Made by a program: the position numbers and the translations under genes. A stretch of 64,000 bases of DNA, taken from the NCBI RefSeq assembly GCF_007197735.1, contig NZ_CP041637.1, positions 1,426,001 through 1,490,000 on the forward strand. The letters are read 5' to 3'. The notes below the pieces were generated by a model. The model was not told the origin of the DNA. It was given only the letters and a program-made list of their open reading frames with translations, and did not search any database. This DNA is from Formosa sediminum (lineage in GTDB: Bacteria > Bacteroidota > Bacteroidia > Flavobacteriales > Flavobacteriaceae). Below are positions 1 through 64,000 of this stretch, in pieces (within the stretch, counting starts at the first letter, position 1; every line of letters begins with the position of its first letter).

Positions 1-622
1 CGGCTTTATTAATAACTACCATATCTGCCATTTCCATGATTCCTTTTTTTATCCCTTGTAGTTCGTCTCCAGCGCCAGCAAGCATTAAAAGCAGAAAGAA
101 ATCTGTCATGCCATGAACAGCAGTTTCCGATTGTCCGACCCCTACGGTTTCTACTAAAATAATATTGTAACCAGAGGCTTCACAAAGTAACATGCTTTCT
201 CCGGTTTTATTTGCTACACCACCGAGGGTGTCTCCAGAGGCAGAGGGGCGAATGTAGGCATTCTCGTTATGGATTAATTCTTCCATCCTTGTTTTGTCTC
301 CTAGGATACTGCCTTTAGAACGTTGACTACTGGGGTCTATAGATAATATAGCAACTTTGTAATTTAAAGATGTGAGGTATTTGCCAAAGGCTTCTATAAA
401 TGTACTTTTTCCCACGCCAGGGACACCGGTTATACCAATACGAATGGATTTTCCTGAATGTGGTAAAATGGCCTGAATAATTTCTTTAGCGAGTATTTTA
501 TCGCTTTCTAAGTTGCTTTCTATTAAGGTGATTGCACGAGATAAAATTACTCTGCTGCCTTGTAAAATACCGTCAATATATTCTTGAGCTGTTAAACGGT
601 TTTTGGGTTTATAGACCTTCAT
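1..622 (-). CDS. meaB: MeaB/ArgK-type GTPase, 3' end outside window
   Basis: G3E-family GTPase that protects and reactivates B12-dependent methylmalonyl-CoA mutase (older annotations call it LAO/AO transport ATPase). The visible N-terminal 207 residues begin [20 protein letters not shown] and contain the P-loop GVPGVGKS, followed by IDPSS, the [10 protein letters not shown] switch region and a VVINKA stretch at the window edge. The gene runs off the left end, so the C-terminal dimerisation arm is not seen. The start ATG at 622-620 fits the family N-terminus. A consensus -7 box (669-676) and a perfect palindrome (639-660) lie directly upstream, so the gene probably has its own controlled promoter. 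The mutase genes are not in the window. Confidence 0.9.
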
Positions 623-638
623 GTTGTCGCTGTAAATT

Positions 639-660
639 AATAACTATTATAATAGTTATT
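639..660. promoter_or_regulatory. 22-bp perfect palindrome in front of meaB
   Basis: The half-site AATAACTATTA is followed at once by its exact reverse complement, with no spacer. It lies 17 bp upstream of the meaB start codon and just downstream of the -7 box, so it sits at the expected transcription start. A perfect symmetric site there suggests an operator for a dimeric regulator. A 5'-leader hairpin is less likely because there is no loop. No regulator gene is visible nearby. Confidence 0.5.
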
Positions 661-668
661 GTGTTTTA

Positions 669-676
669 CAAAGATA
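669..676 (-). promoter_or_regulatory. -7 promoter box of meaB
   Basis: On the minus strand the sequence is TATCTTTG, an exact match to the Bacteroidota -7 consensus TAnnTTTG. It lies 46 bp before the meaB ATG. No clear TTG -33 element was found at the usual spacing, so the call rests on the -7 box alone. Confidence 0.5.
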
Positions 677-688
677 CTTATAACCATA

Positions 689-750
689 AAATTCTCCATA
701 AATACGACCTTGTTTTTTGCTGTGAACAAAGTTGTATTTATGAAGAATTT
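689..750 (-). terminator. 26-bp stem-loop after the glycosyltransferase pair
   Basis: Arms 689-714 and 725-750 pair over 26 bp with a 10-nt loop. The only three non-Watson-Crick positions are G-U pairs when transcribed from the minus strand, but A-C mismatches on the plus strand. The structure therefore favours minus-strand RNA, downstream of the glycosyltransferase gene that ends at 839. The T-run after it is short (TTT), so it may act as a terminator or as a 3'-end stabiliser. Confidence 0.55.
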
Positions 751-838
751 GCGTTAGTGATTGTAGTGAAAATCCTTTTGCTTTTGTGCAAAAGATTGCA
801 ACGGAAAGCGCGACCCTTGGGTAACGCCAAAATAAAAT

Positions 839-2329
839 TTAAGCTTTAGAGGTTAATGATTTAAAAAACACGTAACCGAAACCTAAGAAGAGCATGAGGT
901 GAAATGGAAATAATCCAAAATCGCCACCTTGGTCTCCTACTATAAATGCACTGTACATTCCGAAAGCGAAATAAAGTGTAAGTAAGCCTTCGAAAATAAC
1001 ATTTACAGAGATGTTTTTCTTGATGTATTTGTTGCCTTTCCAGCTATCTTTAAGACTGCTAATATTAAATTTAGGTGTACGCACAAATTCGCTACGTTTT
1101 CCGATATGGCCTTCTAATACAGCAATAGAATTGTGTAGAGAAAAGCCCATGGCTACCGTAAAAAATGTAAAGAACATACCAATGTATTTTATGAAATTCT
1201 TGATTCCGCCGCCATATATATTCCGATACATAAACCAGTAACAAATAAAGAAAATAACACTACTTACCACAAAGAAACTCATGACGTAGAAGTATGGTTT
1301 TAGGTGTGCATATTCATTTTTAATATAAAGCATAGGAATACTTAATACAGCAACAATAAATACGTTTAAAAACATGGTGCTGTTTAATAAATGAAGTACA
1401 CCGTGAAGTTTTGTTTTACCAGAAATATTATCGGATTTTAAAACTTTCCATAACATTTTTCTGAAGTTTTCTGCACCACCTTTATTCCATCTGAATTGTT
1501 GCGAACGTGCGGCACTAATTACCACAGGAAGCTCTGCTGGTGTTTCTACATCTTCTAAATATTTAAATTTCCAGTTTTTAAGTTGTGCACGATAGCTTAA
1601 ATCTAGGTCTTCGGTAAGTGTGTCTCCTTCCCAGTTTCCTGCATCTATAATACAATCCTTACGCCAAACCCCAGCTGTACCGTTAAAGTTAATAAAGTGA
1701 CCTTTACTATTTCGTCCCACTTGTTCTAATGTAAAATGGGCATCTAGAGCAAAAGCTTGGATGCGAGTTAATAGTGAATACTCTCGATTAATATGTCCCC
1801 AGCGTGTTTGTACTACCCCGATGTTTCTATCTTTAAAATAGGGTAATGTACGTAGTAGCCAGTCTGATTCTGGTAAGAAATCGGCATCGAAAATGGCAAT
1901 AAATTCACCTTTTGCAATTTTTAAACCTTCTTTTAAGGCTCCAGCTTTAAATCCGCTACGGTCTGTTCTAGTAATATGTACGATGTCTAATCCTGTAGCT
2001 TTTAACTTTTGGATATGATTGTACGTAGATTTTACGGTTTCGTCTGTAGAATCGTCTAATACCTGAACCTCTAATTTGTGTTTAGGATAATCTATGGTAG
2101 CAATATTTTCCAGTAAGCGATCCATAACGTACATTTCGTTATATACAGGTAGCTGTATGGTAACATAGGGTATCTCGTTTTCTTTAGAGAGATCTAAAGG
2201 CGGTAAATGTGTGTCTTTCTTTTGGGCGGAAAGATAGTTTAATAATAAGTTTAATTGTGCTAAAGCATACATGAATATTAATGCTAAAGACGTTGAGTAT
2301 ACTGCTATTATTATTGTTTCTAAAATCAT
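839..2329 (-). CDS. Cellulose-synthase-like family 2 glycosyltransferase, membrane-bound
   Basis: 496-residue processive-type GT2. An N-terminal membrane segment (about 5-28) precedes the GT-A domain with the nucleotide-sugar Asp pair (D92-D93 in LDDSTDET), the metal-binding DAD at 148-150, the catalytic TED at 239-241 and QQFRW at 277-281 (the QxxRW motif). Several membrane helices follow from about 310 to 490. This order matches bacterial CslA/BcsA-like synthases that make a beta-linked polysaccharide or glycolipid at the inner membrane. The sugar and product cannot be told from sequence. It overlaps the upstream GT2 gene by 4 bp, so the two are probably translated together. No PilZ domain or BcsB-like partner is present. 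Confidence 0.85.
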   Translation of the reverse strand: MILETIIIAVYSTSLALIFMYALAQLNLLLNYLSAQKKDTHLPPLDLSKENEIPYVTIQLPVYNEMYVMDRLLENIATIDYPKHKLEVQVLDDSTDETVKSTYNHIQKLKATGLDIVHITRTDRSGFKAGALKEGLKIAKGEFIAIFDADFLPESDWLLRTLPYFKDRNIGVVQTRWGHINREYSLLTRIQAFALDAHFTLEQVGRNSKGHFINFNGTAGVWRKDCIIDAGNWEGDTLTEDLDLSYRAQLKNWKFKYLEDVETPAELPVVISAARSQQFRWNKGGAENFRKMLWKVLKSDNISGKTKLHGVLHLLNSTMFLNVFIVAVLSIPMLYIKNEYAHLKPYFYVMSFFVVSSVIFFICYWFMYRNIYGGGIKNFIKYIGMFFTFFTVAMGFSLHNSIAVLEGHIGKRSEFVRTPKFNISSLKDSWKGNKYIKKNISVNVIFEGLLTLYFAFGMYSAFIVGDQGGDFGLFPFHLMLFLGFGYVFFKSLTSKA

Positions 2330-3018
2330 TTTTTTATACTATATTTAAAAATCCAGTACAAGATTTTTATGCCTGCAAATATAGCACCTTTTATTGTACC
2401 TGAAACTTTTGAAACCCCAATTCTATTACGATATTTTACAGGAATTTCGCGATAAGAAAAATTATGCTTTAAAACTTTTAGTTGCATTTCTACGGTCCAA
2501 CCATATGTTTTGTCTAACATGTTTAATTTTAGTAATTTAGAGTATTTTATAGCACGAAAAGGGCCTAAATCTGTAAAGGTAGAATTAAAAAATAAACGCA
2601 TTAAACTGGTTGCTAACCAGTTTCCAAATTCTTGAGGAACAGTCATAGAACCAGATTCTCGAAGATTTTTTGTACGTGCGCCTACTACAAAATCAATATT
2701 TTCTTCTAGAATGGGTGAAACAAGGGTTGTTAGTTGTTCTGGATAATCACTATAATCGCCATCTATAAAAACAACGATGTCTGGTTTAATGTTTTGTTTA
2801 GAAATATATTCCATACCTTTTAAACACGCATACCCATAACCTTTATTTGTTTCTGTTAAAACGGTTGCTCCGGCTTGAACTGCATTTCTTTCTGTATGGT
2901 CAGTAGAATTGTTGCTAACAACAATAACTTCGTCTACAAGTTTTGGTATGTCATGAATAACGTGTGCAATAGAATCTGCTTCGTTATAAGCAGGTATAAT
3001 CACTTTAATTAGAGCCAT
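2326..3018 (-). CDS. Family 2 glycosyltransferase, dolichol-phosphate-sugar synthase-like
   Basis: 230-residue GT2 of the DPM1/polyprenyl-phosphate glycosyltransferase type. The N-terminus VIIPAYNEADSI and the IDGDYSD metal-binding motif (DGD at 86-88) are typical, as is the MTVPQEFGNWLATSLMRL stretch of this subfamily. There are no C-terminal membrane helices, so it is the short cytosolic form that loads a sugar onto a lipid phosphate carrier. It is the first gene of a two-gene unit with the membrane glycosyltransferase at 839-2329 (4-bp overlap), so the pair may build one surface glycan or glycolipid. A TATATTTG -7 box lies 23 bp upstream. Confidence 0.8.
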   Translation of the reverse strand: MALIKVIIPAYNEADSIAHVIHDIPKLVDEVIVVSNNSTDHTERNAVQAGATVLTETNKGYGYACLKGMEYISKQNIKPDIVVFIDGDYSDYPEQLTTLVSPILEENIDFVVGARTKNLRESGSMTVPQEFGNWLATSLMRLFFNSTFTDLGPFRAIKYSKLLKLNMLDKTYGWTVEMQLKVLKHNFSYREIPVKYRNRIGVSKVSGTIKGAIFAGIKILYWIFKYSIKK

Positions 3019-3040
3019 ATTGGGATATAAAAAGGGATTG

Positions 3041-3048
3041 CAAATATA
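3041..3048 (-). promoter_or_regulatory. -7 promoter box of the glycosyltransferase pair
   Basis: Minus-strand TATATTTG exactly fits the Bacteroidota -7 consensus and is identical to the boxes before tRNA-Phe, the HMG-CoA reductase gene and mraZ. It ends 23 bp before the ATG at 3018. No TTG was found at the -33 spacing. Confidence 0.5.
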
Positions 3049-3118
3049 CTTAGTTATTTGGATTTGTTGTATGTTTTTATAAATCTTCTTGTTTGTCGTT
3101 ATAATTTGGAGTTTAAAT

Positions 3119-3167
3119 TCAAAAAAAACCGCTTAATAAGAACATGTAGCTGTAATCTTAAAAAGCG
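3119..3167 (-). terminator. Stem-loop and T-run after the CarboxypepD_reg gene
   Basis: Minus-strand arms CGCTTTTTAAG and CTTATTAAGCG pair with an internal A/T mismatch and a 16-nt loop. They are followed by G and then a run of eight T. It lies about 75 bp after the stop of the gene ending at 3243 and before the promoter of the next unit. The stem is imperfect, so the call is moderate. Confidence 0.45.
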
Positions 3168-3242
3168 ATTTTAAACAAAAATTATTTTTTAATAACTATA
3201 CTATTGCTTAGTCTGTAAAAAGAGTGAATACTTTCAAGAAAA

Positions 3243-4781
3243 TTAATTTTTTTCTGTAATTATACTTTTAAATTCTTTTATTGCTTTGTTGGGTTCTATT
3301 ATATTATATCCTTTCCAGAATTCTGGATCGTAGGCTGGTAAATAAATAGGTTTTACGTCGGCTTTTTCTTTATAAGCATTAAACTCGGCTGCAGTGATGG
3401 TTTCATTTTCAAAGGCGACTAACTCTCGTTTGGAATAATTTTTGGCTATAAAGTTAATGTCTCCAGACAGTTCGTTTTGCTTTCTACGGCCTTTTACATG
3501 TTTGTTTTTTTCAATAATCTTAAAAGGTCTATCTATACCTGTTTTATTAGCAGTTTCTATTTCTGCATATTTTAAACTGTAGTTCCCAGTTTTGTTTTTT
3601 GCATATATAAAACTGCCTTCGCGTTGATACACATCTAGCGAAACTCCTAGAAGTTTGAATGTTTTAAGCGATTTTACGTTTTTAAAATCTACTCTAATCA
3701 CAGCAAAATCTTCTGTATTAATGTATAAAATACCTTTATAATCTTCACTACGTTTGGGTTTAAATGCAATTTTATATACATACTGATCATTAAGAAAAGA
3801 ATAATCTAAAAGTTCAAACTCGTAACGGTTTGATTTATGTATACAATTTAAACTGGCTTCTTCACTAACAAAACTGCTACGTTCCATACTATTAATTACG
3901 TATTTTCTGTATTTAAGAAAGTTTTTTTTCTTGTCTTCTTCTTTTTTCTTTTCAGCTTCTAAAAAGGCTTCAGATTTTTTATTGGACTCGTCTTGAAAGA
4001 ATGAAGAATCTACATCTTCTTTTGTACCAAACCATCCGGATTTTATTTTAAAATAAGAATCGCGTTTTACATGTTTTTTTACAATTGCATTTAGTTTTTT
4101 TTCATAGGCTTCAAAAGTCATTTCATTATTTTTATCGTAAAGTTCTGAGGCTTTAAGAATATTTAATTTAATAACTGTGTCTTTTTTAGCTTCTGATTTG
4201 TTTTTATAAAATTCGCCTAAAATCTCTGTGTAATGGTATGAGTTTAGAGGGATGTCGCTTAATATGCTATCTGTGAGCTCTTGATTAAATTCTGGTATAG
4301 TAGACGTTTTAATTTTAACCGATTTTCTAAGAATAGTAGATCCATAAGTTTCTCTGAAAAAAAGTTTGCTTTTTTGGAAGGTGCCACCATAATTTTTATC
4401 TAAGTTGTCTTCTACCTTCTCGATAATTTCATCGACAGTATAATTTTTATTGAAGAGCATAACTTCATTAAGCTCTATAGATTTAGGTTTTAAAACCACT
4501 ATACTGTCTTGAAATGTTTTGGCAGCTATATGTTTAGACTCGTAACCTAAACAACTAAATATTAACGAGTCTTGTTCAGAAATTGGTGTGTTTATTTGTA
4601 ATTGAAATTGTCCAATATCATTACTTATTACTCCGGAGGTGTTGTTAAAAGAGATGGTTGCAAACGAGATGGGTTCTAAATTTGTAGAATCTAAAACTTT
4701 GGCATGAATTTGAGTTTGCGCTCGTGTAGAGAATACACTAAAAGTTAAACAAATAAAAAGTAAAATGTAAAATTGTTTCAT
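3243..4781 (-). CDS. Secreted CarboxypepD_reg-like domain protein
   Basis: 512 residues with a signal peptide (about 1-21, ending TRAQ) and a CarboxypepD_reg-like beta-sandwich at about 24-110 (KVLDSTNLEPISFATISF through DSLIFSCLGYESK). This domain is the one found at the N-terminus of SusC/TonB-dependent proteins. The remainder is rich in Lys and beta strands, with repeated YKI/FKP and RVDFKNVKSL-type segments and a Lys/Glu-rich central stretch. It has no TonB plug or barrel motifs of the SusC type. Such proteins in Bacteroidota are exported and probably associate with the outer membrane. The function is unknown. It stands alone, with gaps of over 120 bp on both sides. Confidence 0.65.
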   Translation of the reverse strand: MKQFYILLFICLTFSVFSTRAQTQIHAKVLDSTNLEPISFATISFNNTSGVISNDIGQFQLQINTPISEQDSLIFSCLGYESKHIAAKTFQDSIVVLKPKSIELNEVMLFNKNYTVDEIIEKVEDNLDKNYGGTFQKSKLFFRETYGSTILRKSVKIKTSTIPEFNQELTDSILSDIPLNSYHYTEILGEFYKNKSEAKKDTVIKLNILKASELYDKNNEMTFEAYEKKLNAIVKKHVKRDSYFKIKSGWFGTKEDVDSSFFQDESNKKSEAFLEAEKKKEEDKKKNFLKYRKYVINSMERSSFVSEEASLNCIHKSNRYEFELLDYSFLNDQYVYKIAFKPKRSEDYKGILYINTEDFAVIRVDFKNVKSLKTFKLLGVSLDVYQREGSFIYAKNKTGNYSLKYAEIETANKTGIDRPFKIIEKNKHVKGRRKQNELSGDINFIAKNYSKRELVAFENETITAAEFNAYKEKADVKPIYLPAYDPEFWKGYNIIEPNKAIKEFKSIITEKN

Positions 4782-4905
4782 GTTGGTAGTTTTATGTGAA
4801 AGTAAATGATTACACGAAACGCAGAATACATTTTACATTTTTATTAAGTAAATTTTATTAGTTTTTAACAAAATAAGCTTTTGTAATGGGTTTTATTGTA
4901 GGGTG

Positions 4906-5808
4906 TTAGCTTGTGGTTTCTTCCTTTTTTTTAGTTAGAGGATAAAAAGTTTGCGTTATAAATTGATCTGGGAACTCTTCATCTTTCTCAAATCCTAATT
5001 CAATATCTCGTCCGTTATGCGGGACATAATCTGTTTTAAATATATAATCCCAAAGGCTTAATGTAATGCCATAATTTGAACCATAAATTGAGTTTGGTGG
5101 TAATTCTTTAGCATGATGCCAAATGTGCATTTTAGGGTTATTTAGTATGTATTTAAAAGGGCCATAATCCCAACCTAGATTTGCATGATTTAAATGTCCT
5201 ATGGCAATAGTGAAAAAATGAACTAAGACCACATCTTGCACGTCGAATCCGCCAATAATAGCAATAGGAATGTATAACAACGATTTGTAAATAACAGGTT
5301 CCATCCAATGGTAGCGTAAGTGTCCAGCAAATCCCATTTCTTTAATAGAATGGTGTACTTTGTGAAAATCCCATAATAACGGGAACCGGTGTAATAGTCT
5401 GTGCGTGTTCCATTGAACAAAATCACTAACAATAAAAAAGATAAATAAACTTGCTGCTTTTGGAAGTTGATTAACTTTAAACAATTGGAGGTCATTTAAA
5501 GTTAAACCTACTACTGAAAGGATATCGTTAAACACTGTAGCAGCTGTATTTGATAGTGCAATTAGAACAATTAAATTTAAGAGAAAAAAATTAAAAAACA
5601 TATAAAAGGTGTCTAGCCAAAAATCTTTTCTAAATATAGATTGATTTTTACGCCAAGGAAATACAATTTCTAAACCCCAAACAATCAATGAAATAATAAT
5701 TAAGCCATAGAAATAATTATCCCAATGGTTAATAGAGATTAGTTCATATTTTAAGTATCTCCAATATCCAGAATATGAATCTTGAATAATATTAATGTAT
5801 TTTTCCAT
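4906..5808 (-). CDS. Sterol desaturase / fatty acid hydroxylase superfamily membrane protein
   Basis: Integral-membrane di-iron oxygenase family protein. The histidine clusters of the family are all present: HRLLH, HKVHH, a HLNHAN element and HIWHH, set between about four hydrophobic helices. Members hydroxylate or desaturate lipid chains, sterols or carotenoids. The substrate is not predictable here. A longer reading frame begins at 5823 (MLYYF), but that ATG lies inside a perfect 14-bp hairpin and its T-rich tail. The internal ATG at 5808 (MEKYINIIQDSY) is therefore the better start. The gene follows the arsenosugar-type cluster on the same strand but is separated from it by that hairpin, so shared transcription is doubtful. 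Confidence 0.8.
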   Translation of the reverse strand: MEKYINIIQDSYSGYWRYLKYELISINHWDNYFYGLIIISLIVWGLEIVFPWRKNQSIFRKDFWLDTFYMFFNFFLLNLIVLIALSNTAATVFNDILSVVGLTLNDLQLFKVNQLPKAASLFIFFIVSDFVQWNTHRLLHRFPLLWDFHKVHHSIKEMGFAGHLRYHWMEPVIYKSLLYIPIAIIGGFDVQDVVLVHFFTIAIGHLNHANLGWDYGPFKYILNNPKMHIWHHAKELPPNSIYGSNYGITLSLWDYIFKTDYVPHNGRDIELGFEKDEEFPDQFITQTFYPLTKKKEETTS

Positions 5809-5819
5809 AAAATAATAAA

Positions 5820-5855
5820 GCATCTTGTTTTATTATATGGTATAAAACAAGATGC
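5820..5855 (-). terminator. Perfect 14-bp stem-loop after the purine nucleoside phosphorylase gene
   Basis: GCATCTTGTTTTAT (5820-5833) and its exact reverse complement (5842-5855) enclose an 8-nt loop. Read on the minus strand it lies 18 bp after the PNP stop codon and is followed by TTTATTATTTT. It probably ends the arsenosugar-type operon. Confidence 0.65.
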
Positions 5856-5873
5856 AGTTTTGTTACTTGCAAA

Positions 5874-6686
5874 TTAGAGCGTTTTTATAAGCTCTCTAAA
5901 TAATGTAATCATATTTGGTTCAGCCTTTTCTGCCATAGCGATAATATCTTCAATATTTACAGGTTGTAAATGATCTGGATCTCCTTTATCTGTAATTACA
6001 GACACTGCAGCTGCTTTTAAATTTAAGTGATTGGCAACTATAATTTCTGGTACTGTGCTCATACCAACGGCATCTGCTCCTAATGTTTTTAGCATTCTAT
6101 ATTCTGCACGTGTTTCTAATTGCGGCCCCAACATACTGGCATACACGCCTTCATGTAAAGTAAAGTTGTGTGCTTTAGCAATTTCTTTAAACTTTGTGTT
6201 AATAGCCTTATCGTAAGGCGCACTCATATCTGCAAAACGTTCGCCTAATTTAGATACGCCTTTAAAGGCTAGTGGCGAACCGCCTAGTAAATTTATATGG
6301 TCGTCTATTAACATTAAATCGCCTTTTGCATAATCTAAATTTACAGCTCCAGAGGCATTAGATACTAAGAGAGTGTGAATTCCTAATTGATTCATGATTC
6401 TTACTGGATATGTTATATCCTGTAGTGTGTAGCCTTCATATAAATGAAAACGGCCTTGCATAACCACAACTTTTTTACCTTCTAGTTCTCCATAAATTAA
6501 TTTTCCTTTATGAAACTCTACCGTTGCAGTTGGGAAATAGGGAATCTGATTGTAGCTTACTTCGTGAATAATAGTAATGTCATTTAATAATTTACCTAAT
6601 CCAGTACCTAAAATAATCCCGATTTCAGGTTTGTCGAAGCCTTTGTTTTGTAAATATTCTGTGGTTTCGTTAATGTACTTAATCAT
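5874..6686 (-). CDS. Purine nucleoside phosphorylase, trimeric type
   Basis: 270 residues, the usual length for trimeric PNP, which splits purine ribonucleosides with phosphate into base and ribose-1-phosphate. Visible motifs are GIILGTGLGKL (phosphate loop), GRFHLYEGY, VSNASGAVN and the signature around GPQLETRAEY with VGMSTVPE. By alignment E191 matches human Glu201, and D233 (in VITDKG) stands where human PNP has Asn243, a position linked to 6-oxo versus 6-amino purine preference. It overlaps the upstream arsenosugar glycosyltransferase gene by 8 bp and ends the cluster. This suggests a role on an adenosine-derived arsenic nucleoside, though ordinary purine salvage is also possible. Its only apparent terminator is the hairpin at 5820-5855. 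Confidence 0.88.
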   Translation of the reverse strand: MIKYINETTEYLQNKGFDKPEIGIILGTGLGKLLNDITIIHEVSYNQIPYFPTATVEFHKGKLIYGELEGKKVVVMQGRFHLYEGYTLQDITYPVRIMNQLGIHTLLVSNASGAVNLDYAKGDLMLIDDHINLLGGSPLAFKGVSKLGERFADMSAPYDKAINTKFKEIAKAHNFTLHEGVYASMLGPQLETRAEYRMLKTLGADAVGMSTVPEIIVANHLNLKAAAVSVITDKGDPDHLQPVNIEDIIAMAEKAEPNMITLFRELIKTL

Positions 6687-7356
6687 AATGTATGCTATAT
6701 TTTTTAAGTTGAGGATAATCTTTTATATCTTCAAATGTATCGATATCATTTAATTCTTCAAGCAAATAAACAGATTTGTTAGATAAATTTTCTAATGTAT
6801 TTTCTAACACTGTTGCGGTTCCCCAGTCTTTATTTTGAAACACTTCTTGATGTAATGTTTTCATGCCTAGTAAGTAATAACCGCCATCTTTTGCAGGTCC
6901 AATAACGGTGTCGTTTTCATCTAGACTATTAAAAGCATGGTTTATAATCTGAGAAGAAAGATCTAAAATATCACTTCCAATTATAACAACTTTCTGATAA
7001 TTATTTTGAAATAATTCTTTGAAGGCATTACTCATACGTTCGCCAAGATTTTCTCCCTGTTGGAGCTTTTTTCTAAAAATATTATCGTCCCAAGTGTCGT
7101 TTTTATGAATATGCTCAGAATAAAACACAAACTTATCTGCGTTTACATTTGAAGAAATTTGAGCAGTATGCTCGAGTAGTGTTTTGTAAATGTCTAACGC
7201 ATATTCGTCGCCAATGGTTTGTGCTAAACGGGTTTTGCACTTTCCTAGTTCAGGGTTTCTAGCAAAAATAATTAATGCTTTTTTAGATGTTGGAAAATGA
7301 AACGTAGCCAGAGCATCGTCGTTAGTTTCATTATCATTAGAGGTTAAAAATCCCAT
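6679..7356 (-). CDS. DUF2064 (TIGR04282-type) arsenosugar-associated glycosyltransferase
   Basis: 225 residues. The N-terminal ALIIFARNPELGKCKTRLAQ resembles the nucleotide-binding segment of GT-A/nucleotidyltransferase folds, and GSDILDL and GPAKDGGYYLLG are hallmark segments of the TIGR04282 family. The family is found beside radical SAM ArsS genes and is annotated as an arsenosugar biosynthesis glycosyltransferase. The exact reaction is inferred from context rather than proven. It lies 21 bp downstream of arsS and overlaps the PNP gene by 8 bp. The first about 25 residues are less conserved, so translation might start a little further in. Confidence 0.8.
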   Translation of the reverse strand: MGFLTSNDNETNDDALATFHFPTSKKALIIFARNPELGKCKTRLAQTIGDEYALDIYKTLLEHTAQISSNVNADKFVFYSEHIHKNDTWDDNIFRKKLQQGENLGERMSNAFKELFQNNYQKVVIIGSDILDLSSQIINHAFNSLDENDTVIGPAKDGGYYLLGMKTLHQEVFQNKDWGTATVLENTLENLSNKSVYLLEELNDIDTFEDIKDYPQLKKYSIHYD

Positions 7357-7377
7357 GTTTTGGTATTTAAGTTTATA

Positions 7378-8433
7378 TTAAGCAACGCTGCCTTGGCAAC
7401 TACTACCGGCACCAGCAGTACATCCATAGCAATGTTGTGAGGTTACAATAGTTCTGCCGTTTAGCAAATCTTCGTTGTAATTAGAGATGTGCTTTACTTT
7501 GCTGTTTACGGGCAATTCAAGCATCTGATTGAAATCGCAATCATATAAGTATCCGTCCCAGCTTATAGAGAGAGTATTGGTGCACATTACACTTTTTGCT
7601 GCTTGTGGATTATAAGCCTCAACCAGTGCGTACATATAGTCTTCGTAATTATCGGAAGCAATCAAATAATCTAAAAACCGACTTATAGGTAAATTGGTAA
7701 TAGCAAAAAGTTGATGAAAATGTATACCAAAATCTTCTAATAAAGCCGATTTAAAATCTTTTTCCATTGCAGATTGGTTTGCGGGTAAAAATGCACCCGA
7801 CGGATTGTAAACTAAATCTAGCTTTAATTTGCTATCGGGCATGCCATAGCCAATAGCGTTTAAGTCTTTTAAGGCTTGGATAGATTGATTAAAAACGCCT
7901 TTACCACGTTGTTTGTCTGTTTTACCTTGTGTCCAATGCGGCATAGAGCTAACAACATGAATATTATAGTTTTTAAAAAATTCAGGCAAATCGTGATATT
8001 TTTTATTCGCTCTTATTATGGTTAGGTTAGAGCGAACTATAAAATCTTTAATCCCTGCTTTGGAAGCTTCTTCTACAAACCACCTAAAATTAGGATTCAT
8101 TTCTGGTGCGCCACCTGTAAGATCTAATGTATGAGCGTGTGTATTTTTAATTACATCAAGACACTGTAACATGGTCTCTTTTGTCATGATTTCTTTTCGG
8201 TCTGGACCGGCATCTACGTGGCAATGTTCGCAAACTTGATTACACATATAGCCCACATTAATTTGAAGAATTTCTAATGTATTTGCTGTTAAAGGAGCAA
8301 TACCAGTGTCTTTAAGTTTGTTTTTAAATGTTGGAAGTTCTCCTGTTTTAAAAATGCCATTGGCTAAAAACTCGAGTTGCTTTTGGCTTTGTGCTAATTG
8401 ATTGTTACGCTTATGTAATGATTTTTGAGTCAT
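7378..8433 (-). CDS. arsS: Arsenosugar biosynthesis radical SAM protein ArsS
   Basis: 351-residue radical SAM enzyme. The 4Fe-4S binding CxxxCxxC motif is C64, C68, C71 (CNQVCEHC), followed by LDLTGGAPEMNP. The C-terminal DUF3641-type part carries extra cysteines and ends CYGCTAGAGSSCQGSVA, typical of ArsS. ArsS is known to join the 5'-deoxyadenosyl group of SAM to dimethylarsenite, the first committed step to arsenosugars. It sits between an AhpD-like gene (26 bp upstream) and the DUF2064 gene, in the arrangement known for this pathway. The methyltransferase ArsM that would supply dimethylarsenite is not in the window. Confidence 0.88.
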   Translation of the reverse strand: MTQKSLHKRNNQLAQSQKQLEFLANGIFKTGELPTFKNKLKDTGIAPLTANTLEILQINVGYMCNQVCEHCHVDAGPDRKEIMTKETMLQCLDVIKNTHAHTLDLTGGAPEMNPNFRWFVEEASKAGIKDFIVRSNLTIIRANKKYHDLPEFFKNYNIHVVSSMPHWTQGKTDKQRGKGVFNQSIQALKDLNAIGYGMPDSKLKLDLVYNPSGAFLPANQSAMEKDFKSALLEDFGIHFHQLFAITNLPISRFLDYLIASDNYEDYMYALVEAYNPQAAKSVMCTNTLSISWDGYLYDCDFNQMLELPVNSKVKHISNYNEDLLNGRTIVTSQHCYGCTAGAGSSCQGSVA

Positions 8434-8459
8434 GTTAATTTTAATAACTTCAGAAGAAA

Positions 8460-8795
8460 TTACATCTCTAATTTATTTACTTTATTCATCATTTGTACGC
8501 CGTGAACTAAAGCTGCGCCGCCACGAATAGCTGCGGAGACATGTAAAGCTTCCATCATTTCTTCTTTAGTAATACCGCGTTGTAAAGCATCTCCTGTATA
8601 AGCATCAATACAATAAGGACATTGTACGGTGTGAGAAACGGCTAATGCAATTAAAGATTTTTCGCGTTCAGTAAGTGCGCCTTCTTCAAAAACTTTTCCA
8701 TAATAATCAAAGAACTTTTCTCCAAGAGTCTCGTTCCATTCAGATATTTTACTAAATTTTTTTAAATCGGCAGGATCGTAATAGGTTTTTTGCAT
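8460..8795 (-). CDS. AhpD-like (carboxymuconolactone decarboxylase family) protein of the arsenosugar cluster
   Basis: 111 residues of all-helical AhpD/CMD fold with the redox pair C59-x-x-C62 (HTVQCPYCIDAY) and the family's ALHVSAAIRGGAALVHG segment. Proteins of this subgroup are routinely found next to arsS and are labelled arsenosugar biosynthesis-associated peroxidase-like. A role in thiol redox chemistry of trivalent arsenic intermediates is an inference. It is the first gene of the minus-strand operon, with arsS 26 bp downstream. An 18-bp inverted repeat lies at 8814-8831, just before the start codon. Confidence 0.82.
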   Translation of the reverse strand: MQKTYYDPADLKKFSKISEWNETLGEKFFDYYGKVFEEGALTEREKSLIALAVSHTVQCPYCIDAYTGDALQRGITKEEMMEALHVSAAIRGGAALVHGVQMMNKVNKLEM

Positions 8796-8813
8796 GTTTA
8801 AGAATAGTTTAGT

Positions 8814-8831
8814 CTATTTCTTTAGAAATAG
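8814..8831. promoter_or_regulatory. Inverted repeat before the arsenosugar-type operon
   Basis: CTATTTC and its exact reverse complement GAAATAG flank TTTA, ending 18 bp upstream of the start codon at 8795. The position fits an operator or a leader hairpin of the minus-strand operon. No regulator of the ArsR type is visible in the window, so the function is only a suggestion. Confidence 0.35.
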
Positions 8832-8899
8832 AACCGTTTATTAAGTCGTTATAGTTTCAGTTTGTTTACAGCTAATTTACTGTTTTTATAAAAATTGAA

Positions 8900-8932
8900 T
8901 TGACTAAGTTTTTGTAAATCTGCATAATTTAG
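8900..8932 (+). promoter_or_regulatory. Possible promoter of the Na+/H+ antiporter gene
   Basis: TTG at 8900-8902 and TAATTTAG at 8925-8932 (one mismatch to TAnnTTTG) are 22 bp apart, within the range seen for Bacteroidota promoters. The box ends 29 bp before the ATG. Confidence 0.3.
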
Positions 8933-8961
8933 AGTTAATTTAAAAATCATAACGATATACT

Positions 8962-10203
8962 ATGGATTATTTTATTATCATCACGACGCTAGTTTTTCTT
9001 TCTGCAGCTTTTGGATACATTAATGTGCGGTTTTTAAAACTCCCCAATACTATAGGGCTAATGCTAATAACTTTGGTATTTACATTAGTTGTTCTTGCGG
9101 TAGCTACAATAGATAAAACTTTATTGTTGGCAGAGCGACAATTAATTACAGAAATAGATTTTGAAACGGTATTGTTAGATATCATGCTAAGTTTTATGCT
9201 TTTTGCAGGTGCGTTACATACTAATTTCGAACAATTAAAAATACAGCGTTGGCCCGTTTTTGTTTTTGCCACTGTTGGTACGCTGCTATCTACGTTTTTA
9301 ATTGGTACACTCGTGTATGGTGTTTTAATGCTTTTAGGTATGGAAGTTGGTTATGTGTATTGTTTGCTTTTTGGAGCTCTAATCTCGCCTACAGATCCCA
9401 TTGCGGTACTTGGAATCTTAAAAAAAGTAGGTGTACCTAAAGATTTAGAGTCTAAAATTGTTGGAGAATCTTTGTTTAACGATGGTGTAGGAGTTGTGGT
9501 TTTTTTAACCATATTTGAAATTGCCAACGTTACTAATGGTGGAGGTGTAGCAGTGCTTGATGTTATTGAGTTATTTGCGCGAGAGGTGATTGGAGGTGTG
9601 GTTTTAGGTTTGCTTTTAGGATATGTAACCTATCGTTTAATGAAATCTATAGACGATTATGATGTTGAGGTGATAATAACTTTAGCTACAGTTATGGTAG
9701 GGACTGTGATTGCACAAAAATTACATTTATCTGCCCCTTTAGCCATGGTTACAGCGGGATTGGTTGTGGGTAACGATACGGTTAGAGGATCTGCAATGTC
9801 TGAAATTACAGAAAATTATGTAGATAAGTTTTGGGAACTAGTAGATATTCTTTTAAACACAATCTTATTTGTGTTAATTGGTATGGAGATGTTGGTTTTG
9901 GAGTTTAAGTGGACCTATATTTTTGCTGGTTTAGTAACTATTCCCATCGCATTATTATGCAGGTATATCTCATTATATGGTCCGATAATTATGTTTGAAA
10001 AACGATTAGATATCGTCCCTAAAACAAATAAAATAATGACTTGGGGTGGGTTAAGAGGCGGAATTTCAATAGCTTTAGCTTTAAGTTTAACTACAGAAAT
10101 GCACAGAGAATTGTTTTTAGTTATTACGTATATCCTAGTTGTATTTTCAATTTTAGTACAAGGATTAACATTAAGTACATTAGTAAAGCGTTTAAACTAT
10201 TAG
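8962..10203 (+). CDS. CPA1-type Na+/H+ antiporter
   Basis: 413 residues with about twelve membrane helices, the usual length for a bacterial NhaP-like cation/proton antiporter. Family motifs include [37 protein letters not shown] with the Asn-Asp pair thought to bind the ion, and [17 protein letters not shown] near the C-terminus. No cytosolic TrkA or CBS domain follows. It works at the inner membrane in Na+ and pH homeostasis, which fits a marine organism. It is transcribed divergently from the arsenosugar-type operon across a 166-bp spacer, and nothing suggests a functional link between them. Confidence 0.88.
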
Positions 10204-10387
10204 TAAATTATTCTTTATCTTATAGAACTATTAACGTGGGTTTTTTATTTAAAAATGGAGTAAACTAAGCTTTTTTTTAAAGTTTAAAATAACATATGTA
10301 GTATTAGTAAACTTAAAAGAGTTCATGGAGTTATGTATTATTTAGTAGCTTTCAAGAAAATTAAAAAGGAGATTTTAATCTGGAAAT

Positions 10388-11290
10388 ATGGAAAATAAAT
10401 TAAAAGAGGCTTGGTCTAACATGTTAGGAAAGTTAGATGCTTGGTTAAATGATATTGTTGGAGCGATTCCTAATTTTATACTAGCTATCGTTGTATTTAC
10501 GGTGGTACTATATATTTCCAAGTATATTGATAAATTGGTCTCTAAAATATTAATTAGAAGTAAGTTGCAAGCTTCTATGCGACATCTTATATCTAAATTG
10601 GTGTCTGCTGTTATTGTTTTATTTGGGTTATTTCTTGTGCTTGGTATTCTTAATTTAGGTACTGTTTTAAAAACAGCATTAGCAGGAGCTGGAGTTGTAG
10701 GTTTAGCAATTGGTTTGGCATTACAAGGCGCCTTGGCTAATTTTTATTCTGGAGTTGTGTTATCTTACGTTCATTTTGTGAAATTTGGAGACTGGGTAGA
10801 AAGTAATGGTTATGAAGGAGAGATTGTCGATATAGATTTACGTTCTGTGACCTTAAAACAAGTCGATAATAATTTGGTGTATTTACCCAATAAAATGGTA
10901 GTAGAAGCCCCAATAAAAAACTATTCTACAACCTCACAATCCCGTGTTATTTTAAATTGTGGAGTGCACTACGACTCAGATTTAAAATTTGTTAAAGATT
11001 TAGTGATTACAACAATTTATAATGAATTTGAAGCTGTAACATCTAAACAAGATGTATTGTTTATGTATAAAGAATTTGCAGATAGTTCTATTAATTTTGA
11101 AACACGATTCTGGATAGAATCTACGTCGGCATTAGAAGTTGCTAAAGCAAAATCTGAAGCTATAATAGCTATAAAAGCCGTGTTTGATGCTAACGATATT
11201 AATATTCCATTCCCAATTAGAACTTTGGATTTTCCTGATGGTTTTTTAAATGCTTCACCTCAAGAACAATCGTCTGAACCTAATACCTAA
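10388..11290 (+). CDS. Small-conductance mechanosensitive channel, MscS family
   Basis: 300 residues, close to the E. coli MscS length. Three membrane helices are at about 24-45, 65-90 and 97-120. The pore helix is Gly/Ala-rich (GAGVVGLAIGLALQGALANFYSG), and a beta domain follows with GDWVESNGYEGEIVDIDLRSV and YLPNKMV. It opens under membrane tension to release solutes on osmotic downshift. The next gene starts 11 bp later, so the two may be co-transcribed. A 184-bp spacer separates it from the antiporter gene. AAAGGAG occurs there but about 16 bp from the ATG, too far to act clearly as a ribosome site. Confidence 0.9.
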   Translation: MENKLKEAWSNMLGKLDAWLNDIVGAIPNFILAIVVFTVVLYISKYIDKLVSKILIRSKLQASMRHLISKLVSAVIVLFGLFLVLGILNLGTVLKTALAGAGVVGLAIGLALQGALANFYSGVVLSYVHFVKFGDWVESNGYEGEIVDIDLRSVTLKQVDNNLVYLPNKMVVEAPIKNYSTTSQSRVILNCGVHYDSDLKFVKDLVITTIYNEFEAVTSKQDVLFMYKEFADSSINFETRFWIESTSALEVAKAKSEAIIAIKAVFDANDINIPFPIRTLDFPDGFLNASPQEQSSEPNT

Positions 11291-11301
11291 AATTAATTTT
11301 A

Positions 11302-11943
11302 TTGAAAGGATTGCTTTCTAAAATATTATTAATTCTAAGTGTAATCTTGTTACAATCTCAAGCTATGTCTACTGTTTTAATATCTAACTATCATTCTGCA
11401 CCAAAATCTATTCAAGAAGAAGCCAAAAAGGCTTTGTCCTTTTATCCGGAATTAGATAGTGTTGAAATTGATATTCGTTTTAAAAAAGAAATTAAGAAAT
11501 CTACTATGCAGGCTCAGCCTCAATTTTGGAGTTTATTAAAGGGAAAAAAAGGTAGACGTTATGTAATATTTATAAGCAAAAAAATAAAAATTACCGATTC
11601 AGAATTTTCGACTAAACTTATTCCGTCTCATGTTATTGTGGGATGGTTGGGACATGAGTTAGGTCATATTTGTGATTATCAAAATAGGTCTACATTTAAT
11701 TTAATTCGTTTTGGATTTAAGTATTTGTTTTCAGAAAAATTTATAAAAGAAGCAGAGCGCAATGCAGATTCTTTCGCAATTATCCATGGAATGGAAGACT
11801 ACATTATTGCAACTAAAAATTTTATTTTAGATAATGCTAATATACCAGACAGTTATAAAAACCGGATTAAACGTTTCTATTTGTCTCCAGAGGAAATTAT
11901 GTTATTAATAGAGGAGCGCGATCAAAAACTAAAAACAGAGTAG
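11302..11943 (+). CDS. Secreted HExxH putative metalloprotease
   Basis: 213 residues with an N-terminal signal-like helix (about 4-22). HELGH at 118-122 matches the zinc-binding HExxH motif, and EAERNAD at 150-156 resembles the ExxxD element that supplies the third ligand in M48-like gluzincins. There are no further membrane helices of the HtpX type. I do not recognise a named family. A small periplasmic or lipid-exposed zinc peptidase is the best reading. The start codon is TTG at 11302, chosen because it gives the signal segment. It follows the MscS gene by 11 bp and its stop is 2 bp from that of the converging GH3 gene. Confidence 0.6.
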   Translation: MKGLLSKILLILSVILLQSQAMSTVLISNYHSAPKSIQEEAKKALSFYPELDSVEIDIRFKKEIKKSTMQAQPQFWSLLKGKKGRRYVIFISKKIKITDSEFSTKLIPSHVIVGWLGHELGHICDYQNRSTFNLIRFGFKYLFSEKFIKEAERNADSFAIIHGMEDYIIATKNFILDNANIPDSYKNRIKRFYLSPEEIMLLIEERDQKLKTE

Positions 11944-11944
11944 T

Positions 11945-13465
11945 TTAGCTTTTAACAAAAGCTTCCCAGGTTTTAAATTTTTCTTCATTCATAACGCGTT
12001 CCATTTTTACTTGTCCGCCTTTCTTTTTATTTCTAGCATTCCAATTGGCAAAAGTATCGGGAGAGGTTAGTTTTACTTTAAGTCCTTTTAAGGCTTTAGA
12101 TCGTGCAACTGCATAATTTTTATTGGCATCTTTTAAAAAGGTGTCTATGGCTTCAGCTATTTTGGTGGTGTCTTGGGTTGTGTTTTCTGTGCCCAAATAC
12201 CAGCAATGATAGAATCCATCTTCAAATTCTTTCGCACAAATTGTAAATTCAGGAATTTTCATTCCAAATGTATTTTCTAAATGCATCATGGCATCATTCA
12301 TTTTATTCACAGAAAGTTGAGATCCAACTGTATTTAAAAAGAATTTTGTGCGTCCTGTAATTTTAATTTCAGCACGTTCAATATCGGTAAACATAATAGT
12401 GTCTCCGATAATATAACGCCAAGCACCAGAAACAGTGCTAATAATAAGTACGTAGTCGGTATCAAGTTGTACATCTTCTAAAGTAATTGAGGGTGCGTTT
12501 TCAGTAAGCGAACCATCTTCTAAAATATATTCGGGTTTAAAAGGTACAAATTCAAAATATATTCCGTTATCAGTAACCAATTGCATAGATGTGGTTTCGG
12601 GTCTAGCCTGAAAGGCAATAAATCCTTCAGAGGCTAAATATGTATCTATAATGGTTATTGGGTGATCTAAAAGTGCATTAAAACTTTTTTCGTAAGGTTG
12701 AAATGCAACACCTCCTGTGGTGTAAACTTGAAGGTTTGGCCAAATTTCATGAATGTTATTTAAATTGTGATGTGCTATCACTTTTTTTAGCATAAGTTCT
12801 AGCCATGAGGGTATACCACTTAAAGCTCCAATATCCCAGTTTTTTGCATTTTCTGCTATTTTTCGAACACGTTCATCCCAATCGTCTATTTTAGAAATGT
12901 CTTCTCCTGGTTTATAGTACCCGCGAAACCAAAACGGAATATTGCTTGCGCTTATACCGCTAATTTCTCCTTCAAAATGATCTTCTTTCTCAATTAAATC
13001 TGTAGAGCTACCTAACATCATGATTTCTTTTTCAAAGAAATCTGCAGGTAGATCAAATGCATTTAATGCAAAAACCTGTTGTATTCCTGCATTTCTAATG
13101 GCATCTATCATAGCTTTGGTTACAGGAATACGTTTACTTGTTTTTCCTGTAGTTCCAGAACTTAAAGCAAAATAATCTGGATTTCCTGGCCATGTAATAT
13201 CTTCCTCATTATTATGTAAGCGGTGCCACCATACTTTGTTGATTTTATTGTAGTCAAAATAAGGTATGGTATTAGAAAATGCTTCCTGAATATTATCTTG
13301 TTTTAAAAGTGTTTCAAAATTATAATGCTTTCCAAAAGCAGTATGCTTGGCAGTGTCTAATAACGATTTTAAAACTTCTTTTTGATTTTCAACAGGGTTA
13401 GATTCTGGGGTTAACGAGTCTTTAATTTGTATAACACCTTTAATTATATTACCGATAATAGCCAT
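11945..13465 (-). CDS. GH3 family acyl-adenylating enzyme
   Basis: 506 residues over the full GH3 (auxin-responsive promoter family) fold. Visible motifs are the P-loop-like SSGTTGKTSKRIPVT near 103-117, TTGGVAFQPYE, IDTYLASEGFIAFQ and WRYIIGDTI, in the order of the ANL-related adenylate-forming site, followed by GRTKFFLNTVGSQLS and a C-terminal cap. Plant members join amino acids to hormones. The bacterial substrate is unknown and there is no auxin pathway here. It is a single gene between the convergent HExxH gene and tRNA-Phe. No clear -7 box was found. Confidence 0.82.
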   Translation of the reverse strand: MAIIGNIIKGVIQIKDSLTPESNPVENQKEVLKSLLDTAKHTAFGKHYNFETLLKQDNIQEAFSNTIPYFDYNKINKVWWHRLHNNEEDITWPGNPDYFALSSGTTGKTSKRIPVTKAMIDAIRNAGIQQVFALNAFDLPADFFEKEIMMLGSSTDLIEKEDHFEGEISGISASNIPFWFRGYYKPGEDISKIDDWDERVRKIAENAKNWDIGALSGIPSWLELMLKKVIAHHNLNNIHEIWPNLQVYTTGGVAFQPYEKSFNALLDHPITIIDTYLASEGFIAFQARPETTSMQLVTDNGIYFEFVPFKPEYILEDGSLTENAPSITLEDVQLDTDYVLIISTVSGAWRYIIGDTIMFTDIERAEIKITGRTKFFLNTVGSQLSVNKMNDAMMHLENTFGMKIPEFTICAKEFEDGFYHCWYLGTENTTQDTTKIAEAIDTFLKDANKNYAVARSKALKGLKVKLTSPDTFANWNARNKKKGGQVKMERVMNEEKFKTWEAFVKS

Positions 13466-13600
13466 AACATTACTTATTAAGTTCTTGAGTAAAAATAGTA
13501 AAGCGTAAAGTTATTCTTGAGCTCTAAACAGTAAAAAAATAGCCTAAATGAAAGTTGTTAGTGGTATGAAAAACAATAGGTTTAAGAAAGTTTTAAAAAG

Positions 13601-13636
13601 CAAAAACCCCGAAAGCGTAATGTTTTCAGGGTTTTC
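13601..13636 (-). terminator. Terminator of tRNA-Phe
   Basis: On the minus strand AAAACCCTGAAA pairs with TTTCGGGGTTTT over 12 bp with one T-G pair, enclosing a 9-nt loop. T-rich sequence (TTTTTGCTTTTT) overlaps and follows the arm. It begins right after the encoded CCA of the tRNA. Confidence 0.75.
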
Positions 13637-13712
13637 TGGTGGTGCCTCCAGGAATCGAACCAGGGACACAAGGATTTTCAGTCCTTTGCTCTACCAACTG
13701 AGCTAAGGCACC
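13637..13712 (-). tRNA. tRNA-Phe (GAA)
   Basis: The minus strand folds into a full cloverleaf: acceptor GGTGCCT pairs with AGGCACC, the D arm is GCTC with GAGC, the anticodon loop carries GAA between GGACT and AATCC-type stem sequences, and the T arm contains GGTTCGATTCC. The 3' CCA is encoded (13637-13639). The gene has its own strong promoter and terminator. Confidence 0.97.
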
Positions 13713-13730
13713 AGTGCGTAATTGCGAGTG

Positions 13731-13760
13731 CAAATATACAACCTTTTTTTACTTCTCCAA
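13731..13760 (-). promoter_or_regulatory. Promoter of tRNA-Phe
   Basis: On the minus strand TTTTG (TTG at 13758-13760) is followed after 19 bp by TATATTTG (13731-13738), an almost ideal Bacteroidota -33/-7 pair. The -7 box ends 18 bp upstream of the mature tRNA 5' end. Confidence 0.72.
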
Positions 13761-13811
13761 AATTATTTTATAAAAAATGCTTTTGTAAATTCGTGTTTTT
13801 AAACTTTGGCT

Positions 13812-14540
13812 ATGAATTTAATTATTGATGTAGGGAATTCTTTTATAAAACTTGCTGTTTTTGAATTAAATAGAGTTTTGGATAAAAAAATAGTGTCGGC
13901 AGAAAATTTTTTAAAAAATTTTGAAAAATTTATTGAGAAGCATCAGTTTATTGAATACGGAATAATATCTGCCGTAAGTAATGTAAAAGAAGCAGACCTT
14001 TTAAGTATAAAGCGCGTTTGTAAACTGTTTGTATTAGATCATCAAACACCTGTGCCTTTTACCAATCTGTATGCAACCCCAAAAACATTAGGTCTAGATC
14101 GAGTTGCATTAGTTTGTGCAGCAGTTCATCAATTTAAAAATAAAAATGTTTTAATTATAGATGCAGGGACGTGTATTACTTACGATTTTGTGTCTAGTAA
14201 AGCAGAATACTTAGGAGGCGGAATTTCGCCAGGATTACAATTAAGATATAAAGCTTTACATAATTATACTGCTAAATTACCCTTATTACAACCAGAAATG
14301 CCCCAAGATATTGTGGGTAATTCTACAGCTGCATCTATCCATTCTGGAATTGTTTTTGGGATTATAAATGAAATAGAAGGGACTATCTTACAATATACCA
14401 ATACATACGAAAATTTAACAATTGTTTTAACTGGAGGAGACGCAGAATTTTTGTCAAAACAATTAAAATGTAGCATATTTGTGTCTTCAACTTTCCTATT
14501 ACAAGGCTTAAATTCAGTATTACGGTTTAATACAGACTAA
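13812..14540 (+). CDS. coaX: Type III pantothenate kinase
   Basis: 242 residues. It phosphorylates pantothenate in the first step of CoA synthesis. The ASKHA-fold phosphate motifs are visible: DVGNSFIKLAVFE at the N-terminus, GLDRVALVCAA in the middle, IDAGTCITYDFV with the catalytic region, and GGGISPG. A TTG six bases upstream is in frame, but the ATG at 13812 gives the normal N-terminus MNLIIDVGNS. It begins the conserved Flavobacteriia run coaX, TPR protein, lptC, small membrane protein, corC-like, ppiD, although a 349-bp non-coding stretch separates it from the TPR gene. Confidence 0.92.
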   Translation: MNLIIDVGNSFIKLAVFELNRVLDKKIVSAENFLKNFEKFIEKHQFIEYGIISAVSNVKEADLLSIKRVCKLFVLDHQTPVPFTNLYATPKTLGLDRVALVCAAVHQFKNKNVLIIDAGTCITYDFVSSKAEYLGGGISPGLQLRYKALHNYTAKLPLLQPEMPQDIVGNSTAASIHSGIVFGIINEIEGTILQYTNTYENLTIVLTGGDAEFLSKQLKCSIFVSSTFLLQGLNSVLRFNTD

Positions 14541-14889
14541 TAATTTTATATAAGATATTTTCTCTATAAGAGTTATTAGTTTAACCCAGTAAAGCTTAAA
14601 TTAAACGATTGTTAGTATCTTATGAATTAAAGTAGGGTTAAAATTAAATTTATAGATATTATAAGTAATTTGAATGTAGTTTGTATGTTTGGCATGTGTT
14701 TTGGTGTTAAGTTGATAATAAATGTGTTTTCCTTGTTTTTTTTTGAGAGATTCGAAAAAGAATAGGTTGAAGTCTTAAACACAGACTTAGTTAAAAAAAA
14801 CTTTATTAACTTTAGCGCCATATTATCATAAAATGATGGATTGTACGTTACACAGAAATATGATTAACTTTACTCAAAAAAAACAAATT
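14541..14889. other. Non-coding spacer between coaX and the TPR gene
   Basis: AT-rich 349 bp. No convincing terminator was found for coaX, only a 6-bp GTTTAA/TTAAAC pair. A weak -7-like box TAACTTTA at 14807-14814 may start transcription of the TPR gene. In-frame ATGs at 14833, 14836 and 14860 precede the chosen TPR start but would put a polar leader in front of a clear signal peptide. A 64-codon minus-strand frame here is low-complexity and not believed. Confidence 0.5.
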
Positions 14890-16272
14890 ATGAAAATGAA
14901 AGTTACTTTAATAGTAGCAGTATTATGTTTAGGGTTTACAAACGCTATTGCCCAAACTCAAGAAGAATGTACTACTAAATTATCTATTTTTCACGAATAC
15001 GTAAAAGCTAAAAATTATGATGCAGCTTATACGCCATGGATGGAAGTGAGAAAGGCTTGCCCAAAATTTAACAAGGCAATTTATATAGATGGATTTAAGA
15101 TTTTAAATCACAAAATTGAAAATTCTTCAGGAGCAGAAAAGAAAGCTTATATAGAGGATATAATTAAGTTTTATGATGAAGAATATACCAACTTTCCTAG
15201 TAGATCATCTCAAGGAGAGGTTTTAACAGATCAAGCTCTAGAAAAATATGAGTTCAGATCAGAATTAGGATTGTCTGATTTAGATGTTTATAACGCATTT
15301 GATAAAGCGTATACTACAGATAGAGAAAATTTTGTAAAGCCTAAAGCGATTTATGCTTACTTTTCTTTAATGGTAGATTTATATGATGCAAAACAAAAAA
15401 CAGCTCAAGATTTATTTAACAAATACGATGATGTTGTAGAGCGAGTTGATGAAGAAGTAGAAAATTATTCTGAAAAATTAAATAAATTAATAGAGAAAGA
15501 AGAAGCGGGTACAGCTTTAACTAGTAAGGAGTTAAAATACAAAAACTATTATTCTAACTATTTAGATGCGTATGCTAAAATTGGTGGAAGTATAGATGGT
15601 AAGTTAGGTGAGCGCGCAAATTGTGAAAACTTAATTCCGTTATATGAGAAGGATTTTGAAGCACATAAAACAGATGCAGTTTGGTTACAAAGAGCTGCTG
15701 GTAAAATGTCTGATAAAGAATGTACAAGTGATCCGTTATTCTTTAAGTTAGTAAATGCTTACCACAACTTAAATCCGTCGGCAAATTCAGCATACTACTT
15801 AGGGATCCTAAAAGATAAAGAGAATAAAAGTAGTGAAGCACTTAAGTATTACGAACAAGCCTTAAGTTTAGAAACAGACTCTTATAAAAAAGCAAAATTA
15901 TACAGTAAAATTGCAGATAAATTAAAAGCAAGTCACTCATATTCTAAAGCAAGAAGCTACTACCGTGAGGCTTTAAAATTAAACCCGTCTAATGGTCGTC
16001 CTCACTTACAAATAGCAGCAATGTATGCAGCAAGTGCTAATAATTGTGGAGATTCTACATTTAATAAACGTGCCGTATTTTGGTTAGCAGCAGATGAAGC
16101 TTCAAAAGCAGGACGAGTAGATGCTACTTTAAAATCTCATGCAGCACAATCAGCTGCCAACTATAGAGCTAAAGCACCTCAAAAATCTGATATTTTCTCA
16201 GAAGGGAATGCAGGACAAAACATTAGTATTGGTTGTTGGATTGGTGCGAGTGTAACAGTACCTAATTTATAA
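14890..16272 (+). CDS. Secreted tetratricopeptide repeat protein
   Basis: 460 residues from the chosen ATG, which gives a clean signal peptide (MKMKVTLIVAVLCLGFTNA, cut near IAQ). The middle is helical and rich in Glu/Lys. TPR-like pairs are clearest at about 305-395 (SANSAYYLGILKDKENKSSEALKYYEQAL, then YSKARSYYREALKLNPS). The protein is probably periplasmic or outer-membrane attached and acts as a scaffold. No enzymatic motif was seen. The stop is 2 bp before the lptC start, so the two genes are tightly coupled, and a role near the envelope or LPS export is plausible but unproven. Confidence 0.75.
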   Translation: MKMKVTLIVAVLCLGFTNAIAQTQEECTTKLSIFHEYVKAKNYDAAYTPWMEVRKACPKFNKAIYIDGFKILNHKIENSSGAEKKAYIEDIIKFYDEEYTNFPSRSSQGEVLTDQALEKYEFRSELGLSDLDVYNAFDKAYTTDRENFVKPKAIYAYFSLMVDLYDAKQKTAQDLFNKYDDVVERVDEEVENYSEKLNKLIEKEEAGTALTSKELKYKNYYSNYLDAYAKIGGSIDGKLGERANCENLIPLYEKDFEAHKTDAVWLQRAAGKMSDKECTSDPLFFKLVNAYHNLNPSANSAYYLGILKDKENKSSEALKYYEQALSLETDSYKKAKLYSKIADKLKASHSYSKARSYYREALKLNPSNGRPHLQIAAMYAASANNCGDSTFNKRAVFWLAADEASKAGRVDATLKSHAAQSAANYRAKAPQKSDIFSEGNAGQNISIGCWIGASVTVPNL

Positions 16273-16274
16273 AG

Positions 16275-16826
16275 ATGTTATTAAAACATAATAAAGATTT
16301 ATTCATGGTCATAGCAATAGTTATGACCATGTTTGTTTCTTGTGGTAAAAACTTAAACGAGGTTAATAAATTAGATGTTTCTGCTAACGAACCTATTGGT
16401 GTTGCAGAAGTTATTAATCTTAAATACACGGATTCTGGAAGATTAAAGGCAAATTTAATAAGTCCTAAAATGCTGGATTATTCCAACAGGGAGTTTGCTT
16501 TTTCAGAATTTCCAGAGGGTGTACATTTATATCTGTACGATAAAGACAATAATAAAAGTACGGTAATCTCAGATTATGCTATAGTGTACGATCAAACAGG
16601 TTTAATAGATATGCAAGGACATGTAGTTTTAGCAACCTCTACTAACGATACTTTGTTTGCAGATCAGTTATACTACGATCAAAATAAGCAGTGGTTATCC
16701 ACAAATCAGCCTGTTAAATTTAGAACTAAAGGCGATTTAATAAATGGAAATGGTTTTGATTCTGATGTTAATTTTAAGGAAGCAGAAGTGCTTGAAATTA
16801 ACGGAATTATTACACTTGACGAATAA
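16275..16826 (+). CDS. lptC: LPS export protein LptC, lipoprotein form
   Basis: 183 residues. An N-terminal hydrophobic segment ends in a lipobox FVSC with Cys23. The rest matches the LptC beta-jellyroll family: repeated strands such as YTDSGRLKANLISPKMLDY, VHLYLYDKDNNKSTVISDYAIVYDQTGLIDMQGHVVL and TLFADQLYYDQNKQWLSTNQPV. LptC passes lipopolysaccharide from the LptBFG transporter across the periplasm to LptA. The Bacteroidota form is predicted to be lipid-anchored instead of using the E. coli membrane helix. It lies 2 bp after the TPR gene and 39 bp before a small membrane protein gene. Confidence 0.85.
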   Translation: MLLKHNKDLFMVIAIVMTMFVSCGKNLNEVNKLDVSANEPIGVAEVINLKYTDSGRLKANLISPKMLDYSNREFAFSEFPEGVHLYLYDKDNNKSTVISDYAIVYDQTGLIDMQGHVVLATSTNDTLFADQLYYDQNKQWLSTNQPVKFRTKGDLINGNGFDSDVNFKEAEVLEINGIITLDE

Positions 16827-16865
16827 TTCGCTACCTTTACAATAAATTTAATTTTTATATTACTT

Positions 16866-17054
16866 ATGAATAAAACATTTAAGTTTTTTCAATATGCATA
16901 TTTAATATTTGCTGTTGTATTTTTCTACGACGTAGTATCTAATTATATGGCTACAGGCACTCTGTCTTATGGCTCATTATTGCTTGGTGCAGCTGCCGTT
17001 TTTATGTTTTTCTTTAGACAGAGATTTAATAAAAAATTTGATAATAAAGACTAG
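16866..17054 (+). CDS. Small two-helix membrane protein
   Basis: 62 residues with two hydrophobic helices (about 6-26 and 36-52) joined by a short loop, and a basic C-terminus RQRFNKKFDNKD. It has no recognised domain. It is held between lptC (39 bp upstream) and the CorC-like gene (9 bp downstream) on the same strand, which supports it as a real gene. The function is unknown. Confidence 0.65.
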   Translation: MNKTFKFFQYAYLIFAVVFFYDVVSNYMATGTLSYGSLLLGAAAVFMFFFRQRFNKKFDNKD

Positions 17055-17063
17055 TTGCTATAG

Positions 17064-18353
17064 ATGACAACCGCTATCATCATTATCATTGTATCCTTAA
17101 TTCTATCTGCATTTTTTTCAGGTATGGAGATTGCCTATGTGTCGTCTAATAAAATCCATATTGAAATTGAAAAAAAACAGGATGGTTTTTTAGCAAACGT
17201 CTTAACAAAACTTACTGCAAAGCCTTCAAAATTCATTGCAACCATGCTTATTGGTAACAATATAGCTTTGGTTATATATGGGTTTTTTATGGGGGATTTA
17301 TTAGTGACTTGGTTTCAATCTATGTTGCCATCTAGCTCTGCGTTTGTAAATTATATGCTTGATGATTTAAGTTTGCTAAGTCAAACTGTTTTGTCTACAC
17401 TTATTATTTTAATTACAGCCGAGTTTTTGCCTAAGGTGTTTTTTCAGATTTATGCTAATACTCTAATTAAGTTCTTTGCCGTACCTGCCTATGTGTTTTA
17501 CTGGTTGTTTAGTTTAATTTCAGATTTTGTATTATGGGTGTCAAATTTTGTATTAAAACGATTTTTTAAAACCGAAGGCGATCAGGTACAACTTGCCTTT
17601 ACAAAAGTAGAATTAGGGAATTATATTTCTGAACAAATGCAGTCTGTAGAAGAACATGACGACATTGATTCTGAAATTCAGATATTTCAAAATGCACTCG
17701 AATTTTCTGAGGTTAAAGCTCGAGAAGTTATGGTGCCTAGAACAGAAATTATAGCTGTAGAAGTCCAAGAGCCCACCAAAAGCTTAAATAGTTTAATTAT
17801 TGAAACAGGCTGTTCTAAAATTATAGTGTATAAAGATACTATTGATGATATTTTAGGGTATGTACACTCTTTCGAGCTTTTTAAAAAACCAAAAACTATT
17901 AAATCTATTATACTTCCTGTAGAATTAGTGCCGGAAACCATGCTTATAAAAGACGTGTTGAGCGTCCTTATAAAAAAACGAAAAAGTATTGCCGTAGTAT
18001 TAGATGAGTACGGCGGAACTTCTGGGATAATGACAGTAGAAGATATTATTGAAGAATTATTTGGAGAGATAGAAGACGAGCATGATACTATAGATTTTAT
18101 AGAAGAAAAAAGAGACGAAGAAAATTTCACATTTTCTGCACGTATTGAAGTCGATTATTTAAATGAAAACTACAAATTAAATATTCCCGAAAGTGAAAAC
18201 TATGAAACTTTAGGAGGATTTATTGTAAATCATACCGAAGAAATTCCGGAACAACATGAGGTTGTCCTAATTAATGATTTTGAGTTTACAATCCTTGAAG
18301 TTTCTAATACAAAAATTGACTTAGTAGCACTAAGGATAGTTAAGCCTGATTAA
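17064..18353 (+). CDS. CNNM/CorC family (HlyC-like) membrane protein with CBS domains
   Basis: 429 residues. The N-terminal DUF21/CNNM membrane domain (about 1-165, starting SAFFSGMEIAYVSS) is followed by a CBS pair (about 200-325, with VMVPRTEIIAVE and IAVVLDEYGGTSGIMTVEDIIEELFGEIEDEHD) and a C-terminal CorC_HlyC domain (about 340-425). Members are linked to Mg2+/Co2+ export or homeostasis. The older label hemolysin is misleading. It is 9 bp after the small membrane protein gene and 107 bp before ppiD. Confidence 0.87.
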   Translation: MTTAIIIIIVSLILSAFFSGMEIAYVSSNKIHIEIEKKQDGFLANVLTKLTAKPSKFIATMLIGNNIALVIYGFFMGDLLVTWFQSMLPSSSAFVNYMLDDLSLLSQTVLSTLIILITAEFLPKVFFQIYANTLIKFFAVPAYVFYWLFSLISDFVLWVSNFVLKRFFKTEGDQVQLAFTKVELGNYISEQMQSVEEHDDIDSEIQIFQNALEFSEVKAREVMVPRTEIIAVEVQEPTKSLNSLIIETGCSKIIVYKDTIDDILGYVHSFELFKKPKTIKSIILPVELVPETMLIKDVLSVLIKKRKSIAVVLDEYGGTSGIMTVEDIIEELFGEIEDEHDTIDFIEEKRDEENFTFSARIEVDYLNENYKLNIPESENYETLGGFIVNHTEEIPEQHEVVLINDFEFTILEVSNTKIDLVALRIVKPD

Positions 18354-18421
18354 TTTTTGTAATTCCTAGAAATTAAATGAATTATTGATGTTTTCTGTTT
18401 TTATTATTAAATAGAAAATGG

Positions 18422-18429
18422 TATTTTCG
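18422..18429 (+). promoter_or_regulatory. Possible -7 box of ppiD
   Basis: TATTTTCG differs by one base from TAnnTTTG and is followed by CGCCC, a context common at Bacteroidota starts. It ends 31 bp before the ATG. No -33 TTG was found at a suitable distance. Confidence 0.35.
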
Positions 18430-18460
18430 CGCCCAATATTTCATATAATTTAAATGACAA

Positions 18461-20584
18461 ATGGCAGTTTTAAATAAAATTAGACAACGTTCGCTTTTCT
18501 TAATCTTAATCATTGCATTAGCATTGTTTTCTTTTGTGCTTTCTGGTTTATTCCAAAACGGAAGTGCTTTAGCTAATAAATCACAAAATATTGTTGCTAC
18601 CATAAATGGTAAAGAAATCTCAAGAGAAGATTTTTTACGTAAAGTTGAGTATGCACAAAGACAAATGGGACAAGGCGTTACCAATACACAAGCAATGAAT
18701 AGTGTATGGGAGCAAGAAGTTAGACAGGCCGTAATGGCATCTCAATATGAGACTTTAGGATTTAGTGTTGAGCGTGATCAAATGCGTGATTTATTAAAAA
18801 CTACTTTAGCAGGAAGCCCAGAGTTTCAAAATGAAGCCGGTTTATTTGATGAGAATAAATTAAACGAATACATTGCTAGTTTAAAAGCTACATCTGCAGA
18901 AGCTTACCAACAATGGATAGATTACGAACAATCTATTGCTACTAACGGTATGCAACAAGACTATGTAAATATGGTGAAAGCCGGAGTTACAGGAACTTTA
19001 GCAGAAGGAAAAGTAGAACATGAGTTAGAAAATAATAAAGTAGATATAAGATATGTACAAGTACCTTATTCTTCTATACCAGATAGTACAGTTGCAGTAT
19101 CTAAATCTGAAATTTCTAGTTATATTAACGACCATAAAAAAGAATTTGAAGTAGAAGCTTCTAGAGATATTAATTTTGTAGAGTTTAGAGAAATTGCTTC
19201 ATTAGAAGATGAAAAAGAAATAGCTTCTTCATTAACTGCTTTATTAGATAACTCTATAGTATATAACGATGTTACAAAAACAAACGATACTATTTTAGGT
19301 TTTGCACAAGTTAAAGACAATGAAACTTTTGTAAATTCTAATTCAGATATTAAATACGATAATCGTTTTGTGTTTAAATCGGCTTTACCTAAATTTTTAG
19401 CAGATAGTTTATATAATAAGTCTGTTGGAAGTACTTATGGACCTTATAAAGATAACGGTTACTATAAACTTTCTAAATTAGTTTCAGAAACTTTTATGCC
19501 AGATTCTGTTAAAGCAAGACACATATTAATTCCTTTTGTAGGGTCTCGTGGAGCAACTGCAGAAACCTCACTAACAGAAGCAGAAGCTAAGAAAACTGCA
19601 GACAGTGTTATGGCTATCGTTAAAGCGAGTCCTGCGAAATTTGTAGATATGTTAGACTTATCTGCAGATAAAGTAAGTAATGAAAAAGAAGGTGTTTTAG
19701 ACTGGTTTACTTATAATGCAATGGTGCCAGAATTTAGAGATTATAGTTTTCAGCATAATAAAGGTGATGTTGGGGTAGTAAAAACTGACTTTGGTTACCA
19801 TGTAATTGAAATTTTAGATCAAACCTCTAAAGAAAGAGCAGTTAAAATTGCTACAATAGCTAGACAAATTGAACCATCTGATGCTACAGTTGATAAAGTG
19901 TTTAGAGATGCATCTAAATTTGAAATTGCTGTTGGAGATAAAGATTTTCAAGCCGTAGCTAAAGAAAACGATTATAGCGTAAGACCTGTAAAAGGTATAG
20001 AAATACTTCAAGAAAACATTCCTGGTTTAAGTAGTCAGCGTCAAATTGTACGTTGGACATTTGATGAAGAAACAAATGTAGGAGATGTTAAACGTTTTAA
20101 TATTTCTGGCGGATATGTAATTGTACAATTAACAGCTAAAAATAAAGCAGGTTTAATGTCTGTAGAAAATGCTTCAGCAATTGTGCTTCCTAAATTACGT
20201 AAAGAGAAAAAAGCAGCTATTATTAAAGATCGTATTAAAGCAACGACATTAGATGCTCTAGCTTCAGAAGAAAACCAAACAGTAAAAACAGCTTCAGCAA
20301 TTAATATGAAAAACCCAACAATTTCTGGTGCTGGTAGAGAACCTATTATTGTAGGTGCTGCATTTGGTTTAAAAGAAGGAGAGACTTCTAAATTAATTAC
20401 AGGAGAAAATGGAGTATATATGGTTGAAGTAACAAAAGTTATTCCAGCTCCAAAATTAGAAAACTACCAAGCTTTTGCTAATCGTGTAGGGCAGCAAAAA
20501 GCTAATGCTGTAAATACTAAGTTATATGAAGCCTTAAAAGACGCTTCAGATATAGACGATAATAGAGCGGAAACTGTTCAATAA
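18461..20584 (+). CDS. ppiD: Membrane-anchored periplasmic peptidyl-prolyl isomerase (SurA/PpiD type)
   Basis: 707 residues. One N-terminal membrane helix (about 12-32) anchors a large periplasmic part. A SurA_N-like helical chaperone domain starts near IVATINGKEISREDFLRKVEYAQ. The parvulin (PpiC) domain lies at about 345-455 (KARHILIPFVGSR, then GVLDWFTYNAMVPEFRDYSFQHNKGDVGVVKTDFGYHVIEI in shorter pieces), and a second rotamase-like region follows to the C-terminus. It assists folding of exported and outer membrane proteins. It is the last gene of the coaX-lptC-corC region and is closed by a strong terminator 16 bp later. Confidence 0.88.
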   Translation: MAVLNKIRQRSLFLILIIALALFSFVLSGLFQNGSALANKSQNIVATINGKEISREDFLRKVEYAQRQMGQGVTNTQAMNSVWEQEVRQAVMASQYETLGFSVERDQMRDLLKTTLAGSPEFQNEAGLFDENKLNEYIASLKATSAEAYQQWIDYEQSIATNGMQQDYVNMVKAGVTGTLAEGKVEHELENNKVDIRYVQVPYSSIPDSTVAVSKSEISSYINDHKKEFEVEASRDINFVEFREIASLEDEKEIASSLTALLDNSIVYNDVTKTNDTILGFAQVKDNETFVNSNSDIKYDNRFVFKSALPKFLADSLYNKSVGSTYGPYKDNGYYKLSKLVSETFMPDSVKARHILIPFVGSRGATAETSLTEAEAKKTADSVMAIVKASPAKFVDMLDLSADKVSNEKEGVLDWFTYNAMVPEFRDYSFQHNKGDVGVVKTDFGYHVIEILDQTSKERAVKIATIARQIEPSDATVDKVFRDASKFEIAVGDKDFQAVAKENDYSVRPVKGIEILQENIPGLSSQRQIVRWTFDEETNVGDVKRFNISGGYVIVQLTAKNKAGLMSVENASAIVLPKLRKEKKAAIIKDRIKATTLDALASEENQTVKTASAINMKNPTISGAGREPIIVGAAFGLKEGETSKLITGENGVYMVEVTKVIPAPKLENYQAFANRVGQQKANAVNTKLYEALKDASDIDDNRAETVQ

Positions 20585-20600
20585 TTATAATTATAAATTA

Positions 20601-20634
20601 AAAAATCCTCATCTTTTGATGAGGATTTTTTTGT
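20601..20634. terminator. Bidirectional terminator between ppiD and the GYDIA kinase gene
   Basis: AAATCCTCATC and GATGAGGATTT form an 11-bp perfect stem with a TTTT loop. A T-run follows on the plus strand and an A-run precedes it, so it can end transcription from both sides of this convergent pair. Confidence 0.85.
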
Positions 20635-20706
20635 TTATGGTGTTTTAATTTAAATAAAGTACACCAATATATTAATTAAGCTAGAATGTAAATTTAAACA
20701 GGAGTC

Positions 20707-21612
20707 TTATAAAATCATATCTTGATAAGTGAGTATGGTATCATAGCCTTGTTGTTTAAAATAAGCTGTTGGGTTCTCTTGTGAGCTAGCCATAATAAAA
20801 TCGCCACCCCAAGCTCCTAAACTTTTAATGCTGCCATTAAAATCAGGAAACAAAACGCCTTTTACAGGTTTTAAGTTTATTACTTCAGCAATAATTGTTT
20901 CATGTGCTTCTATTAAACTGTTAAATGCATTAATATCTGTACAAGTTAATAAGGCTTTGCTAATTTCCGAAATGGCTGTAATCGCCTTGGATTTATCTGT
21001 AGTGTTGGTTTTATATTGGGCAATACCGTCACGACTATTTTGTTTTTTGTTAAGATGTACAAAATAGATGTGTTTAGAAAATTCCGGATTAAATAATACC
21101 GGTTTTACTGTTGGTAATTTGTCTTGTAAAGCGTAAATAATTGGGGTGTTGTTACTGGCACAAGCAATGTCATAACCGCTTCCTCCAAAAGTAAGTTCTA
21201 GTAATTTGTATGGGTTAATTTGTGCCCAATCTGCAATGTTATTAATTAAAGTAGACGAGGTGCCTAAGCCCCAATTTGTAGGAAAATCTAGATGTGTTTT
21301 TATGGTATATCCGATATCTTGTTTTAAAAACTCCGGATTCATAGTTTTCGCTGTATTTAAAATAGACGCCAATCGGTTTGTGATTTCGTTGCTTGTTTTA
21401 GACTGTAAAATATCATCTTTTAAAAAGAACTGAGCTTCTAACCAAAGCGAGTTTTCAATATTATAACTTTGCCAGTTTAATACGGTATTCTCATTACTTT
21501 CTACAATAAGCGATTGTCCAAATTTAGTAGGCAATGCTAAAGCTTCAGCACCGTTTAAAACTAAATATTCGGCAGTAATTAAGAGTTTGCCATTGCTATA
21601 AAATCGATTCAT
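20707..21612 (-). CDS. GYDIA family GHMP kinase
   Basis: 301 residues of GHMP kinase fold. The N-terminal SNGKLLITAEYLVLNGAEALA is the substrate end, NWGLGTSSTL is the ATP-binding loop (PxxxGLGSS-like) and GGSGYDIACA is the motif that names the family. It is found in Bacteroidota beside class II HMG-CoA reductase, so it probably performs one of the mevalonate or phosphomevalonate phosphorylations. Which step is not settled by sequence. Its start codon shares one base with the stop of the reductase gene upstream, giving a tight two-gene operon. Confidence 0.8.
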   Translation of the reverse strand: MNRFYSNGKLLITAEYLVLNGAEALALPTKFGQSLIVESNENTVLNWQSYNIENSLWLEAQFFLKDDILQSKTSNEITNRLASILNTAKTMNPEFLKQDIGYTIKTHLDFPTNWGLGTSSTLINNIADWAQINPYKLLELTFGGSGYDIACASNNTPIIYALQDKLPTVKPVLFNPEFSKHIYFVHLNKKQNSRDGIAQYKTNTTDKSKAITAISEISKALLTCTDINAFNSLIEAHETIIAEVINLKPVKGVLFPDFNGSIKSLGAWGGDFIMASSQENPTAYFKQQGYDTILTYQDMIL

Positions 21613-22931
21613 TACTGACGTAGTTTTTCTAAAGCTTCAACAACAGCACTATGCGATACGGCATGTGTTTTAAAATGATTGACTAAAGTGATTTTTTCTT
21701 CAGAATTCGCTTCAAATTGATTTAAAATATTCATTAAATGCATTTTCATATGTCCTTCCTGTATGCCTGTTGTTGTTAATGAACGCACTGCAGCAAAATT
21801 TTGAGCTAAACCTGCAACAGCTACGATTTGCATTAACTCTTCTGCCGATGGTTTACCAAGCATTTCTAAAGCTAGTTTAACTAAAGGATGCAAGTTTGTT
21901 AAGCCACCAACTGTTCCTAAAGCTAAAGGGATTTCCATCCAGAATGTAAATATGTCATTTTCAATTTTCGCATGGGATAAACTGCTATAGCTTCCTGATT
22001 TGGATGCGTAAGCATGTACGCCAGCTTCAATAGCTCTAAAGTCATTTCCTGTGGCTAAAACCACAGCATCAATACCATTCATGATGCCTTTGTTATGAGT
22101 TACAGCTCTATAAGGTTCAATTTCTGCTATGTTTACAGCTTGTACAAATTTATTAGCAAATGTTTGGGCAGAGATACTTTCGCTTTCAGTTAATTCTTCA
22201 ACCTTACAGCTTACTTCTGCACGTACTAAACAATCGGGTACGTAGTTAGATAAGATACTCATTACAATTTCAATATGCTGCTCTTCTGGTGTAAACTCTT
22301 TAAAATTTAAGGCTTCTGTTTTAAATGTTTTTGCAAACTGTTCTAGGCATGAATTAATAAAGTTAGCACCCATTGCATTAGCAGTACCAAAAGATACGTG
22401 TAGTTGGAAATAATTAGCAAGGTCTGCAGTTTTATCGCGTAATTCAATATCTAAAATGCCGCCACCACGTTTCTCCATATTTTTGGTTATAGAGCTTACA
22501 GCTTTTAATAGCTGAGGTTTGATGGTGTTAAAATAAGATTTTAAGTGCGCAGTATCACCTTTGTACATAAAGTGCACTTGCCCGATTTTAGTTGTAGAGA
22601 TTACAGTTGTTTTAAATCCTCCACGATCTAACCAAAACTTAGCGGCCTTACTTGCCGCAGCTACTACAGAACTTTCCTCTATAGCCATTGGTATAGCATA
22701 CATTTTTCCATTAACTAAAAAGTTAGGCGCAACACCTAATGGTAAATAGTAATTAGATATGGTATTTTCAATAAACTCGTCGTGAAGTTGCTGAAGTTTC
22801 TCATCGGTATTCCAATACTGTTTTAGAATAGTTTTTGCATTGTCTTGATTTGAAAAGTAAGTGTTCGCAATCCAATCAATTTTTTTAGACTTAGATAGTT
22901 TTGAAAAACCTGAAATTGTTTTGTTGTGCAT
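21612..22931 (-). CDS. Hydroxymethylglutaryl-CoA reductase, class II
   Basis: 439 residues, the length of the class II (Pseudomonas mevalonii type) enzyme. Catalytic landmarks are ENTISNYYLPLG (Glu55), HNKGIMNGIDAVVLATGND with the catalytic Lys, GTVGGLTNLHPLVKLALEMLG and the C-terminal GIQEGHMKMH with the catalytic His. Although class II enzymes were first described as degradative, in Flavobacteriia they serve isoprenoid synthesis through mevalonate, which agrees with the downstream GHMP kinase. A TATATTTG -7 box lies 21 bp upstream of the start. Confidence 0.92.
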   Translation of the reverse strand: MHNKTISGFSKLSKSKKIDWIANTYFSNQDNAKTILKQYWNTDEKLQQLHDEFIENTISNYYLPLGVAPNFLVNGKMYAIPMAIEESSVVAAASKAAKFWLDRGGFKTTVISTTKIGQVHFMYKGDTAHLKSYFNTIKPQLLKAVSSITKNMEKRGGGILDIELRDKTADLANYFQLHVSFGTANAMGANFINSCLEQFAKTFKTEALNFKEFTPEEQHIEIVMSILSNYVPDCLVRAEVSCKVEELTESESISAQTFANKFVQAVNIAEIEPYRAVTHNKGIMNGIDAVVLATGNDFRAIEAGVHAYASKSGSYSSLSHAKIENDIFTFWMEIPLALGTVGGLTNLHPLVKLALEMLGKPSAEELMQIVAVAGLAQNFAAVRSLTTTGIQEGHMKMHLMNILNQFEANSEEKITLVNHFKTHAVSHSAVVEALEKLRQ

Positions 22932-22952
22932 TTAATTTTTATTTAAACGCAA

Positions 22953-22960
22953 CAAATATA
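22953..22960 (-). promoter_or_regulatory. -7 promoter box of the mevalonate operon
   Basis: Minus-strand TATATTTG, followed by TTGCG, is an exact consensus match 21 bp before the HMG-CoA reductase ATG. No TTG is seen at -33. Confidence 0.52.
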
Positions 22961-23104
22961 GTACTTATTAAAAGTAAAGTAAGGATTTATTATATCGTTT
23001 TGATCATATAAACTGTTAATTGAAGTGGTAATTTCGTTAATTTTTAGTAAACTTGGGGACTTTTAAAATTTCTTCAATTTTAACTAATTTTTAAACAATT
23101 ATAC

Positions 23105-25300
23105 GTGAAGCATTACACTCCTCTATTACTGTTATTTTTTCTAATGACAGGATTAGTTTCATCACAAAAAAAACAAATTACTTTACAAGACATCTGGACA
23201 GGAACTTTTAGTACCGAACGTATGGAATCTCTGCATTCTATGGTTAATGGGCAAGAGTATTCTGTGTTAGATTTTAACAGAGAAACACGATCTACTTCTA
23301 TAGATATCTACGATTATAAAACATTAAGTAAAGTAAAAACATTAGTAAATTCAAGGGATTTATCTGATATTGATTATTTTACAGATTATACTTTTAGTAA
23401 GGATGAAAGTAAAGTATTATTAGCAACACAAGTTGAGTCTATTTTTAGACGGTCTACTTTAGGCTATTATTTTGTATTCGATACAACTACAAAAACAGTT
23501 ACTGCAATTGCAGATGAAAAAATACAAGAGCCAACATTTTCTCCAGATGGGACTAAAGTAGCTTATGGTTTAAATAATAATTTATTTATTAAAGATTTAA
23601 AAACCGGCAAGACTACACAATTGACAAAAGATGGTTTAGATAATAAGATTATTAATGGTATTACAGACTGGGTTTATGAAGAAGAATTTGCCTTTGTACG
23701 AGCTTTTGAGTGGAATGCAGCAGGTAACAAGATTGCATTTATAAGATTTGATGAAACTAAAGTTCCTGAATTCTCTATGGATGTTTACGGAACAGATTTA
23801 TACCCATCTCAGAATGTATTTAAATATCCTAAAGCAGGTGAAGCAAACTCAGAGGTTTCACTTCATATTTTCGACTTAGAAAAAAGTAATACAACAGAAG
23901 TGTCTTTAGATAAAAGTTATTCTGATTTTTATATTCCAAGAATTAAATGGACTAACGAAGCCAATGTGTTAAGTGCCCAATATACTAATAGACATCAAAA
24001 TGAATTAGATTTATGGATGATTGATGCCTCTAATATGACTTCTAAATTGGTACTTACAGATCAAGATGAAGCGTATGTAGATGTAACAGATAACTTGACT
24101 TTTTTAGATGACAATAGTTTTATTTGGACTAGTGAAAAAGATGGTTACAATCATATTTACCACTACAAAAAAGACGGAACTTTAATCAATCAAATTACAT
24201 CGGGGAATTGGGAAGTGACTAACTATTACGGATATGATAAAAAATCTAAAAAAATATTTTATCAGTCGGTAGAAAATGGTTCTATAAATCGTGATGTGTA
24301 TAGCATATCTTTAAAAGGAAAAAATAAAAAACGCTTGTCTGATAAAGAAGGAACTAATTCAGCTTCCTTTAGTGCAGATTTCACATATTTTATAAATACT
24401 TATTCTAGCGCTACAACTCCGCCGTTGTATACTTTAAACAGCGCTAAATCAGGAAAAGTGCTTCAAACAATTATAGATAATAAAGACTTAAAAGAGCAGT
24501 TAGCAACGTACGATATCGCTAAAAAAGAGTTTAGCACAATACATGTTAATGGTAACGACTTAAATATGTGGATGATAAAACCTTCTAATTTTGATGCTTC
24601 TAAAACATATCCTTTATTTATGTATCAATATTCAGGTCCAGGTTCACAAAGCGTTGCAAATACGTGGTTAAGTGCAAACGATTTTTGGTATGAAATGTTA
24701 GCAGAGAAAGGCTATATAGTAGCTTGCGTAGACGGTCGTGGTACTGGATTAAAAGGTGCCGATTTTAAAAAAGCAACACAAAAGGAGTTAGGTAAATTAG
24801 AGTTAGAAGATCAAATTCAGGCAGCAAAACAACTAGGAGCGCTCCCTTATGTGGATAGTGAACGTATCGGAATTTGGGGATGGAGCTTTGGTGGATTTAT
24901 GAGTAGTAATGCTATTTTTAAAGGAAACGATGTTTTTAAAATGGCAATTGCTGTGGCTCCTGTTACAAGCTGGAGATTTTATGATTCTATTTATACTGAG
25001 CGTTACATGACTACACCTCAAGAAAATGCTTCTGGATATGATGAGAATTCGCCAATAAACCATGTAGATAAGCTTAAAGGCGACTTTTTATTGGTACACG
25101 GTACAGGAGATGACAATGTACATGTACAGAATTCTATGCAAATGATTGAAGCTCTAATTCAGGCTAATAAACAGTTTGAGTGGATGATTTATCCAGATAA
25201 AAATCATGGAATATACGGTGGAAATACAAGACTTCATTTGTATACTAAAATGACTAATTTCTTGGATGAGAAGCTAGGAGATAAATTAAATAACAACTAA
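23105..25300 (+). CDS. Dipeptidyl peptidase IV, S9 family
   Basis: 731 residues, full DPP IV length. A signal peptide (about 1-20) precedes an eight-bladed propeller with the N-terminus-binding Glu motif VYEEEF (E192-E194). The C-terminal alpha/beta hydrolase has the nucleophile S594 in GWSFGG, Asp669 in GTGDDNVH and His701 in DKNHG. It removes Xaa-Pro dipeptides from peptides in the periplasm. The start is GTG, and the next Met (residue 14) would destroy the signal peptide. Two POT-family di/tripeptide transporters follow 32 and 1596 bp downstream, so its products can be imported directly. Confidence 0.92.
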   Translation: MKHYTPLLLLFFLMTGLVSSQKKQITLQDIWTGTFSTERMESLHSMVNGQEYSVLDFNRETRSTSIDIYDYKTLSKVKTLVNSRDLSDIDYFTDYTFSKDESKVLLATQVESIFRRSTLGYYFVFDTTTKTVTAIADEKIQEPTFSPDGTKVAYGLNNNLFIKDLKTGKTTQLTKDGLDNKIINGITDWVYEEEFAFVRAFEWNAAGNKIAFIRFDETKVPEFSMDVYGTDLYPSQNVFKYPKAGEANSEVSLHIFDLEKSNTTEVSLDKSYSDFYIPRIKWTNEANVLSAQYTNRHQNELDLWMIDASNMTSKLVLTDQDEAYVDVTDNLTFLDDNSFIWTSEKDGYNHIYHYKKDGTLINQITSGNWEVTNYYGYDKKSKKIFYQSVENGSINRDVYSISLKGKNKKRLSDKEGTNSASFSADFTYFINTYSSATTPPLYTLNSAKSGKVLQTIIDNKDLKEQLATYDIAKKEFSTIHVNGNDLNMWMIKPSNFDASKTYPLFMYQYSGPGSQSVANTWLSANDFWYEMLAEKGYIVACVDGRGTGLKGADFKKATQKELGKLELEDQIQAAKQLGALPYVDSERIGIWGWSFGGFMSSNAIFKGNDVFKMAIAVAPVTSWRFYDSIYTERYMTTPQENASGYDENSPINHVDKLKGDFLLVHGTGDDNVHVQNSMQMIEALIQANKQFEWMIYPDKNHGIYGGNTRLHLYTKMTNFLDEKLGDKLNNN

Positions 25301-25332
25301 ACTTATATTACAATCTACAATTACATGTATTT

Positions 25333-26859
25333 ATGGCTGAGAAAATTTTAGAACCGTATCAAAAAGAACTCTTTGGACAACCAGTTGGGTTGTATATTTT
25401 ATTTTTAACCGAAATGTGGGAGCGTTTTTCCTATTACGGAATGCGTGCCATTTTAGTTTTATACATGGCTGCTTCAGCATTAGGGGAAGATCCTAGAGGT
25501 GTTGGTTTAGGTTGGACAAGTAAAGAGGCTTTGGCATTGTATGGTTGGTATACTATGTTAGTATATATTATGTCTATTCCGGGAGGAATGATTGCAGATA
25601 AACTTATTGGTCAGAAAAAATCTGTGTTATATGGAGCTATAATTTTATGTATGGGACATGCTGTATTGGTGCTTAAAGATACTTGGGCATTTTATACTGG
25701 TTTAGGGCTCGTTATTTTAGGTGTAGGATTATTAAAGCCTAATATTTCAACTATGGTTGGTGGTTTATATCAAGAAGGCGACATTAGACGAGATAAAGGG
25801 TTTAGTATTTTTTATATCGGAATTAATTTAGGGTCGTTTTTAGCAACTATGGTTGTTGGTGCAGTTGTAGCTAAATGGGGTTGGCACGCAGGTTTCGGTT
25901 TGGCAGGTGTAGTGATGTTAATTGGTTTAGTAAATTATGTTGCAGGGCAAAAGTATTTGGTTAAAGTTGGAAATCATGTAGTTTCTGATAATGAAACAGA
26001 TGAAGTGTCTTATGGTAAATTGTATTCAAAATTATTTAAGTCACCAAAACAGTTAGTTATTTCGGTAATCCTGTTAGCATTATCATTGTATGGTTGGTAT
26101 ACTATGGATTGGGGTTATGGATTATTGTTTTTATTTCTTACAACTATTACAGCATTATTAATGATGATTTATAAAGATCTAGAAACTCAAGTTTATAAAG
26201 ATCGCTTCGTGGTTTTACTGTTGTCTTTTATAATGGTAATTATTTTTTGGGGTGCTTTTGAACAAGCAGGAGGATTAATGAATTTATATACAGATACCAA
26301 AACAGATCGTAATTTCTTTGGGTTATTTGTAATTCCAACAAGTATGTTTCAGAGCTTAAATGCGGGGTTCATTATTTTATTTGCAGCAGGAGTTGCTAAT
26401 TTTTGGGCCTCTAGAAAGTTAAAATCTAAAGAAGCTTCTTCATTATTTAAAATGGCAACAGGAATTATAATTATGGGCTTCGGATTCCTGTTTATGGTAT
26501 TTGCAGCAATGGAATTTGAAAAATCAGGAACGTCTAGTATGATTTGGTTAGTTTTAGCTTACTTTTTCCATACTATGGGTGAATTGTGTATTTCACCAGT
26601 TGCTTTATCTTTTATTACAAAATTAGCACCTGTTAAATATGCATCTTTAATGATGGGAGTGTATTTTGCAGCTACAGGTTTAGGTAATAAAGTAGCAGGT
26701 ATTATTGGAGAGTCTGCATCAGATTTTGGAGAATATTCGATTTTTTCTGGAATTTTAATATTTACAATAATAGTAGGAACGTTATTCATTTTATTGCTAA
26801 AACCTTTAAAACGTTTAACTCATGGAGCAGAAGATAATGAGCACGAGATGGCTCATTAA
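25333..26859 (+). CDS. Proton-coupled di/tripeptide transporter, POT (PTR2) family
   Basis: 508 residues, MFS fold with about 14 helices. The POT signature ExxERF is E27-M-W-E30-R31-F-S-Y-Y in the first helix and is needed for proton coupling. GGMIADKLIGQKK and the later GLLKPNISTMVG and FIGINLGS-type segments also fit. It imports di- and tripeptides across the inner membrane. It lies 32 bp after the DPP IV gene and 37 bp before a second POT gene with which it shares motifs throughout, suggesting an old tandem duplication and perhaps different peptide ranges. Confidence 0.92.
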   Translation: MAEKILEPYQKELFGQPVGLYILFLTEMWERFSYYGMRAILVLYMAASALGEDPRGVGLGWTSKEALALYGWYTMLVYIMSIPGGMIADKLIGQKKSVLYGAIILCMGHAVLVLKDTWAFYTGLGLVILGVGLLKPNISTMVGGLYQEGDIRRDKGFSIFYIGINLGSFLATMVVGAVVAKWGWHAGFGLAGVVMLIGLVNYVAGQKYLVKVGNHVVSDNETDEVSYGKLYSKLFKSPKQLVISVILLALSLYGWYTMDWGYGLLFLFLTTITALLMMIYKDLETQVYKDRFVVLLLSFIMVIIFWGAFEQAGGLMNLYTDTKTDRNFFGLFVIPTSMFQSLNAGFIILFAAGVANFWASRKLKSKEASSLFKMATGIIIMGFGFLFMVFAAMEFEKSGTSSMIWLVLAYFFHTMGELCISPVALSFITKLAPVKYASLMMGVYFAATGLGNKVAGIIGESASDFGEYSIFSGILIFTIIVGTLFILLLKPLKRLTHGAEDNEHEMAH

Positions 26860-26896
26860 ATAATGATGTTAAATAAGCGAATATAAATTTTTAATA

Positions 26897-28477
26897 ATGA
26901 GTGTAGCAAATTTTAGATTTGAAGGTTCAGATATGAATCGTAAACTTTTAATGGGGCATCCTTCAGGATTGTTCGTATTATTCTTTACCGAAATGTGGGA
27001 GCGTTTTTCTTATTATGGAATGCGTGCCATTTTAGTACTTTTCTTAACCTCTGCAATTATAGATGGAGGTTGGGCCTGGAGTAGAGAAGATGCCTTAAAT
27101 CTTTATGGGACCTATACTATGCTAGTGTATTTTTCTCCAATTATTGGAGGTTATTTAGCAGATAAGTTCTTTGGTTACAGACGTGCAGTAGCTATTGGAG
27201 CGTTAATCATGACATTGGGGCATGCCGCAATGGCTTTCGATACACCTTGGAGTCTATATTTAGGAATCGGTCTATTGGTTGCTGGTAACGGATTATTTAA
27301 GCCTAATATTACTTCTATTATTAATGGTATTTATAAAAATGCACAAGACAAAAAAGATGGTGCATTTACTATCTTTTATATGGGTGTTAATGCTGGCGCC
27401 TTTTTAGGAATTTTACTTTGTGGATATATTGGAGAATCTGTGGGGTGGCACTATGGATTTGGTTTAGCAGGCGTTTTTATGTTTTTGGGAATGGTTCAGT
27501 TTTGGTTAGCCCAAACTATTTTTGGAAGAATAGGATTGTCTCCTAAAGAGACTTTAAGTTTTGATGCAGACCCTCAAAATATAGAACCTGAGAGTACGGC
27601 AATTAAAGAAGAAGTGGTATCTTCACAGGTCCAGACAGATAGATATATTGTGGTAGGTATACTTGCATTTTTTACCATATTCTTTTGGGCTGCTTTTGAA
27701 CAAGCTGGTGGATCTATGACAATTTTTGCTTCAGATTATACAAATCGTGTTTTAGAAGGAAATTCGGCTACGATTTTTAGAATTGCAAACACATTACTCA
27801 CTGTAGTGCCATTAATAATTATTACATATGTGTTATTACAGTTGTTCAGAATTACTTTCGCTAAATATAAATTATCTAATTTAGCTTTAGGGTTAAGTTT
27901 TGCTATCATTTGGGGAATTGTTATTTATATGCTTAAAGAACAATTTGGAGAAGAAAATACAGAAATTCCTGCCTCTTGGTTTGGGATTTTAAATTCTTTC
28001 TACATAATTGCCTTTGCTCCTTTAGTTTCTAAAATTTGGGAAAGCAAATACAATCCGCCTGCAACTGTTAAATTTGGAATTGGTTTAGTATTATTAGGCT
28101 TAGGTTTTGGAGTTTTAGCTTATGGTTCTGCAAGTATTCCGCAGGGAGCTCAAACCGCATCTGTGAGTATAATATGGTTAATATTAGCTTATCTATTACA
28201 CACCTTAGGAGAATTGTCTTTATCTCCAGTAGGACTATCATATGTAAGTAAATTAGTGCCAGCTACCAAAATTGGGATAATGTTTGGCCTTTGGTATATA
28301 GCTGTAGGATTAGGAAATAAAGCTGCAGGAACTATGGGTGGACTTATAGATAAAATTACAGCTGCTTACGATATGAGTACATTCTTTTTGATTTTTACGT
28401 GTGTTCCTATTGGTGCAGGTTTAATTATTATGGCCTTAACTCGAAAAGTAAATAAATTAATGCATGGTGTTCATTAA
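26897..28477 (+). CDS. Second proton-coupled di/tripeptide transporter, POT family
   Basis: 526 residues. The POT signature is E32-M-W-E35-R36-F-S-Y-Y. GGYLADKFFGYRR, GNGLFKPNITSIING and AAFEQAGGSM are shared with the gene just upstream, but the central cytoplasmic linker (about 220-245, acidic) and the C-terminal half differ clearly. It is therefore a diverged paralogue rather than a recent copy. The start MSVANFRF is taken as given. A Met thirteen codons in would also keep all helices. A good terminator follows at 28500. Confidence 0.9.
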   Translation: MSVANFRFEGSDMNRKLLMGHPSGLFVLFFTEMWERFSYYGMRAILVLFLTSAIIDGGWAWSREDALNLYGTYTMLVYFSPIIGGYLADKFFGYRRAVAIGALIMTLGHAAMAFDTPWSLYLGIGLLVAGNGLFKPNITSIINGIYKNAQDKKDGAFTIFYMGVNAGAFLGILLCGYIGESVGWHYGFGLAGVFMFLGMVQFWLAQTIFGRIGLSPKETLSFDADPQNIEPESTAIKEEVVSSQVQTDRYIVVGILAFFTIFFWAAFEQAGGSMTIFASDYTNRVLEGNSATIFRIANTLLTVVPLIIITYVLLQLFRITFAKYKLSNLALGLSFAIIWGIVIYMLKEQFGEENTEIPASWFGILNSFYIIAFAPLVSKIWESKYNPPATVKFGIGLVLLGLGFGVLAYGSASIPQGAQTASVSIIWLILAYLLHTLGELSLSPVGLSYVSKLVPATKIGIMFGLWYIAVGLGNKAAGTMGGLIDKITAAYDMSTFFLIFTCVPIGAGLIIMALTRKVNKLMHGVH

Positions 28478-28499
28478 CACAGATATGGTTAAAATTATT

Positions 28500-28531
28500 A
28501 AAAAGCATCTTAGTTGTAAGGTGCTTTTTGT
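28500..28531 (+). terminator. Terminator after the peptide transporter genes
   Basis: AAAAAGCATCTTA pairs with TAAGGTGCTTTTT over 13 bp (one T-G pair) with loop GTTG, and the T-run is part of the right arm. It ends the DPP IV and transporter unit. Confidence 0.82.
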
Positions 28532-28588
28532 ATTTTAGACTAAATGCATTATAAAGCAGTATTATTAGAGTAAAATGAATTGATAATT

Positions 28589-29134
28589 ATGAAAAAAGGA
28601 TTGTTTATATTGGTTCTTATTTTTGCAGTAGGAATTGTAAATGCCCAAGAAATTAATTGGTTAAGTTTTAATGAAGCGCTAAAACTTCAGAAAAAAGAAC
28701 CTAAAAAAATAATGATGGATGCATATACTAATTGGTGTGGTCCATGTAAAATGTTAGATAAAAACACATTTCAAAATAAAGATGTTGTCGCATATGTAAA
28801 TGAAAATTATTATGCGGTCAAATTTAATGCTGAAGGTAAAGAGTCTATTACTTATCAAGAACAAGTATACGAAAATCCTAATTTTGACCCTGCAAAAGAA
28901 AATCGAAGAAATTCTGTACATGAGTTTACGATGGCCTTAGGTGTTAATGCCTATCCAACCATAGTGTTTTTAGATGAAACGGCTCAAGTTATTACGCCTG
29001 TTCGTGGTTATCAGAATCCTCAACAATTAGAGTTGTACTTAAAATTATTTTCTACAGATAAGTATAAAGAATTAGACAGTCAAGAAGTTGTTAACGCTTA
29101 TTTCGAGTCCTTTGTACCCGAATTTGTAGAATAG
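28589..29134 (+). CDS. Periplasmic thioredoxin-like protein
   Basis: 181 residues from the ATG at 28589. A TTG nine bases upstream is in frame but less likely. A signal peptide (about 1-19, ending VNAQ) is followed by a thioredoxin-fold domain with the redox motif WCGPCK (C50, C53) and a cis-Pro segment NAYPTIVFLD. A loop of about 30 residues (GKESITYQEQVYENPNFDPAKEN in part) lies between them, as in DUF255/thioredoxin_7-like proteins. It probably reduces or isomerises disulfides in the periplasm. It is a single gene after the transporter terminator, and its stop is 6 bp from that of the converging comEC. Confidence 0.82.
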   Translation: MKKGLFILVLIFAVGIVNAQEINWLSFNEALKLQKKEPKKIMMDAYTNWCGPCKMLDKNTFQNKDVVAYVNENYYAVKFNAEGKESITYQEQVYENPNFDPAKENRRNSVHEFTMALGVNAYPTIVFLDETAQVITPVRGYQNPQQLELYLKLFSTDKYKELDSQEVVNAYFESFVPEFVE

Positions 29135-29140
29135 ACAGCT

Positions 29141-31165
29141 TTAGTTTTTAAAAATATATGCTCCCTTTTTACCTGTTTGGTGAAAAGGGATTTTTTTATA
29201 ATCACAAGTTGTTTTCCAGCGTTTAATGTAAGATGTATAATTGCTGCCATCTGCAATGACGACATTGGGTTGTATAGAATCTATTACACGGTTTAAATTT
29301 ATTTTAGGTGAATTAGTAAGTAAAATATAATTTGGCTTAAAAGAACTAACTTTATATACTGCTAAGCTATCAATTATGAGTAATTTTTTGTTTTCTATAG
29401 TGTACACAGGCTTTAAAAGGGTATTGCTATAAGTTTGTATACCTTTAGAATTAATATACGCTTTTATAGGGTAGCTTTTAGAGAGGTCTGAAGAATCTGT
29501 ATGGTGTATTTTTAAATCGTATTTAGTTAAGCGTGTAATTATGCTTTTTCTGTTTTTATGAAATATAATCCACTCTTCATTAGAACGTGACCATGCGCTA
29601 TAGATTAAATTGGTTTGAAGCAATATGCATGACAATAAAACCAAGGTTACCGATTTAAATTTTGGATTTGTATATAAATAAATTAAACAAAGCATTATAA
29701 AGTATATGCAAATTAGTGTACTGAGTTCTATGGAGAGGGCACTAAATAAAAATTGATCTTGTCCTGCAATCCAATTTACTATAGCATTCATTAAACTAAT
29801 AGTCTTATTAAAAAGAGTAACTAAAATATGAGGTAATAGCTGCAACATTGCTAATGCAATTATTAGTATGCCTAAACCCAATATATAGCCTAAAAAAGGC
29901 ACGATTAATAAATTAGAGAGAAAGAATAAGCCAGGAAACTGATGAAAATAATAAATACTTAAAGGTAAAACGCCCACTTGTGCAGCAGTAGTAACTGTAA
30001 GCGTATTCCAAGCTATTCTAATCAGTTTGTGTTTCGGAAACCATAAACTATTAAGTTTAGGCTGTATGGTAATAATGCTTAGCACTGCCAGATAACTTAA
30101 CTGAAAGCCTACATCAAAAATAAGTAGTGGCTTAAATAAAAGAAGTAAAAATGCAGAAATTGCGACGGTATTAAATGTGTTAGCGGGTCTGTTAGCGTTT
30201 ATACTAATAGTTAATAAAGTAAACATAAGTGTCGCTCTGCTTACAGAGGGCGATAGTCCTGTTAAAAAAGCAAAACTCCACATTAATATAATAATACAGA
30301 TGGTTTTTATAGGTTTGCCATAAGGGAGTCGTTCTAAAGGCCTGCAAACAAAATTTAATAACAAAAGTAATATCCCAACATGTAAACCAGAGACTGCTAA
30401 TATATGTATAACGCCAGCTTTAGTGTAATTTGTGTATAATGATTCTGATATATCTTGACGCTGGCCAAGTAGTAAAGCATTTATAATTGCAAATTCATCT
30501 GTACCAAATGGGTAACTTTTTAATTGCTTGTATATGTATTTATTTAGTTTATATGCTAGCCCGAACACAGAATGTTTAGTAGCCTTAAGTTCTAATATCC
30601 TAGATTTACTTGTGGTGATCTGTTGGTAAATATACTGTCGCTCTAAATAGACTTTGTAATTAAATTGAGCTGGGTTTAGTGGCGGAGAAATGTTCTGTAA
30701 AGTGTCTGTAGTTAATAATACACTATCTATGTCGTATTGCTTAAATAAAGAGTCTTTTTTTATGTTAATTAAAGCTGTTCCTGAAACTGTCTTGTCATCA
30801 ATTTTTAAAATATCAATTACATATTTATCATAATATGCATTAGGTTTTAGAATGTCTTTAATTTTAAAAGTAATATATCTTTCTGACGTTTTTAAATGGG
30901 AATAATGAGATTTTCGTAACTTTTCATTGTGAATATTTACATTAAATATTCCGATAAAAATCATGAGTAAAAAGGCAAGACAACCAAAAGATGCAGGAGG
31001 CTTAAAGCTAGAGATGTTTAGCTTTAAAATTACACCCAGCACACCAAGTAATACAACACAAATTATGGCAGTCCATTCTAAAGGTATGTATATATAATAT
31101 CCTATACAAATACCTAAAATTAAAAAGAATGTGAGTTTTACTATTATAAAGTGACCTAACTTCAT
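29141..31165 (-). CDS. comEC: ComEC/Rec2 family DNA-uptake channel protein
   Basis: 674 residues. The N-terminal DUF4131 part has two to three helices and a soluble segment (about 40-215). The Competence domain (about 225-505) has many helices and the typical AVSGLHVGILLLLL and SPSVSRATLMF motifs. ComEC carries single-stranded DNA through the inner membrane in natural transformation. The C-terminal stretch (about 540-674) resembles the metallo-beta-lactamase-like domain of long ComEC in position and in segments like NYILLTNSP and VVIADGSN, but it lacks HxHxDH, so it is degenerate or non-catalytic. It is the last gene of the surE-lpxB unit, 19 bp after the NlpC gene. Confidence 0.85.
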   Translation of the reverse strand: MKLGHFIIVKLTFFLILGICIGYYIYIPLEWTAIICVVLLGVLGVILKLNISSFKPPASFGCLAFLLMIFIGIFNVNIHNEKLRKSHYSHLKTSERYITFKIKDILKPNAYYDKYVIDILKIDDKTVSGTALINIKKDSLFKQYDIDSVLLTTDTLQNISPPLNPAQFNYKVYLERQYIYQQITTSKSRILELKATKHSVFGLAYKLNKYIYKQLKSYPFGTDEFAIINALLLGQRQDISESLYTNYTKAGVIHILAVSGLHVGILLLLLNFVCRPLERLPYGKPIKTICIIILMWSFAFLTGLSPSVSRATLMFTLLTISINANRPANTFNTVAISAFLLLLFKPLLIFDVGFQLSYLAVLSIITIQPKLNSLWFPKHKLIRIAWNTLTVTTAAQVGVLPLSIYYFHQFPGLFFLSNLLIVPFLGYILGLGILIIALAMLQLLPHILVTLFNKTISLMNAIVNWIAGQDQFLFSALSIELSTLICIYFIMLCLIYLYTNPKFKSVTLVLLSCILLQTNLIYSAWSRSNEEWIIFHKNRKSIITRLTKYDLKIHHTDSSDLSKSYPIKAYINSKGIQTYSNTLLKPVYTIENKKLLIIDSLAVYKVSSFKPNYILLTNSPKINLNRVIDSIQPNVVIADGSNYTSYIKRWKTTCDYKKIPFHQTGKKGAYIFKN

Positions 31166-31184
31166 AACAGTAAGGTACTAATAA

Positions 31185-31745
31185 TTAGAGAATTCTGCGA
31201 GCTTCTTTAAAGGAATAATACCAATAACGTTCTGCTAACGAAGATGTTATAACGCCTTTGCTTGTGGTGGAATGAATAAACTCCACATTACCAGTTCTAG
31301 ATGCAACAACTAAACCCACATGATTAATAGTATTTCGTTTTGGGTTGGTCTGAAAAAATAAAAGATCTCCAACTTGTACATCTTCTATATTAATTTTAGA
31401 TCCTTCTAGGGCCATGTCTCTAGAAACTCGAGGTAAATCAATATTATAAGCTTTAAAAGTTTCATAAACTAAGCCAGAACAATCCATGCCTTTAGTTGTA
31501 GTTCCGCCATATTTATAACGCACCCCTTCAAATTGTTTTGCATAATCGCGTAATTCTGTTCCTAAATGTTTGGATGCTTCACGGTCTATTGGTGCTAAAA
31601 CAGCGTCGTTAGATGTGCTGTTTGTTTCAATAGTATTATTCGATGCAGATATGCTATTTGTTTTAGAATACGAGGTCGTTTTTTTAGTAGATTTACAACT
31701 ACTTATGCAAATAAGTAAACATAATAGTAGGGATAATTTATGCAT
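31185..31745 (-). CDS. NlpC/P60 family (C40) cell-wall peptidase, lipoprotein
   Basis: 186 residues. The signal segment ends in the lipobox ISSC (Cys17), then a Ser/Thr/Asn-rich linker to about residue 50. The NlpC/P60 domain has the catalytic Cys89 (MDCSGLVYE), His142 (NHVGLVV) and His158 (FIHSTTSKG). It cleaves peptidoglycan stem peptides, probably between D-iGlu and meso-DAP, from the periplasmic face. It sits 9 bp after lpxB and 19 bp before comEC in a minus-strand operon. Confidence 0.87.
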   Translation of the reverse strand: MHKLSLLLCLLICISSCKSTKKTTSYSKTNSISASNNTIETNSTSNDAVLAPIDREASKHLGTELRDYAKQFEGVRYKYGGTTTKGMDCSGLVYETFKAYNIDLPRVSRDMALEGSKINIEDVQVGDLLFFQTNPKRNTINHVGLVVASRTGNVEFIHSTTSKGVITSSLAERYWYYSFKEARRIL

Positions 31746-31754
31746 ATTAAGGGG

Positions 31755-32864
31755 TTAATTTAGGGCTTTATAAATGTGTTCGGCTGTTTTTTTACTTGCG
31801 CCTTTACCTCCAAGTTTCTTTTCTAAGTCGTAATAATTAATAAAAAACTTAGTGCGTTCATAAGGATCTAAAATAAGATTCAGTTCTTTTTTTAAATTCT
31901 TGGATGTAAATTCGTCTTGAATCAGTTCTTTAACTACAGGTTTGTCCATAATTAAATTCACTAATGAAATATATTTTAAAGTAATAATACGTTTTCCTAT
32001 TTGGTAAGACAACCAGCTGCCTTTATAGCATACAACTTGTGGAACTTTAAATAAAGCGGTTTCTAAAGTGGCGGTACCAGAGGTAACCAATGCAGCATAA
32101 GATACGCTAAGCAAATCGTAGGTTTTATTTGCAATAAAATGCACTTCTGTGTTTTTTATAAACTGTTGGTAATACTCAAAATCTTGACTAGGAGCGCCTG
32201 CAATAACAAATTGATAATCTGGGTAGTCATTAATAATACTAAGCATAACTGTTAGCATTTTTTTTATTTCTTGCTTTCTGCTACCAGGTAAAATTGCAAT
32301 TATTGGTTTGTCGTTTAAGTTGTGTTCTTTCCTAAAGACAAATTCATCAACTTGATTTCTATCTGCAATAGCATCAATTAAAGGGTGGCCTACAAAAGTA
32401 ACATCGTAATTATACCTGTCGTAAAACGATTTTACAAACGGCAAAATTACATACATATTGTCTATATCGCGTTTAATTTTGTTAACACGACTAGCTCTAG
32501 ACGCCCAAACTTGTGGCGATATATAATAATTTGTACGGTAATGATTTTGCTTTGCCCATTTTGCAATACGTAAATTAAATCCGGAATTATCAATAAAAAT
32601 TATAACATCAGGATTATATGTTGCAATATCAGATTTGCAAAACGAAATGGCTTTTAAAATTTTAGATAGATTAGTTATAACTTCGGCAAAGCCCATAAAA
32701 GCGCGTTCTTTGTAATGGCTTACTAAAGTGCCTCCAACATTTTGCATGAGATCTCCTCCCCAAAACCTAAAATTGGCATTGGTATCTACTTCTTGTAGTG
32801 CTTTCATTAAATTAGCACCATGTAAATCGCCCGAAGCTTCTCCTGCAATAATGTAATATTTCAT
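31755..32864 (-). CDS. lpxB: Lipid-A-disaccharide synthase
   Basis: 369 residues, usual length for GT19 LpxB, which joins UDP-2,3-diacylglucosamine and lipid X in lipid A synthesis at the inner membrane. The N-terminus YYIIAGEASGDLHGANLMKAL is diagnostic, followed by FIDNSGFNLRIAKWAK, YYISPQVWASRASRV, FVGHPLIDA and ILPGSRKQEIKKML. It shares one base with the upstream 94-residue membrane gene, and the NlpC gene follows 9 bp later. Confidence 0.95.
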   Translation of the reverse strand: MKYYIIAGEASGDLHGANLMKALQEVDTNANFRFWGGDLMQNVGGTLVSHYKERAFMGFAEVITNLSKILKAISFCKSDIATYNPDVIIFIDNSGFNLRIAKWAKQNHYRTNYYISPQVWASRASRVNKIKRDIDNMYVILPFVKSFYDRYNYDVTFVGHPLIDAIADRNQVDEFVFRKEHNLNDKPIIAILPGSRKQEIKKMLTVMLSIINDYPDYQFVIAGAPSQDFEYYQQFIKNTEVHFIANKTYDLLSVSYAALVTSGTATLETALFKVPQVVCYKGSWLSYQIGKRIITLKYISLVNLIMDKPVVKELIQDEFTSKNLKKELNLILDPYERTKFFINYYDLEKKLGGKGASKKTAEHIYKALN

Positions 32865-33148
32865 TATAAAAATTTAAAAATAAAAGTAAAAACAGCAATG
32901 CAAACGGTAGCTAAAATGACACCTCTTGCTCTATAGTCTTGTCTCTTTTTTATAAAAATAAAAAATGCTGCTAAATTTAAAACGGCACCTATACTAATTA
33001 GTTTTCCTAAAAAATCTTCTGCAGCAGCAGCTTTAATCACCATTATAATATCATCTCCTTGGCCAAGTATTAAAGCGGCCAAAAGTAATCCCATGAGGTT
33101 TGCTATTACGCCTACAATAAATCCTATAAAAACTTCTTTTTTAATCAT
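32864..33148 (-). CDS. Small three-helix membrane protein of unknown function
   Basis: 94 residues with three hydrophobic helices (about 7-28, 48-65 and 76-93) and a basic loop KKRQDYRARG before the last. I do not recognise a domain. It overlaps surE by 8 bp and lpxB by 1 bp, so it is translationally coupled to both and very likely real. Its position suggests an envelope role, but nothing in the sequence shows which. Confidence 0.72.
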   Translation of the reverse strand: MIKKEVFIGFIVGVIANLMGLLLAALILGQGDDIIMVIKAAAAEDFLGKLISIGAVLNLAAFFIFIKKRQDYRARGVILATVCIAVFTFIFKFL

Positions 33149-33917
33149 TTAAATTCCAAGTGTTAATTTGTTTTATACTTTGGTATGCTGTTAGGTCAAA
33201 TTGTACGGGGACTATAGATACATAATTATGTTCTAGAGCCCATTCGTCTGTGTCTTCACCTTGGTCTAAATTTTCAAATTTTCCAGCAAGCCAATAATAA
33301 TCTTTACCCATAGGGCTTTGTCTTTTATCAAATTGTTCTACCCAATTTGCGCGTGCTTGTCGGCAAACACGAATGCCTTTAATGTCTTTTTGTGGAACAT
33401 TAGGAATATTTACATTTAAAACTACACCTTGTGGTAAGCCATGAGCTATAGTATTTGTTGTAATTTTTCTTATAAAAGATTCCGAGTGTTCAAAATTAGC
33501 ACTCCAACTGTAATCAAGTAAAGAGAAGCCAATAGCCGGAATTCCTTCAATACCAGCTTCTATTGCAGCACTCATAGTTCCCGAATAAATTACATTTATT
33601 GAAGAGTTAGAGCCGTGGTTTATTCCGGAAACACATAAATCTGGTTTGCGTTTTAAAATTTCTCGTACACCTAATTTTACACAATCTGCTGGAGTTCCTG
33701 AGCAGCTGTATTCTTTTTGAGGGCCGTTATCGATGGTTACTTTCTCAACATAGAGAGTAGAATCTACCGTTATGGCATGTCCCATTCCGCTTTGGGGACT
33801 ATCGGGAGCAACTACAACAACCTCCCCAATTGTGTTCATTATTTTTATTAAAGTTCTAATTCCTGGGGCAGTTATACCATCGTCATTAATAACTAAAATG
33901 AGTGGCTTTTTAGACAT
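33141..33917 (-). CDS. surE: 5'/3'-nucleotidase SurE
   Basis: 258 residues, typical SurE length. The N-terminal ILVINDDGITAPGI carries the metal-binding Asp pair, with VVVAPDSPQSGMGHAIT, CSGTPADCVKLG and SGINHGSNSSINVIYSGTMSAAIEA following in the order of the family. It removes phosphate from nucleoside 5'- and 3'-monophosphates and acts in stress survival. It is the first gene of the minus-strand unit surE, orf, lpxB, nlpC, comEC. A -7-like TATTTTAG lies at 33942-33949 on the minus strand, one mismatch from consensus. Confidence 0.93.
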   Translation of the reverse strand: MSKKPLILVINDDGITAPGIRTLIKIMNTIGEVVVVAPDSPQSGMGHAITVDSTLYVEKVTIDNGPQKEYSCSGTPADCVKLGVREILKRKPDLCVSGINHGSNSSINVIYSGTMSAAIEAGIEGIPAIGFSLLDYSWSANFEHSESFIRKITTNTIAHGLPQGVVLNVNIPNVPQKDIKGIRVCRQARANWVEQFDKRQSPMGKDYYWLAGKFENLDQGEDTDEWALEHNYVSIVPVQFDLTAYQSIKQINTWNLND

Positions 33918-34033
33918 GTTTTGTGTTTTAAAATAGCTATGCTAAAATACATAAAATATGACTGAAACTTCGATTTTGTTCAGTTTAACAAAAAATTACC
34001 TTATATGGATTTTTATTGGCATAGTTTTTTCTC

Positions 34034-34041
34034 TACTTTAG
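34034..34041 (+). promoter_or_regulatory. Possible -7 box of prc
   Basis: TACTTTAG is one base from TAnnTTTG. A TTG at 34016-34018 is 15 bp upstream, slightly closer than usual. The predicted start of transcription is near 34048, upstream of the chosen ATG at 34073. Confidence 0.3.
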
Positions 34042-34072
34042 TGAAAAATATACGATGCATTTTTATAGGCTT

Positions 34073-36241
34073 ATGAAAAGGAATTACAGATATTTAGTAT
34101 TATTATTGTTATTAGCTTCGGCTTCTTGCAGTTTTACCACTAAAACTTTTAGCGATCCAGACAAGGATAAATTATTAGTTCAAGTTATAACTTACGTATT
34201 AGAACGTGGTCACTTCGACCCTAAGGCATTAGATGATAGTTTTTCTGAAGAAGTATACGATAATTATTTAGATGCTATAGATCCCTTAAAACGATATTTT
34301 TACGAATCGGATATTAAAGAATTTGAAAAGTATAAATATAATTTAGACGATCAACTAAAAGCGTACGATATAACTTTTTTTGATATTACTCACGAACGAT
34401 TATTACAAAGAATGGAAGAGTCTAAAGTGCTTTATAAAGCCATTTTAGCAGAGCCTTTTGATTATTCTATAGACGAAGAATTTAATGTAGATTATGAAAA
34501 TAAATCTTACGTAAATTCTAAGAAAGAGATGAAAAACCGTTGGAGACAGCAACTAAAGTTTTCTACCATTTCTAATTATGATGATTTAAAAACAGAAGAA
34601 CGTCAGAATAAAGAGAATGATCCCGACTACAAATTAAAGTCTGAAGCAGAGATTGAAAAAGAATCTCGAGAATCAACTTTAAAATCTATAGATAATTATT
34701 ATACAGATTATATAGACGATTTAGAGCGTAACGATTGGTTTACAATGTATGTAAATGCTGTAGTAGAAGGTTTCGATCCGCATACTTTTTATTTTGCCCC
34801 AGAAGACAAAGATAGATTTGACCAGCAAATGTCTGGTAAGTTAGAAGGTATTGGTGCCAGATTGCAAAAGAAAATGGATAATGTTAAAATAATGGAACTA
34901 ATTTCTGGAGGGCCTGCTTGGAGAGGTAAAGAATTGGAAGTTGGAGATGCTATCTTAAAAGTACGCCAAGAAGACGAGAAAGAAGCTGTTAACATTGTTG
35001 GGATGCGTTTAGACGATGCTATTAAATACATTAAAGGTCCTAAGGGTACTGAGGTAATATTAACCGTAAAAAAAGTAGATGGGTCGACCAAAGAAATTAC
35101 AATTGTAAGAGACATTGTAGAACTTGAAGAAACCTATGCGAAATCATCTATTGTAACTAAAAATAATACAAAATATGGAGTTATTAATCTTCCTAAGTTT
35201 TATGTTGATTTTGAAGATTATAATAGCAGAAATGCCGCTTCTGATATTAAAATTGAAATTGATAGATTGAAAGCAGAAGGTATGCAAGGTCTTGTTTTAG
35301 ATTTAAGAAATAACGGTGGAGGATCTTTGCAAACTGTTGTAGATATGGCAGGATTATTTATTAAAGATGGTCCTATTGTACAAGTGCGCTCTACAGGAGA
35401 ACCTAAAGAAATTTTAAGAGATAAAGACGAGTCTATAGAATGGGATGGTCCACTTGTTATCTTGGTTAATGAATTATCTGCTTCAGCTTCTGAAATTTTA
35501 GCTGCAGCAATGCAAGACTACAAGCGTGGTATAATAATAGGTAGTAAACAAACGTATGGTAAAGGTACAGTACAGAATGTATTAGACTTAAATCGTATGG
35601 TGCGTAATAATAGTAATGGAGATTTAGGTGCACTTAAGTTAACTACACAAAAATTTTATAGAATTAATGGTGGTTCTACACAATTAGAAGGCGTTAAAAG
35701 TGATGTAGTTGTTCCAGATCGTTATAGTTTTATTGATATAGGAGAGAAAGATCAGGAAAATCCGTTACCATGGGATAAAATAGCTCCTGCAGATTATACC
35801 TTATGGAATGGATATTTTGACTACGATACAACGATACAGAAAAGTAAAGAGCGTATGAGTAATAATTCTCAGCTTAATTTAATTGCAGATAATGCAAAAT
35901 GGATTAAATCTAAAATGGATGAAAATACATTTAATTTAAATTATGAGAAGTATAAACAGAAGCTAGATTTAAATGAAGAAGAAGCTAAGCGTTTTGAAAA
36001 AATAGCCGATTATAAATCAAACCTTACGTATTCGTCTTTACCTTATGAAGAAGCTTTGTTTGCAAAAGATTCTACTTTAAGAGAAAAACGTGAGCGTTGG
36101 CACGAGAGCTTAACGCAAGATGTATATGTAGAAGAGGCGGTTAATGTACTTGAAGATTTAAAAAATGCATATGCAATAAAAGAAGAACTAGCAGCTGCGG
36201 CACCTAAAAATTCGCCAAAAGTTAATTCTTCTAAAAATTAA
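34073..36241 (+). CDS. prc: Tail-specific (carboxy-terminal processing) protease Prc, S41 family
   Basis: 722 residues from ATG 34073. The ATG at 34055 would add six residues before the signal segment. A lipobox-like ASASC (Cys19) suggests a lipoprotein. A long helical N-terminal domain is followed by a PDZ domain (about 230-320, starting LEGIGARLQKKMDNVKIMELISGGPA in part) and the S41 protease core with the catalytic Ser471 in SASAS and Lys497 in TYGKGTVQ. A C-terminal DUF3340-like helical domain then follows. It degrades or trims periplasmic proteins and, in E. coli, peptidoglycan hydrolases. The ABC permease gene starts 7 bp later. Confidence 0.9.
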   Translation: MKRNYRYLVLLLLLASASCSFTTKTFSDPDKDKLLVQVITYVLERGHFDPKALDDSFSEEVYDNYLDAIDPLKRYFYESDIKEFEKYKYNLDDQLKAYDITFFDITHERLLQRMEESKVLYKAILAEPFDYSIDEEFNVDYENKSYVNSKKEMKNRWRQQLKFSTISNYDDLKTEERQNKENDPDYKLKSEAEIEKESRESTLKSIDNYYTDYIDDLERNDWFTMYVNAVVEGFDPHTFYFAPEDKDRFDQQMSGKLEGIGARLQKKMDNVKIMELISGGPAWRGKELEVGDAILKVRQEDEKEAVNIVGMRLDDAIKYIKGPKGTEVILTVKKVDGSTKEITIVRDIVELEETYAKSSIVTKNNTKYGVINLPKFYVDFEDYNSRNAASDIKIEIDRLKAEGMQGLVLDLRNNGGGSLQTVVDMAGLFIKDGPIVQVRSTGEPKEILRDKDESIEWDGPLVILVNELSASASEILAAAMQDYKRGIIIGSKQTYGKGTVQNVLDLNRMVRNNSNGDLGALKLTTQKFYRINGGSTQLEGVKSDVVVPDRYSFIDIGEKDQENPLPWDKIAPADYTLWNGYFDYDTTIQKSKERMSNNSQLNLIADNAKWIKSKMDENTFNLNYEKYKQKLDLNEEEAKRFEKIADYKSNLTYSSLPYEEALFAKDSTLREKRERWHESLTQDVYVEEAVNVLEDLKNAYAIKEELAAAAPKNSPKVNSSKN

Positions 36242-36248
36242 ATAATAA

Positions 36249-37343
36249 ATGAGTGGTAAAACTCAATCTTTAAAACAATTAGCGCTCCAGAAATTTAAAC
36301 GCAATTTCTGGGGCGTTTTTAGTTTCTTTTTTATTTTTTTAGTAGGGTTAGTTGCAATTTTTGCATATGCTTTGGCTCCAGACCATTCTCAATATGCTAA
36401 CCAAATGCATTTGTCTATTCATTCTAAAGCTCCTGGCTTTACTGTAAATATGCTAACTCTTCCATCAGAAATTAAAAACACCCAAAATGTTTTCGATAAG
36501 TTGTTTTTTGGAACAGTGAATACCGAGACAGAAGTGCCTATTTCTAAATACCAAATTAAAGAGCATACATTATTATATACAGAGTATGCTGCAGATGGAT
36601 TGATAGGTGAAGAAAAACAATTAGATTTAGATCTATACTCTGATAAAGAACAAGCAAAATTAGTAACTACAAAAACCTTTTATTTAGGTACAGATAAATA
36701 TGGTCGAGATGTTTTAAGTCGTGTACTTGTTGGGGCTAGAATATCTTTTTTTATTGGTTTTGTAGCTGTGTTTATCTCTGTATTAATTGGTTTAACTCTA
36801 GGAAGTCTTGCGGGCTATTATGGTGGGAAAGTAGATGCAGTTATTATGTGGATAATTAACGTAACATGGTCTATTCCTACTTTGTTATTGGTAATTGCCA
36901 TTACATTAGCATTGGGTAAAGGGTTTTGGCAAGTATTTATAGCCGTGGGTTTAACCATGTGGGTAGAAGTGGCTCGTGTAGCTCGAGGACAAATTATTAG
37001 TGCAAAAGAAATGCAATATGTTACGGCTGCTAGAGCTTTAGGTTATACAGATTATAGAATAATTTCTAAACACATTTTGCCAAATATTATGGCGCCCATA
37101 ATTGTAATTTGTGCGGCTAACTTTGCATCTGCCATATTAATAGAAAGCGGGCTAAGCTTTTTAGGAATTGGTGCACAGCCACCAATGGCAAGTTGGGGAG
37201 CTATGATTAAAGATCATTATAATTATATTATACTCGGAAAACCGTATTTAGCTATTATTCCTGGTTTTTGTATTATGTCTTTGGTGATGGCATTTATGTT
37301 AATGGGAAATGCTTTGCGAGATGCACTAGATGTTAAAAGTTAA
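36249..37343 (+). CDS. OppC/DppC-like ABC transporter permease
   Basis: 364 residues. An N-terminal helix (about 20-42) is followed by a periplasmic insertion of about 100 residues, then [21 protein letters not shown] and five further helices. The EAA loop reads [26 protein letters not shown], and [18 protein letters not shown] is typical of oligopeptide/dipeptide permeases. The usual OppB, ATPase and binding-protein partners are not adjacent, so the rest of the transporter must be encoded elsewhere. It begins 7 bp after prc, and its stop overlaps that of engB by 4 bp on the other strand. Confidence 0.87.
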
Positions 37344-37945
37344 TCTATTTTAAGATTATTATTGGTATCTTCAATATAGTGTAGTAATTCTTCTTTCCCA
37401 ATTTCTTTAGACGATGACGTTATAAAGTAATTAGGCATAGCTTCCCAAGTTTCAAGTAAAACATCGCGGTAATCATTAACATGGTTTTCTATAGCCATGG
37501 GTTTTAGTTTATCTGCTTTAGTAAAAATAATAGAAAACGGAATGTTATGCTCGCCTAACCAAACCATAAATTCTAAATCGATAGGTTGCGGTTTATGGCG
37601 GATATCAACCAAAACAAATGCAGATATTAATTGTTCTCTTTTATTAAAATATTGCGTAATAAATTTCTGGAAAGTTTTTTTTGCGCTTTTAGATACTTTG
37701 GCGTATCCATATCCAGGTAAATCAACAAGAAACCACGAGTTATTAATTAAAAAATGATTTATTAATTGTGTTTTTCCTGGTCTTCCAGAGGTTTTGGCAA
37801 GACTTTTACGGTTAGTAAGCATGTTAATAAGCGACGATTTTCCAACATTACTACGCCCGATAAAAGCGTATTCAGGAATTCTGTCTTTCGGACATTTAGA
37901 CACATCCGAATTACTCATTACAAACTCAGCCGATTTAATTTGCAT
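37340..37945 (-). CDS. engB: Ribosome biogenesis GTPase YihA/EngB
   Basis: 201 residues, the standard length of the small TrmE-Era-like GTPase EngB (YsxC/YihA), needed for assembly of the large ribosomal subunit. The G motifs are GRSNVGKSS (P-loop), [12 protein letters not shown] (G3) and TKADKL (G4), and the N-terminus [14 protein letters not shown] is typical. It lies 9 bp downstream of the alpha/beta hydrolase gene and ends converging with the permease gene. Confidence 0.95.
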
Positions 37946-37954
37946 AATTATTAA

Positions 37955-38722
37955 CTAATATAGTGCTCTAGATTTAAGCCATGCATCTAGTATGTTATTA
38001 AATTCTTCAGGATGTTCCATCATCGCTGCGTGTCCACATTTATCAATCCAATATAAATCAGAATCTGGCAACAAATTGTCAAATTCTACAGCAACTTCTG
38101 GAGGCGTAACATTGTCGTTTTTACCCCAAATGATACATGTAGGAATATTCATGTTAGGTAAATCTTTAGCCATATTATGCCTGATAGCACTTTTTGCAAT
38201 TGCTAACGTTTTAATTAGTTTATTACGGTCGTTAACCGTTTCGTAAACCTCATCAACTATTTCTTTTGTGGCTACTGCAGGATCGTAAAAAACATCTTGA
38301 GCTTTTTTCTTGATAACTTCGTAGTCACTTCTTTTAGTGTAACCACTTCCCATAGCGCTCTCGTACAAACCAGAGCTGCCAGTTATAACTAATGCTTTTA
38401 CTTTTTCAGGAAACAGTTTTGTATGGTATAGGCCTATATGTCCACCTAAGGAATTTCCTAGTAAAATAACATTGTCAAATCCTTTGTATTCTATAAAATC
38501 ATGCAGGTAATTTGCGAAACTTTTTACATTTGTTTTTAGTAAACTCATGCTGTAAATAGGCAATACAGGAATTACTATTTTGTAACCCTTAGTACTGAAG
38601 TAATCAGAGACTGCGTCAAAGTTACTCAATCCACCCATTAAACCATGTAATACAATTATAGGTTGTCCTTCACCCACTTCTAAGTAGCTAAAATTCTTTT
38701 CTTTTTTTAAGCGATGCGTCAT
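37955..38722 (-). CDS. Alpha/beta hydrolase
   Basis: 255 residues from the ATG at 38722. A reading frame from 38764 adds 14 residues that do not look like the family. The fold is clear: IIVLHGLMGGLSNFD (oxyanion HG), nucleophile Ser91 in GNSLGG, the acid region IIWGKNDNVTPP and His in DKCGHAAMMEHPEEF. Substrate unknown. It resembles cytosolic esterase/epoxide-hydrolase-type enzymes common beside engB and mraZ in Flavobacteriaceae. It is divergent from the dcw cluster across a 293-bp spacer. Confidence 0.82.
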   Translation of the reverse strand: MTHRLKKEKNFSYLEVGEGQPIIVLHGLMGGLSNFDAVSDYFSTKGYKIVIPVLPIYSMSLLKTNVKSFANYLHDFIEYKGFDNVILLGNSLGGHIGLYHTKLFPEKVKALVITGSSGLYESAMGSGYTKRSDYEVIKKKAQDVFYDPAVATKEIVDEVYETVNDRNKLIKTLAIAKSAIRHNMAKDLPNMNIPTCIIWGKNDNVTPPEVAVEFDNLLPDSDLYWIDKCGHAAMMEHPEEFNNILDAWLKSRALY

Positions 38723-38907
38723 TAATTTGTCATTATCATCAACAAACAAATATAGGTATTTCATTTTTATAAAGACCTATTTAATCCTGCTCAGCTTAAA
38801 TACTTTTTAAGATTAAATGTTAATAGTAAAATAAGTAATTATTCTGCTTCTCTAATATATTTTAAGTCAGGTGTTAAGCGGTTTTTTGTGTATTTAAACC
38901 CTAATTT

Positions 38908-38930
38908 ATATAAACTTTCAATATAAACTT
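38908..38930. repeat. Two direct copies of ATATAAACTT upstream of mraZ
   Basis: ATATAAACTT occurs at 38908-38917 and again at 38921-38930 (13-bp period). The copies lie just before the MraZ-box-like repeats in the spacer between the divergent hydrolase and mraZ genes. They may be a further binding site or a chance repeat in AT-rich sequence. Confidence 0.35.
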
Positions 38931-38936
38931 ATCAAC

Positions 38937-38966
38937 AAAGTGGTATAATGTGGTAAAAAGTGGTAT
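38937..38966 (+). promoter_or_regulatory. MraZ box: three 10-bp direct repeats at the dcw promoter
   Basis: AAAGTGGTAT, AATGTGGTAA and AAAGTGGTAT follow each other without gaps (10-bp period, core GTGGTA in all three). MraZ proteins are known to bind three or four short direct repeats with 10-bp period in front of their own gene, of the TGGGN form in E. coli and the AAAGTG form in mycoplasmas. The repeats end 9 bp before the -7 box and so cover the -33 region, as expected for autorepression. Confidence 0.75.
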
Positions 38967-38975
38967 ATTTTTCAA

Positions 38976-38983
38976 TATATTTG
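38976..38983 (+). promoter_or_regulatory. -7 promoter box of mraZ / dcw cluster
   Basis: TATATTTG exactly fits the Bacteroidota consensus. Transcription would start near 38990, giving a leader of about 26 nt before the TTG start of mraZ. No TTG -33 element is visible. That region is occupied by the MraZ-type repeats. Confidence 0.62.
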
Positions 38984-39015
38984 ACAATTGAAGAATCTAA
39001 TTCTAAAAATCTGTT

Positions 39016-39486
39016 TTGAACTCATTAATAGGTACATACGAATGTAAAGTAGACGCGAAAGGCAGAATGATGCTTCCTGTTTCGTTGAAAAAGCAGTTGA
39101 GTGCCGTGTTGCAAGATGGGTTTGTGGTAAAACGATCGGTGTTTAATCCGTGTTTAGAATTGTATCCAATGCAGGAGTGGAATGTGCTAATGCAGAAGAT
39201 TAATAAGCTAAATAGGTTTAAAAAAAAGAATGTAGATTTTATTAGAAAATTTACTGCAGGTGTAAAAATGGTAGAGGTAGATGGTACGGGCCGGTTGTTA
39301 ATACCTAAAGACTTAGCAGTTTTTGGAGGTATTTCTAAAGATATTGTTGTGGCTTCGGCTGTAAATATTGTTGAAATCTGGGATAAAGATAAATATGAAT
39401 TAAGCATAAGTGGCTCAGCTGATGATTTTGCAGATTTAGCTGAAGAAGTTATGGGACAAGACGATGAAGCATATGGAATATCATAA
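39016..39486 (+). CDS. mraZ: Transcriptional regulator MraZ
   Basis: 156 residues, two tandem AbrB-like MraZ domains. The first is MNSLIGTYECKVDAKGRMMLPVSLKKQL, with its DxKGR core, in the first 30 residues. The second has VEVDGTGRLLIPKDL near residues 91-105. MraZ binds repeats in its own promoter and controls the dcw cluster. The start is TTG. It gives the standard N-terminus and no upstream ATG is available. The last 14 bp overlap the start of rsmH. Confidence 0.93.
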   Translation: MNSLIGTYECKVDAKGRMMLPVSLKKQLSAVLQDGFVVKRSVFNPCLELYPMQEWNVLMQKINKLNRFKKKNVDFIRKFTAGVKMVEVDGTGRLLIPKDLAVFGGISKDIVVASAVNIVEIWDKDKYELSISGSADDFADLAEEVMGQDDEAYGIS

Positions 39487-40369
39487 CCCGGTATTGCTAA
39501 AAGAAACCGTAGATGGTCTTAATATTAAGGAAGACGGTGTTTATGTAGATGTGACTTTTGGTGGTGGCGGACATAGTAAAGAGATTTTAAGACGATTGGG
39601 GCCAAACGGAAAATTGTTTGCTTTCGATCAAGATCCTGATGCTCTTGAAAATGCTTTAGAAGATGATCGTTTTCAGTTAATTCATGAAAACTTTAGATAT
39701 GTAAAGCGGTTTTTGCGCTTTTATGGTGCAAAGCAGGTTGATGGGGTTTTGGCAGATTTTGGAGTGTCGTCTCATCAATTTGATGTTGCAGAACGTGGTT
39801 TTTCAACACGTTTTGAAGCGGAGTTAGATATGCGCATGAATCAAAAAAGTCAGCTTTCAGCTTATCATGTTATAAACGAATATGATGAGGAGCAACTAAA
39901 GCAAGTGTTGTTGCAATATGGAGAGTTGCGTGCAGCACCAGCTATGGCAAGATTAATTGTTGAGTCTCGTGAACAAGAGGTTGTAAAAACAAGTAATCAA
40001 TTAAAAGCGGTTTTAAAAAAGTTTTTGTCGCCTAAGCATGAAAATAAAATTTTAGCACAGATATATCAAGCGATTCGTATTGAAGTGAATCAGGAAATAG
40101 AGGTGTTAAAAGAGTTTTTATTGCAAATGCCAGAAGTCTTAAAGCCTCAGGGGAGATTGAGTTTGATAAGTTATCATTCATTAGAAGATAGACTAGTTAA
40201 ACGTTTTATTAGGAATGGAATGTTTGAAGGTGAGCCTGAGCGAGATGTTTTTGGAAATTTTGAAGTACCATTAAAAAAAGTAGGCGGTTTAATTGTGCCG
40301 TCTTCTGAAGAAATAAAAAACAATAATCGAGCGCGCAGTGCTAAGCTTAGGATTGCAGAAAAGATATGA
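39473..40369 (+). CDS. rsmH: 16S rRNA (cytosine-1402-N4)-methyltransferase
   Basis: 298 residues. SAM-dependent RsmH (MraW) methylates C1402 of 16S rRNA. The N-terminus YHNPVLLKETVDGL, the SAM motif YVDVTFGGGGHSKEIL, FDQDPDAL, ADFGVSSHQFD and the C-terminal SYHSLEDRLVKRF are all present. An ATG nine bases earlier (39464) is possible. The one at 39473 gives the usual MEYHNPVLL. It overlaps mraZ by 14 bp and ftsL by 4 bp. Confidence 0.95.
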   Translation: MEYHNPVLLKETVDGLNIKEDGVYVDVTFGGGGHSKEILRRLGPNGKLFAFDQDPDALENALEDDRFQLIHENFRYVKRFLRFYGAKQVDGVLADFGVSSHQFDVAERGFSTRFEAELDMRMNQKSQLSAYHVINEYDEEQLKQVLLQYGELRAAPAMARLIVESREQEVVKTSNQLKAVLKKFLSPKHENKILAQIYQAIRIEVNQEIEVLKEFLLQMPEVLKPQGRLSLISYHSLEDRLVKRFIRNGMFEGEPERDVFGNFEVPLKKVGGLIVPSSEEIKNNNRARSAKLRIAEKI

Positions 40370-40683
40370 GAAAAAGTGCTTATAGTTTGTTTAAGGGCAA
40401 GTTTCTTGTTAGCGACGATTCGTTTAAAAACTGGCGAATTATTGTGTTTGTGTCGTTTTTGGCTTTTATAATGATAGCAAGTTCGCACAGTGCAGATAGG
40501 AAAGTGCATGAAATAGCAAGGTTGGGCGATGAAGTTAAGGAGTTGCGGTCTGCTTTTGTAGATGGTCGATCCCGTTTAATGCGGATTAAAATGGAATCGT
40601 CAATAGTAAAAAAAATGTCTGAGAAGGGTTTGGTGCCTTCAGAAATTCCACCAAAAAAAATTAAAGTAAATATTAAAAATTAG
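40366..40683 (+). CDS. ftsL: FtsL-like cell division protein
   Basis: 105 residues. A short cytoplasmic N-terminus, one membrane helix (about 24-41, IIVFVSFLAFIMIASSH) and a periplasmic coiled-coil-like stretch rich in Arg/Glu/Leu (VHEIARLGDEVKELRSAFVD). This is the FtsL layout and the usual FtsL position between rsmH and ftsI. FtsL bridges FtsQ/FtsB and the FtsWI septal synthase. Sequence identity to FtsL is always low, so the call leans on topology and place. Confidence 0.8.
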   Translation: MRKSAYSLFKGKFLVSDDSFKNWRIIVFVSFLAFIMIASSHSADRKVHEIARLGDEVKELRSAFVDGRSRLMRIKMESSIVKKMSEKGLVPSEIPPKKIKVNIKN

Positions 40684-40692
40684 AGTTCAAAC

Positions 40693-42699
40693 TTGGCAAC
40701 AAACGAAAAGAACATATTAAACCGATTGTATTTTGTGGCAGGATGTATGTTTATTTTTGCCATGGCTGTACTTTTTAAATTGTGTACGATTCAATTTGTT
40801 GATGGAGATAAATATCGTAGTCTGGCAGAAAAACGTACAATAAAATCTGTTACTATACCTGCTAATAGAGGGAATGTTTATGATTCAGAAGGCAGTTTGT
40901 TAGCAACATCAGTGCCTAAATACGACATCCGTTTTGATGCGGTTACTCCAACTTCTAAAACCTTTGAAAAATATTTAAAACCGTTGTGTGATTCGCTTCA
41001 TGCATTTACAGGTAAGCCTTCAAGTTATTATCAGAATATATTGCGCAAAGCAAGAGCAAATAGAAATAGGTATTATTTAATTGCCAGAAATATTGGGTAT
41101 TCAGATTACATCCGTTTGCGCAATTTTCCGCTTTTAAACCTAGGAGCTTTTAAAGGTGGGCTTATTGTGGAACAAAAAACAAAACGCGAACATCCAATGG
41201 GAGGTATGGCGGAGCGTACAATTGGTTATGAGCGAATAGACGATCAAGGGAATGTTACACGTCCAGGTATTGATGGTGCATTTGGAGTGAAATATTTGCG
41301 CGGAACCGATGGTAAGCGTTTAAAGCAAAATATAGGAAAAGGACAGTGGAAGCCTATTGCAGATTACAATCAAGTAGAGCCTAAAGATGGGTACGATGTG
41401 TATACAACCATTAATGTAAATATACAAGATATTGCACATCATGCTTTGTTAAAACAATTGGAATATTATGAAGCTGAACATGGTTGTGTAATCGTTATGG
41501 AGGTGGAAACTGGAGCCATAAGAGCTATTTCTAATTTAGGAAGAACAAATAGTGGTGGGTATTATGAGAAGCTAAATTATGCGGTAGGAGAATCTCATGA
41601 GCCTGGTTCTACGTTTAAGGTTATGGCCTTAATGGCAGCTCTAGAAGATAAGGTTGTAGATACATCTACAGTTATAGATACCAAAAGAGGGTCAAAACGT
41701 TTTTATGGGCGTTCCATTACCGATTCTCATCATGGTGGGTTTGGCGAAATTTCTGTGGCGCGTGCCTTAGAGGTATCGTCTAACATTGGTTTGGCTACTA
41801 TTATAGATGATAATTATTCAAAAAACCCAGAGAAATTTATAAACAGATTAAAATCTTGGCATTTAGACCAGCCTCTAGGAATTCCTATCAAAGGGGAAGG
41901 AAAGCCAATGATTCCTGAGCCTGGAGATTCTAAATGGAGTAGAAATGCATTGCCGTCTATGTCTTATGGGTATAATTTAAATTTAACTCCGTTACAAACA
42001 TTAACGTTTTATAATGCTATTGCCAACGATGGTGTTATGGTGAAGCCGCGTTTTATTTATAGTGTAAAAGAATTAGATGAATCTATTGAGGTGTTTGATA
42101 AAGAGGTTATTAATGAAAAAATTGCATCAGAGAAAACGATAAAAGAAATACAAGCAATTTTGGAAAATGTGGTAAAACACGGTACAGGAAAAACGTTGTA
42201 TAATCCGTACTTCTCTATGGCGGGAAAAACGGGGACAGCACTGACGGAATACTGGATGGCAGACTGGAAAGAGAATAAGCGTTATGTGTCGTCTTTTGCA
42301 GGGTATTTCCCGGCAGATCATCCTAAATATTCTTGTATTGTGGTTATACATAAACCAAGTATAGAAAAAGGGTTTTATGGCGCAGATGTGTCTGGACCTG
42401 TATTTAAAAGAATTGCTCAAAAAATATTTACAGATACTCCAATTATTGATGAGGTAAATACGCTTCAGGTGGTAGATGAAACTGTAGACAAAGAATTTGA
42501 GACGTTTTATAAAACGGCTCAAACTTATAAAACAATTATGCCAACTGTAATAGGTTTACCTGTTATGGATGCGGTAGCATTATTAGAGAATTTAGGATTG
42601 GAAGTAGAGATGGATGGTCTTGGAAAAGTAAAATCGCAATCTATTCCTAAAGGACAAAAAGTGAAGAAAAATCAAAAAGTAGTTTTAAAGATATCGTGA
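40693..42699 (+). CDS. ftsI: Septal peptidoglycan transpeptidase (FtsI/PBP3-type) with PASTA domain
   Basis: 668 residues. N-terminal helix (about 12-32), a pedestal domain from about 45 (VTIPANRGNVYDSEG), then the transpeptidase with the SxxK motif Ser306-Thr-Phe-Lys309, SSN (VSSNIGL) and KTGT (AGKTGTALTEYW). A C-terminal PASTA domain occupies about 612-668 (MPTVIGLPVMDAVALLENLGL). The PASTA domain is normal for Bacteroidota FtsI but not for E. coli. The start is TTG at 40693, 9 bp after ftsL. The stop overlaps the murE GTG start by 4 bp. Confidence 0.94.
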   Translation: MATNEKNILNRLYFVAGCMFIFAMAVLFKLCTIQFVDGDKYRSLAEKRTIKSVTIPANRGNVYDSEGSLLATSVPKYDIRFDAVTPTSKTFEKYLKPLCDSLHAFTGKPSSYYQNILRKARANRNRYYLIARNIGYSDYIRLRNFPLLNLGAFKGGLIVEQKTKREHPMGGMAERTIGYERIDDQGNVTRPGIDGAFGVKYLRGTDGKRLKQNIGKGQWKPIADYNQVEPKDGYDVYTTINVNIQDIAHHALLKQLEYYEAEHGCVIVMEVETGAIRAISNLGRTNSGGYYEKLNYAVGESHEPGSTFKVMALMAALEDKVVDTSTVIDTKRGSKRFYGRSITDSHHGGFGEISVARALEVSSNIGLATIIDDNYSKNPEKFINRLKSWHLDQPLGIPIKGEGKPMIPEPGDSKWSRNALPSMSYGYNLNLTPLQTLTFYNAIANDGVMVKPRFIYSVKELDESIEVFDKEVINEKIASEKTIKEIQAILENVVKHGTGKTLYNPYFSMAGKTGTALTEYWMADWKENKRYVSSFAGYFPADHPKYSCIVVIHKPSIEKGFYGADVSGPVFKRIAQKIFTDTPIIDEVNTLQVVDETVDKEFETFYKTAQTYKTIMPTVIGLPVMDAVALLENLGLEVEMDGLGKVKSQSIPKGQKVKKNQKVVLKIS

Positions 42700-44159
42700 G
42701 TTTATTAAAAGACATATTATATAAAGTAGCTATAGATACTGTTGTTGGGGCAACCAATATACATGTAAATAATATTGCTTTCGATTCAAGAAAAATTGAG
42801 TTGAATGATGTGTTTGTGGCAATTTCAGGAACTGTCGCGGATGGTCATGGTTTTATTGAAACGGCTATAAATAAAGGTGCTTTAGTTGTAGTCTGTGAAC
42901 ACATACCAGAGCAGCGTGTAAATGGAGTTACTTATATTAAAGTTGAAGATACTAAAGTGGCTTTAGCAATAATGGCTTCTAATTTTTACCAAAACCCTTC
43001 AGAGAATTTAAAACTTGTAGGTGTAACAGGGACTAACGGAAAAACTACTATTGCAACGTTATTATATCAATTATTTAAAGCGGCTGGTTATAAAGTAGGG
43101 TTGCTTTCAACGGTTAAAATTTTGATAAATGATACGGTGTATCCTGCTACACATACCACTCCAGATTCGTTAAACATCAATGCGTATTTAAGTTTAATGA
43201 ATCAAGAAGGTGTTGAGTTTTGTTTTATGGAAGTGAGCTCGCATGGGATTCATCAAAAACGTACAGAGGGGCTTCATTTTGTAGGAGGAGTCTTTACAAA
43301 CTTGTCGCACGATCATCTAGATTATCACAATACATTTGCTGAGTATCGTGATGTTAAAAAAACATTTTTCGATCAGTTGCCAAAAACGGCTTTTGCGCTT
43401 GTAAATGTAGATGATAAAAATGGAGAAGTGATGCTTCAAAATACTAAAGCTGCAAAATATACTTACGGATTAAAAAATTACGCCGATTATAGAGCACAGA
43501 TTTTAGAAAATCAATTTACAGGATTGCTATTAAAAATCAATGATAATGAAGTTTGGTCTAGATTAATCGGACATTTTAATGCTTCTAATTTATTGGCCAT
43601 TTACGGTGTAGCAGAATTGCTAGGCTTAGAAAATGATGAAACGTTAAGATTGATAAGTGGATTAGAAAGTGTGACCGGAAGATTTCAGTATTTAATTTCA
43701 GATTCAAAAATTACAGCCATTGTAGATTATGCACATACGCCAGATGCTTTACAAAATGTATTAGAAACGATAAACAGTATTAGAACTAAAAATGAAGATT
43801 TAATTACTGTTGTGGGTTGCGGAGGAAATAGAGATAAAACCAAGCGCCCTAAAATGGGACGTATTGCTGCTGCTATGAGTACCAAAGTGGTGTTTACAAG
43901 TGATAATCCTAGGTTTGAAGATGCTAATGCTATTATTGAAGAAATAGAACAAGGTGTAGAGCCTATGTATTTTAAAAAAACAATGTCTATTTCAGACAGA
44001 AGACAAGCTATTAAAACAGCTTGCCAATTAGCGCAGCCTAACGATATAATATTAATTGCAGGTAAGGGTCATGAGACTTACCAAGATATAAAAGGAGAGC
44101 GTTTCGATTTTAACGATTTCGAAATTGTAAATCAATATTTAAAACAGCTAGAGAAATAA
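42696..44159 (+). CDS. murE: UDP-MurNAc-Ala-Glu:meso-diaminopimelate ligase
   Basis: 487 residues, Mur ligase family. The P-loop is [10 protein letters not shown], with [12 protein letters not shown] and HLDYHNT in the middle. D403-N-P-R406 (TSDNPRFED) is the motif that marks meso-diaminopimelate as the added residue; lysine-adding enzymes differ there. The peptidoglycan is thus predicted to be of the DAP type. Starts with GTG overlapping the ftsI stop by 4 bp; mraY follows 1 bp after the stop. Confidence 0.95.
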
Positions 44160-44160
44160 T

Positions 44161-45402
44161 ATGCTATACTATTTTTTCGAGTATTTAGAGAAACATTATC
44201 AGTTCCCAGGAGCTTCGTTGTTTGGTTTTATAACCTTTCGAGCGGCTGTTGCAATCCTGATGTCTTTAATGATTTCTACAGTGTATGGAAAGCGTATTAT
44301 TCGTTTTTTACAACGTCAGCAAGTCGGAGAAACTATTCGTGATTTAGGTTTAGAAGGACAAACTGAAAAAGCAGGAACGCCAACTATGGGTGGAATTATT
44401 ATCATTCTAGCGACTTTAATTCCAGTGGTCTTATTAGCAAAGTTAGATAATGTTTATATCCTTTTACTTATAGTTACTACAGTATGGATGGGAACTATTG
44501 GTTTTATAGACGATTATATAAAGAAATTTAAAAACGATAAAGAAGGGTTAAAAGGTAAGTTTAAGGTGTTAGGACAAGTAGGATTAGGTCTTATTGTTGG
44601 TGCTACTTTGTATTTTAATCCGAATGTAACTATAAAAGAGAAGCTTCCAGAAGCACAACAAAAAGAGATTATAGCAGAGGATCCTAATGCGTTACCTGGG
44701 AAGTTTTTCGCTGCAGAAGAGCAATCAACTAAAACAACAATTCCATTTATTAAAGGGAATGAGTTTAATTATTCTGATTTAATTACTTGGATTAGTCCAG
44801 AATTAGCAAAATATGCATGGGTGTTATTCATTCCTATTGTCATTTTTATTATAACAGCAGTTTCTAATGGTGCTAATCTTACAGATGGAATAGATGGTTT
44901 GGCTGCCGGAACTTCTGCAATTATAGTGTTTACTTTGGGAATTTTTGCTTGGGTATCTGGTAACATAATTTTCTCAGATTACTTAAATATTATGTATATC
45001 CCGCGTGTTGAAGAAATTACCATTTATATCGCTGCATTTATGGGGGCTTTAGTTGGGTTTTTATGGTACAATACGTACCCGGCACAAGTGTTTATGGGAG
45101 ATACGGGTAGTTTAACAATTGGTGGAATTATTGCTGTTATAGCAATAGCAGTTAGAAAAGAATGGTTAATTCCAGTGTTATGTGGGATCTTTTTAGCAGA
45201 AAATTTATCGGTGGTATTGCAAGTGAGTTACTTTAAATACACCCGTAAGAAATATGGTGAAGGTCGACGAATTTTTAAGATGTCGCCTTTACATCATCAC
45301 TATCAGAAATCCGGGTATCACGAAAGTAAGATTGTTACGCGCTTTTGGATTATAGGAATTCTTTTGGCGATTATAACCGTTGTAACCTTGAAAATTAGAT
45401 AA
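44161..45402 (+). CDS. mraY: Phospho-MurNAc-pentapeptide transferase
   Basis: 413 residues, about ten helices. It makes lipid I from UDP-MurNAc-pentapeptide and undecaprenyl phosphate. Motifs include [60 protein letters not shown] and [15 protein letters not shown]. It is about 50 residues longer than E. coli MraY because of a hydrophilic insert (about 158-205), which is usual in Bacteroidota. Neighbours murE and murD are 1 bp away on each side. Confidence 0.96.
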
Positions 45403-45403
45403 T

Positions 45404-46735
45404 ATGAAGCGGTTGGTTATTCTTGGTGGAGGAGAAAGTGGTGTGGGCACAGCGCTTTTAGGAAAAGAAAAAGGGTTTGATGTGTTTGTTTCTGATAAAG
45501 GAAAAATAAAAGACAAATATAAAAACGTTCTTATACATCATGAGATTGCTTGGGAAGAATTACAGCATACGGAAGCTAAAATTCTAAATGCAGATGTGGT
45601 TATGAAAAGCCCAGGTATTCCAGACAAAGTGCCGTTGGTAAAGCAGTTAATTGAAAATGGCGTTTCTGTAATTTCTGAAATAGAATTCGCAGCGCAATTT
45701 ACAACAGCAACCATAGTTGGAATTACTGGAAGTAATGGAAAAACAACAACTGCTAGTTTAACCTACCACATCCTTAATCAGGAGTTAGATGTTGGTTTGG
45801 CAGGTAATATAGGGGATAGTTTTGCGAAACAAGTTTTAGAATACAATTTTAAAAACTATGTGCTTGAGATTAGTAGTTTTCAATTAGATGGCGTACAGGA
45901 TTTTAAACCACATATTGCAGTAATAACCAATATTACACCAGATCATTTAGATCGGTATAATTATAATTTTGATGCATATATCGCTTCAAAATTTAGAATT
46001 GCAATGAATCAAACAAAAGAAGATTACTTGATTTATGATGCAGATGACCCCGTATTAGTAGATTGGCTTGAAAGGCATCCAGTACAATCTCAATTATTGC
46101 CATTTTCACTAGTAAAACCTGTAGAAAATGGTGCGTATTTAGAAAAAGAAAATATTAAAATAACAATAGATAATAACCAGATAATTATGTCAGCAAGAGA
46201 CCTAGCATTAGAAGGTAAGCATAATGTTAAAAATGCAATGGCTGCATCAACAGTGGCGCACTTATTAAAAATAAGAAAGCAAACTATTCGTGAGAGTTTA
46301 GAGAATTTTCAAGGCGTAGAGCACCGTTTAGAGCATGTTTTAAAAATTAACAAGGTCCAATATATAAACGATTCAAAAGCAACAAATGTAAATGCTACAT
46401 ATTATGCTTTAGAAAGCATGTCAGCACCTACAGTTTGGATTGTTGGCGGTGAGGATAAGGGGAATAGTTATGAAGAATTATATTCATTTGTAAATACTAA
46501 AGTTAAAGCAATTATTTGCTTAGGTGTAAATAACGAAAAGTTGTTGCAAAACTTTGGTAACATGGTTGATGTAATTGTTGAAACACAATACATGAGCGAA
46601 GCAGTGAAAATTGCTTATAAAATAGCAGAAGCAGGTGATAATGTATTGTTGTCTCCAGCATGTGCTAGTTTTGATTTGTTTGAAAATTACGAAGATAGAG
46701 GAAGACAATTTAAAGAAGCTGTAAGAAATTTATAA
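45404..46735 (+). CDS. murD: UDP-MurNAc-alanine:D-glutamate ligase
   Basis: 443 residues. N-terminal Rossmann-like UDP-binding part LVILGGGESGVGTALLGKEKG, P-loop GITGSNGKTTT, central EISSFQLDG and NITPDHLDRY, and C-terminal NDSKATNVNATYYAL with GGEDKGN, all in MurD order. It adds D-Glu to UDP-MurNAc-L-Ala in the cytoplasm. Its stop overlaps the ftsW start by one base. Confidence 0.95.
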   Translation: MKRLVILGGGESGVGTALLGKEKGFDVFVSDKGKIKDKYKNVLIHHEIAWEELQHTEAKILNADVVMKSPGIPDKVPLVKQLIENGVSVISEIEFAAQFTTATIVGITGSNGKTTTASLTYHILNQELDVGLAGNIGDSFAKQVLEYNFKNYVLEISSFQLDGVQDFKPHIAVITNITPDHLDRYNYNFDAYIASKFRIAMNQTKEDYLIYDADDPVLVDWLERHPVQSQLLPFSLVKPVENGAYLEKENIKITIDNNQIIMSARDLALEGKHNVKNAMAASTVAHLLKIRKQTIRESLENFQGVEHRLEHVLKINKVQYINDSKATNVNATYYALESMSAPTVWIVGGEDKGNSYEELYSFVNTKVKAIICLGVNNEKLLQNFGNMVDVIVETQYMSEAVKIAYKIAEAGDNVLLSPACASFDLFENYEDRGRQFKEAVRNL

Positions 46736-47931
46736 TGCAAGAGTTTTTAAAAAAATTAAAAGGAGATCGTTCCATTTGGGCCATTGCTGCATTGTTAGCA
46801 TTGTTCTCATTTTTACCGGTATATAGCGCGGCAAGTAATTTGGCGTATATGCGTGGTAACGGTAGTACTTTTGCTTTTTTCTTAAAACATTTTGTGCATT
46901 TAGGGGTGGGGTTTTTTATTATGTATGCTGTACATCTTATGCCTTATCGTTATTTAAGAGGGTTATCAATGGTTTTTATACCTGTGGCTTTGGTGTTATT
47001 AGGTGTAACGATGTTTCAGGGTACAACAATTGAAGGAGCAAATGCTAGCCGATGGATTCAAATTCCTATTGTAGGAATGTCGTTTCAAACATCAACTTTT
47101 GCTTCAGTAATATTAATGGTTTACGTAGCGCGTTATATGTCTAAAATGGTAGATAAACCTATTACATTAAAAGAGTCAATTTTACCACTTTGGATGCCTG
47201 TTTTTTTAGTGCTTATATTAATTTTGCCAGCCAATTTTTCAACAGCAGCATTAATTTTTTTAACGGTGTTAATTTTAGTGTTTTTAGGAGGATATCCTAT
47301 TAAATATTTAGGTTTAATATTGGGCTTAGGCGTGTTGTCTTTAACATTATTTATTTTGGTAGCAAAAGCTTTTCCCGATGCTATGCCTAACCGTGTAGAT
47401 ACTTGGATGAGTCGTATAGAAAACTTCTCGAATGGAGAAGATACCGAAGAGGATTACCAGATAGAAAAAGCAAAGATTGCTATAGCATCTGGAGGTATTC
47501 AGGGTGTGGGACCAGGAAAAAGTGTTCAGAAAAACTTTTTACCACAATCATCTTCAGATTTTATTTATGCTATAATTATTGAAGAATACGGTTTAATAGG
47601 TGGGGTGATTTTAATGGTAGTGTATTTGTGGTTTTTGTTTAGAGTCATTATTGTTTCGCATCATGCGAAAACCATTTTTGGTACACTCGTGGTGCTTGGT
47701 GTTGGTTTACCTATAGTGATTCAGGCTTTAATAAATATGGCCGTTGCCGTAGAGTTGTTTCCTGTAACCGGACAAACATTGCCATTAATTAGTAGTGGAG
47801 GAACATCAATTTGGATGACTTGTTTGGCGATAGGAATTATTTTGAGTGTAAGTGCTAGAAGTCAAACTTCAGCAAAAGAAGAAGAAATAGGTGAAGAAAA
47901 TCCGTTAGAAATTTTATCGGAAGCAATATAA
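46735..47931 (+). CDS. ftsW: Septal peptidoglycan glycosyltransferase FtsW
   Basis: 398 residues, SEDS family with ten helices. Diagnostic segments are [14 protein letters not shown], the loop with WMSRIENF and [45 protein letters not shown] and [15 protein letters not shown]. It polymerises lipid II glycan strands with FtsI at the division site. It shares one base with both murD (start) and murG (stop), so translation is tightly coupled. Confidence 0.95.
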
Positions 47932-49028
47932 TGAGTAAAACGTATCGTATCATATTATCAGGAGGAGGCACCGGCGGACATATTTATCCAGCGATTGCCA
48001 TTGCCAACGAATTAAAACAGCGTCACCCAGATGCTAAGTTTCTTTTTGTAGGTGCAAAAGATAGAATGGAGATGGAAAAAGTGCCACATGCGGGTTACGA
48101 TATAAAAGGTTTGTGGATTTCAGGTATTCAGCGAGAGCTGACTTTAAAAAATTTAATGTTTCCCTTTAAGTTAATTAGCAGCTTATTTGTGTCACGTAAC
48201 ATTATTAAAAAATTTAAACCCGATGTGGTAATTGGTACTGGTGGTTTTGCTAGTGGTCCATTATTATATGTAGCAGCTGGAAAACAAATTCCGAGTTTAA
48301 TACAAGAACAAAATTCGTTTCCAGGTGTAACAAATAAGTTGTTATCTAAAAAAGTTCAGAAAATATGTGTAGCCTACGATGGTTTAGAACGATTTTTTCC
48401 TGAACATAAGATTATTAAAACAGGAAACCCAGTACGTCAAGGGTTGTTAGATATACAGTCTAAAAGAGCAGAAGCATTGGCGTTTTTTAAACTTGTGCCA
48501 GAAAAAAAGACCTTATTGATTTTAGGCGGTAGTTTAGGGGCTAAGCGAATAAATGAATTAATAGAAAAAGAAATTGATTACTTACAAACCCGCAATGTGC
48601 AAATTATTTGGCAATGTGGTAAGTTGTATTACGAAGCTTATAAAATTAATGGAAATACAAAACATGTTCAGGTGCATGCGTATTTAAATAATATGGATTT
48701 TGCTTATGCTGCTGCAGATGTTATAATATCTAGAGCAGGTGCAAGTTCGGTTTCAGAATTATGTATAGTGGGTAAGCCGGTTATATTTATTCCGTCACCA
48801 AATGTAGCAGAAGATCATCAAACTAAAAATGCCATGTCTATTGTTAAAGAACAAGCTGCTATTTTAATTAAAGAAAGTGATTTAGATGTCGATTTTGAAA
48901 ATAAATTTTCTCAATTAATAGAATCTAAAGAAAAGCAAAACGCTTTAAGTGAAAATATTAAAAAACTAGCATTAGTAAATGCCACAAAAGATATTGCTAA
49001 CGAAGTAGAAAAATTATTAAATATTTAA
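47931..49028 (+). CDS. murG: UDP-GlcNAc:lipid I N-acetylglucosaminyltransferase
   Basis: 365 residues, GT28. The N-terminal [21 protein letters not shown] is the lipid/phosphate loop, followed by [37 protein letters not shown] and the C-terminal UDP-GlcNAc site [31 protein letters not shown]. It turns lipid I into lipid II on the inner face of the membrane. It is directly followed by murC with no gap. Confidence 0.96.
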
Positions 49029-50381
49029 ATGAATTTAAACAGCATAGATAACGTTTATTTTATTGGTATTGGCGGAATAGGTATGAGCGCTTTGGCTCGC
49101 TATTTTAAAGCTAATAACAAGCATGTTGCTGGGTACGATAAAACACCTAGTGATGTCACTCGTGCATTAGAGACTATAGGTATTGCTGTTCATTTTAAAG
49201 ATTCAATTGCAAATATTCCAGAACCATTTTTAAATTACGATACCACTTTAGTGGTGTATACACCAGCTGTACCAACAGATAATATGGAGTTGGTATACTT
49301 TAAAAATAATAAGAGTTTTAGTGTTCTTAAGCGTTCAGAAGTATTGGGATTAGTTACAGAAAATACATTTTGTTTGGCTGTTGCTGGTACGCATGGAAAA
49401 ACTACAACTTCAAGCATATTAGCGCATTTATTGTATGAGTGTAATGTTGGAGTAACTGGTTTTTTAGGAGGTATAAGCGAAAATTATAACTCAAATTATA
49501 TTTCTAAGGGCACAGAAGTTTCTGTAGTTGAGGCGGATGAATTTGATCGTTCGTTTTTAACGTTGTCGCCAGATATTGCTTGTATAACCTCTATGGATGC
49601 AGATCATTTAGATATCTATGGCGAAGCAGAAGTGTTACAAGAATCGTTTGTTGCATTTTCTAATAAGATTAAGGATAATGGCATACTGTTTGTGAAAAAT
49701 GGCTTGCCTATAGATGGAATAACTTACGGTATTGAAGATGATTCTGATTATACCGCACAACATATAAGAATTGAAGATGGAGGTTATGTGTTTAATATGA
49801 AAACACCAACAACCATTTTAGAAAATTTTAAATTTAACCTACCTGGTAGACATAATTTGTCGAATGCATTAATAGCCTTGGCGATGGCTGTCGAGTATGG
49901 TTGCCCTCACCCACAGCTCGCCAATGCTTTAGCATTATACAAAGGGGTTAAAAGACGTTTTACATACCAAATAAAAACAGAAAATTTGGTGTTTATAGAC
50001 GATTATGCACATCATCCAGAAGAGATTAATGCCGTTTATGAAGCGCTTAAAGAGATGTATCCGGGGAAAAAAGTGTTAGCTGTATTTCAGCCACATTTAT
50101 TCACGAGAACACGTGATTTTGCAGATGATTTTGCCAAACGATTATCTCAATTTGATGAAGTATTGTTATTGGATATTTATCCAGCTCGAGAAGTTCCGAT
50201 TGATGGAGTTACATCTGAGTGGTTAATGAGTAAAATAGAACTTGAAAATAAGAAACTGGTTTTAAAATCAGATCTTATTTCTAAAATAAAGGCGAGCAAA
50301 GCAGATGTAATTGTTACAATGGGAGCCGGAGATATAGGTATAGAGGTTGAACGCATAAAAACAGCACTACATGGCAAATAA
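49029..50381 (+). CDS. murC: UDP-N-acetylmuramate:L-alanine ligase
   Basis: 450 residues. N-terminal VYFIGIGGIGMSALARYF, P-loop VAGTHGKTTTSS, then EADEFDRSFL, SMDADHLDIYG, LPGRHNLSNALIALAMAV and FIDDYAHHPEEI in MurC order. It makes the first peptide addition in UDP-MurNAc-pentapeptide synthesis. Overlaps ftsQ by 11 bp. Confidence 0.95.
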   Translation: MNLNSIDNVYFIGIGGIGMSALARYFKANNKHVAGYDKTPSDVTRALETIGIAVHFKDSIANIPEPFLNYDTTLVVYTPAVPTDNMELVYFKNNKSFSVLKRSEVLGLVTENTFCLAVAGTHGKTTTSSILAHLLYECNVGVTGFLGGISENYNSNYISKGTEVSVVEADEFDRSFLTLSPDIACITSMDADHLDIYGEAEVLQESFVAFSNKIKDNGILFVKNGLPIDGITYGIEDDSDYTAQHIRIEDGGYVFNMKTPTTILENFKFNLPGRHNLSNALIALAMAVEYGCPHPQLANALALYKGVKRRFTYQIKTENLVFIDDYAHHPEEINAVYEALKEMYPGKKVLAVFQPHLFTRTRDFADDFAKRLSQFDEVLLLDIYPAREVPIDGVTSEWLMSKIELENKKLVLKSDLISKIKASKADVIVTMGAGDIGIEVERIKTALHGK

Positions 50382-51096
50382 AATAGATTGGGGTTATGTA
50401 AAATTGTTCCTGTTATCGGGTTTACTTGTATTTCTATTTGCATTCGCTTCTGTGCGAAATGGACATAGAAAAGTGTCTGAACCCATAATTCGTTTTCAAG
50501 GAGACAATAATCTATATATTACTCATGAAAATGTTAGTAACTTGTTAATACAAAACGAGAAAGAGGTGTTAAATTTGAATAAAGAAATTTTAGATTTGAA
50601 TACTTTAGAATTAGCCCTGAATTCTAACCCTCTAATCAAATCGGCAGAAGTCTATGTAGATATAAATGGTTTGTTAACTGCTGATATAGAACAGAAAGAA
50701 CCTATTGCTCGTGTATTGGACAATACATCTTACTATATTGATGACGAAGGTAAATATATGCCATTATCGTCAAATTATACGGCAAGAGTACCGTTCGTAG
50801 TAGGACATATTGATGAAAATAATTTGAGTAATATTTTTAAAATTGCTCAGAAAGTTTATAATGATATTTTTTTAAAGACTCATGTTGTAGAAATTCACCA
50901 AAAAGAAAATCTAAACGTGTCTTTAAAGTTAAGGCAACACCAGTTTGACGTGTATTTAGGAGATTTAAATCAGTTAGATAAAAAAATAAATAATCTGAAA
51001 GTATTTTATAAAAAAGCTTTAAAAGAGGAAACTCTTGATGATTATAAGATTATTAATTTGCAATTCGATAACCAAGTGGTGTGCACCAAAAACTAA
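50371..51096 (+). CDS. ftsQ: Cell division protein FtsQ
   Basis: 241 residues. A short cytoplasmic tail, one membrane helix (about 11-29) and a periplasmic part with a POTRA-like start (about 45-110: RFQGDNNLYITHENVSNLL, then SAEVYVDINGLLTADIEQKEPIARV) and the FtsQ beta domain (YYIDDEGKYMPLSSNY, VPFVVGHI). FtsQ recruits FtsL/FtsB and regulates the septal synthase. Its ATG lies inside murC and ftsA follows 3 bp after its stop. Confidence 0.88.
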   Translation: MANKIDWGYVKLFLLSGLLVFLFAFASVRNGHRKVSEPIIRFQGDNNLYITHENVSNLLIQNEKEVLNLNKEILDLNTLELALNSNPLIKSAEVYVDINGLLTADIEQKEPIARVLDNTSYYIDDEGKYMPLSSNYTARVPFVVGHIDENNLSNIFKIAQKVYNDIFLKTHVVEIHQKENLNVSLKLRQHQFDVYLGDLNQLDKKINNLKVFYKKALKEETLDDYKIINLQFDNQVVCTKN

Positions 51097-51099
51097 ACT

Positions 51100-52452
51100 A
51101 TGGAACATAATATAGCAGTTGGATTAGATATTGGGACCACAAAGATTGTGGCCATGATTGGTCGTAAAAACGATTACGGAAAATTAGAAATTTTAGGAAT
51201 AGGGCGCTCTAAAAGTTTAGGTGTGCACCGCGGAGTCGTGAGTAATATTACACAAACTATACAGTCTATCCAGCAGGCTGTTCAAGAAGCAGAAGCTTCT
51301 GCAGGTAATAAAATAGAAGGTGTTACAGTAGGTATTGCAGGACAACACATTCGTAGTTTACAACACAGTGACTACATTACAAGGCCAAATTCTGAAACCG
51401 TAATCGATGAAACCGATATTGATAAATTAATTAATCAAGTACATAAATTGGTTATGTTACCTGGAGAAGAAATTATTCATGTTTTACCACAAGAATATAA
51501 AATTGACGGGCAGGCAGAAATCAAAGAACCTATAGGTATGCATGGTGGGCGTTTAGAAGCTAATTTTCATGTTGTAGTTGGGCAAGTCTCGTCAATTAGA
51601 AATATTGGACGCTGTATTAAAAGTGCAGATTTAGATTTAGAGCGTCTAACATTAGAGCCTTTGGCTTCTGCAAATGCAGTGTTAAGTCAGGAAGAAAAAG
51701 AGGCCGGTGTTGCACTTATTGATATAGGAGGCGGTACAACCGATTTAGCAGTTTTTAAAGATGGTATTATTCGTCATACAGCAGTAATTCCTTTTGGCGG
51801 AAATGTTATAACAGAAGATATTAAAGAGGGCTGTTCTATTATTGAAAAGCAAGCCGAATTATTAAAAATAAAATTTGGATCTGCATGGCCTGGCGAAAAT
51901 AAAGATAACGAAATTGTGTCTATCCCTGGATTACGAGGAAGAGAACCTAAAGAGATTACACTAAAAAATTTATCTAAAATCATTCATGCACGTGTTGTCG
52001 AAATCGTAGAACAAGTTTTTTTAGAAATAAAAAACTATGGTCACGAAGAACAAAAAAAGAAATTAATTGCAGGAATTGTTTTAACAGGAGGAGGAGCGCA
52101 ATTAAAACATTTAAAACAGTTAGTAGAATATATTACAGGAATGGATACCAGAATAGGTTATCCTAACGAGCATTTAGCTGGCGATAGTAATGAAGATATT
52201 ACAAGCCCTTTATATGCTACAAGTGTTGGACTAGTATTAGATGGATTAAAACATCAAGAACGTAAACAACGCGAAGCGAGAATTCAAAAAATTGAAGAAG
52301 TAGAAATTAAACAACCAGAAACGATATCTGAAGAGGTTCTAGAAGAAAAGGAAGAGCTAAAAGAAAAAGCGCAACCAGAAAGAAAGGAACGCAGGAATTT
52401 TTTGGACAAGTTTACAGACAAGATCAAAGATTTTTTGGACAACGCAGAATAA
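51100..52452 (+). CDS. ftsA: Cell division protein FtsA
   Basis: 450 residues, actin-like ATPase that ties FtsZ to the membrane. Phosphate-1 region VGLDIGTTKIVAMIGR, SHS2-type domain (about 85-165, with GIAGQHIRSLQH), phosphate-2 region LIDIGGGTTDLAVF and GIVLTGGGAQLK are present. After a Glu/Lys-rich stretch (about 385-430) the C-terminus FLDKFTDKIKDFLDNAE forms an amphipathic helix, the usual membrane target. ftsZ begins 94 bp later, and no promoter or terminator was recognised in the gap. Confidence 0.95.
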   Translation: MEHNIAVGLDIGTTKIVAMIGRKNDYGKLEILGIGRSKSLGVHRGVVSNITQTIQSIQQAVQEAEASAGNKIEGVTVGIAGQHIRSLQHSDYITRPNSETVIDETDIDKLINQVHKLVMLPGEEIIHVLPQEYKIDGQAEIKEPIGMHGGRLEANFHVVVGQVSSIRNIGRCIKSADLDLERLTLEPLASANAVLSQEEKEAGVALIDIGGGTTDLAVFKDGIIRHTAVIPFGGNVITEDIKEGCSIIEKQAELLKIKFGSAWPGENKDNEIVSIPGLRGREPKEITLKNLSKIIHARVVEIVEQVFLEIKNYGHEEQKKKLIAGIVLTGGGAQLKHLKQLVEYITGMDTRIGYPNEHLAGDSNEDITSPLYATSVGLVLDGLKHQERKQREARIQKIEEVEIKQPETISEEVLEEKEELKEKAQPERKERRNFLDKFTDKIKDFLDNAE

Positions 52453-52546
52453 TAATAAAGATAGGCAGGATGTTATTAAAAATCTTGCAACAGATTAAGA
52501 GTAAAGACTAAAGTTAAGAATAAAAGAAACCAGTAAAAAAGAATTT

Positions 52547-54529
52547 ATGAGCAGCAACAAAGAATTCGCAAGTATCTCATTTGACTTACCTAAAAACCAA
52601 TCAAATGTCATTAAGGTTATTGGTGTTGGTGGTGGTGGTAGCAACGCTATAAACCACATGTTCCAACAAGGCATTAAAGGCGTAGATTTTGTAATCTGTA
52701 ATACAGATGCACAAGCGCTTCAAAACAGTGGAGTTCCTAATAAAATACAGTTAGGATTAGACCTAACCGAAGGATTAGGAGCAGGAGCTAACCCAGAAAT
52801 AGGAGAGCAATCTGCTGTAGAAAGTTACGACGACTTAAAACGTATGTTGGATACCAATACAAAAATGATCTTTATAACAGCCGGAATGGGTGGTGGTACA
52901 GGTACTGGAGCTGCACCAATCATTGCTAAAATGGCAAAAGATTTAGATGTCTTAACTGTGGGTATTGTTACTATGCCTTTTCAATTTGAAGGTAAAATGC
53001 GTAACGAACAAGCTCAAAAAGGAATTGAAAAGTTACGTGGGGTAGTCGATTCATTAATTGTAATAAATAACAACAAACTTCGTGAAGTTTATGGTAACCT
53101 AGGTTTTAAAGCTGGGTTTTCTAAAGCAGACGAGGTCTTAGCCACAGCTGCTCGTGGTATTGCTGAAGTTATTACACATCACTACACGCAAAACATCGAT
53201 TTACGTGACGCAAAAACAGTGTTAAGTAATAGTGGTTCGGCAATTATGGGATCTTCTATTTCATCTGGTCAAAACAGAGCGAAAGATGCTATTATGAAAG
53301 CATTAGACTCTCCATTATTAAACGATAATAAAATTCAAGGCGCTAAAAATGTACTGTTGCTAATTGTTTCTGGTGCTCAGGAGATTACTATTGACGAGAT
53401 TGGAGAAATTAACGATCATATTCAGAATGAAGCTGGCCATGGTGCGAATATTATTATGGGGGTTGGTGAAGACGAATCATTAGATGAGTCTATTGCAGTA
53501 ACAATTATTGCTACGGGTTTTAATTTAGATCAGCAAAACGAAATATCTAATACCGAAGCTAAAAAAGTTGTACACTCTTTAGAAGAAGAACAAAATTTAG
53601 ATAAACAAGAGTCTTCTAAAGTAGATCGTGAGCCTGCAATTATTACGCCTAATATCGAATTAAAAGTAGAGAAAAAACCAGAGGTAGTAAGACATACTTT
53701 AGATTTAAACGATTTAGAAGATTTTGATGCGCCAGTTAAAAAGGAGACACCAAAACCAACTAATACATCAGATCTTGTTCCAACAACAGAAGCAATAAAA
53801 AATATTGAAGTTGCATTAGACGATTTTACAAATTTAGATATTGATGCTAACGAATTTGTGTTTACAGAAGTTAAAGCACAAACTACACCATCTGTACCTG
53901 TAGAAGAGGATGACAAGCAAATTACATTAACTTTTGATATGCCTCTACAGGCTAACAAGAGTCAGTCTTCAGAAAAACCAGAAGTTATTAAACATGCTCT
54001 AGAAGATACAGATGAAGTTAAAAACGCTCCTGTAAATGAATATGTAGAGTTAATTAATGTAACAGAATCTGGTAAGCAAGGCGAGGTAAGATATGCATTA
54101 GATGATTATGAGGAAGAAGATAAACCAGTTGCGCATAAACACATTTCAAAACCTGTTCAAGATGAAACATTAAACAGTTTTAATCAAGATGTAAGTTTTG
54201 TTAAAAAAGACGTACCAAAAGAACCAGTTAAATCTGTGCCGCCAACACCTTCAGAGCCTATCGACCCAATGAATACACCTATTTCTGAAATGCTTAAAGA
54301 AAGAGCTGCAGAACGTCGAAGAAAAATGAAGGATTTCAATTATAAATTCAATACCTCTAAAATTGAAGAGATAGAGAAAGTGCCAGCTTATAAGCGTCAA
54401 GGTGTGAATTTAGATGAAACTCAGCATTCATCAGAAAATAATATGTCTGGAACGAGCTTAAGTGTAGACGATAATAACGATATTCAGTTAAGAAGCAATA
54501 ATTCATTTTTACATGATAATGTAGATTAA
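52547..54529 (+). CDS. ftsZ: Cell division protein FtsZ, long Bacteroidota form
   Basis: 660 residues, against about 383 in E. coli. The GTPase core (about 18-325) has VIGVGGGGSNAINHM, the tubulin signature GGGTGTGAAP (115-124) and T7 loop N216-I-D218-L-R-D221. The linker (about 345-580) is acidic and contains four copies of an EV..(A/T)L(D/E)-type motif near 378, 420, 478 and 512. The usual FtsA-binding peptide, here KVPAYKRQGV (611-620), is not terminal. Another 40 residues follow, ending RSNNSFLHDNVD. FtsZ builds the division ring. A terminator lies 36 bp after the stop. Confidence 0.95.
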   Translation: MSSNKEFASISFDLPKNQSNVIKVIGVGGGGSNAINHMFQQGIKGVDFVICNTDAQALQNSGVPNKIQLGLDLTEGLGAGANPEIGEQSAVESYDDLKRMLDTNTKMIFITAGMGGGTGTGAAPIIAKMAKDLDVLTVGIVTMPFQFEGKMRNEQAQKGIEKLRGVVDSLIVINNNKLREVYGNLGFKAGFSKADEVLATAARGIAEVITHHYTQNIDLRDAKTVLSNSGSAIMGSSISSGQNRAKDAIMKALDSPLLNDNKIQGAKNVLLLIVSGAQEITIDEIGEINDHIQNEAGHGANIIMGVGEDESLDESIAVTIIATGFNLDQQNEISNTEAKKVVHSLEEEQNLDKQESSKVDREPAIITPNIELKVEKKPEVVRHTLDLNDLEDFDAPVKKETPKPTNTSDLVPTTEAIKNIEVALDDFTNLDIDANEFVFTEVKAQTTPSVPVEEDDKQITLTFDMPLQANKSQSSEKPEVIKHALEDTDEVKNAPVNEYVELINVTESGKQGEVRYALDDYEEEDKPVAHKHISKPVQDETLNSFNQDVSFVKKDVPKEPVKSVPPTPSEPIDPMNTPISEMLKERAAERRRKMKDFNYKFNTSKIEEIEKVPAYKRQGVNLDETQHSSENNMSGTSLSVDDNNDIQLRSNNSFLHDNVD

Positions 54530-54564
54530 TTAATCGATATAAAATCAATTAATATTTTAAGTTT

Positions 54565-54602
54565 AAACCCGAAATCTCTATGAGCTTTTTGGGTTTTTCT
54601 TT
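54565..54602 (+). terminator. Terminator after ftsZ
   Basis: AAACCC pairs with GGGTTT, extended by an A/T-rich inner part (GAAA with TTTT), and a T-rich tail TTTCTTTTT follows. It lies between the ftsZ stop and yqeY. Confidence 0.65.
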
Positions 54603-54603
54603 T

Positions 54604-54611
54604 TATCTTCG
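54604..54611 (+). promoter_or_regulatory. Possible -7 box of yqeY
   Basis: TATCTTCG is one base from TAnnTTTG and is followed by CAGC. It ends 15 bp before the yqeY ATG and directly follows the ftsZ terminator, so yqeY may be transcribed on its own. No -33 TTG lies at a suitable distance. Confidence 0.35.
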
Positions 54612-54626
54612 CAGCAAATTTAAATT

Positions 54627-55076
54627 ATGGGTTTACAACAAGATATCATGACAGCTATGAAAGCTGCTATGAAAGCAAAAGACCAAACAGCTTTAGCAGC
54701 TTTAAGAGCGGTGAAATCTGAATTGCTATTAGCGCAAACAGAGACTGGCTCTAAAGAAGAAATTACAGAAGAACAAGAAATCAAAATCTTGTCTAAATTA
54801 GTGAAGCAACGTAAAGATAGTGCTGCTATTTTTACAGCGCAAGACCGTTTAGATTTAGCAGAGCCTGAATTGGCTCAAGCAGAAGTTATCAGCCAGTTTT
54901 TACCAGAACAATTAGACGAAGCCGCTATTGAAAAAGTTGTGGATAATGCTATTGCAAAAGTAGGTGCAGAAGGAATGAAAGATATGGGAAAAGTAATGGG
55001 TATTGTTAACCAAGAATTAGCTGGTAAGGCAGACGGAAAAACCATATCTACTATCGTTAAAGCTAAATTAGCTTAA
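54627..55076 (+). CDS. GatB/YqeY domain protein
   Basis: 149 residues, the stand-alone YqeY domain related to the C-terminal tail of GatB and GlnRS. Typical segments are MTAMKAAMKAKDQTALAALRAVKSE, KQRKDSAAIFTAQDRLDLAEPELAQAEVISQFLPEQL and GMKDMGKVMGIVNQEL. A link to tRNA-dependent amidation is suggested by homology, but the role of the free domain is not established. It regularly follows ftsZ in Bacteroidota. A hairpin and tRNA-Arg come next. Confidence 0.88.
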   Translation: MGLQQDIMTAMKAAMKAKDQTALAALRAVKSELLLAQTETGSKEEITEEQEIKILSKLVKQRKDSAAIFTAQDRLDLAEPELAQAEVISQFLPEQLDEAAIEKVVDNAIAKVGAEGMKDMGKVMGIVNQELAGKADGKTISTIVKAKLA

Positions 55077-55089
55077 TTATAAATAATAA

Positions 55090-55109
55090 ATTCCTGTGAA
55101 TACAGGAAT
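55090..55109. other. Short perfect hairpin between yqeY and tRNA-Arg
   Basis: ATTCCTGT and its reverse complement ACAGGAAT enclose GAAT. There is no T-run after it, and tRNA-Arg begins 3 bp later. It could be a weak terminator or a processing signal that frees the tRNA from the yqeY transcript. Confidence 0.4.
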
Positions 55110-55112
55110 AAT

Positions 55113-55186
55113 GGCTGCGTAGTTCAACTGGATAGAATATCAGATTTCGGCTCTGAGGGTTGGGGGTTCGAATCCCTTCGCGGTCA
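55113..55186 (+). tRNA. tRNA-Arg (TCG)
   Basis: Cloverleaf of 74 nt: acceptor GGCTGCG pairs with CGCGGTC (two G-U pairs), D arm GTTC/GAAT, anticodon stem TCAGA/TCTGA with loop TTTCGGC giving anticodon TCG (reads CGA and related Arg codons), T arm GGGGG-TTCGAAT-CCCTT. CCA is not encoded. The discriminator base is A55186. Confidence 0.95.
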
Positions 55187-55205
55187 CTAGAAAAATTAAT
55201 AAATT

Positions 55206-55245
55206 AAAGATCAAGTGTGCTTGTAAATGCTCTTGGTCTTTTTTG
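55206..55245 (+). terminator. Terminator after tRNA-Arg
   Basis: AAAGATCAAG pairs with CTTGGTCTTT over 10 bp (one T-G pair) and a run of six T follows from the end of the arm. Confidence 0.75.
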
Positions 55246-55372
55246 TTTTAAGACATTAGTAATTATGCAAATATGCGTGTGTTAAATTTATAATAGTATA
55301 CTAAATAAGTGCTAATTTAATTAGAATGTTTATATTGTTGACCAAAATATATATTACTAACCTACTTTTTTA

Positions 55373-57529
55373 ATGTTTAAATTCACTTATTGTTTAGTGT
55401 TGTTTTTTACGCTAAGTCTCACCAGTTTTGCTCAAAAGGCAAATCAGTATCAAGCAGCTCCCAAAGCTGCTACCGAAGATGTATATTTTGATACTGTAAT
55501 TTCTGATCCATACCAATGGATGGAAAACCCAAAAGATCCACGATTATCAATTTGGATGGAGGCTCAAGATAAATTTACAAGTAAAATAAAAAACAAATAT
55601 CTCAAAACTATAGACCTCAAGGCACAATTATCTGCGATGTATTATGGGGTTAAGAATAAAGAAGTAGATAGGTTTACTCAAAAAGATTCTTCCCTATCTG
55701 GGAAATATGAGTTTAAATTTAAAGTGCAAAATTCTAATAGCAATCCTAACTTATTATATAGATTACGAGACCGTGGTAACTTTCTTACTTTGGTAGACAC
55801 CAAAGATTATATGGAAGATAGAGATGATAACATATTAATTCGTAATTATTATGTTAATGAAGATTATGATATTCTTGCAGTAACTTTATCTCATAGAGGG
55901 GGAGATTGGCAAGAGTTATATTTTTTCAACTTAAAAAATGGTCAGCAATTACATGGTTCATTAAAAAATTTGAGAATCGGGAGTCAGGTAATTTGGGATA
56001 AAATGAATTTGTATTACGATGCATATACACCACCAAAAGCAGGTCAGGAGCTTTTAGACCGTGCAGAGGGGCAAAAACTATATTATCATAAATTTGGAGA
56101 TTCGCAAGATCAAGATGTAGTCGTGCTTACAAGTAGTGATAGTTCTGGTGTAAATACATTTAGATTTAAAGAACTAGATGATAAGTTGTTTTTCAATAAT
56201 ATTTACAAGCACAAAGGAAAAAGCTATAATGCATTGGCAGTTGCAAAAAAGGATTCGATTTATTTAAATCTTAATAATTTTCTTATTTATCCAAAAGATG
56301 AAGAAATTACTGTTAATGTTGAGGACGCTTTTGGAGATAAAGTAGTATTGTATACCAATTGGGGAGCACCAAACGGTAGAGTATTGTTGTCTGATTTAAG
56401 CGTGCCTAATAAACCTATAGAACTTGTTCCAGAATACGATGTACGTTTGTTGGAGGTTAACCGTTTGGGTAAAGACAAGATTGTATGTATCTACAAAAAT
56501 GGTAATCGAGACTTGGCTTTATTTTTTGATTTAGAAGGTAAATTGCTTAATAAGATAGATTTTCCAGAAGGGAAGCGTGTTAAAGGGCTTTATGAATATA
56601 ATGAAGATGCCACAAAAACTAATTTTTATGTTTCATCTTTTTATCATCCAGATCTTGAATATGAGTTGTCTTTAAAAGATTTGTCTTTTAAACCTAGTGT
56701 GGCAGTGTCTGTGCCTTACGATCCTGAGTCATTAGAAACCCGATATGTAAAATACAAGTCTAAAGATGGTACAGAAATTCCAATGTATATTACCTGTCTT
56801 AAGGATACAAAATTAAATGGTAAAAATCCTACCTTACTCTATGGATATGGTGGATATGGAATTACAGTTGCACCTGCTTTTGATGAATCTAAAGCACTTT
56901 GGTTACTACATGGTGGTATACTTGCTATTCCAAATGTAAGAGGAGGAGGTGCGGGAGGATCTGATTGGGGTAAAGCTGGAAGACGAATAAATAAACAAAA
57001 TGCAATAGATGATTTTATTGCTGCTGGAGAATATTTAATTGCACAAAATTATACTAGTCCGCAACATTTGGGAAGTAATGGTGGTTCTCATGGAGGTTTA
57101 TTAGTGAGTAGTGCTGCATTACAAAGGCCAGATTTATTTAATGCGGTTGTTGCAGAGGCTGGACCATACGATATGTTACGTTTTGGCAAGTATACAGTTG
57201 GCTCTGTAACCACCAATATAGAAGAGTTTGGGGCTGTAACAGATTTAAATGATTTTAATAATTTAATATCCTATTCTCCATTACATAATATTAATGCGGG
57301 TGTTAAGTACCCCAATTTTTTAGTCATGACTGGAGATAGTGACGATAGAGTACCGCCTTTACACACATATAAGTTTTTGGCAACTCTTCAAGAAAAAGCC
57401 AATCCAACATCTTTATATTTAATGTATGTTACTCCTGGAAAAGGACATGGTTCTGCTTTAACAACTAACGATTGGTTTGATGAGGTGTTATATAAATATG
57501 CATTTTTATATCACTTTTTAAAAGATTAA
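55373..57529 (+). CDS. Prolyl oligopeptidase family serine protease (S9), secreted
   Basis: 718 residues. A signal peptide (about 1-20, ending SFAQ) is followed by the POP start VISDPYQWMENPKDPRLSIWM, a seven-bladed propeller (to about 450) and the alpha/beta hydrolase with Ser572 in NGGSHGG, Asp657 in GDSDDRV and His692 in GKGHGS. It cuts short peptides after proline. The signal peptide places it in the periplasm, unlike cytosolic mammalian POP. Nearest genes are tRNA-Arg upstream and, after a terminator and a long spacer, a SusC/SusD pair. A common role in peptide use is possible but not shown. Confidence 0.92.
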   Translation: MFKFTYCLVLFFTLSLTSFAQKANQYQAAPKAATEDVYFDTVISDPYQWMENPKDPRLSIWMEAQDKFTSKIKNKYLKTIDLKAQLSAMYYGVKNKEVDRFTQKDSSLSGKYEFKFKVQNSNSNPNLLYRLRDRGNFLTLVDTKDYMEDRDDNILIRNYYVNEDYDILAVTLSHRGGDWQELYFFNLKNGQQLHGSLKNLRIGSQVIWDKMNLYYDAYTPPKAGQELLDRAEGQKLYYHKFGDSQDQDVVVLTSSDSSGVNTFRFKELDDKLFFNNIYKHKGKSYNALAVAKKDSIYLNLNNFLIYPKDEEITVNVEDAFGDKVVLYTNWGAPNGRVLLSDLSVPNKPIELVPEYDVRLLEVNRLGKDKIVCIYKNGNRDLALFFDLEGKLLNKIDFPEGKRVKGLYEYNEDATKTNFYVSSFYHPDLEYELSLKDLSFKPSVAVSVPYDPESLETRYVKYKSKDGTEIPMYITCLKDTKLNGKNPTLLYGYGGYGITVAPAFDESKALWLLHGGILAIPNVRGGGAGGSDWGKAGRRINKQNAIDDFIAAGEYLIAQNYTSPQHLGSNGGSHGGLLVSSAALQRPDLFNAVVAEAGPYDMLRFGKYTVGSVTTNIEEFGAVTDLNDFNNLISYSPLHNINAGVKYPNFLVMTGDSDDRVPPLHTYKFLATLQEKANPTSLYLMYVTPGKGHGSALTTNDWFDEVLYKYAFLYHFLKD

Positions 57530-57532
57530 ATG

Positions 57533-57572
57533 ATATAAGTTAGAATAAATATATTCTGACTTATATTTTTTA
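57533..57572 (+). terminator. Terminator after the prolyl oligopeptidase gene
   Basis: ATATAAGTTAGAAT (57533-57546) pairs with ATTCTGACTTATAT (57553-57566) over 14 bp with one T-G pair and a 6-nt loop, followed by a T-run. It begins 4 bp after the stop codon. Confidence 0.85.
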
Positions 57573-58047
57573 TTATAAATACGGTCTCTCTTTGTATATT
57601 TTAAAAGATCCTTTAATAAAGCTTGAAAAGTATTGAAGATTCTTTTTTGAAATATATTTCTTACAAGTTTTATGAAGCTTAAATATGAATTTGTCTTACA
57701 AGTTTTCAGACTTTTATCACATCAAATTTTCATATTATAGGTTTAAAAACCCATAATTAATAAGATTTTATCATTTTTTTTATATTTTTTCTATTGTAGG
57801 TATAAATAAGTGCAATTTAAATTTAGTCATTATAAAGAAATCCAATAATTTTTCCATAATCTCAACTACTACAAGGTTTTCGTAAAATTTCAATAATCAC
57901 TTAATCACGTAAATTCTTACATTTTTTTGTAGTCCTTGTAATGATATATATATAATTATTTAGGTTTGTTTTTGTTAAATTCTGTTTTTTTATGGGTGTT
58001 TTTTGTATTTCTTACAAAATACTTATGGTTTTAACACTATAATAACA

Positions 58048-58055
58048 TATCTTAG
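58048..58055 (+). promoter_or_regulatory. Possible -7 box of the susC-susD operon
   Basis: TATCTTAG is one base from TAnnTTTG and is followed by CATTG. Transcription would start near 58062, placing the repeat-bearing leader at the very 5' end of the mRNA. No -33 TTG was recognised. Confidence 0.33.
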
Positions 58056-58064
58056 CATTGTGAA

Positions 58065-58104
58065 ATTGGTAAACCAATCTAGAAAACCAATCTAGTACGC
58101 CAAT
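58065..58104 (+). repeat. 13-bp tandem repeat and nested hairpin in the susC leader
   Basis: AAACCAATCTAG occurs at 58071-58082 and 58084-58095. ATTGGT at 58065-58070 can pair with ACCAAT in either copy (58073-58078 or 58086-58091), and a third partial partner GCCAAT is at 58099-58104. It lies 57 to 96 bp before the susC start codon. It may be an operator with two half-sites or a leader with alternative folds. Confidence 0.5.
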
Positions 58105-58160
58105 TTTGTAAATCATTATTTTGATTTTTTAAAATTTTTTTTAACCAAAACAAATTACAA

Positions 58161-61100
58161 ATGAATTTAAAAACTAAACTAACTTTAATGCTGGTATTGA
58201 TATTCAATATATCATTATTTGCACAAGACGGATACCAATTATCCGGGACAGTAACAGATGAGGGCAATATGCCTATTCCTGGCGTTAATGTTCTTGTAGT
58301 AGGCACTACAACAGGAGCTGCTACAGATTTTGACGGTAAGTTTGAATTAGATGTTACTACTGGAGATGTACTTCAGTTTTCTTACGTTGGTTACATCAAA
58401 CAATCAGTCACAATTACAGATCAACAAACTCTTAATATTGTATTAGCAGAAGATGCTAGTGAATTAGACGAGGTTGTAGTAGTTGGATATGGTTCTCAAA
58501 AGAAAAGCGATATAACTGGTGCTGTGTCTTCAGTAAAATCTGAAGATTTAACAGCCTTTCCAGTATTAAATGCAGAGCAAGCACTGCAAGGGCGTGCTGC
58601 TGGTGTTGTAGTACAATCTAATAATGGTGGTGAGCCAGGAGCTCCTATTAGTATTAAAATTAGAGGTAACACTTCTATTAACGCAAGTAGTTCTCCTTTA
58701 ATTGTAGTAGATGGTTTTGTGGGAGCTTCAATGCCACAAGCTAACGATATTGAATCTATGGAAGTTTTAAAAGATGCTTCCGCAACAGCAATTTATGGTT
58801 CTAGAGGATCTAATGGTGTTGTTTTAGTGACTACTAAAAAAGGTAGAAGTGGTAAATTAGTAGTAGAATTAAATTCTTCATATGCGATTAACTCTATCTC
58901 TAACGAATTAGATTTATTAAACGCAGATGAGTTTGCAGATTACCAAAATCAAATTAGAACAAATAACGGTGTATCTTCTCCATATGTTCAAGGCGATGCA
59001 GATACAGATTGGCAGGATTTAATTTACAGATCTGGTAGTACTCAAAACCACCAACTTTCATTCTCAGGAGGTACAGAAAAAGTTAATTTTTATGCTTCGG
59101 CAAACTACTTCAATCAAGAAGGGATCATCATCAATTCAGATTTTGAAAGAGCAACGTTCTTATCTAATATAGATGCTCAGGTTACTGATAAGTTAAAATT
59201 AGGTATGAATCTTTTTGGAAGTAGAGGAACTAAAAATGGTGCTGCTACACAATCTAACGGTTCGGTTTCTGCAGGTGGAGATGATGTGATTACTTTAGCA
59301 ATGCGTTATGCTCCAGATCAAGGAGTTTATAACGAAGACGGAACATATAACTACGGAAACACTGTTGGAGATCCAGTAGACAATCCTTATGCCGTTGCAA
59401 AAGAAAGAATAGATGAAACTAAAACAGATGATTTTAGAGCTAACTTTTATGCTAACTATGATATCTTAGAAAATCTTACTTTTAAAACAACATTTGGTCT
59501 AAGTACAGAAAATTCTACTCGCGGTATTTACTTACCATCTGTATTAACACAAACAGCAGGAGGAGATAACGGTAGAGCATCTGTAGAGACTGATAGAGAA
59601 ACTAGTGTGTTAAGTGAAAATTACTTAACCTATACCAAAGAGATTGGAAAAGGTAACTTAACGTTATTAGCCGGTTATTCTTACCAAAAAACAACTTCAG
59701 AAAATTTTTACTCAGAAGCAACAGGATTTATTTCAGATAGTTTCTCTTATTATGGATTAAGTTCTGCAACAAATGTATTAACACCAGATTCTTCTATCTC
59801 TGTTGTAGAAATTCAATCTCAATTTGGTAGATTAAATTACGATTGGGACGATAAGTACTTAATTACTGCTACTGTAAGACGTGATGGAGCTTCTAACTTT
59901 GCTGAAAACGAAAAATATGCAATCTTCCCTTCTGGAGCTTTAGGTTGGAAAATATCTAACGAAGACTTCTTAAGTGATAGCGAAACTATTTCAAATTTAA
60001 AATTAAGAGCTAGTTATGGTGTAACTGGAAACCCTTCAATTGGAGCTTACGAGTCTTTAGCGAGATTTGAAACACTTTATGCTTCTAGTAATGGACAAAC
60101 AGTAAGTGCTATTACTCCAGAACAAGCTGCTAATCCAGATTTAAAATGGGAGTCTTCTTACCAGTTTAATGCCGGTGTAGATGTGTCATTTTTAAGTAAT
60201 AGAATATCATTTTCTGCAGATTATTATAATATAGATACTAAAGATTTAATATTAACAGATAATACCATTACTGAATATTTAGGGTATACAGGAGATGATA
60301 TCTTAGCTAACATTGGGCAAATAAATAACAGAGGTTTTGAATTTGCAATCAATTCAAGAAACATTACAAACGATAACTTTAGCTGGTCTACAGATTTCAA
60401 CATTGCATTTAATAAAAACGAAGTAGTTAGCTTAGCAAACGGAGCAGATTTATTCTTTGATGCTACACCAAGCTACTGGAGTCATGACAGAAGTTATGTA
60501 TTAAGAGAAGGTGAAGAAGTTGGTTTATTCTGGGGTTACGATTATAAAGGAGTATACCAAGGAAATGATGTGCCAGAAGGTACAGCTACATTAGCTGGTG
60601 GTGTTGCTGGAGATCCATTATTTGCAGATTTAGATGGTAGTGGAGATATTACCGAAGCAGATAGAACAACAATTGGTAATCCAAATCCAGATTATACATT
60701 TGGTTTTACAAATAACTTTAGTTATAAGAATTTCGACTTAAGTATTTTCTTTCAAGGGTCTCAAGGTGGAGAAATCTTTAATTTAACAGATTCTCAATTA
60801 ACTAACGGAGATGCAAATACTACTAAGAGTTACTACAACAATGCTTGGACAGCGACAAATACAGATACCAATGATCCAAGAGTTGGAAATAACAGTAACA
60901 GAGAAGTATCTTCTCGTTTTGTAGAAGACGGAAGTTATATAAGATTAAAAAACATTGCCATAGGATATAACTTACCAGTAGATGTTATAGAGAAATTTGG
61001 TTTAGAATCATTAAGATTTTCAGTTAGTGCACAAAACTTATTAACCTTTACTAATTACTCAGGTTTAGATCCTGAAGTAAGTTATTATGGTGCTGGAGGA

Positions 61101-61196
61101 GATAATAACACATCTGCTAACACAGCTCAAGGGTTCGACTTTGGAAACTATCCAACTGTTAAGTCTGTAAACTTTAGTCTTAACTTGAAATTTTAA
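58161..61196 (+). CDS. SusC/RagA-type TonB-dependent outer membrane transporter
   Basis: 1011 residues. A signal peptide (about 1-21, ending LFAQ) is followed by a CarboxypepD_reg domain (about 26-100), the SusC marker DEVVVVGYG (103-111), the plug domain (about 115-225, with GRAAGVVVQSNNGGEPG, IKIRGNTSINASSSPLIVVDG and MEVLKDASATAIYGSRGSNGV in pieces) and a large beta barrel ending NFSLNLKF. There is no N-terminal STN domain, so sigma/anti-sigma signalling through this protein is not expected. It forms the outer membrane channel for a ligand captured by the SusD partner 24 bp downstream. The ligand cannot be named from sequence. Confidence 0.94.
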   Translation: MNLKTKLTLMLVLIFNISLFAQDGYQLSGTVTDEGNMPIPGVNVLVVGTTTGAATDFDGKFELDVTTGDVLQFSYVGYIKQSVTITDQQTLNIVLAEDASELDEVVVVGYGSQKKSDITGAVSSVKSEDLTAFPVLNAEQALQGRAAGVVVQSNNGGEPGAPISIKIRGNTSINASSSPLIVVDGFVGASMPQANDIESMEVLKDASATAIYGSRGSNGVVLVTTKKGRSGKLVVELNSSYAINSISNELDLLNADEFADYQNQIRTNNGVSSPYVQGDADTDWQDLIYRSGSTQNHQLSFSGGTEKVNFYASANYFNQEGIIINSDFERATFLSNIDAQVTDKLKLGMNLFGSRGTKNGAATQSNGSVSAGGDDVITLAMRYAPDQGVYNEDGTYNYGNTVGDPVDNPYAVAKERIDETKTDDFRANFYANYDILENLTFKTTFGLSTENSTRGIYLPSVLTQTAGGDNGRASVETDRETSVLSENYLTYTKEIGKGNLTLLAGYSYQKTTSENFYSEATGFISDSFSYYGLSSATNVLTPDSSISVVEIQSQFGRLNYDWDDKYLITATVRRDGASNFAENEKYAIFPSGALGWKISNEDFLSDSETISNLKLRASYGVTGNPSIGAYESLARFETLYASSNGQTVSAITPEQAANPDLKWESSYQFNAGVDVSFLSNRISFSADYYNIDTKDLILTDNTITEYLGYTGDDILANIGQINNRGFEFAINSRNITNDNFSWSTDFNIAFNKNEVVSLANGADLFFDATPSYWSHDRSYVLREGEEVGLFWGYDYKGVYQGNDVPEGTATLAGGVAGDPLFADLDGSGDITEADRTTIGNPNPDYTFGFTNNFSYKNFDLSIFFQGSQGGEIFNLTDSQLTNGDANTTKSYYNNAWTATNTDTNDPRVGNNSNREVSSRFVEDGSYIRLKNIAIGYNLPVDVIEKFGLESLRFSVSAQNLLTFTNYSGLDPEVSYYGAGGDNNTSANTAQGFDFGNYPTVKSVNFSLNLKF

Positions 61197-61220
61197 TAAA
61201 TAATCTTAAAAAGAAAAAAA

Positions 61221-62753
61221 ATGAAAATATATAAATATTTATTCTTATTCTTGGTAAGCATATCAATTGTAGGATGTTCAGATTTAGAGGAAGAACCAGT
61301 AGGGTTATTGTCACCAGAGGGATTCTTTCAAACAACAAGTGATATTCAAACAGCTGTTAATGGAGCTTTAACACATGCTATTAACGAACAGTTCTGGGGA
61401 AGAAAATTATCTATAGCTTTAATGCTACGTTCAGATATGGTAAGTCTTGCTTCTAACGAGACAAGAAGGGTAGAGATGGAAGAGTTTTCTACTTTAGCAA
61501 GTAACGGTATGATTAGTGAATTCTGGCCAAGAACTTATCAAGGTATTGCAGCAGCTAACCAAGCGATTGCAGGAGCAGAAGATGTAGATGTAGATGAATC
61601 AATCAAAAACCCAGTAACAGCACAAGCTTATTTTGCGAGAGCATTTTACTACTTTCATTTAGTGCGTTTATTTGGTGCTGTACCATACATTAGTGAGCCA
61701 ATTACAGATGTTGATGCAGCGACTTCAATTAGCAGAACACCAGCATCAGAAGTGTATGATAATATTATTGCAGATTTAGAGTTTGCTAAAACATGGTTAC
61801 CAGACACGCAAGAATCTAGAGCAACCCCTTCTAAAGCAGCAGCTAGTTCATATTTAGCTTTAGTGTATTTAACTTTAGGTGAATACCAAAATGCTTATGA
61901 TGAAGCTACAGAAGTTATTAGTAATGCTGGAGCATATAATTTAGCCTTAGATTCTAATTTCCAAAACTTATTTAATGCGAATGTTATTGATGCGTCTTCA
62001 GAACCAATTTTTGCTGTAGACTATAATAATTTTGAAGCTGAAGATAATGCTTACGATCAAACTGCTCCTATGACAGGTATTAGAGGAGACGATAGAAACC
62101 TTGGTGGTGGATGGTCTGTAGCGGTACCTACACTTGCAGTATATACAACTTGGGATGAAGGAGATTACAGAAGAGCTGTAAGTTTAGACGACAGAGCTTC
62201 AATTAATGGTACAGTTGTAGATTATACAGAATTTGATATTAGCGGACATGAATTTGCTAAAAACGTACCTTACATTGCTAAGTATATGCGTTACCCAGGA
62301 CCATTTGCTCGTGCAAACGCTAGAGCAACTAGCCACAATAACTCTATGATTCGCTATGCAGAAGTATTATTAATTGCAGCCGAAGCAGCAGTAGAATTGG
62401 GTAATAACGATGCAGCGCTTATGTATGTTAATCAGGTTAGAGCTAGAGCAAGACTTGGTGGAGCAACTAAAACTGGAGCAGATGAAGAGTATACGTTCCC
62501 ACCAAGTGCTGTGCCAGCAGATCTTACAGGAACTGTAACTGTAGATGATATCTTAGAAGAGCGTAGATTAGAATTTGCTTTTGAAGGTATTAGATGGTAC
62601 GATATTGTTAGAAGACAAATAGGAAATGAAGTATTTAACTCAAGTGGATTAGAAGGTGATAAGCCTTTCTTTACTTCAGATGACTACTTGTTACCATTAC
62701 CAGAAGATGAGTTAGAAAGAAATCCTAACTTAACACAAAACCCTGGTTACTAG
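61221..62753 (+). CDS. SusD/RagB-type surface ligand-binding lipoprotein
   Basis: 510 residues. The lipobox SIVGC places the lipidated Cys at 19. The SusD_N-like part (about 22-230, with YFARAFYYFHLVRLFGAVPYI) has the TPR-like helices, and the C-terminal SusD/RagB domain includes SMIRYAEVLLIAAEAAVELGN, YVNQVRARARLGG, EERRLEFAFEGIRWYDIVRR and the usual end LPLPEDELERNPNLTQNPGY (last residues). It caps the SusC barrel. Known pairs bind glycans, and the RagAB type binds peptides. No glycoside hydrolase is next to this pair. Terminator about 50 bp later. Confidence 0.93.
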   Translation: MKIYKYLFLFLVSISIVGCSDLEEEPVGLLSPEGFFQTTSDIQTAVNGALTHAINEQFWGRKLSIALMLRSDMVSLASNETRRVEMEEFSTLASNGMISEFWPRTYQGIAAANQAIAGAEDVDVDESIKNPVTAQAYFARAFYYFHLVRLFGAVPYISEPITDVDAATSISRTPASEVYDNIIADLEFAKTWLPDTQESRATPSKAAASSYLALVYLTLGEYQNAYDEATEVISNAGAYNLALDSNFQNLFNANVIDASSEPIFAVDYNNFEAEDNAYDQTAPMTGIRGDDRNLGGGWSVAVPTLAVYTTWDEGDYRRAVSLDDRASINGTVVDYTEFDISGHEFAKNVPYIAKYMRYPGPFARANARATSHNNSMIRYAEVLLIAAEAAVELGNNDAALMYVNQVRARARLGGATKTGADEEYTFPPSAVPADLTGTVTVDDILEERRLEFAFEGIRWYDIVRRQIGNEVFNSSGLEGDKPFFTSDDYLLPLPEDELERNPNLTQNPGY

Positions 62754-63179
62754 GTGAAATAGTATAAAGTAGATATACTTTTATATATAAATTTTGTTGT
62801 TGAATAAATACTGGTCTAAATTATAGGCCAGTATTTTTTTTTTGATCTTAGTTTAAAATTAATTCTCTATAAAGTAACGGTCTTTATAACAAAAACTCGA
62901 GTATTTAACTACCTAAAAAGAATTGTTTTAAACCTTAAATTTTGTAAAAAAAATCTTTCTTTAAATCAGTCGTTTTTTTAAAGATTAATTGCCTAAATTT
63001 ATGGAGCTATATACTTTTAATGCCAGTAACCACGGCAGTTAATAGGGTTGATTTGTGTTACGGAGTAGTGAATATTTTTATTATCTATCTTACTTATAAC
63101 ACAAAGTGATTTAACTTGTTAATAAAGAGTGTGTAAGCTTCTGTAAAACTAAACTAAATTCTAAAACTACTAAATATTC
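62754..63179. other. 426-bp spacer between susD and the Nramp-like gene
   Basis: It contains the susD terminator (62806-62842), an AATCTTT/AAAGATT pair around 62952-62986, and a -7-like TAAATTTA at 62994-63001 (one mismatch). If that promoter is used, the Nramp-like mRNA has a leader of about 170 nt whose 63020-63080 part is richer in G and C than the rest and holds short inverted repeats. No known riboswitch class was recognised. Confidence 0.4.
62806..62842 (+). terminator. Terminator after susD
   Basis: AAATACTGGTCTA (62806-62818) pairs with TAGGCCAGTATTT (62824-62836) over 13 bp with one T-G pair and a 5-nt loop, followed by a run of T. It separates the SusC/SusD pair from the Nramp-like gene. 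Confidence 0.87.
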
Positions 63180-64000
63180 ATGACATCAACTCAATTATCA
63201 TTTAAGGATAAAATTAAAAAAGGATTAAAGGATTTTGGACCTGCATTCTTTATTATTGGTTATGTAGTTGGCACAGGAAGTGTAACCTCAATGGTTGTTT
63301 CTGGGGCTAATTACGGTTTAAGCCTTTCTTGGGCTTTATTATTATCTTGTTTTTTTACATACTTTTTACTTGTCTCTATTAGTAAATTAACAATTGTTTC
63401 TGGAGATACGCTTATGTATAATTTTAAAAAAGCATTTGGTAAGCCTGTTACTATTTTTATTATTGTAGCTCTGCTGGTTTCAATAGTGTCTTCTGTAATA
63501 GGTGTTATGGGAGTTGTGGCCGAGGTTACAATGGAATGGATTTCTGTAAAAACATCTATATCATTTCTTAATGCTCCAGCAGTTTCTATTTTCTTTATTT
63601 GTTTACTAATTGGATTATTCTGGACGGGAAAACATGAGAATTTTATAAAGGCAATGAGTATTATGGTTGGATTTATGGCACTGTCTTTTATTGCAACTAG
63701 TGTAATGGTTGTAAAAGAAACAGTAACTAATATATCTGATTTCTTTCCAGAATTGCCGCATGGCGATAATTCTGGTCTTGTTATTGCAGGTATTGTGGGT
63801 ACTACTATGGCTGGTGTGTGTTTAGCATCAAGAAGTATCTTAGTGCAAGAACAAAAGTGGGGAATAAAAGATTTAAAAACAGAAAATAGAGATGCCATGT
63901 CGTCTATGGCCTTAACGTTCTTTATTAGTTTAGCTATTATGATTAGTGCAACGGGAACTTTATATTTTCAAGGTATTAAGGTTAATGACGCTACAGATAT
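63180..64000 (+). CDS. Nramp-superfamily transporter lacking canonical metal motifs, 3' end outside window
   Basis: The first 273 residues are visible (MTSTQLSFKDKIKKGLKDFG onward) with about seven helices. The pattern KDFGPAFFIIGYVVGTGSV matches helix 1 of Nramp proteins in length and setting, but the metal-binding DPGN is replaced by GTGS. The helix 6 region GTTMAGVCLASRS lacks the MPH motif. It may therefore carry Mn/Fe poorly or carry another substrate. Bacillus YcsG, an Nramp homologue, sits beside 5-oxoprolinase genes, so amino-acid-related transport is one option. It follows susD by 426 bp with its own possible promoter. The C-terminus is not available. Confidence 0.72.
   Translation, partial: MTSTQLSFKDKIKKGLKDFGPAFFIIGYVVGTGSVTSMVVSGANYGLSLSWALLLSCFFTYFLLVSISKLTIVSGDTLMYNFKKAFGKPVTIFIIVALLVSIVSSVIGVMGVVAEVTMEWISVKTSISFLNAPAVSIFFICLLIGLFWTGKHENFIKAMSIMVGFMALSFIATSVMVVKETVTNISDFFPELPHGDNSGLVIAGIVGTTMAGVCLASRSILVQEQKWGIKDLKTENRDAMSSMALTFFISLAIMISATGTLYFQGIKVNDATD

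Follow-up and report, generated by a model that had tools for sequence, protein, structure and literature searches.

Arsenosugars are the main organic arsenic compounds of seaweeds. The radical SAM enzyme ArsS makes 5'-deoxy-5'-dimethylarsinoyl-adenosine, and to our knowledge the route by which the adenine of this product is exchanged for the arsenosugar aglycone is not settled. The window analysed here, a stretch of 64,000 nucleotides of Formosa sediminum DNA, encodes a purine nucleoside phosphorylase (PNP) in one run with arsS. This raises the question of whether such an enzyme could free the arsenic-bearing sugar. Our search of the open-access literature found no paper stating that a nucleoside phosphorylase takes part in arsenosugar synthesis.

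The cluster and the active site of its nucleoside phosphorylase

Four genes form a run on the minus strand, at the places given in the initial annotation. They encode an AhpD-like, arsenosugar biosynthesis-associated peroxidase-like protein (TIGR04169, 8460..8795; 191.4 bits, cut-off 120), ArsS (7378..8433; TIGR04167, 436 bits, cut-off 300), a DUF2064 protein with a predicted CofC-like nucleotidyltransferase fold (TIGR04282, 6679..7356; 223.9 bits, cut-off 134) and a trimeric-type PNP that its residue map places in a subfamily termed type B (5874..6686; trimeric PNP family NF006054, 338.5 bits, cut-off 218). The end of the TIGR04282 gene and the start of the PNP gene overlap by 8 bp, as had been claimed. 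The cysteines C64, C68 and C71 of the ArsS CxxxCxxC motif do not vary across 10 aligned sequences. Next after the PNP, also on the minus strand, lies a gene that was absent from the initial annotation (4906..5823). It encodes a membrane protein of the fatty-acid-hydroxylase/sterol-desaturase type that scores below the cut-off of the OlsE model; its homologue in locus L094 is a PF04116 protein, and its family is present in 22 of 81 ArsS loci, the window counted.

We aligned the PNP with the full human PNP and methylthioadenosine phosphorylase (MTAP) sequences, which agree residue for residue with the PDB chains. Residues S33, F200, E201, N243 and H257 of human PNP correspond to T28, L190, E191, D233 and I245, which bears out the two earlier assignments of E191 to Glu201 and D233 to Asn243; Tyr88 of the human enzyme is retained as well. 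Changing Asn243 to Asp in human PNP favours 6-aminopurines, and it was from Asp233 (codon GAT, 5988..5990, minus strand) that the initial annotation had argued to function. The comparison of this position inside and outside clusters, which it had proposed, does not discriminate: counted as rows and not as genomes, Asp is found in 96 of 96 readable rows of cluster-type PNPs of the family and in 91 of the 101 remaining rows (at least two genes are counted twice: the PNP of G001, which is among the 101, and that of L173 and L246, which are identical among 84). Some of the PNPs with Asp here have His at position 257. Asp233 is thus ruled out as a cluster marker, being common to nearly all Bacteroidota PNPs examined, and the accompanying caveat that Asp might be general in this phylum was right.

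A better clue than Asp233 is Ile245 (codon ATT, 5952..5954, minus strand), which stands at the position of human PNP His257 and human MTAP Val233. According to PMC12648331, His257 of human PNP hydrogen-bonds the 5'-OH. All 82 readable rows that represent cluster PNPs of the family's ArsS-positive genomes have Ile or Val here, and the pocket would be of the kind expected for 5'-deoxy-5'-substituted adenosines, an argument that should replace the one from base specificity. The T-L-E-D-I/V/L pocket does not mark ArsS genomes alone: outside the family, ArsS-negative genomes have it too.

With Ile245 and Asp233, the enzyme does not have the human-type active site of His257 and Asn243. Like human MTAP, it replaces Ser33 by Thr, Asn243 by Asp and His257 by a hydrophobic residue. 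Unlike MTAP, it has Glu at the 201 position (Ser178 in MTAP), keeps Tyr88 and has Leu for Phe200, and it reaches only 103.2 bits against the MTAP model TIGR01694 (cut-off 274.85). The closest solved structure is a bacterial PNP (PDB 4lna, 294 bits), presumably from Spirosoma linguale, which shares the Asp and has Leu at the 257 position; the entry is listed merely as a purine nucleoside phosphorylase. In a quick tree with many open forks, the cluster-type PNPs of the family form one clade (SH-aLRT 98, 72 rows).

Co-occurrence and pairing within the family

We surveyed 199 genomes (group f1), which we take to be Flavobacteriaceae from the nearest relatives of ArsS. The PNP subfamily is present in all 147 ArsS-positive genomes compared to 17 of the 52 ArsS-negative ones, counts that are uncorrected for kinship, and the sample holds no case of ArsS without it. 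The PNP types were split at an E-value of 1e-105, chosen after the values had been seen; the borderline PNP of G566 (2.3e-106) was read and has type-B residues, and those of G456 and G543 were assigned by E-value alone. Genome reduction may be a partial cause of the co-occurrence: among the matches listed, 12 of the 20 genomes without this subfamily are smaller than 2 Mb, though several ArsS-positive genomes of 1.6-1.7 Mb retain the PNP.

The PNP is also paired with TIGR04282. Among the matches listed, which cover 136 of the 154 genomes with both genes, the two are adjacent on the same strand within less than 1 kb in 135, where chance would give about 0.1% per genome. Nine of the remaining 18 genomes were read and have the pair; G543, with a TIGR04282 gene and no adjoining PNP, does not. 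Of the 60 ArsS loci holding a PNP, 59 also contain a TIGR04282-family gene that lies upstream of it, on the same strand and no more than 1 kb away. Further exceptions are G525, where the two genes are 1.66 kb apart, G218, where the PNP lies on the opposite strand and away from TIGR04282, and locus L163, which is without TIGR04282.

The possibility, raised in the initial annotation, that arsS neighbourhoods of most related genomes lack this PNP does not hold in the family: among the matches listed, the PNP lies within 15 kb of arsS in 108 of 135 genomes and farther away in 27. Even where arsS is elsewhere in the genome, the PNP stands beside TIGR04282, as in all 10 of the 27 distant loci that were read, together with rhodanese (9), the glycosyltransferase TIGR04283 (9) and arsenosugar-type ArsM (7). 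By recurrence, with names taken from L094, the ArsM family is present in 47 and the TIGR04283 family in 28 of the 81 ArsS loci. Beyond the family no link between PNP and arsS was found: in 20 wider loci of other Bacteroidota families, nothing related to PNP, MTAP or DeoD lies near arsS (in one, L286, the ORF filter missed ArsS itself), and the same holds for the annotated arsS neighbours in two plasmids. Conversely, no TIGR04282 or ArsS was found within flanks of about 1.5 kb beside 60 PNPs (L034-L093), a few of which are from the window's own family.

These patterns support the view that the PNP is a member of this family's arsenosugar gene set and the regular partner of the CofC-like protein TIGR04282, and its placement in the pathway is well supported by the gene contexts. 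Of the initial proposal, the membership in the gene set stands, by co-occurrence and pairing and for this family; the argument from Asp233 does not. The enzyme is also not exclusive to arsenosugars.

The partner protein and the remaining gene set

The AlphaFold model of the TIGR04282 protein has a mean pLDDT of 89.6. Its best fold neighbour is a putative nucleotide-diphospho-sugar transferase (3cgx, Z 27.3). Among the matches listed, the next four are known or probable nucleotidyltransferases (Z 16.9-19.3), including 3-phosphoglycerate guanylyltransferase (7p97, 19.3), a probable nucleotidyltransferase (18.9) and Rv2983/FbiD (6bwh, 16.9); mannosylglycerate synthase follows at 13.0. The predicted structure thus appears closest to nucleotidyltransferases, in agreement with the earlier description of DUF2064. 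In contrast to this shared fold, identity to the CofC/FbiD and 3-phospho-D-glycerate guanylyltransferases is 13-16% over the fold, and the CofC model TIGR03552 is matched at 35.6 bits, below its cut-off of 105. The NCBIfam name for TIGR04282 is arsenosugar biosynthesis 'glycosyltransferase'.

The NCBIfam arsenosugar set consists of TIGR04167, NF038099, TIGR04282, TIGR04283 and TIGR04169. ArsS, TIGR04282 and TIGR04169 of the window score above their cut-offs, but the set is incomplete in the window genome: the best match to arsenosugar-type ArsM (NF038099) has 100 bits against a cut-off of 400, and the best of 28 matches to TIGR04283 has 69 against 182. The search for arsM elsewhere in the genome, suggested initially, did yield a canonical ArsM (367.7 bits, NF008823 cut-off 263). 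What the family adds to the set is a nucleoside phosphorylase, and the models that match it carry no arsenosugar name.

A proposed reaction sequence and its alternatives

Starting from gene order, co-occurrence, active-site residues and the predicted TIGR04282 fold, all of which come from sequence, we infer every substrate and product in the following proposal, as well as a second role for the PNP. The enzyme would be a 5'-deoxy-5'-substituted-adenosine phosphorylase on a PNP scaffold that converts the ArsS product and phosphate to adenine and 5-deoxy-5-dimethylarsinoyl-ribose-1-phosphate. The CofC/FbiD-like TIGR04282 protein would activate this arsenoribose-1-phosphate with a nucleotide, and a GT2 glycosyltransferase would transfer the activated arsenoribose to the acceptor. 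In many relatives this glycosyltransferase would be TIGR04283, which was not found in the window genome. The same PNP would clear methylthioadenosine (MTA) and 5'-deoxyadenosine. We give the joint reading, in which the PNP splits the arsenoadenosine, TIGR04282 activates the product and the PNP also clears ordinary 5'-deoxyadenosines, about an even chance. In its support, a DeoD-type PNP in the window genome, whose adjoining gene reads as DeoC, would serve ordinary purine nucleosides.

The second role bears on a possible but doubtful alternative, that the PNP does general salvage only. It would then be the cell's MTA/5'-deoxyadenosine phosphorylase without action on the arsenic compound, kept in the cluster to remove 5'-deoxyadenosine or recycle adenine, and TIGR04282 would use another substrate. 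Ten of the 199 genomes have the PNP without ArsS and TIGR04282 (two of them are incomplete, G408 at 84% and G439 at 82%; the loci of all but G423 and G439 were read). G407, from the window's own genus, has the PNP but lacks AhpD-ArsS-TIGR04282 and the hydroxylase gene. On the tree, which does not distinguish gain from loss, the PNP changes at least six times between a solitary and a clustered position. Since the PNP stands alone in these ten genomes, a 'dedicated' arsenosugar PNP is ruled out, and since it persists where the arsenic genes are gone, it probably has an arsenic-independent second job; in our proposal it is retained because it clears ordinary 5'-deoxyadenosines. According to PMC8102628, many radical SAM enzymes release 5'-deoxyadenosine as a by-product.

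Salvage is also favoured by the window genome having neither an MTA/SAH nucleosidase (MTN) over 1e-20 nor a further PF01048 protein fit to be an MTAP. Across the family, 8 of the 11 genomes whose only trimeric PNP is of the other type or matches weakly encode MTN, compared with 5 of the 164 that have the type of the window (Fisher p 2.9e-4, uncorrected for kinship). This anticorrelation is modest evidence, because none of the 24 genomes without any trimeric PNP has MTN either, so that the need for MTA clearance is not strict, and the genomes that carry MTN may be closely related. Salvage alone leaves the near-constant adjacency of PNP and TIGR04282 unexplained, which extends to loci without arsS nearby.

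That an ordinary inosine/guanosine PNP merely hitchhikes in the cluster is improbable. It passes NF006054, narrowly misses the inosine/guanosine-specific PNP I model TIGR01700 (289.9 bits, cut-off 293.35) and keeps Glu201 and Tyr88, but His257 and Phe200 are replaced, DeoD is already present in the genome and the linkage is far above chance. We consider it very improbable that the module runs in the catabolic direction, importing and degrading algal arsenosugars or arsenolipids. In favour of it, phosphorolysis by a PNP can run in either direction, and many of the nearest ArsS relatives are from genera that we take to be marine. Moreover, in 9 of the 81 loci arsS is separated from the TIGR04282-PNP pair by three recurring families; L105, the sole annotated locus, has a TonB-dependent receptor, a SusD-like protein and a weak match to a sodium:solute symporter in these places, accompanied by a phosphoesterase. 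However, ArsM and ArsS are synthetic enzymes, TIGR04283 is a glycosyltransferase, and the transport genes are missing from the window and most of the 81 loci. It is scarcely credible that the PNP accepts arsenate instead of phosphate and thereby helps to reduce arsenate to the arsenite that ArsM would use: PMC12608789 describes arsenate reduction by mammalian PNP in vitro, and ArsM directly follows the PNP in 37 of the 81 loci, but the steady partner is TIGR04282 and neither ArsM nor a reductase, the window cluster has no ArsM, and the change in the 5'-pocket would be needless.

Six genomes (G182, G411, G429, G495, G517 and G565) have TIGR04282-PNP with TIGR04283 and no ArsS or arsenosugar-type ArsM over the cut-off; some of them also have rhodanese and DUF547. 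Tentatively, and with more against it than for it in our judgement, PNP and TIGR04282 could be a general unit of two enzymes turning 5'-modified adenosines into nucleotide-activated 5-deoxy-5-X-ribofuranoses, of which the arsenosugar is one use, and these six genomes would make non-arsenical 5-deoxyribosides. If so, the unit would lead from radical-SAM or methylthio nucleosides to ribosyl donors; we know of no such route elsewhere.

For arsenosugar synthesis itself, the joint reading makes the PNP-TIGR04282 pair a testable answer to how the adenine is exchanged, by phosphorolysis followed by nucleotidyl activation. The phenotype of a PNP deletion would need cautious reading, because an arsenic-independent role is probable. 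Since the pair is found in most sampled genera of the family, the proposal is testable in culturable strains, and if it is true, the PNP may supply the missing reaction by which the arsenic sugar is released.

The arsS cluster and its genome

The minus-strand run of four genes described in the initial annotation is borne out. In order of transcription, it consists of a TIGR04169 AhpD-like gene (8460-8795), arsS (7378-8433), a TIGR04282/DUF2064 gene (6679-7356) and a trimeric-type nucleoside phosphorylase (PNP) gene (5874-6686), all of which are present as open reading frames and exceed the NCBIfam cut-offs, with an 8-bp overlap between the last two. A fatty-acid-hydroxylase-type gene (4906-5823) lies downstream on the same strand. 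The genome, a single 3.93-Mb contig, has one trimeric PNP (search at E 1e-40). Its remaining PF01048 proteins are a DeoD-type PNP, with an apparent DeoC gene beside it, and a uridine-phosphorylase-like protein under the cut-off; a search at 1e-20 detected no MTA/SAH nucleosidase. Neither arsenosugar-type ArsM (NF038099) nor TIGR04283, the GT2 glycosyltransferase of the arsenosugar gene set, has a match over cut-off in this genome. A search for arsM outside the cluster, as proposed earlier, recovered a canonical arsenite methyltransferase at a distance of approximately 1.26 Mb; the adjoining gene reads as ArsR-like.

Co-occurrence of the PNP with ArsS

Genome contigs were scanned with an ArsS alignment, and the best 80 of 592 loci were analyzed together with the window. 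The labels of these 80 are nearly all Flavobacteriaceae or such genera (one is Chlorobiota, one Vicingaceae). An AhpD-family protein is present in 78 of the 81 loci, a TIGR04282-family protein in 71 and a PNP in 60; some of the TIGR04282 matches are weak and fall on a diverged copy. The usual order, with many variants and with protein names taken from one locus, is AhpD, ArsS, rhodanese-like, TIGR04282, PNP, ArsM, FA_hydroxylase, DUF547 and TIGR04283. All PNP loci but one (59 of 60; the exception is locus L163) have a TIGR04282-family gene less than 1 kb upstream of the PNP gene on the same strand, and 29 of these pairs overlap or abut. Muricauda/Maribacter/Arenibacter-type loci have no nearby PNP.

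Other families also recur near arsS. The FA_hydroxylase-type membrane protein encoded at 4906-5823, whose family is found in 22 of the 81 loci, may point to a lipid as the end product, and the families of two GT2-type glycosyltransferase genes at 839-3018, both under the TIGR04283 cut-off, recur in 13 and 15 loci. In nine loci (L105, L106, L108, L111, L112, L115, L120, L124 and L156) approximately 8 kb separate arsS from the TIGR04282-PNP pair. Assigned by recurrence and named from L105 alone, the families in this insert are a TonB-dependent receptor, a SusD-like protein and a protein that weakly matches sodium:solute symporters, plus a diverged second copy of DUF2064 and, in most cases, a metallophosphoesterase.

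We then surveyed 199 genomes, approximately one per genus, of the window's family (taken as Flavobacteriaceae). The window's PNP type is present in 164, a weak match or the other type only in 11, and no PNP in 24; ArsS exceeds the cut-off in 147 and TIGR04282 in 157. All 147 ArsS-positive genomes have both this PNP type and TIGR04282, whereas the PNP is found in 17 of the 52 ArsS-negative ones (Fisher 1.9e-26, kinship ignored; many of the negative genomes are small). Thus, no genome in this sample has ArsS without this PNP, yet the PNP occurs without ArsS. Among the matches listed, PNP and TIGR04282 are adjacent in 135 of 136 genomes, and the PNP lies no more than 5 kb from arsS in 89 of 135 and no more than 15 kb from it in 108; in the other 27 the two are far apart. 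Ten of these 27 far loci were examined (genomes G130, G134, G304, G404, G441, G447, G466, G548, G563 and G572): TIGR04282-PNP is present in all ten, rhodanese and TIGR04283 in nine each and arsenosugar-type ArsM in seven. G234, from the phylum set, has a similar arrangement, and in G524 and G566, which are outside the far list, TIGR04282-PNP-ArsM is on a contig other than that of arsS.

In the phylum set ArsS exceeds the cut-off in 156 of 395 genomes. A PNP was detected at E 1e-40 in 114 of the 115 ArsS-positive genomes searched (the exception is G371) and in 33 of 45 without ArsS over cut-off. None of the loci examined outside the window's family has a PNP near arsS, and none is listed in the annotated arsS plasmid neighbourhoods of Hymenobacter and Pseudanabaena. 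Excerpts of published work state that in oxo-arsenosugar synthesis the arsenic is adenosylated by a radical SAM enzyme (PMC12159101) and that ArsS together with ArsM catalyses the initial steps (PMC8552651). We found no paper in the open-access literature that assigns a phosphorylase to this synthesis.

Active-site residues and the TIGR04282 partner

Alignment places T28, L190, E191, D233 and I245 of the window's PNP at human PNP S33, F200, E201, N243 and H257, in agreement with the positions previously given for E191 and D233; human MTAP has Thr, F177, S178, D220 and V233 there. The initial annotation took D233 as a clue to specificity, with the caveat that Asp might be general in Bacteroidota PNPs. 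It is the caveat that holds: Asp is found in 96 of 96 readable family rows (cluster-type, module-type and PNP-alone) and, among the 101 other rows, in 91. Being present in nearly all rows, it is uninformative as a cluster marker.

A T-L-E-D-[IV] signature is found in 78 of 84 cluster rows from ArsS-positive genomes; of the other six, two have Ser at 33, two are gapped there and two are cut short. The 101 other rows comprise 20 S-F-E-D-H, 67 T-L-E-D-[ILVM] and 14 of further kinds. Some ArsS-positive genomes (G084, G218 and G289) have an extra PNP with His257 elsewhere. As described in excerpts, His257 of human PNP binds the 5'-OH (PMC12648331) and lines the pocket with Phe200 and Phe159, the purine being bound by Glu201 and Asn243 (PMC10226123). 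A hydrophobic residue at 257, as in MTAP, would fit substrates that lack the 5'-OH, such as the ArsS product, methylthioadenosine (MTA) or 5'-deoxyadenosine. In a separate case, locus L192 of G049 (2376-4026) has two diverged PNPs in tandem, with Asp at 243 in one copy and Asn in the other.

A model of the TIGR04282 protein, built from an alignment of 27 sequences, has a mean pLDDT of 89.6. The nearest chain, at Z 27.3, is the putative nucleotide-diphospho-sugar transferase 3cgx, followed by the 3-phosphoglycerate guanylyltransferase 7p97 (Z 19.3), 2i5e (Z 18.9) and Rv2983 (FbiD; Z 16.9); mannosylglycerate synthase, a glycosyltransferase, scores Z 13.0. These neighbours of the predicted fold favour the nucleotidyltransferase proposed for DUF2064 over the 'glycosyltransferase' of the model name, although a common fold does not demonstrate function. 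Such an activity would suit a sugar-1-phosphate released by a phosphorylase; a substrate of the phosphoglycerate type is also possible.

PNP genes without ArsS and a probable second role

Ten family genomes have this PNP type but neither ArsS nor TIGR04282, and in the eight examined the PNP is solitary in its locus. In G407, from the window's own genus, it lies alone (L208, 4077-4886) at the syntenic place, between an antiporter on one side and a 500-residue gene and a glycosyltransferase on the other; this locus lacks AhpD, ArsS, TIGR04282 and the hydroxylase gene. A quick tree puts the PNP-alone sequences within the clade of the family (SH-aLRT 98, 72 rows) and requires six or more changes between the alone and cluster states. 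Six further genomes without ArsS (G182, G411, G429, G495, G517 and G565; loci L178 and L214 to L218) have TIGR04282-PNP and TIGR04283, with no arsenosugar-type ArsM over cut-off (the G495 match is 90 bits). G543 has TIGR04282 and TIGR04283 with no adjoining PNP, and the ArsS-positive genomes G304, G441 and G466 have no ArsM match at E 1e-10.

MTA/SAH nucleosidase exceeds the cut-off in 13 of the 199 family genomes: 8 of the 11 with another PNP type or a weak match only, 5 of the 164 with this type and 0 of the 24 without PNP. The first two groups show the pattern expected if the PNP has a salvage role, whereas the PNP-less group is contrary to it.

In summary, of the initial annotation the gene cluster stands and the argument from Asp does not. 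The placement of the PNP in the arsenosugar pathway is better supported than could be known from sequence alone, and the enzyme likely has a second role that is independent of arsenic.
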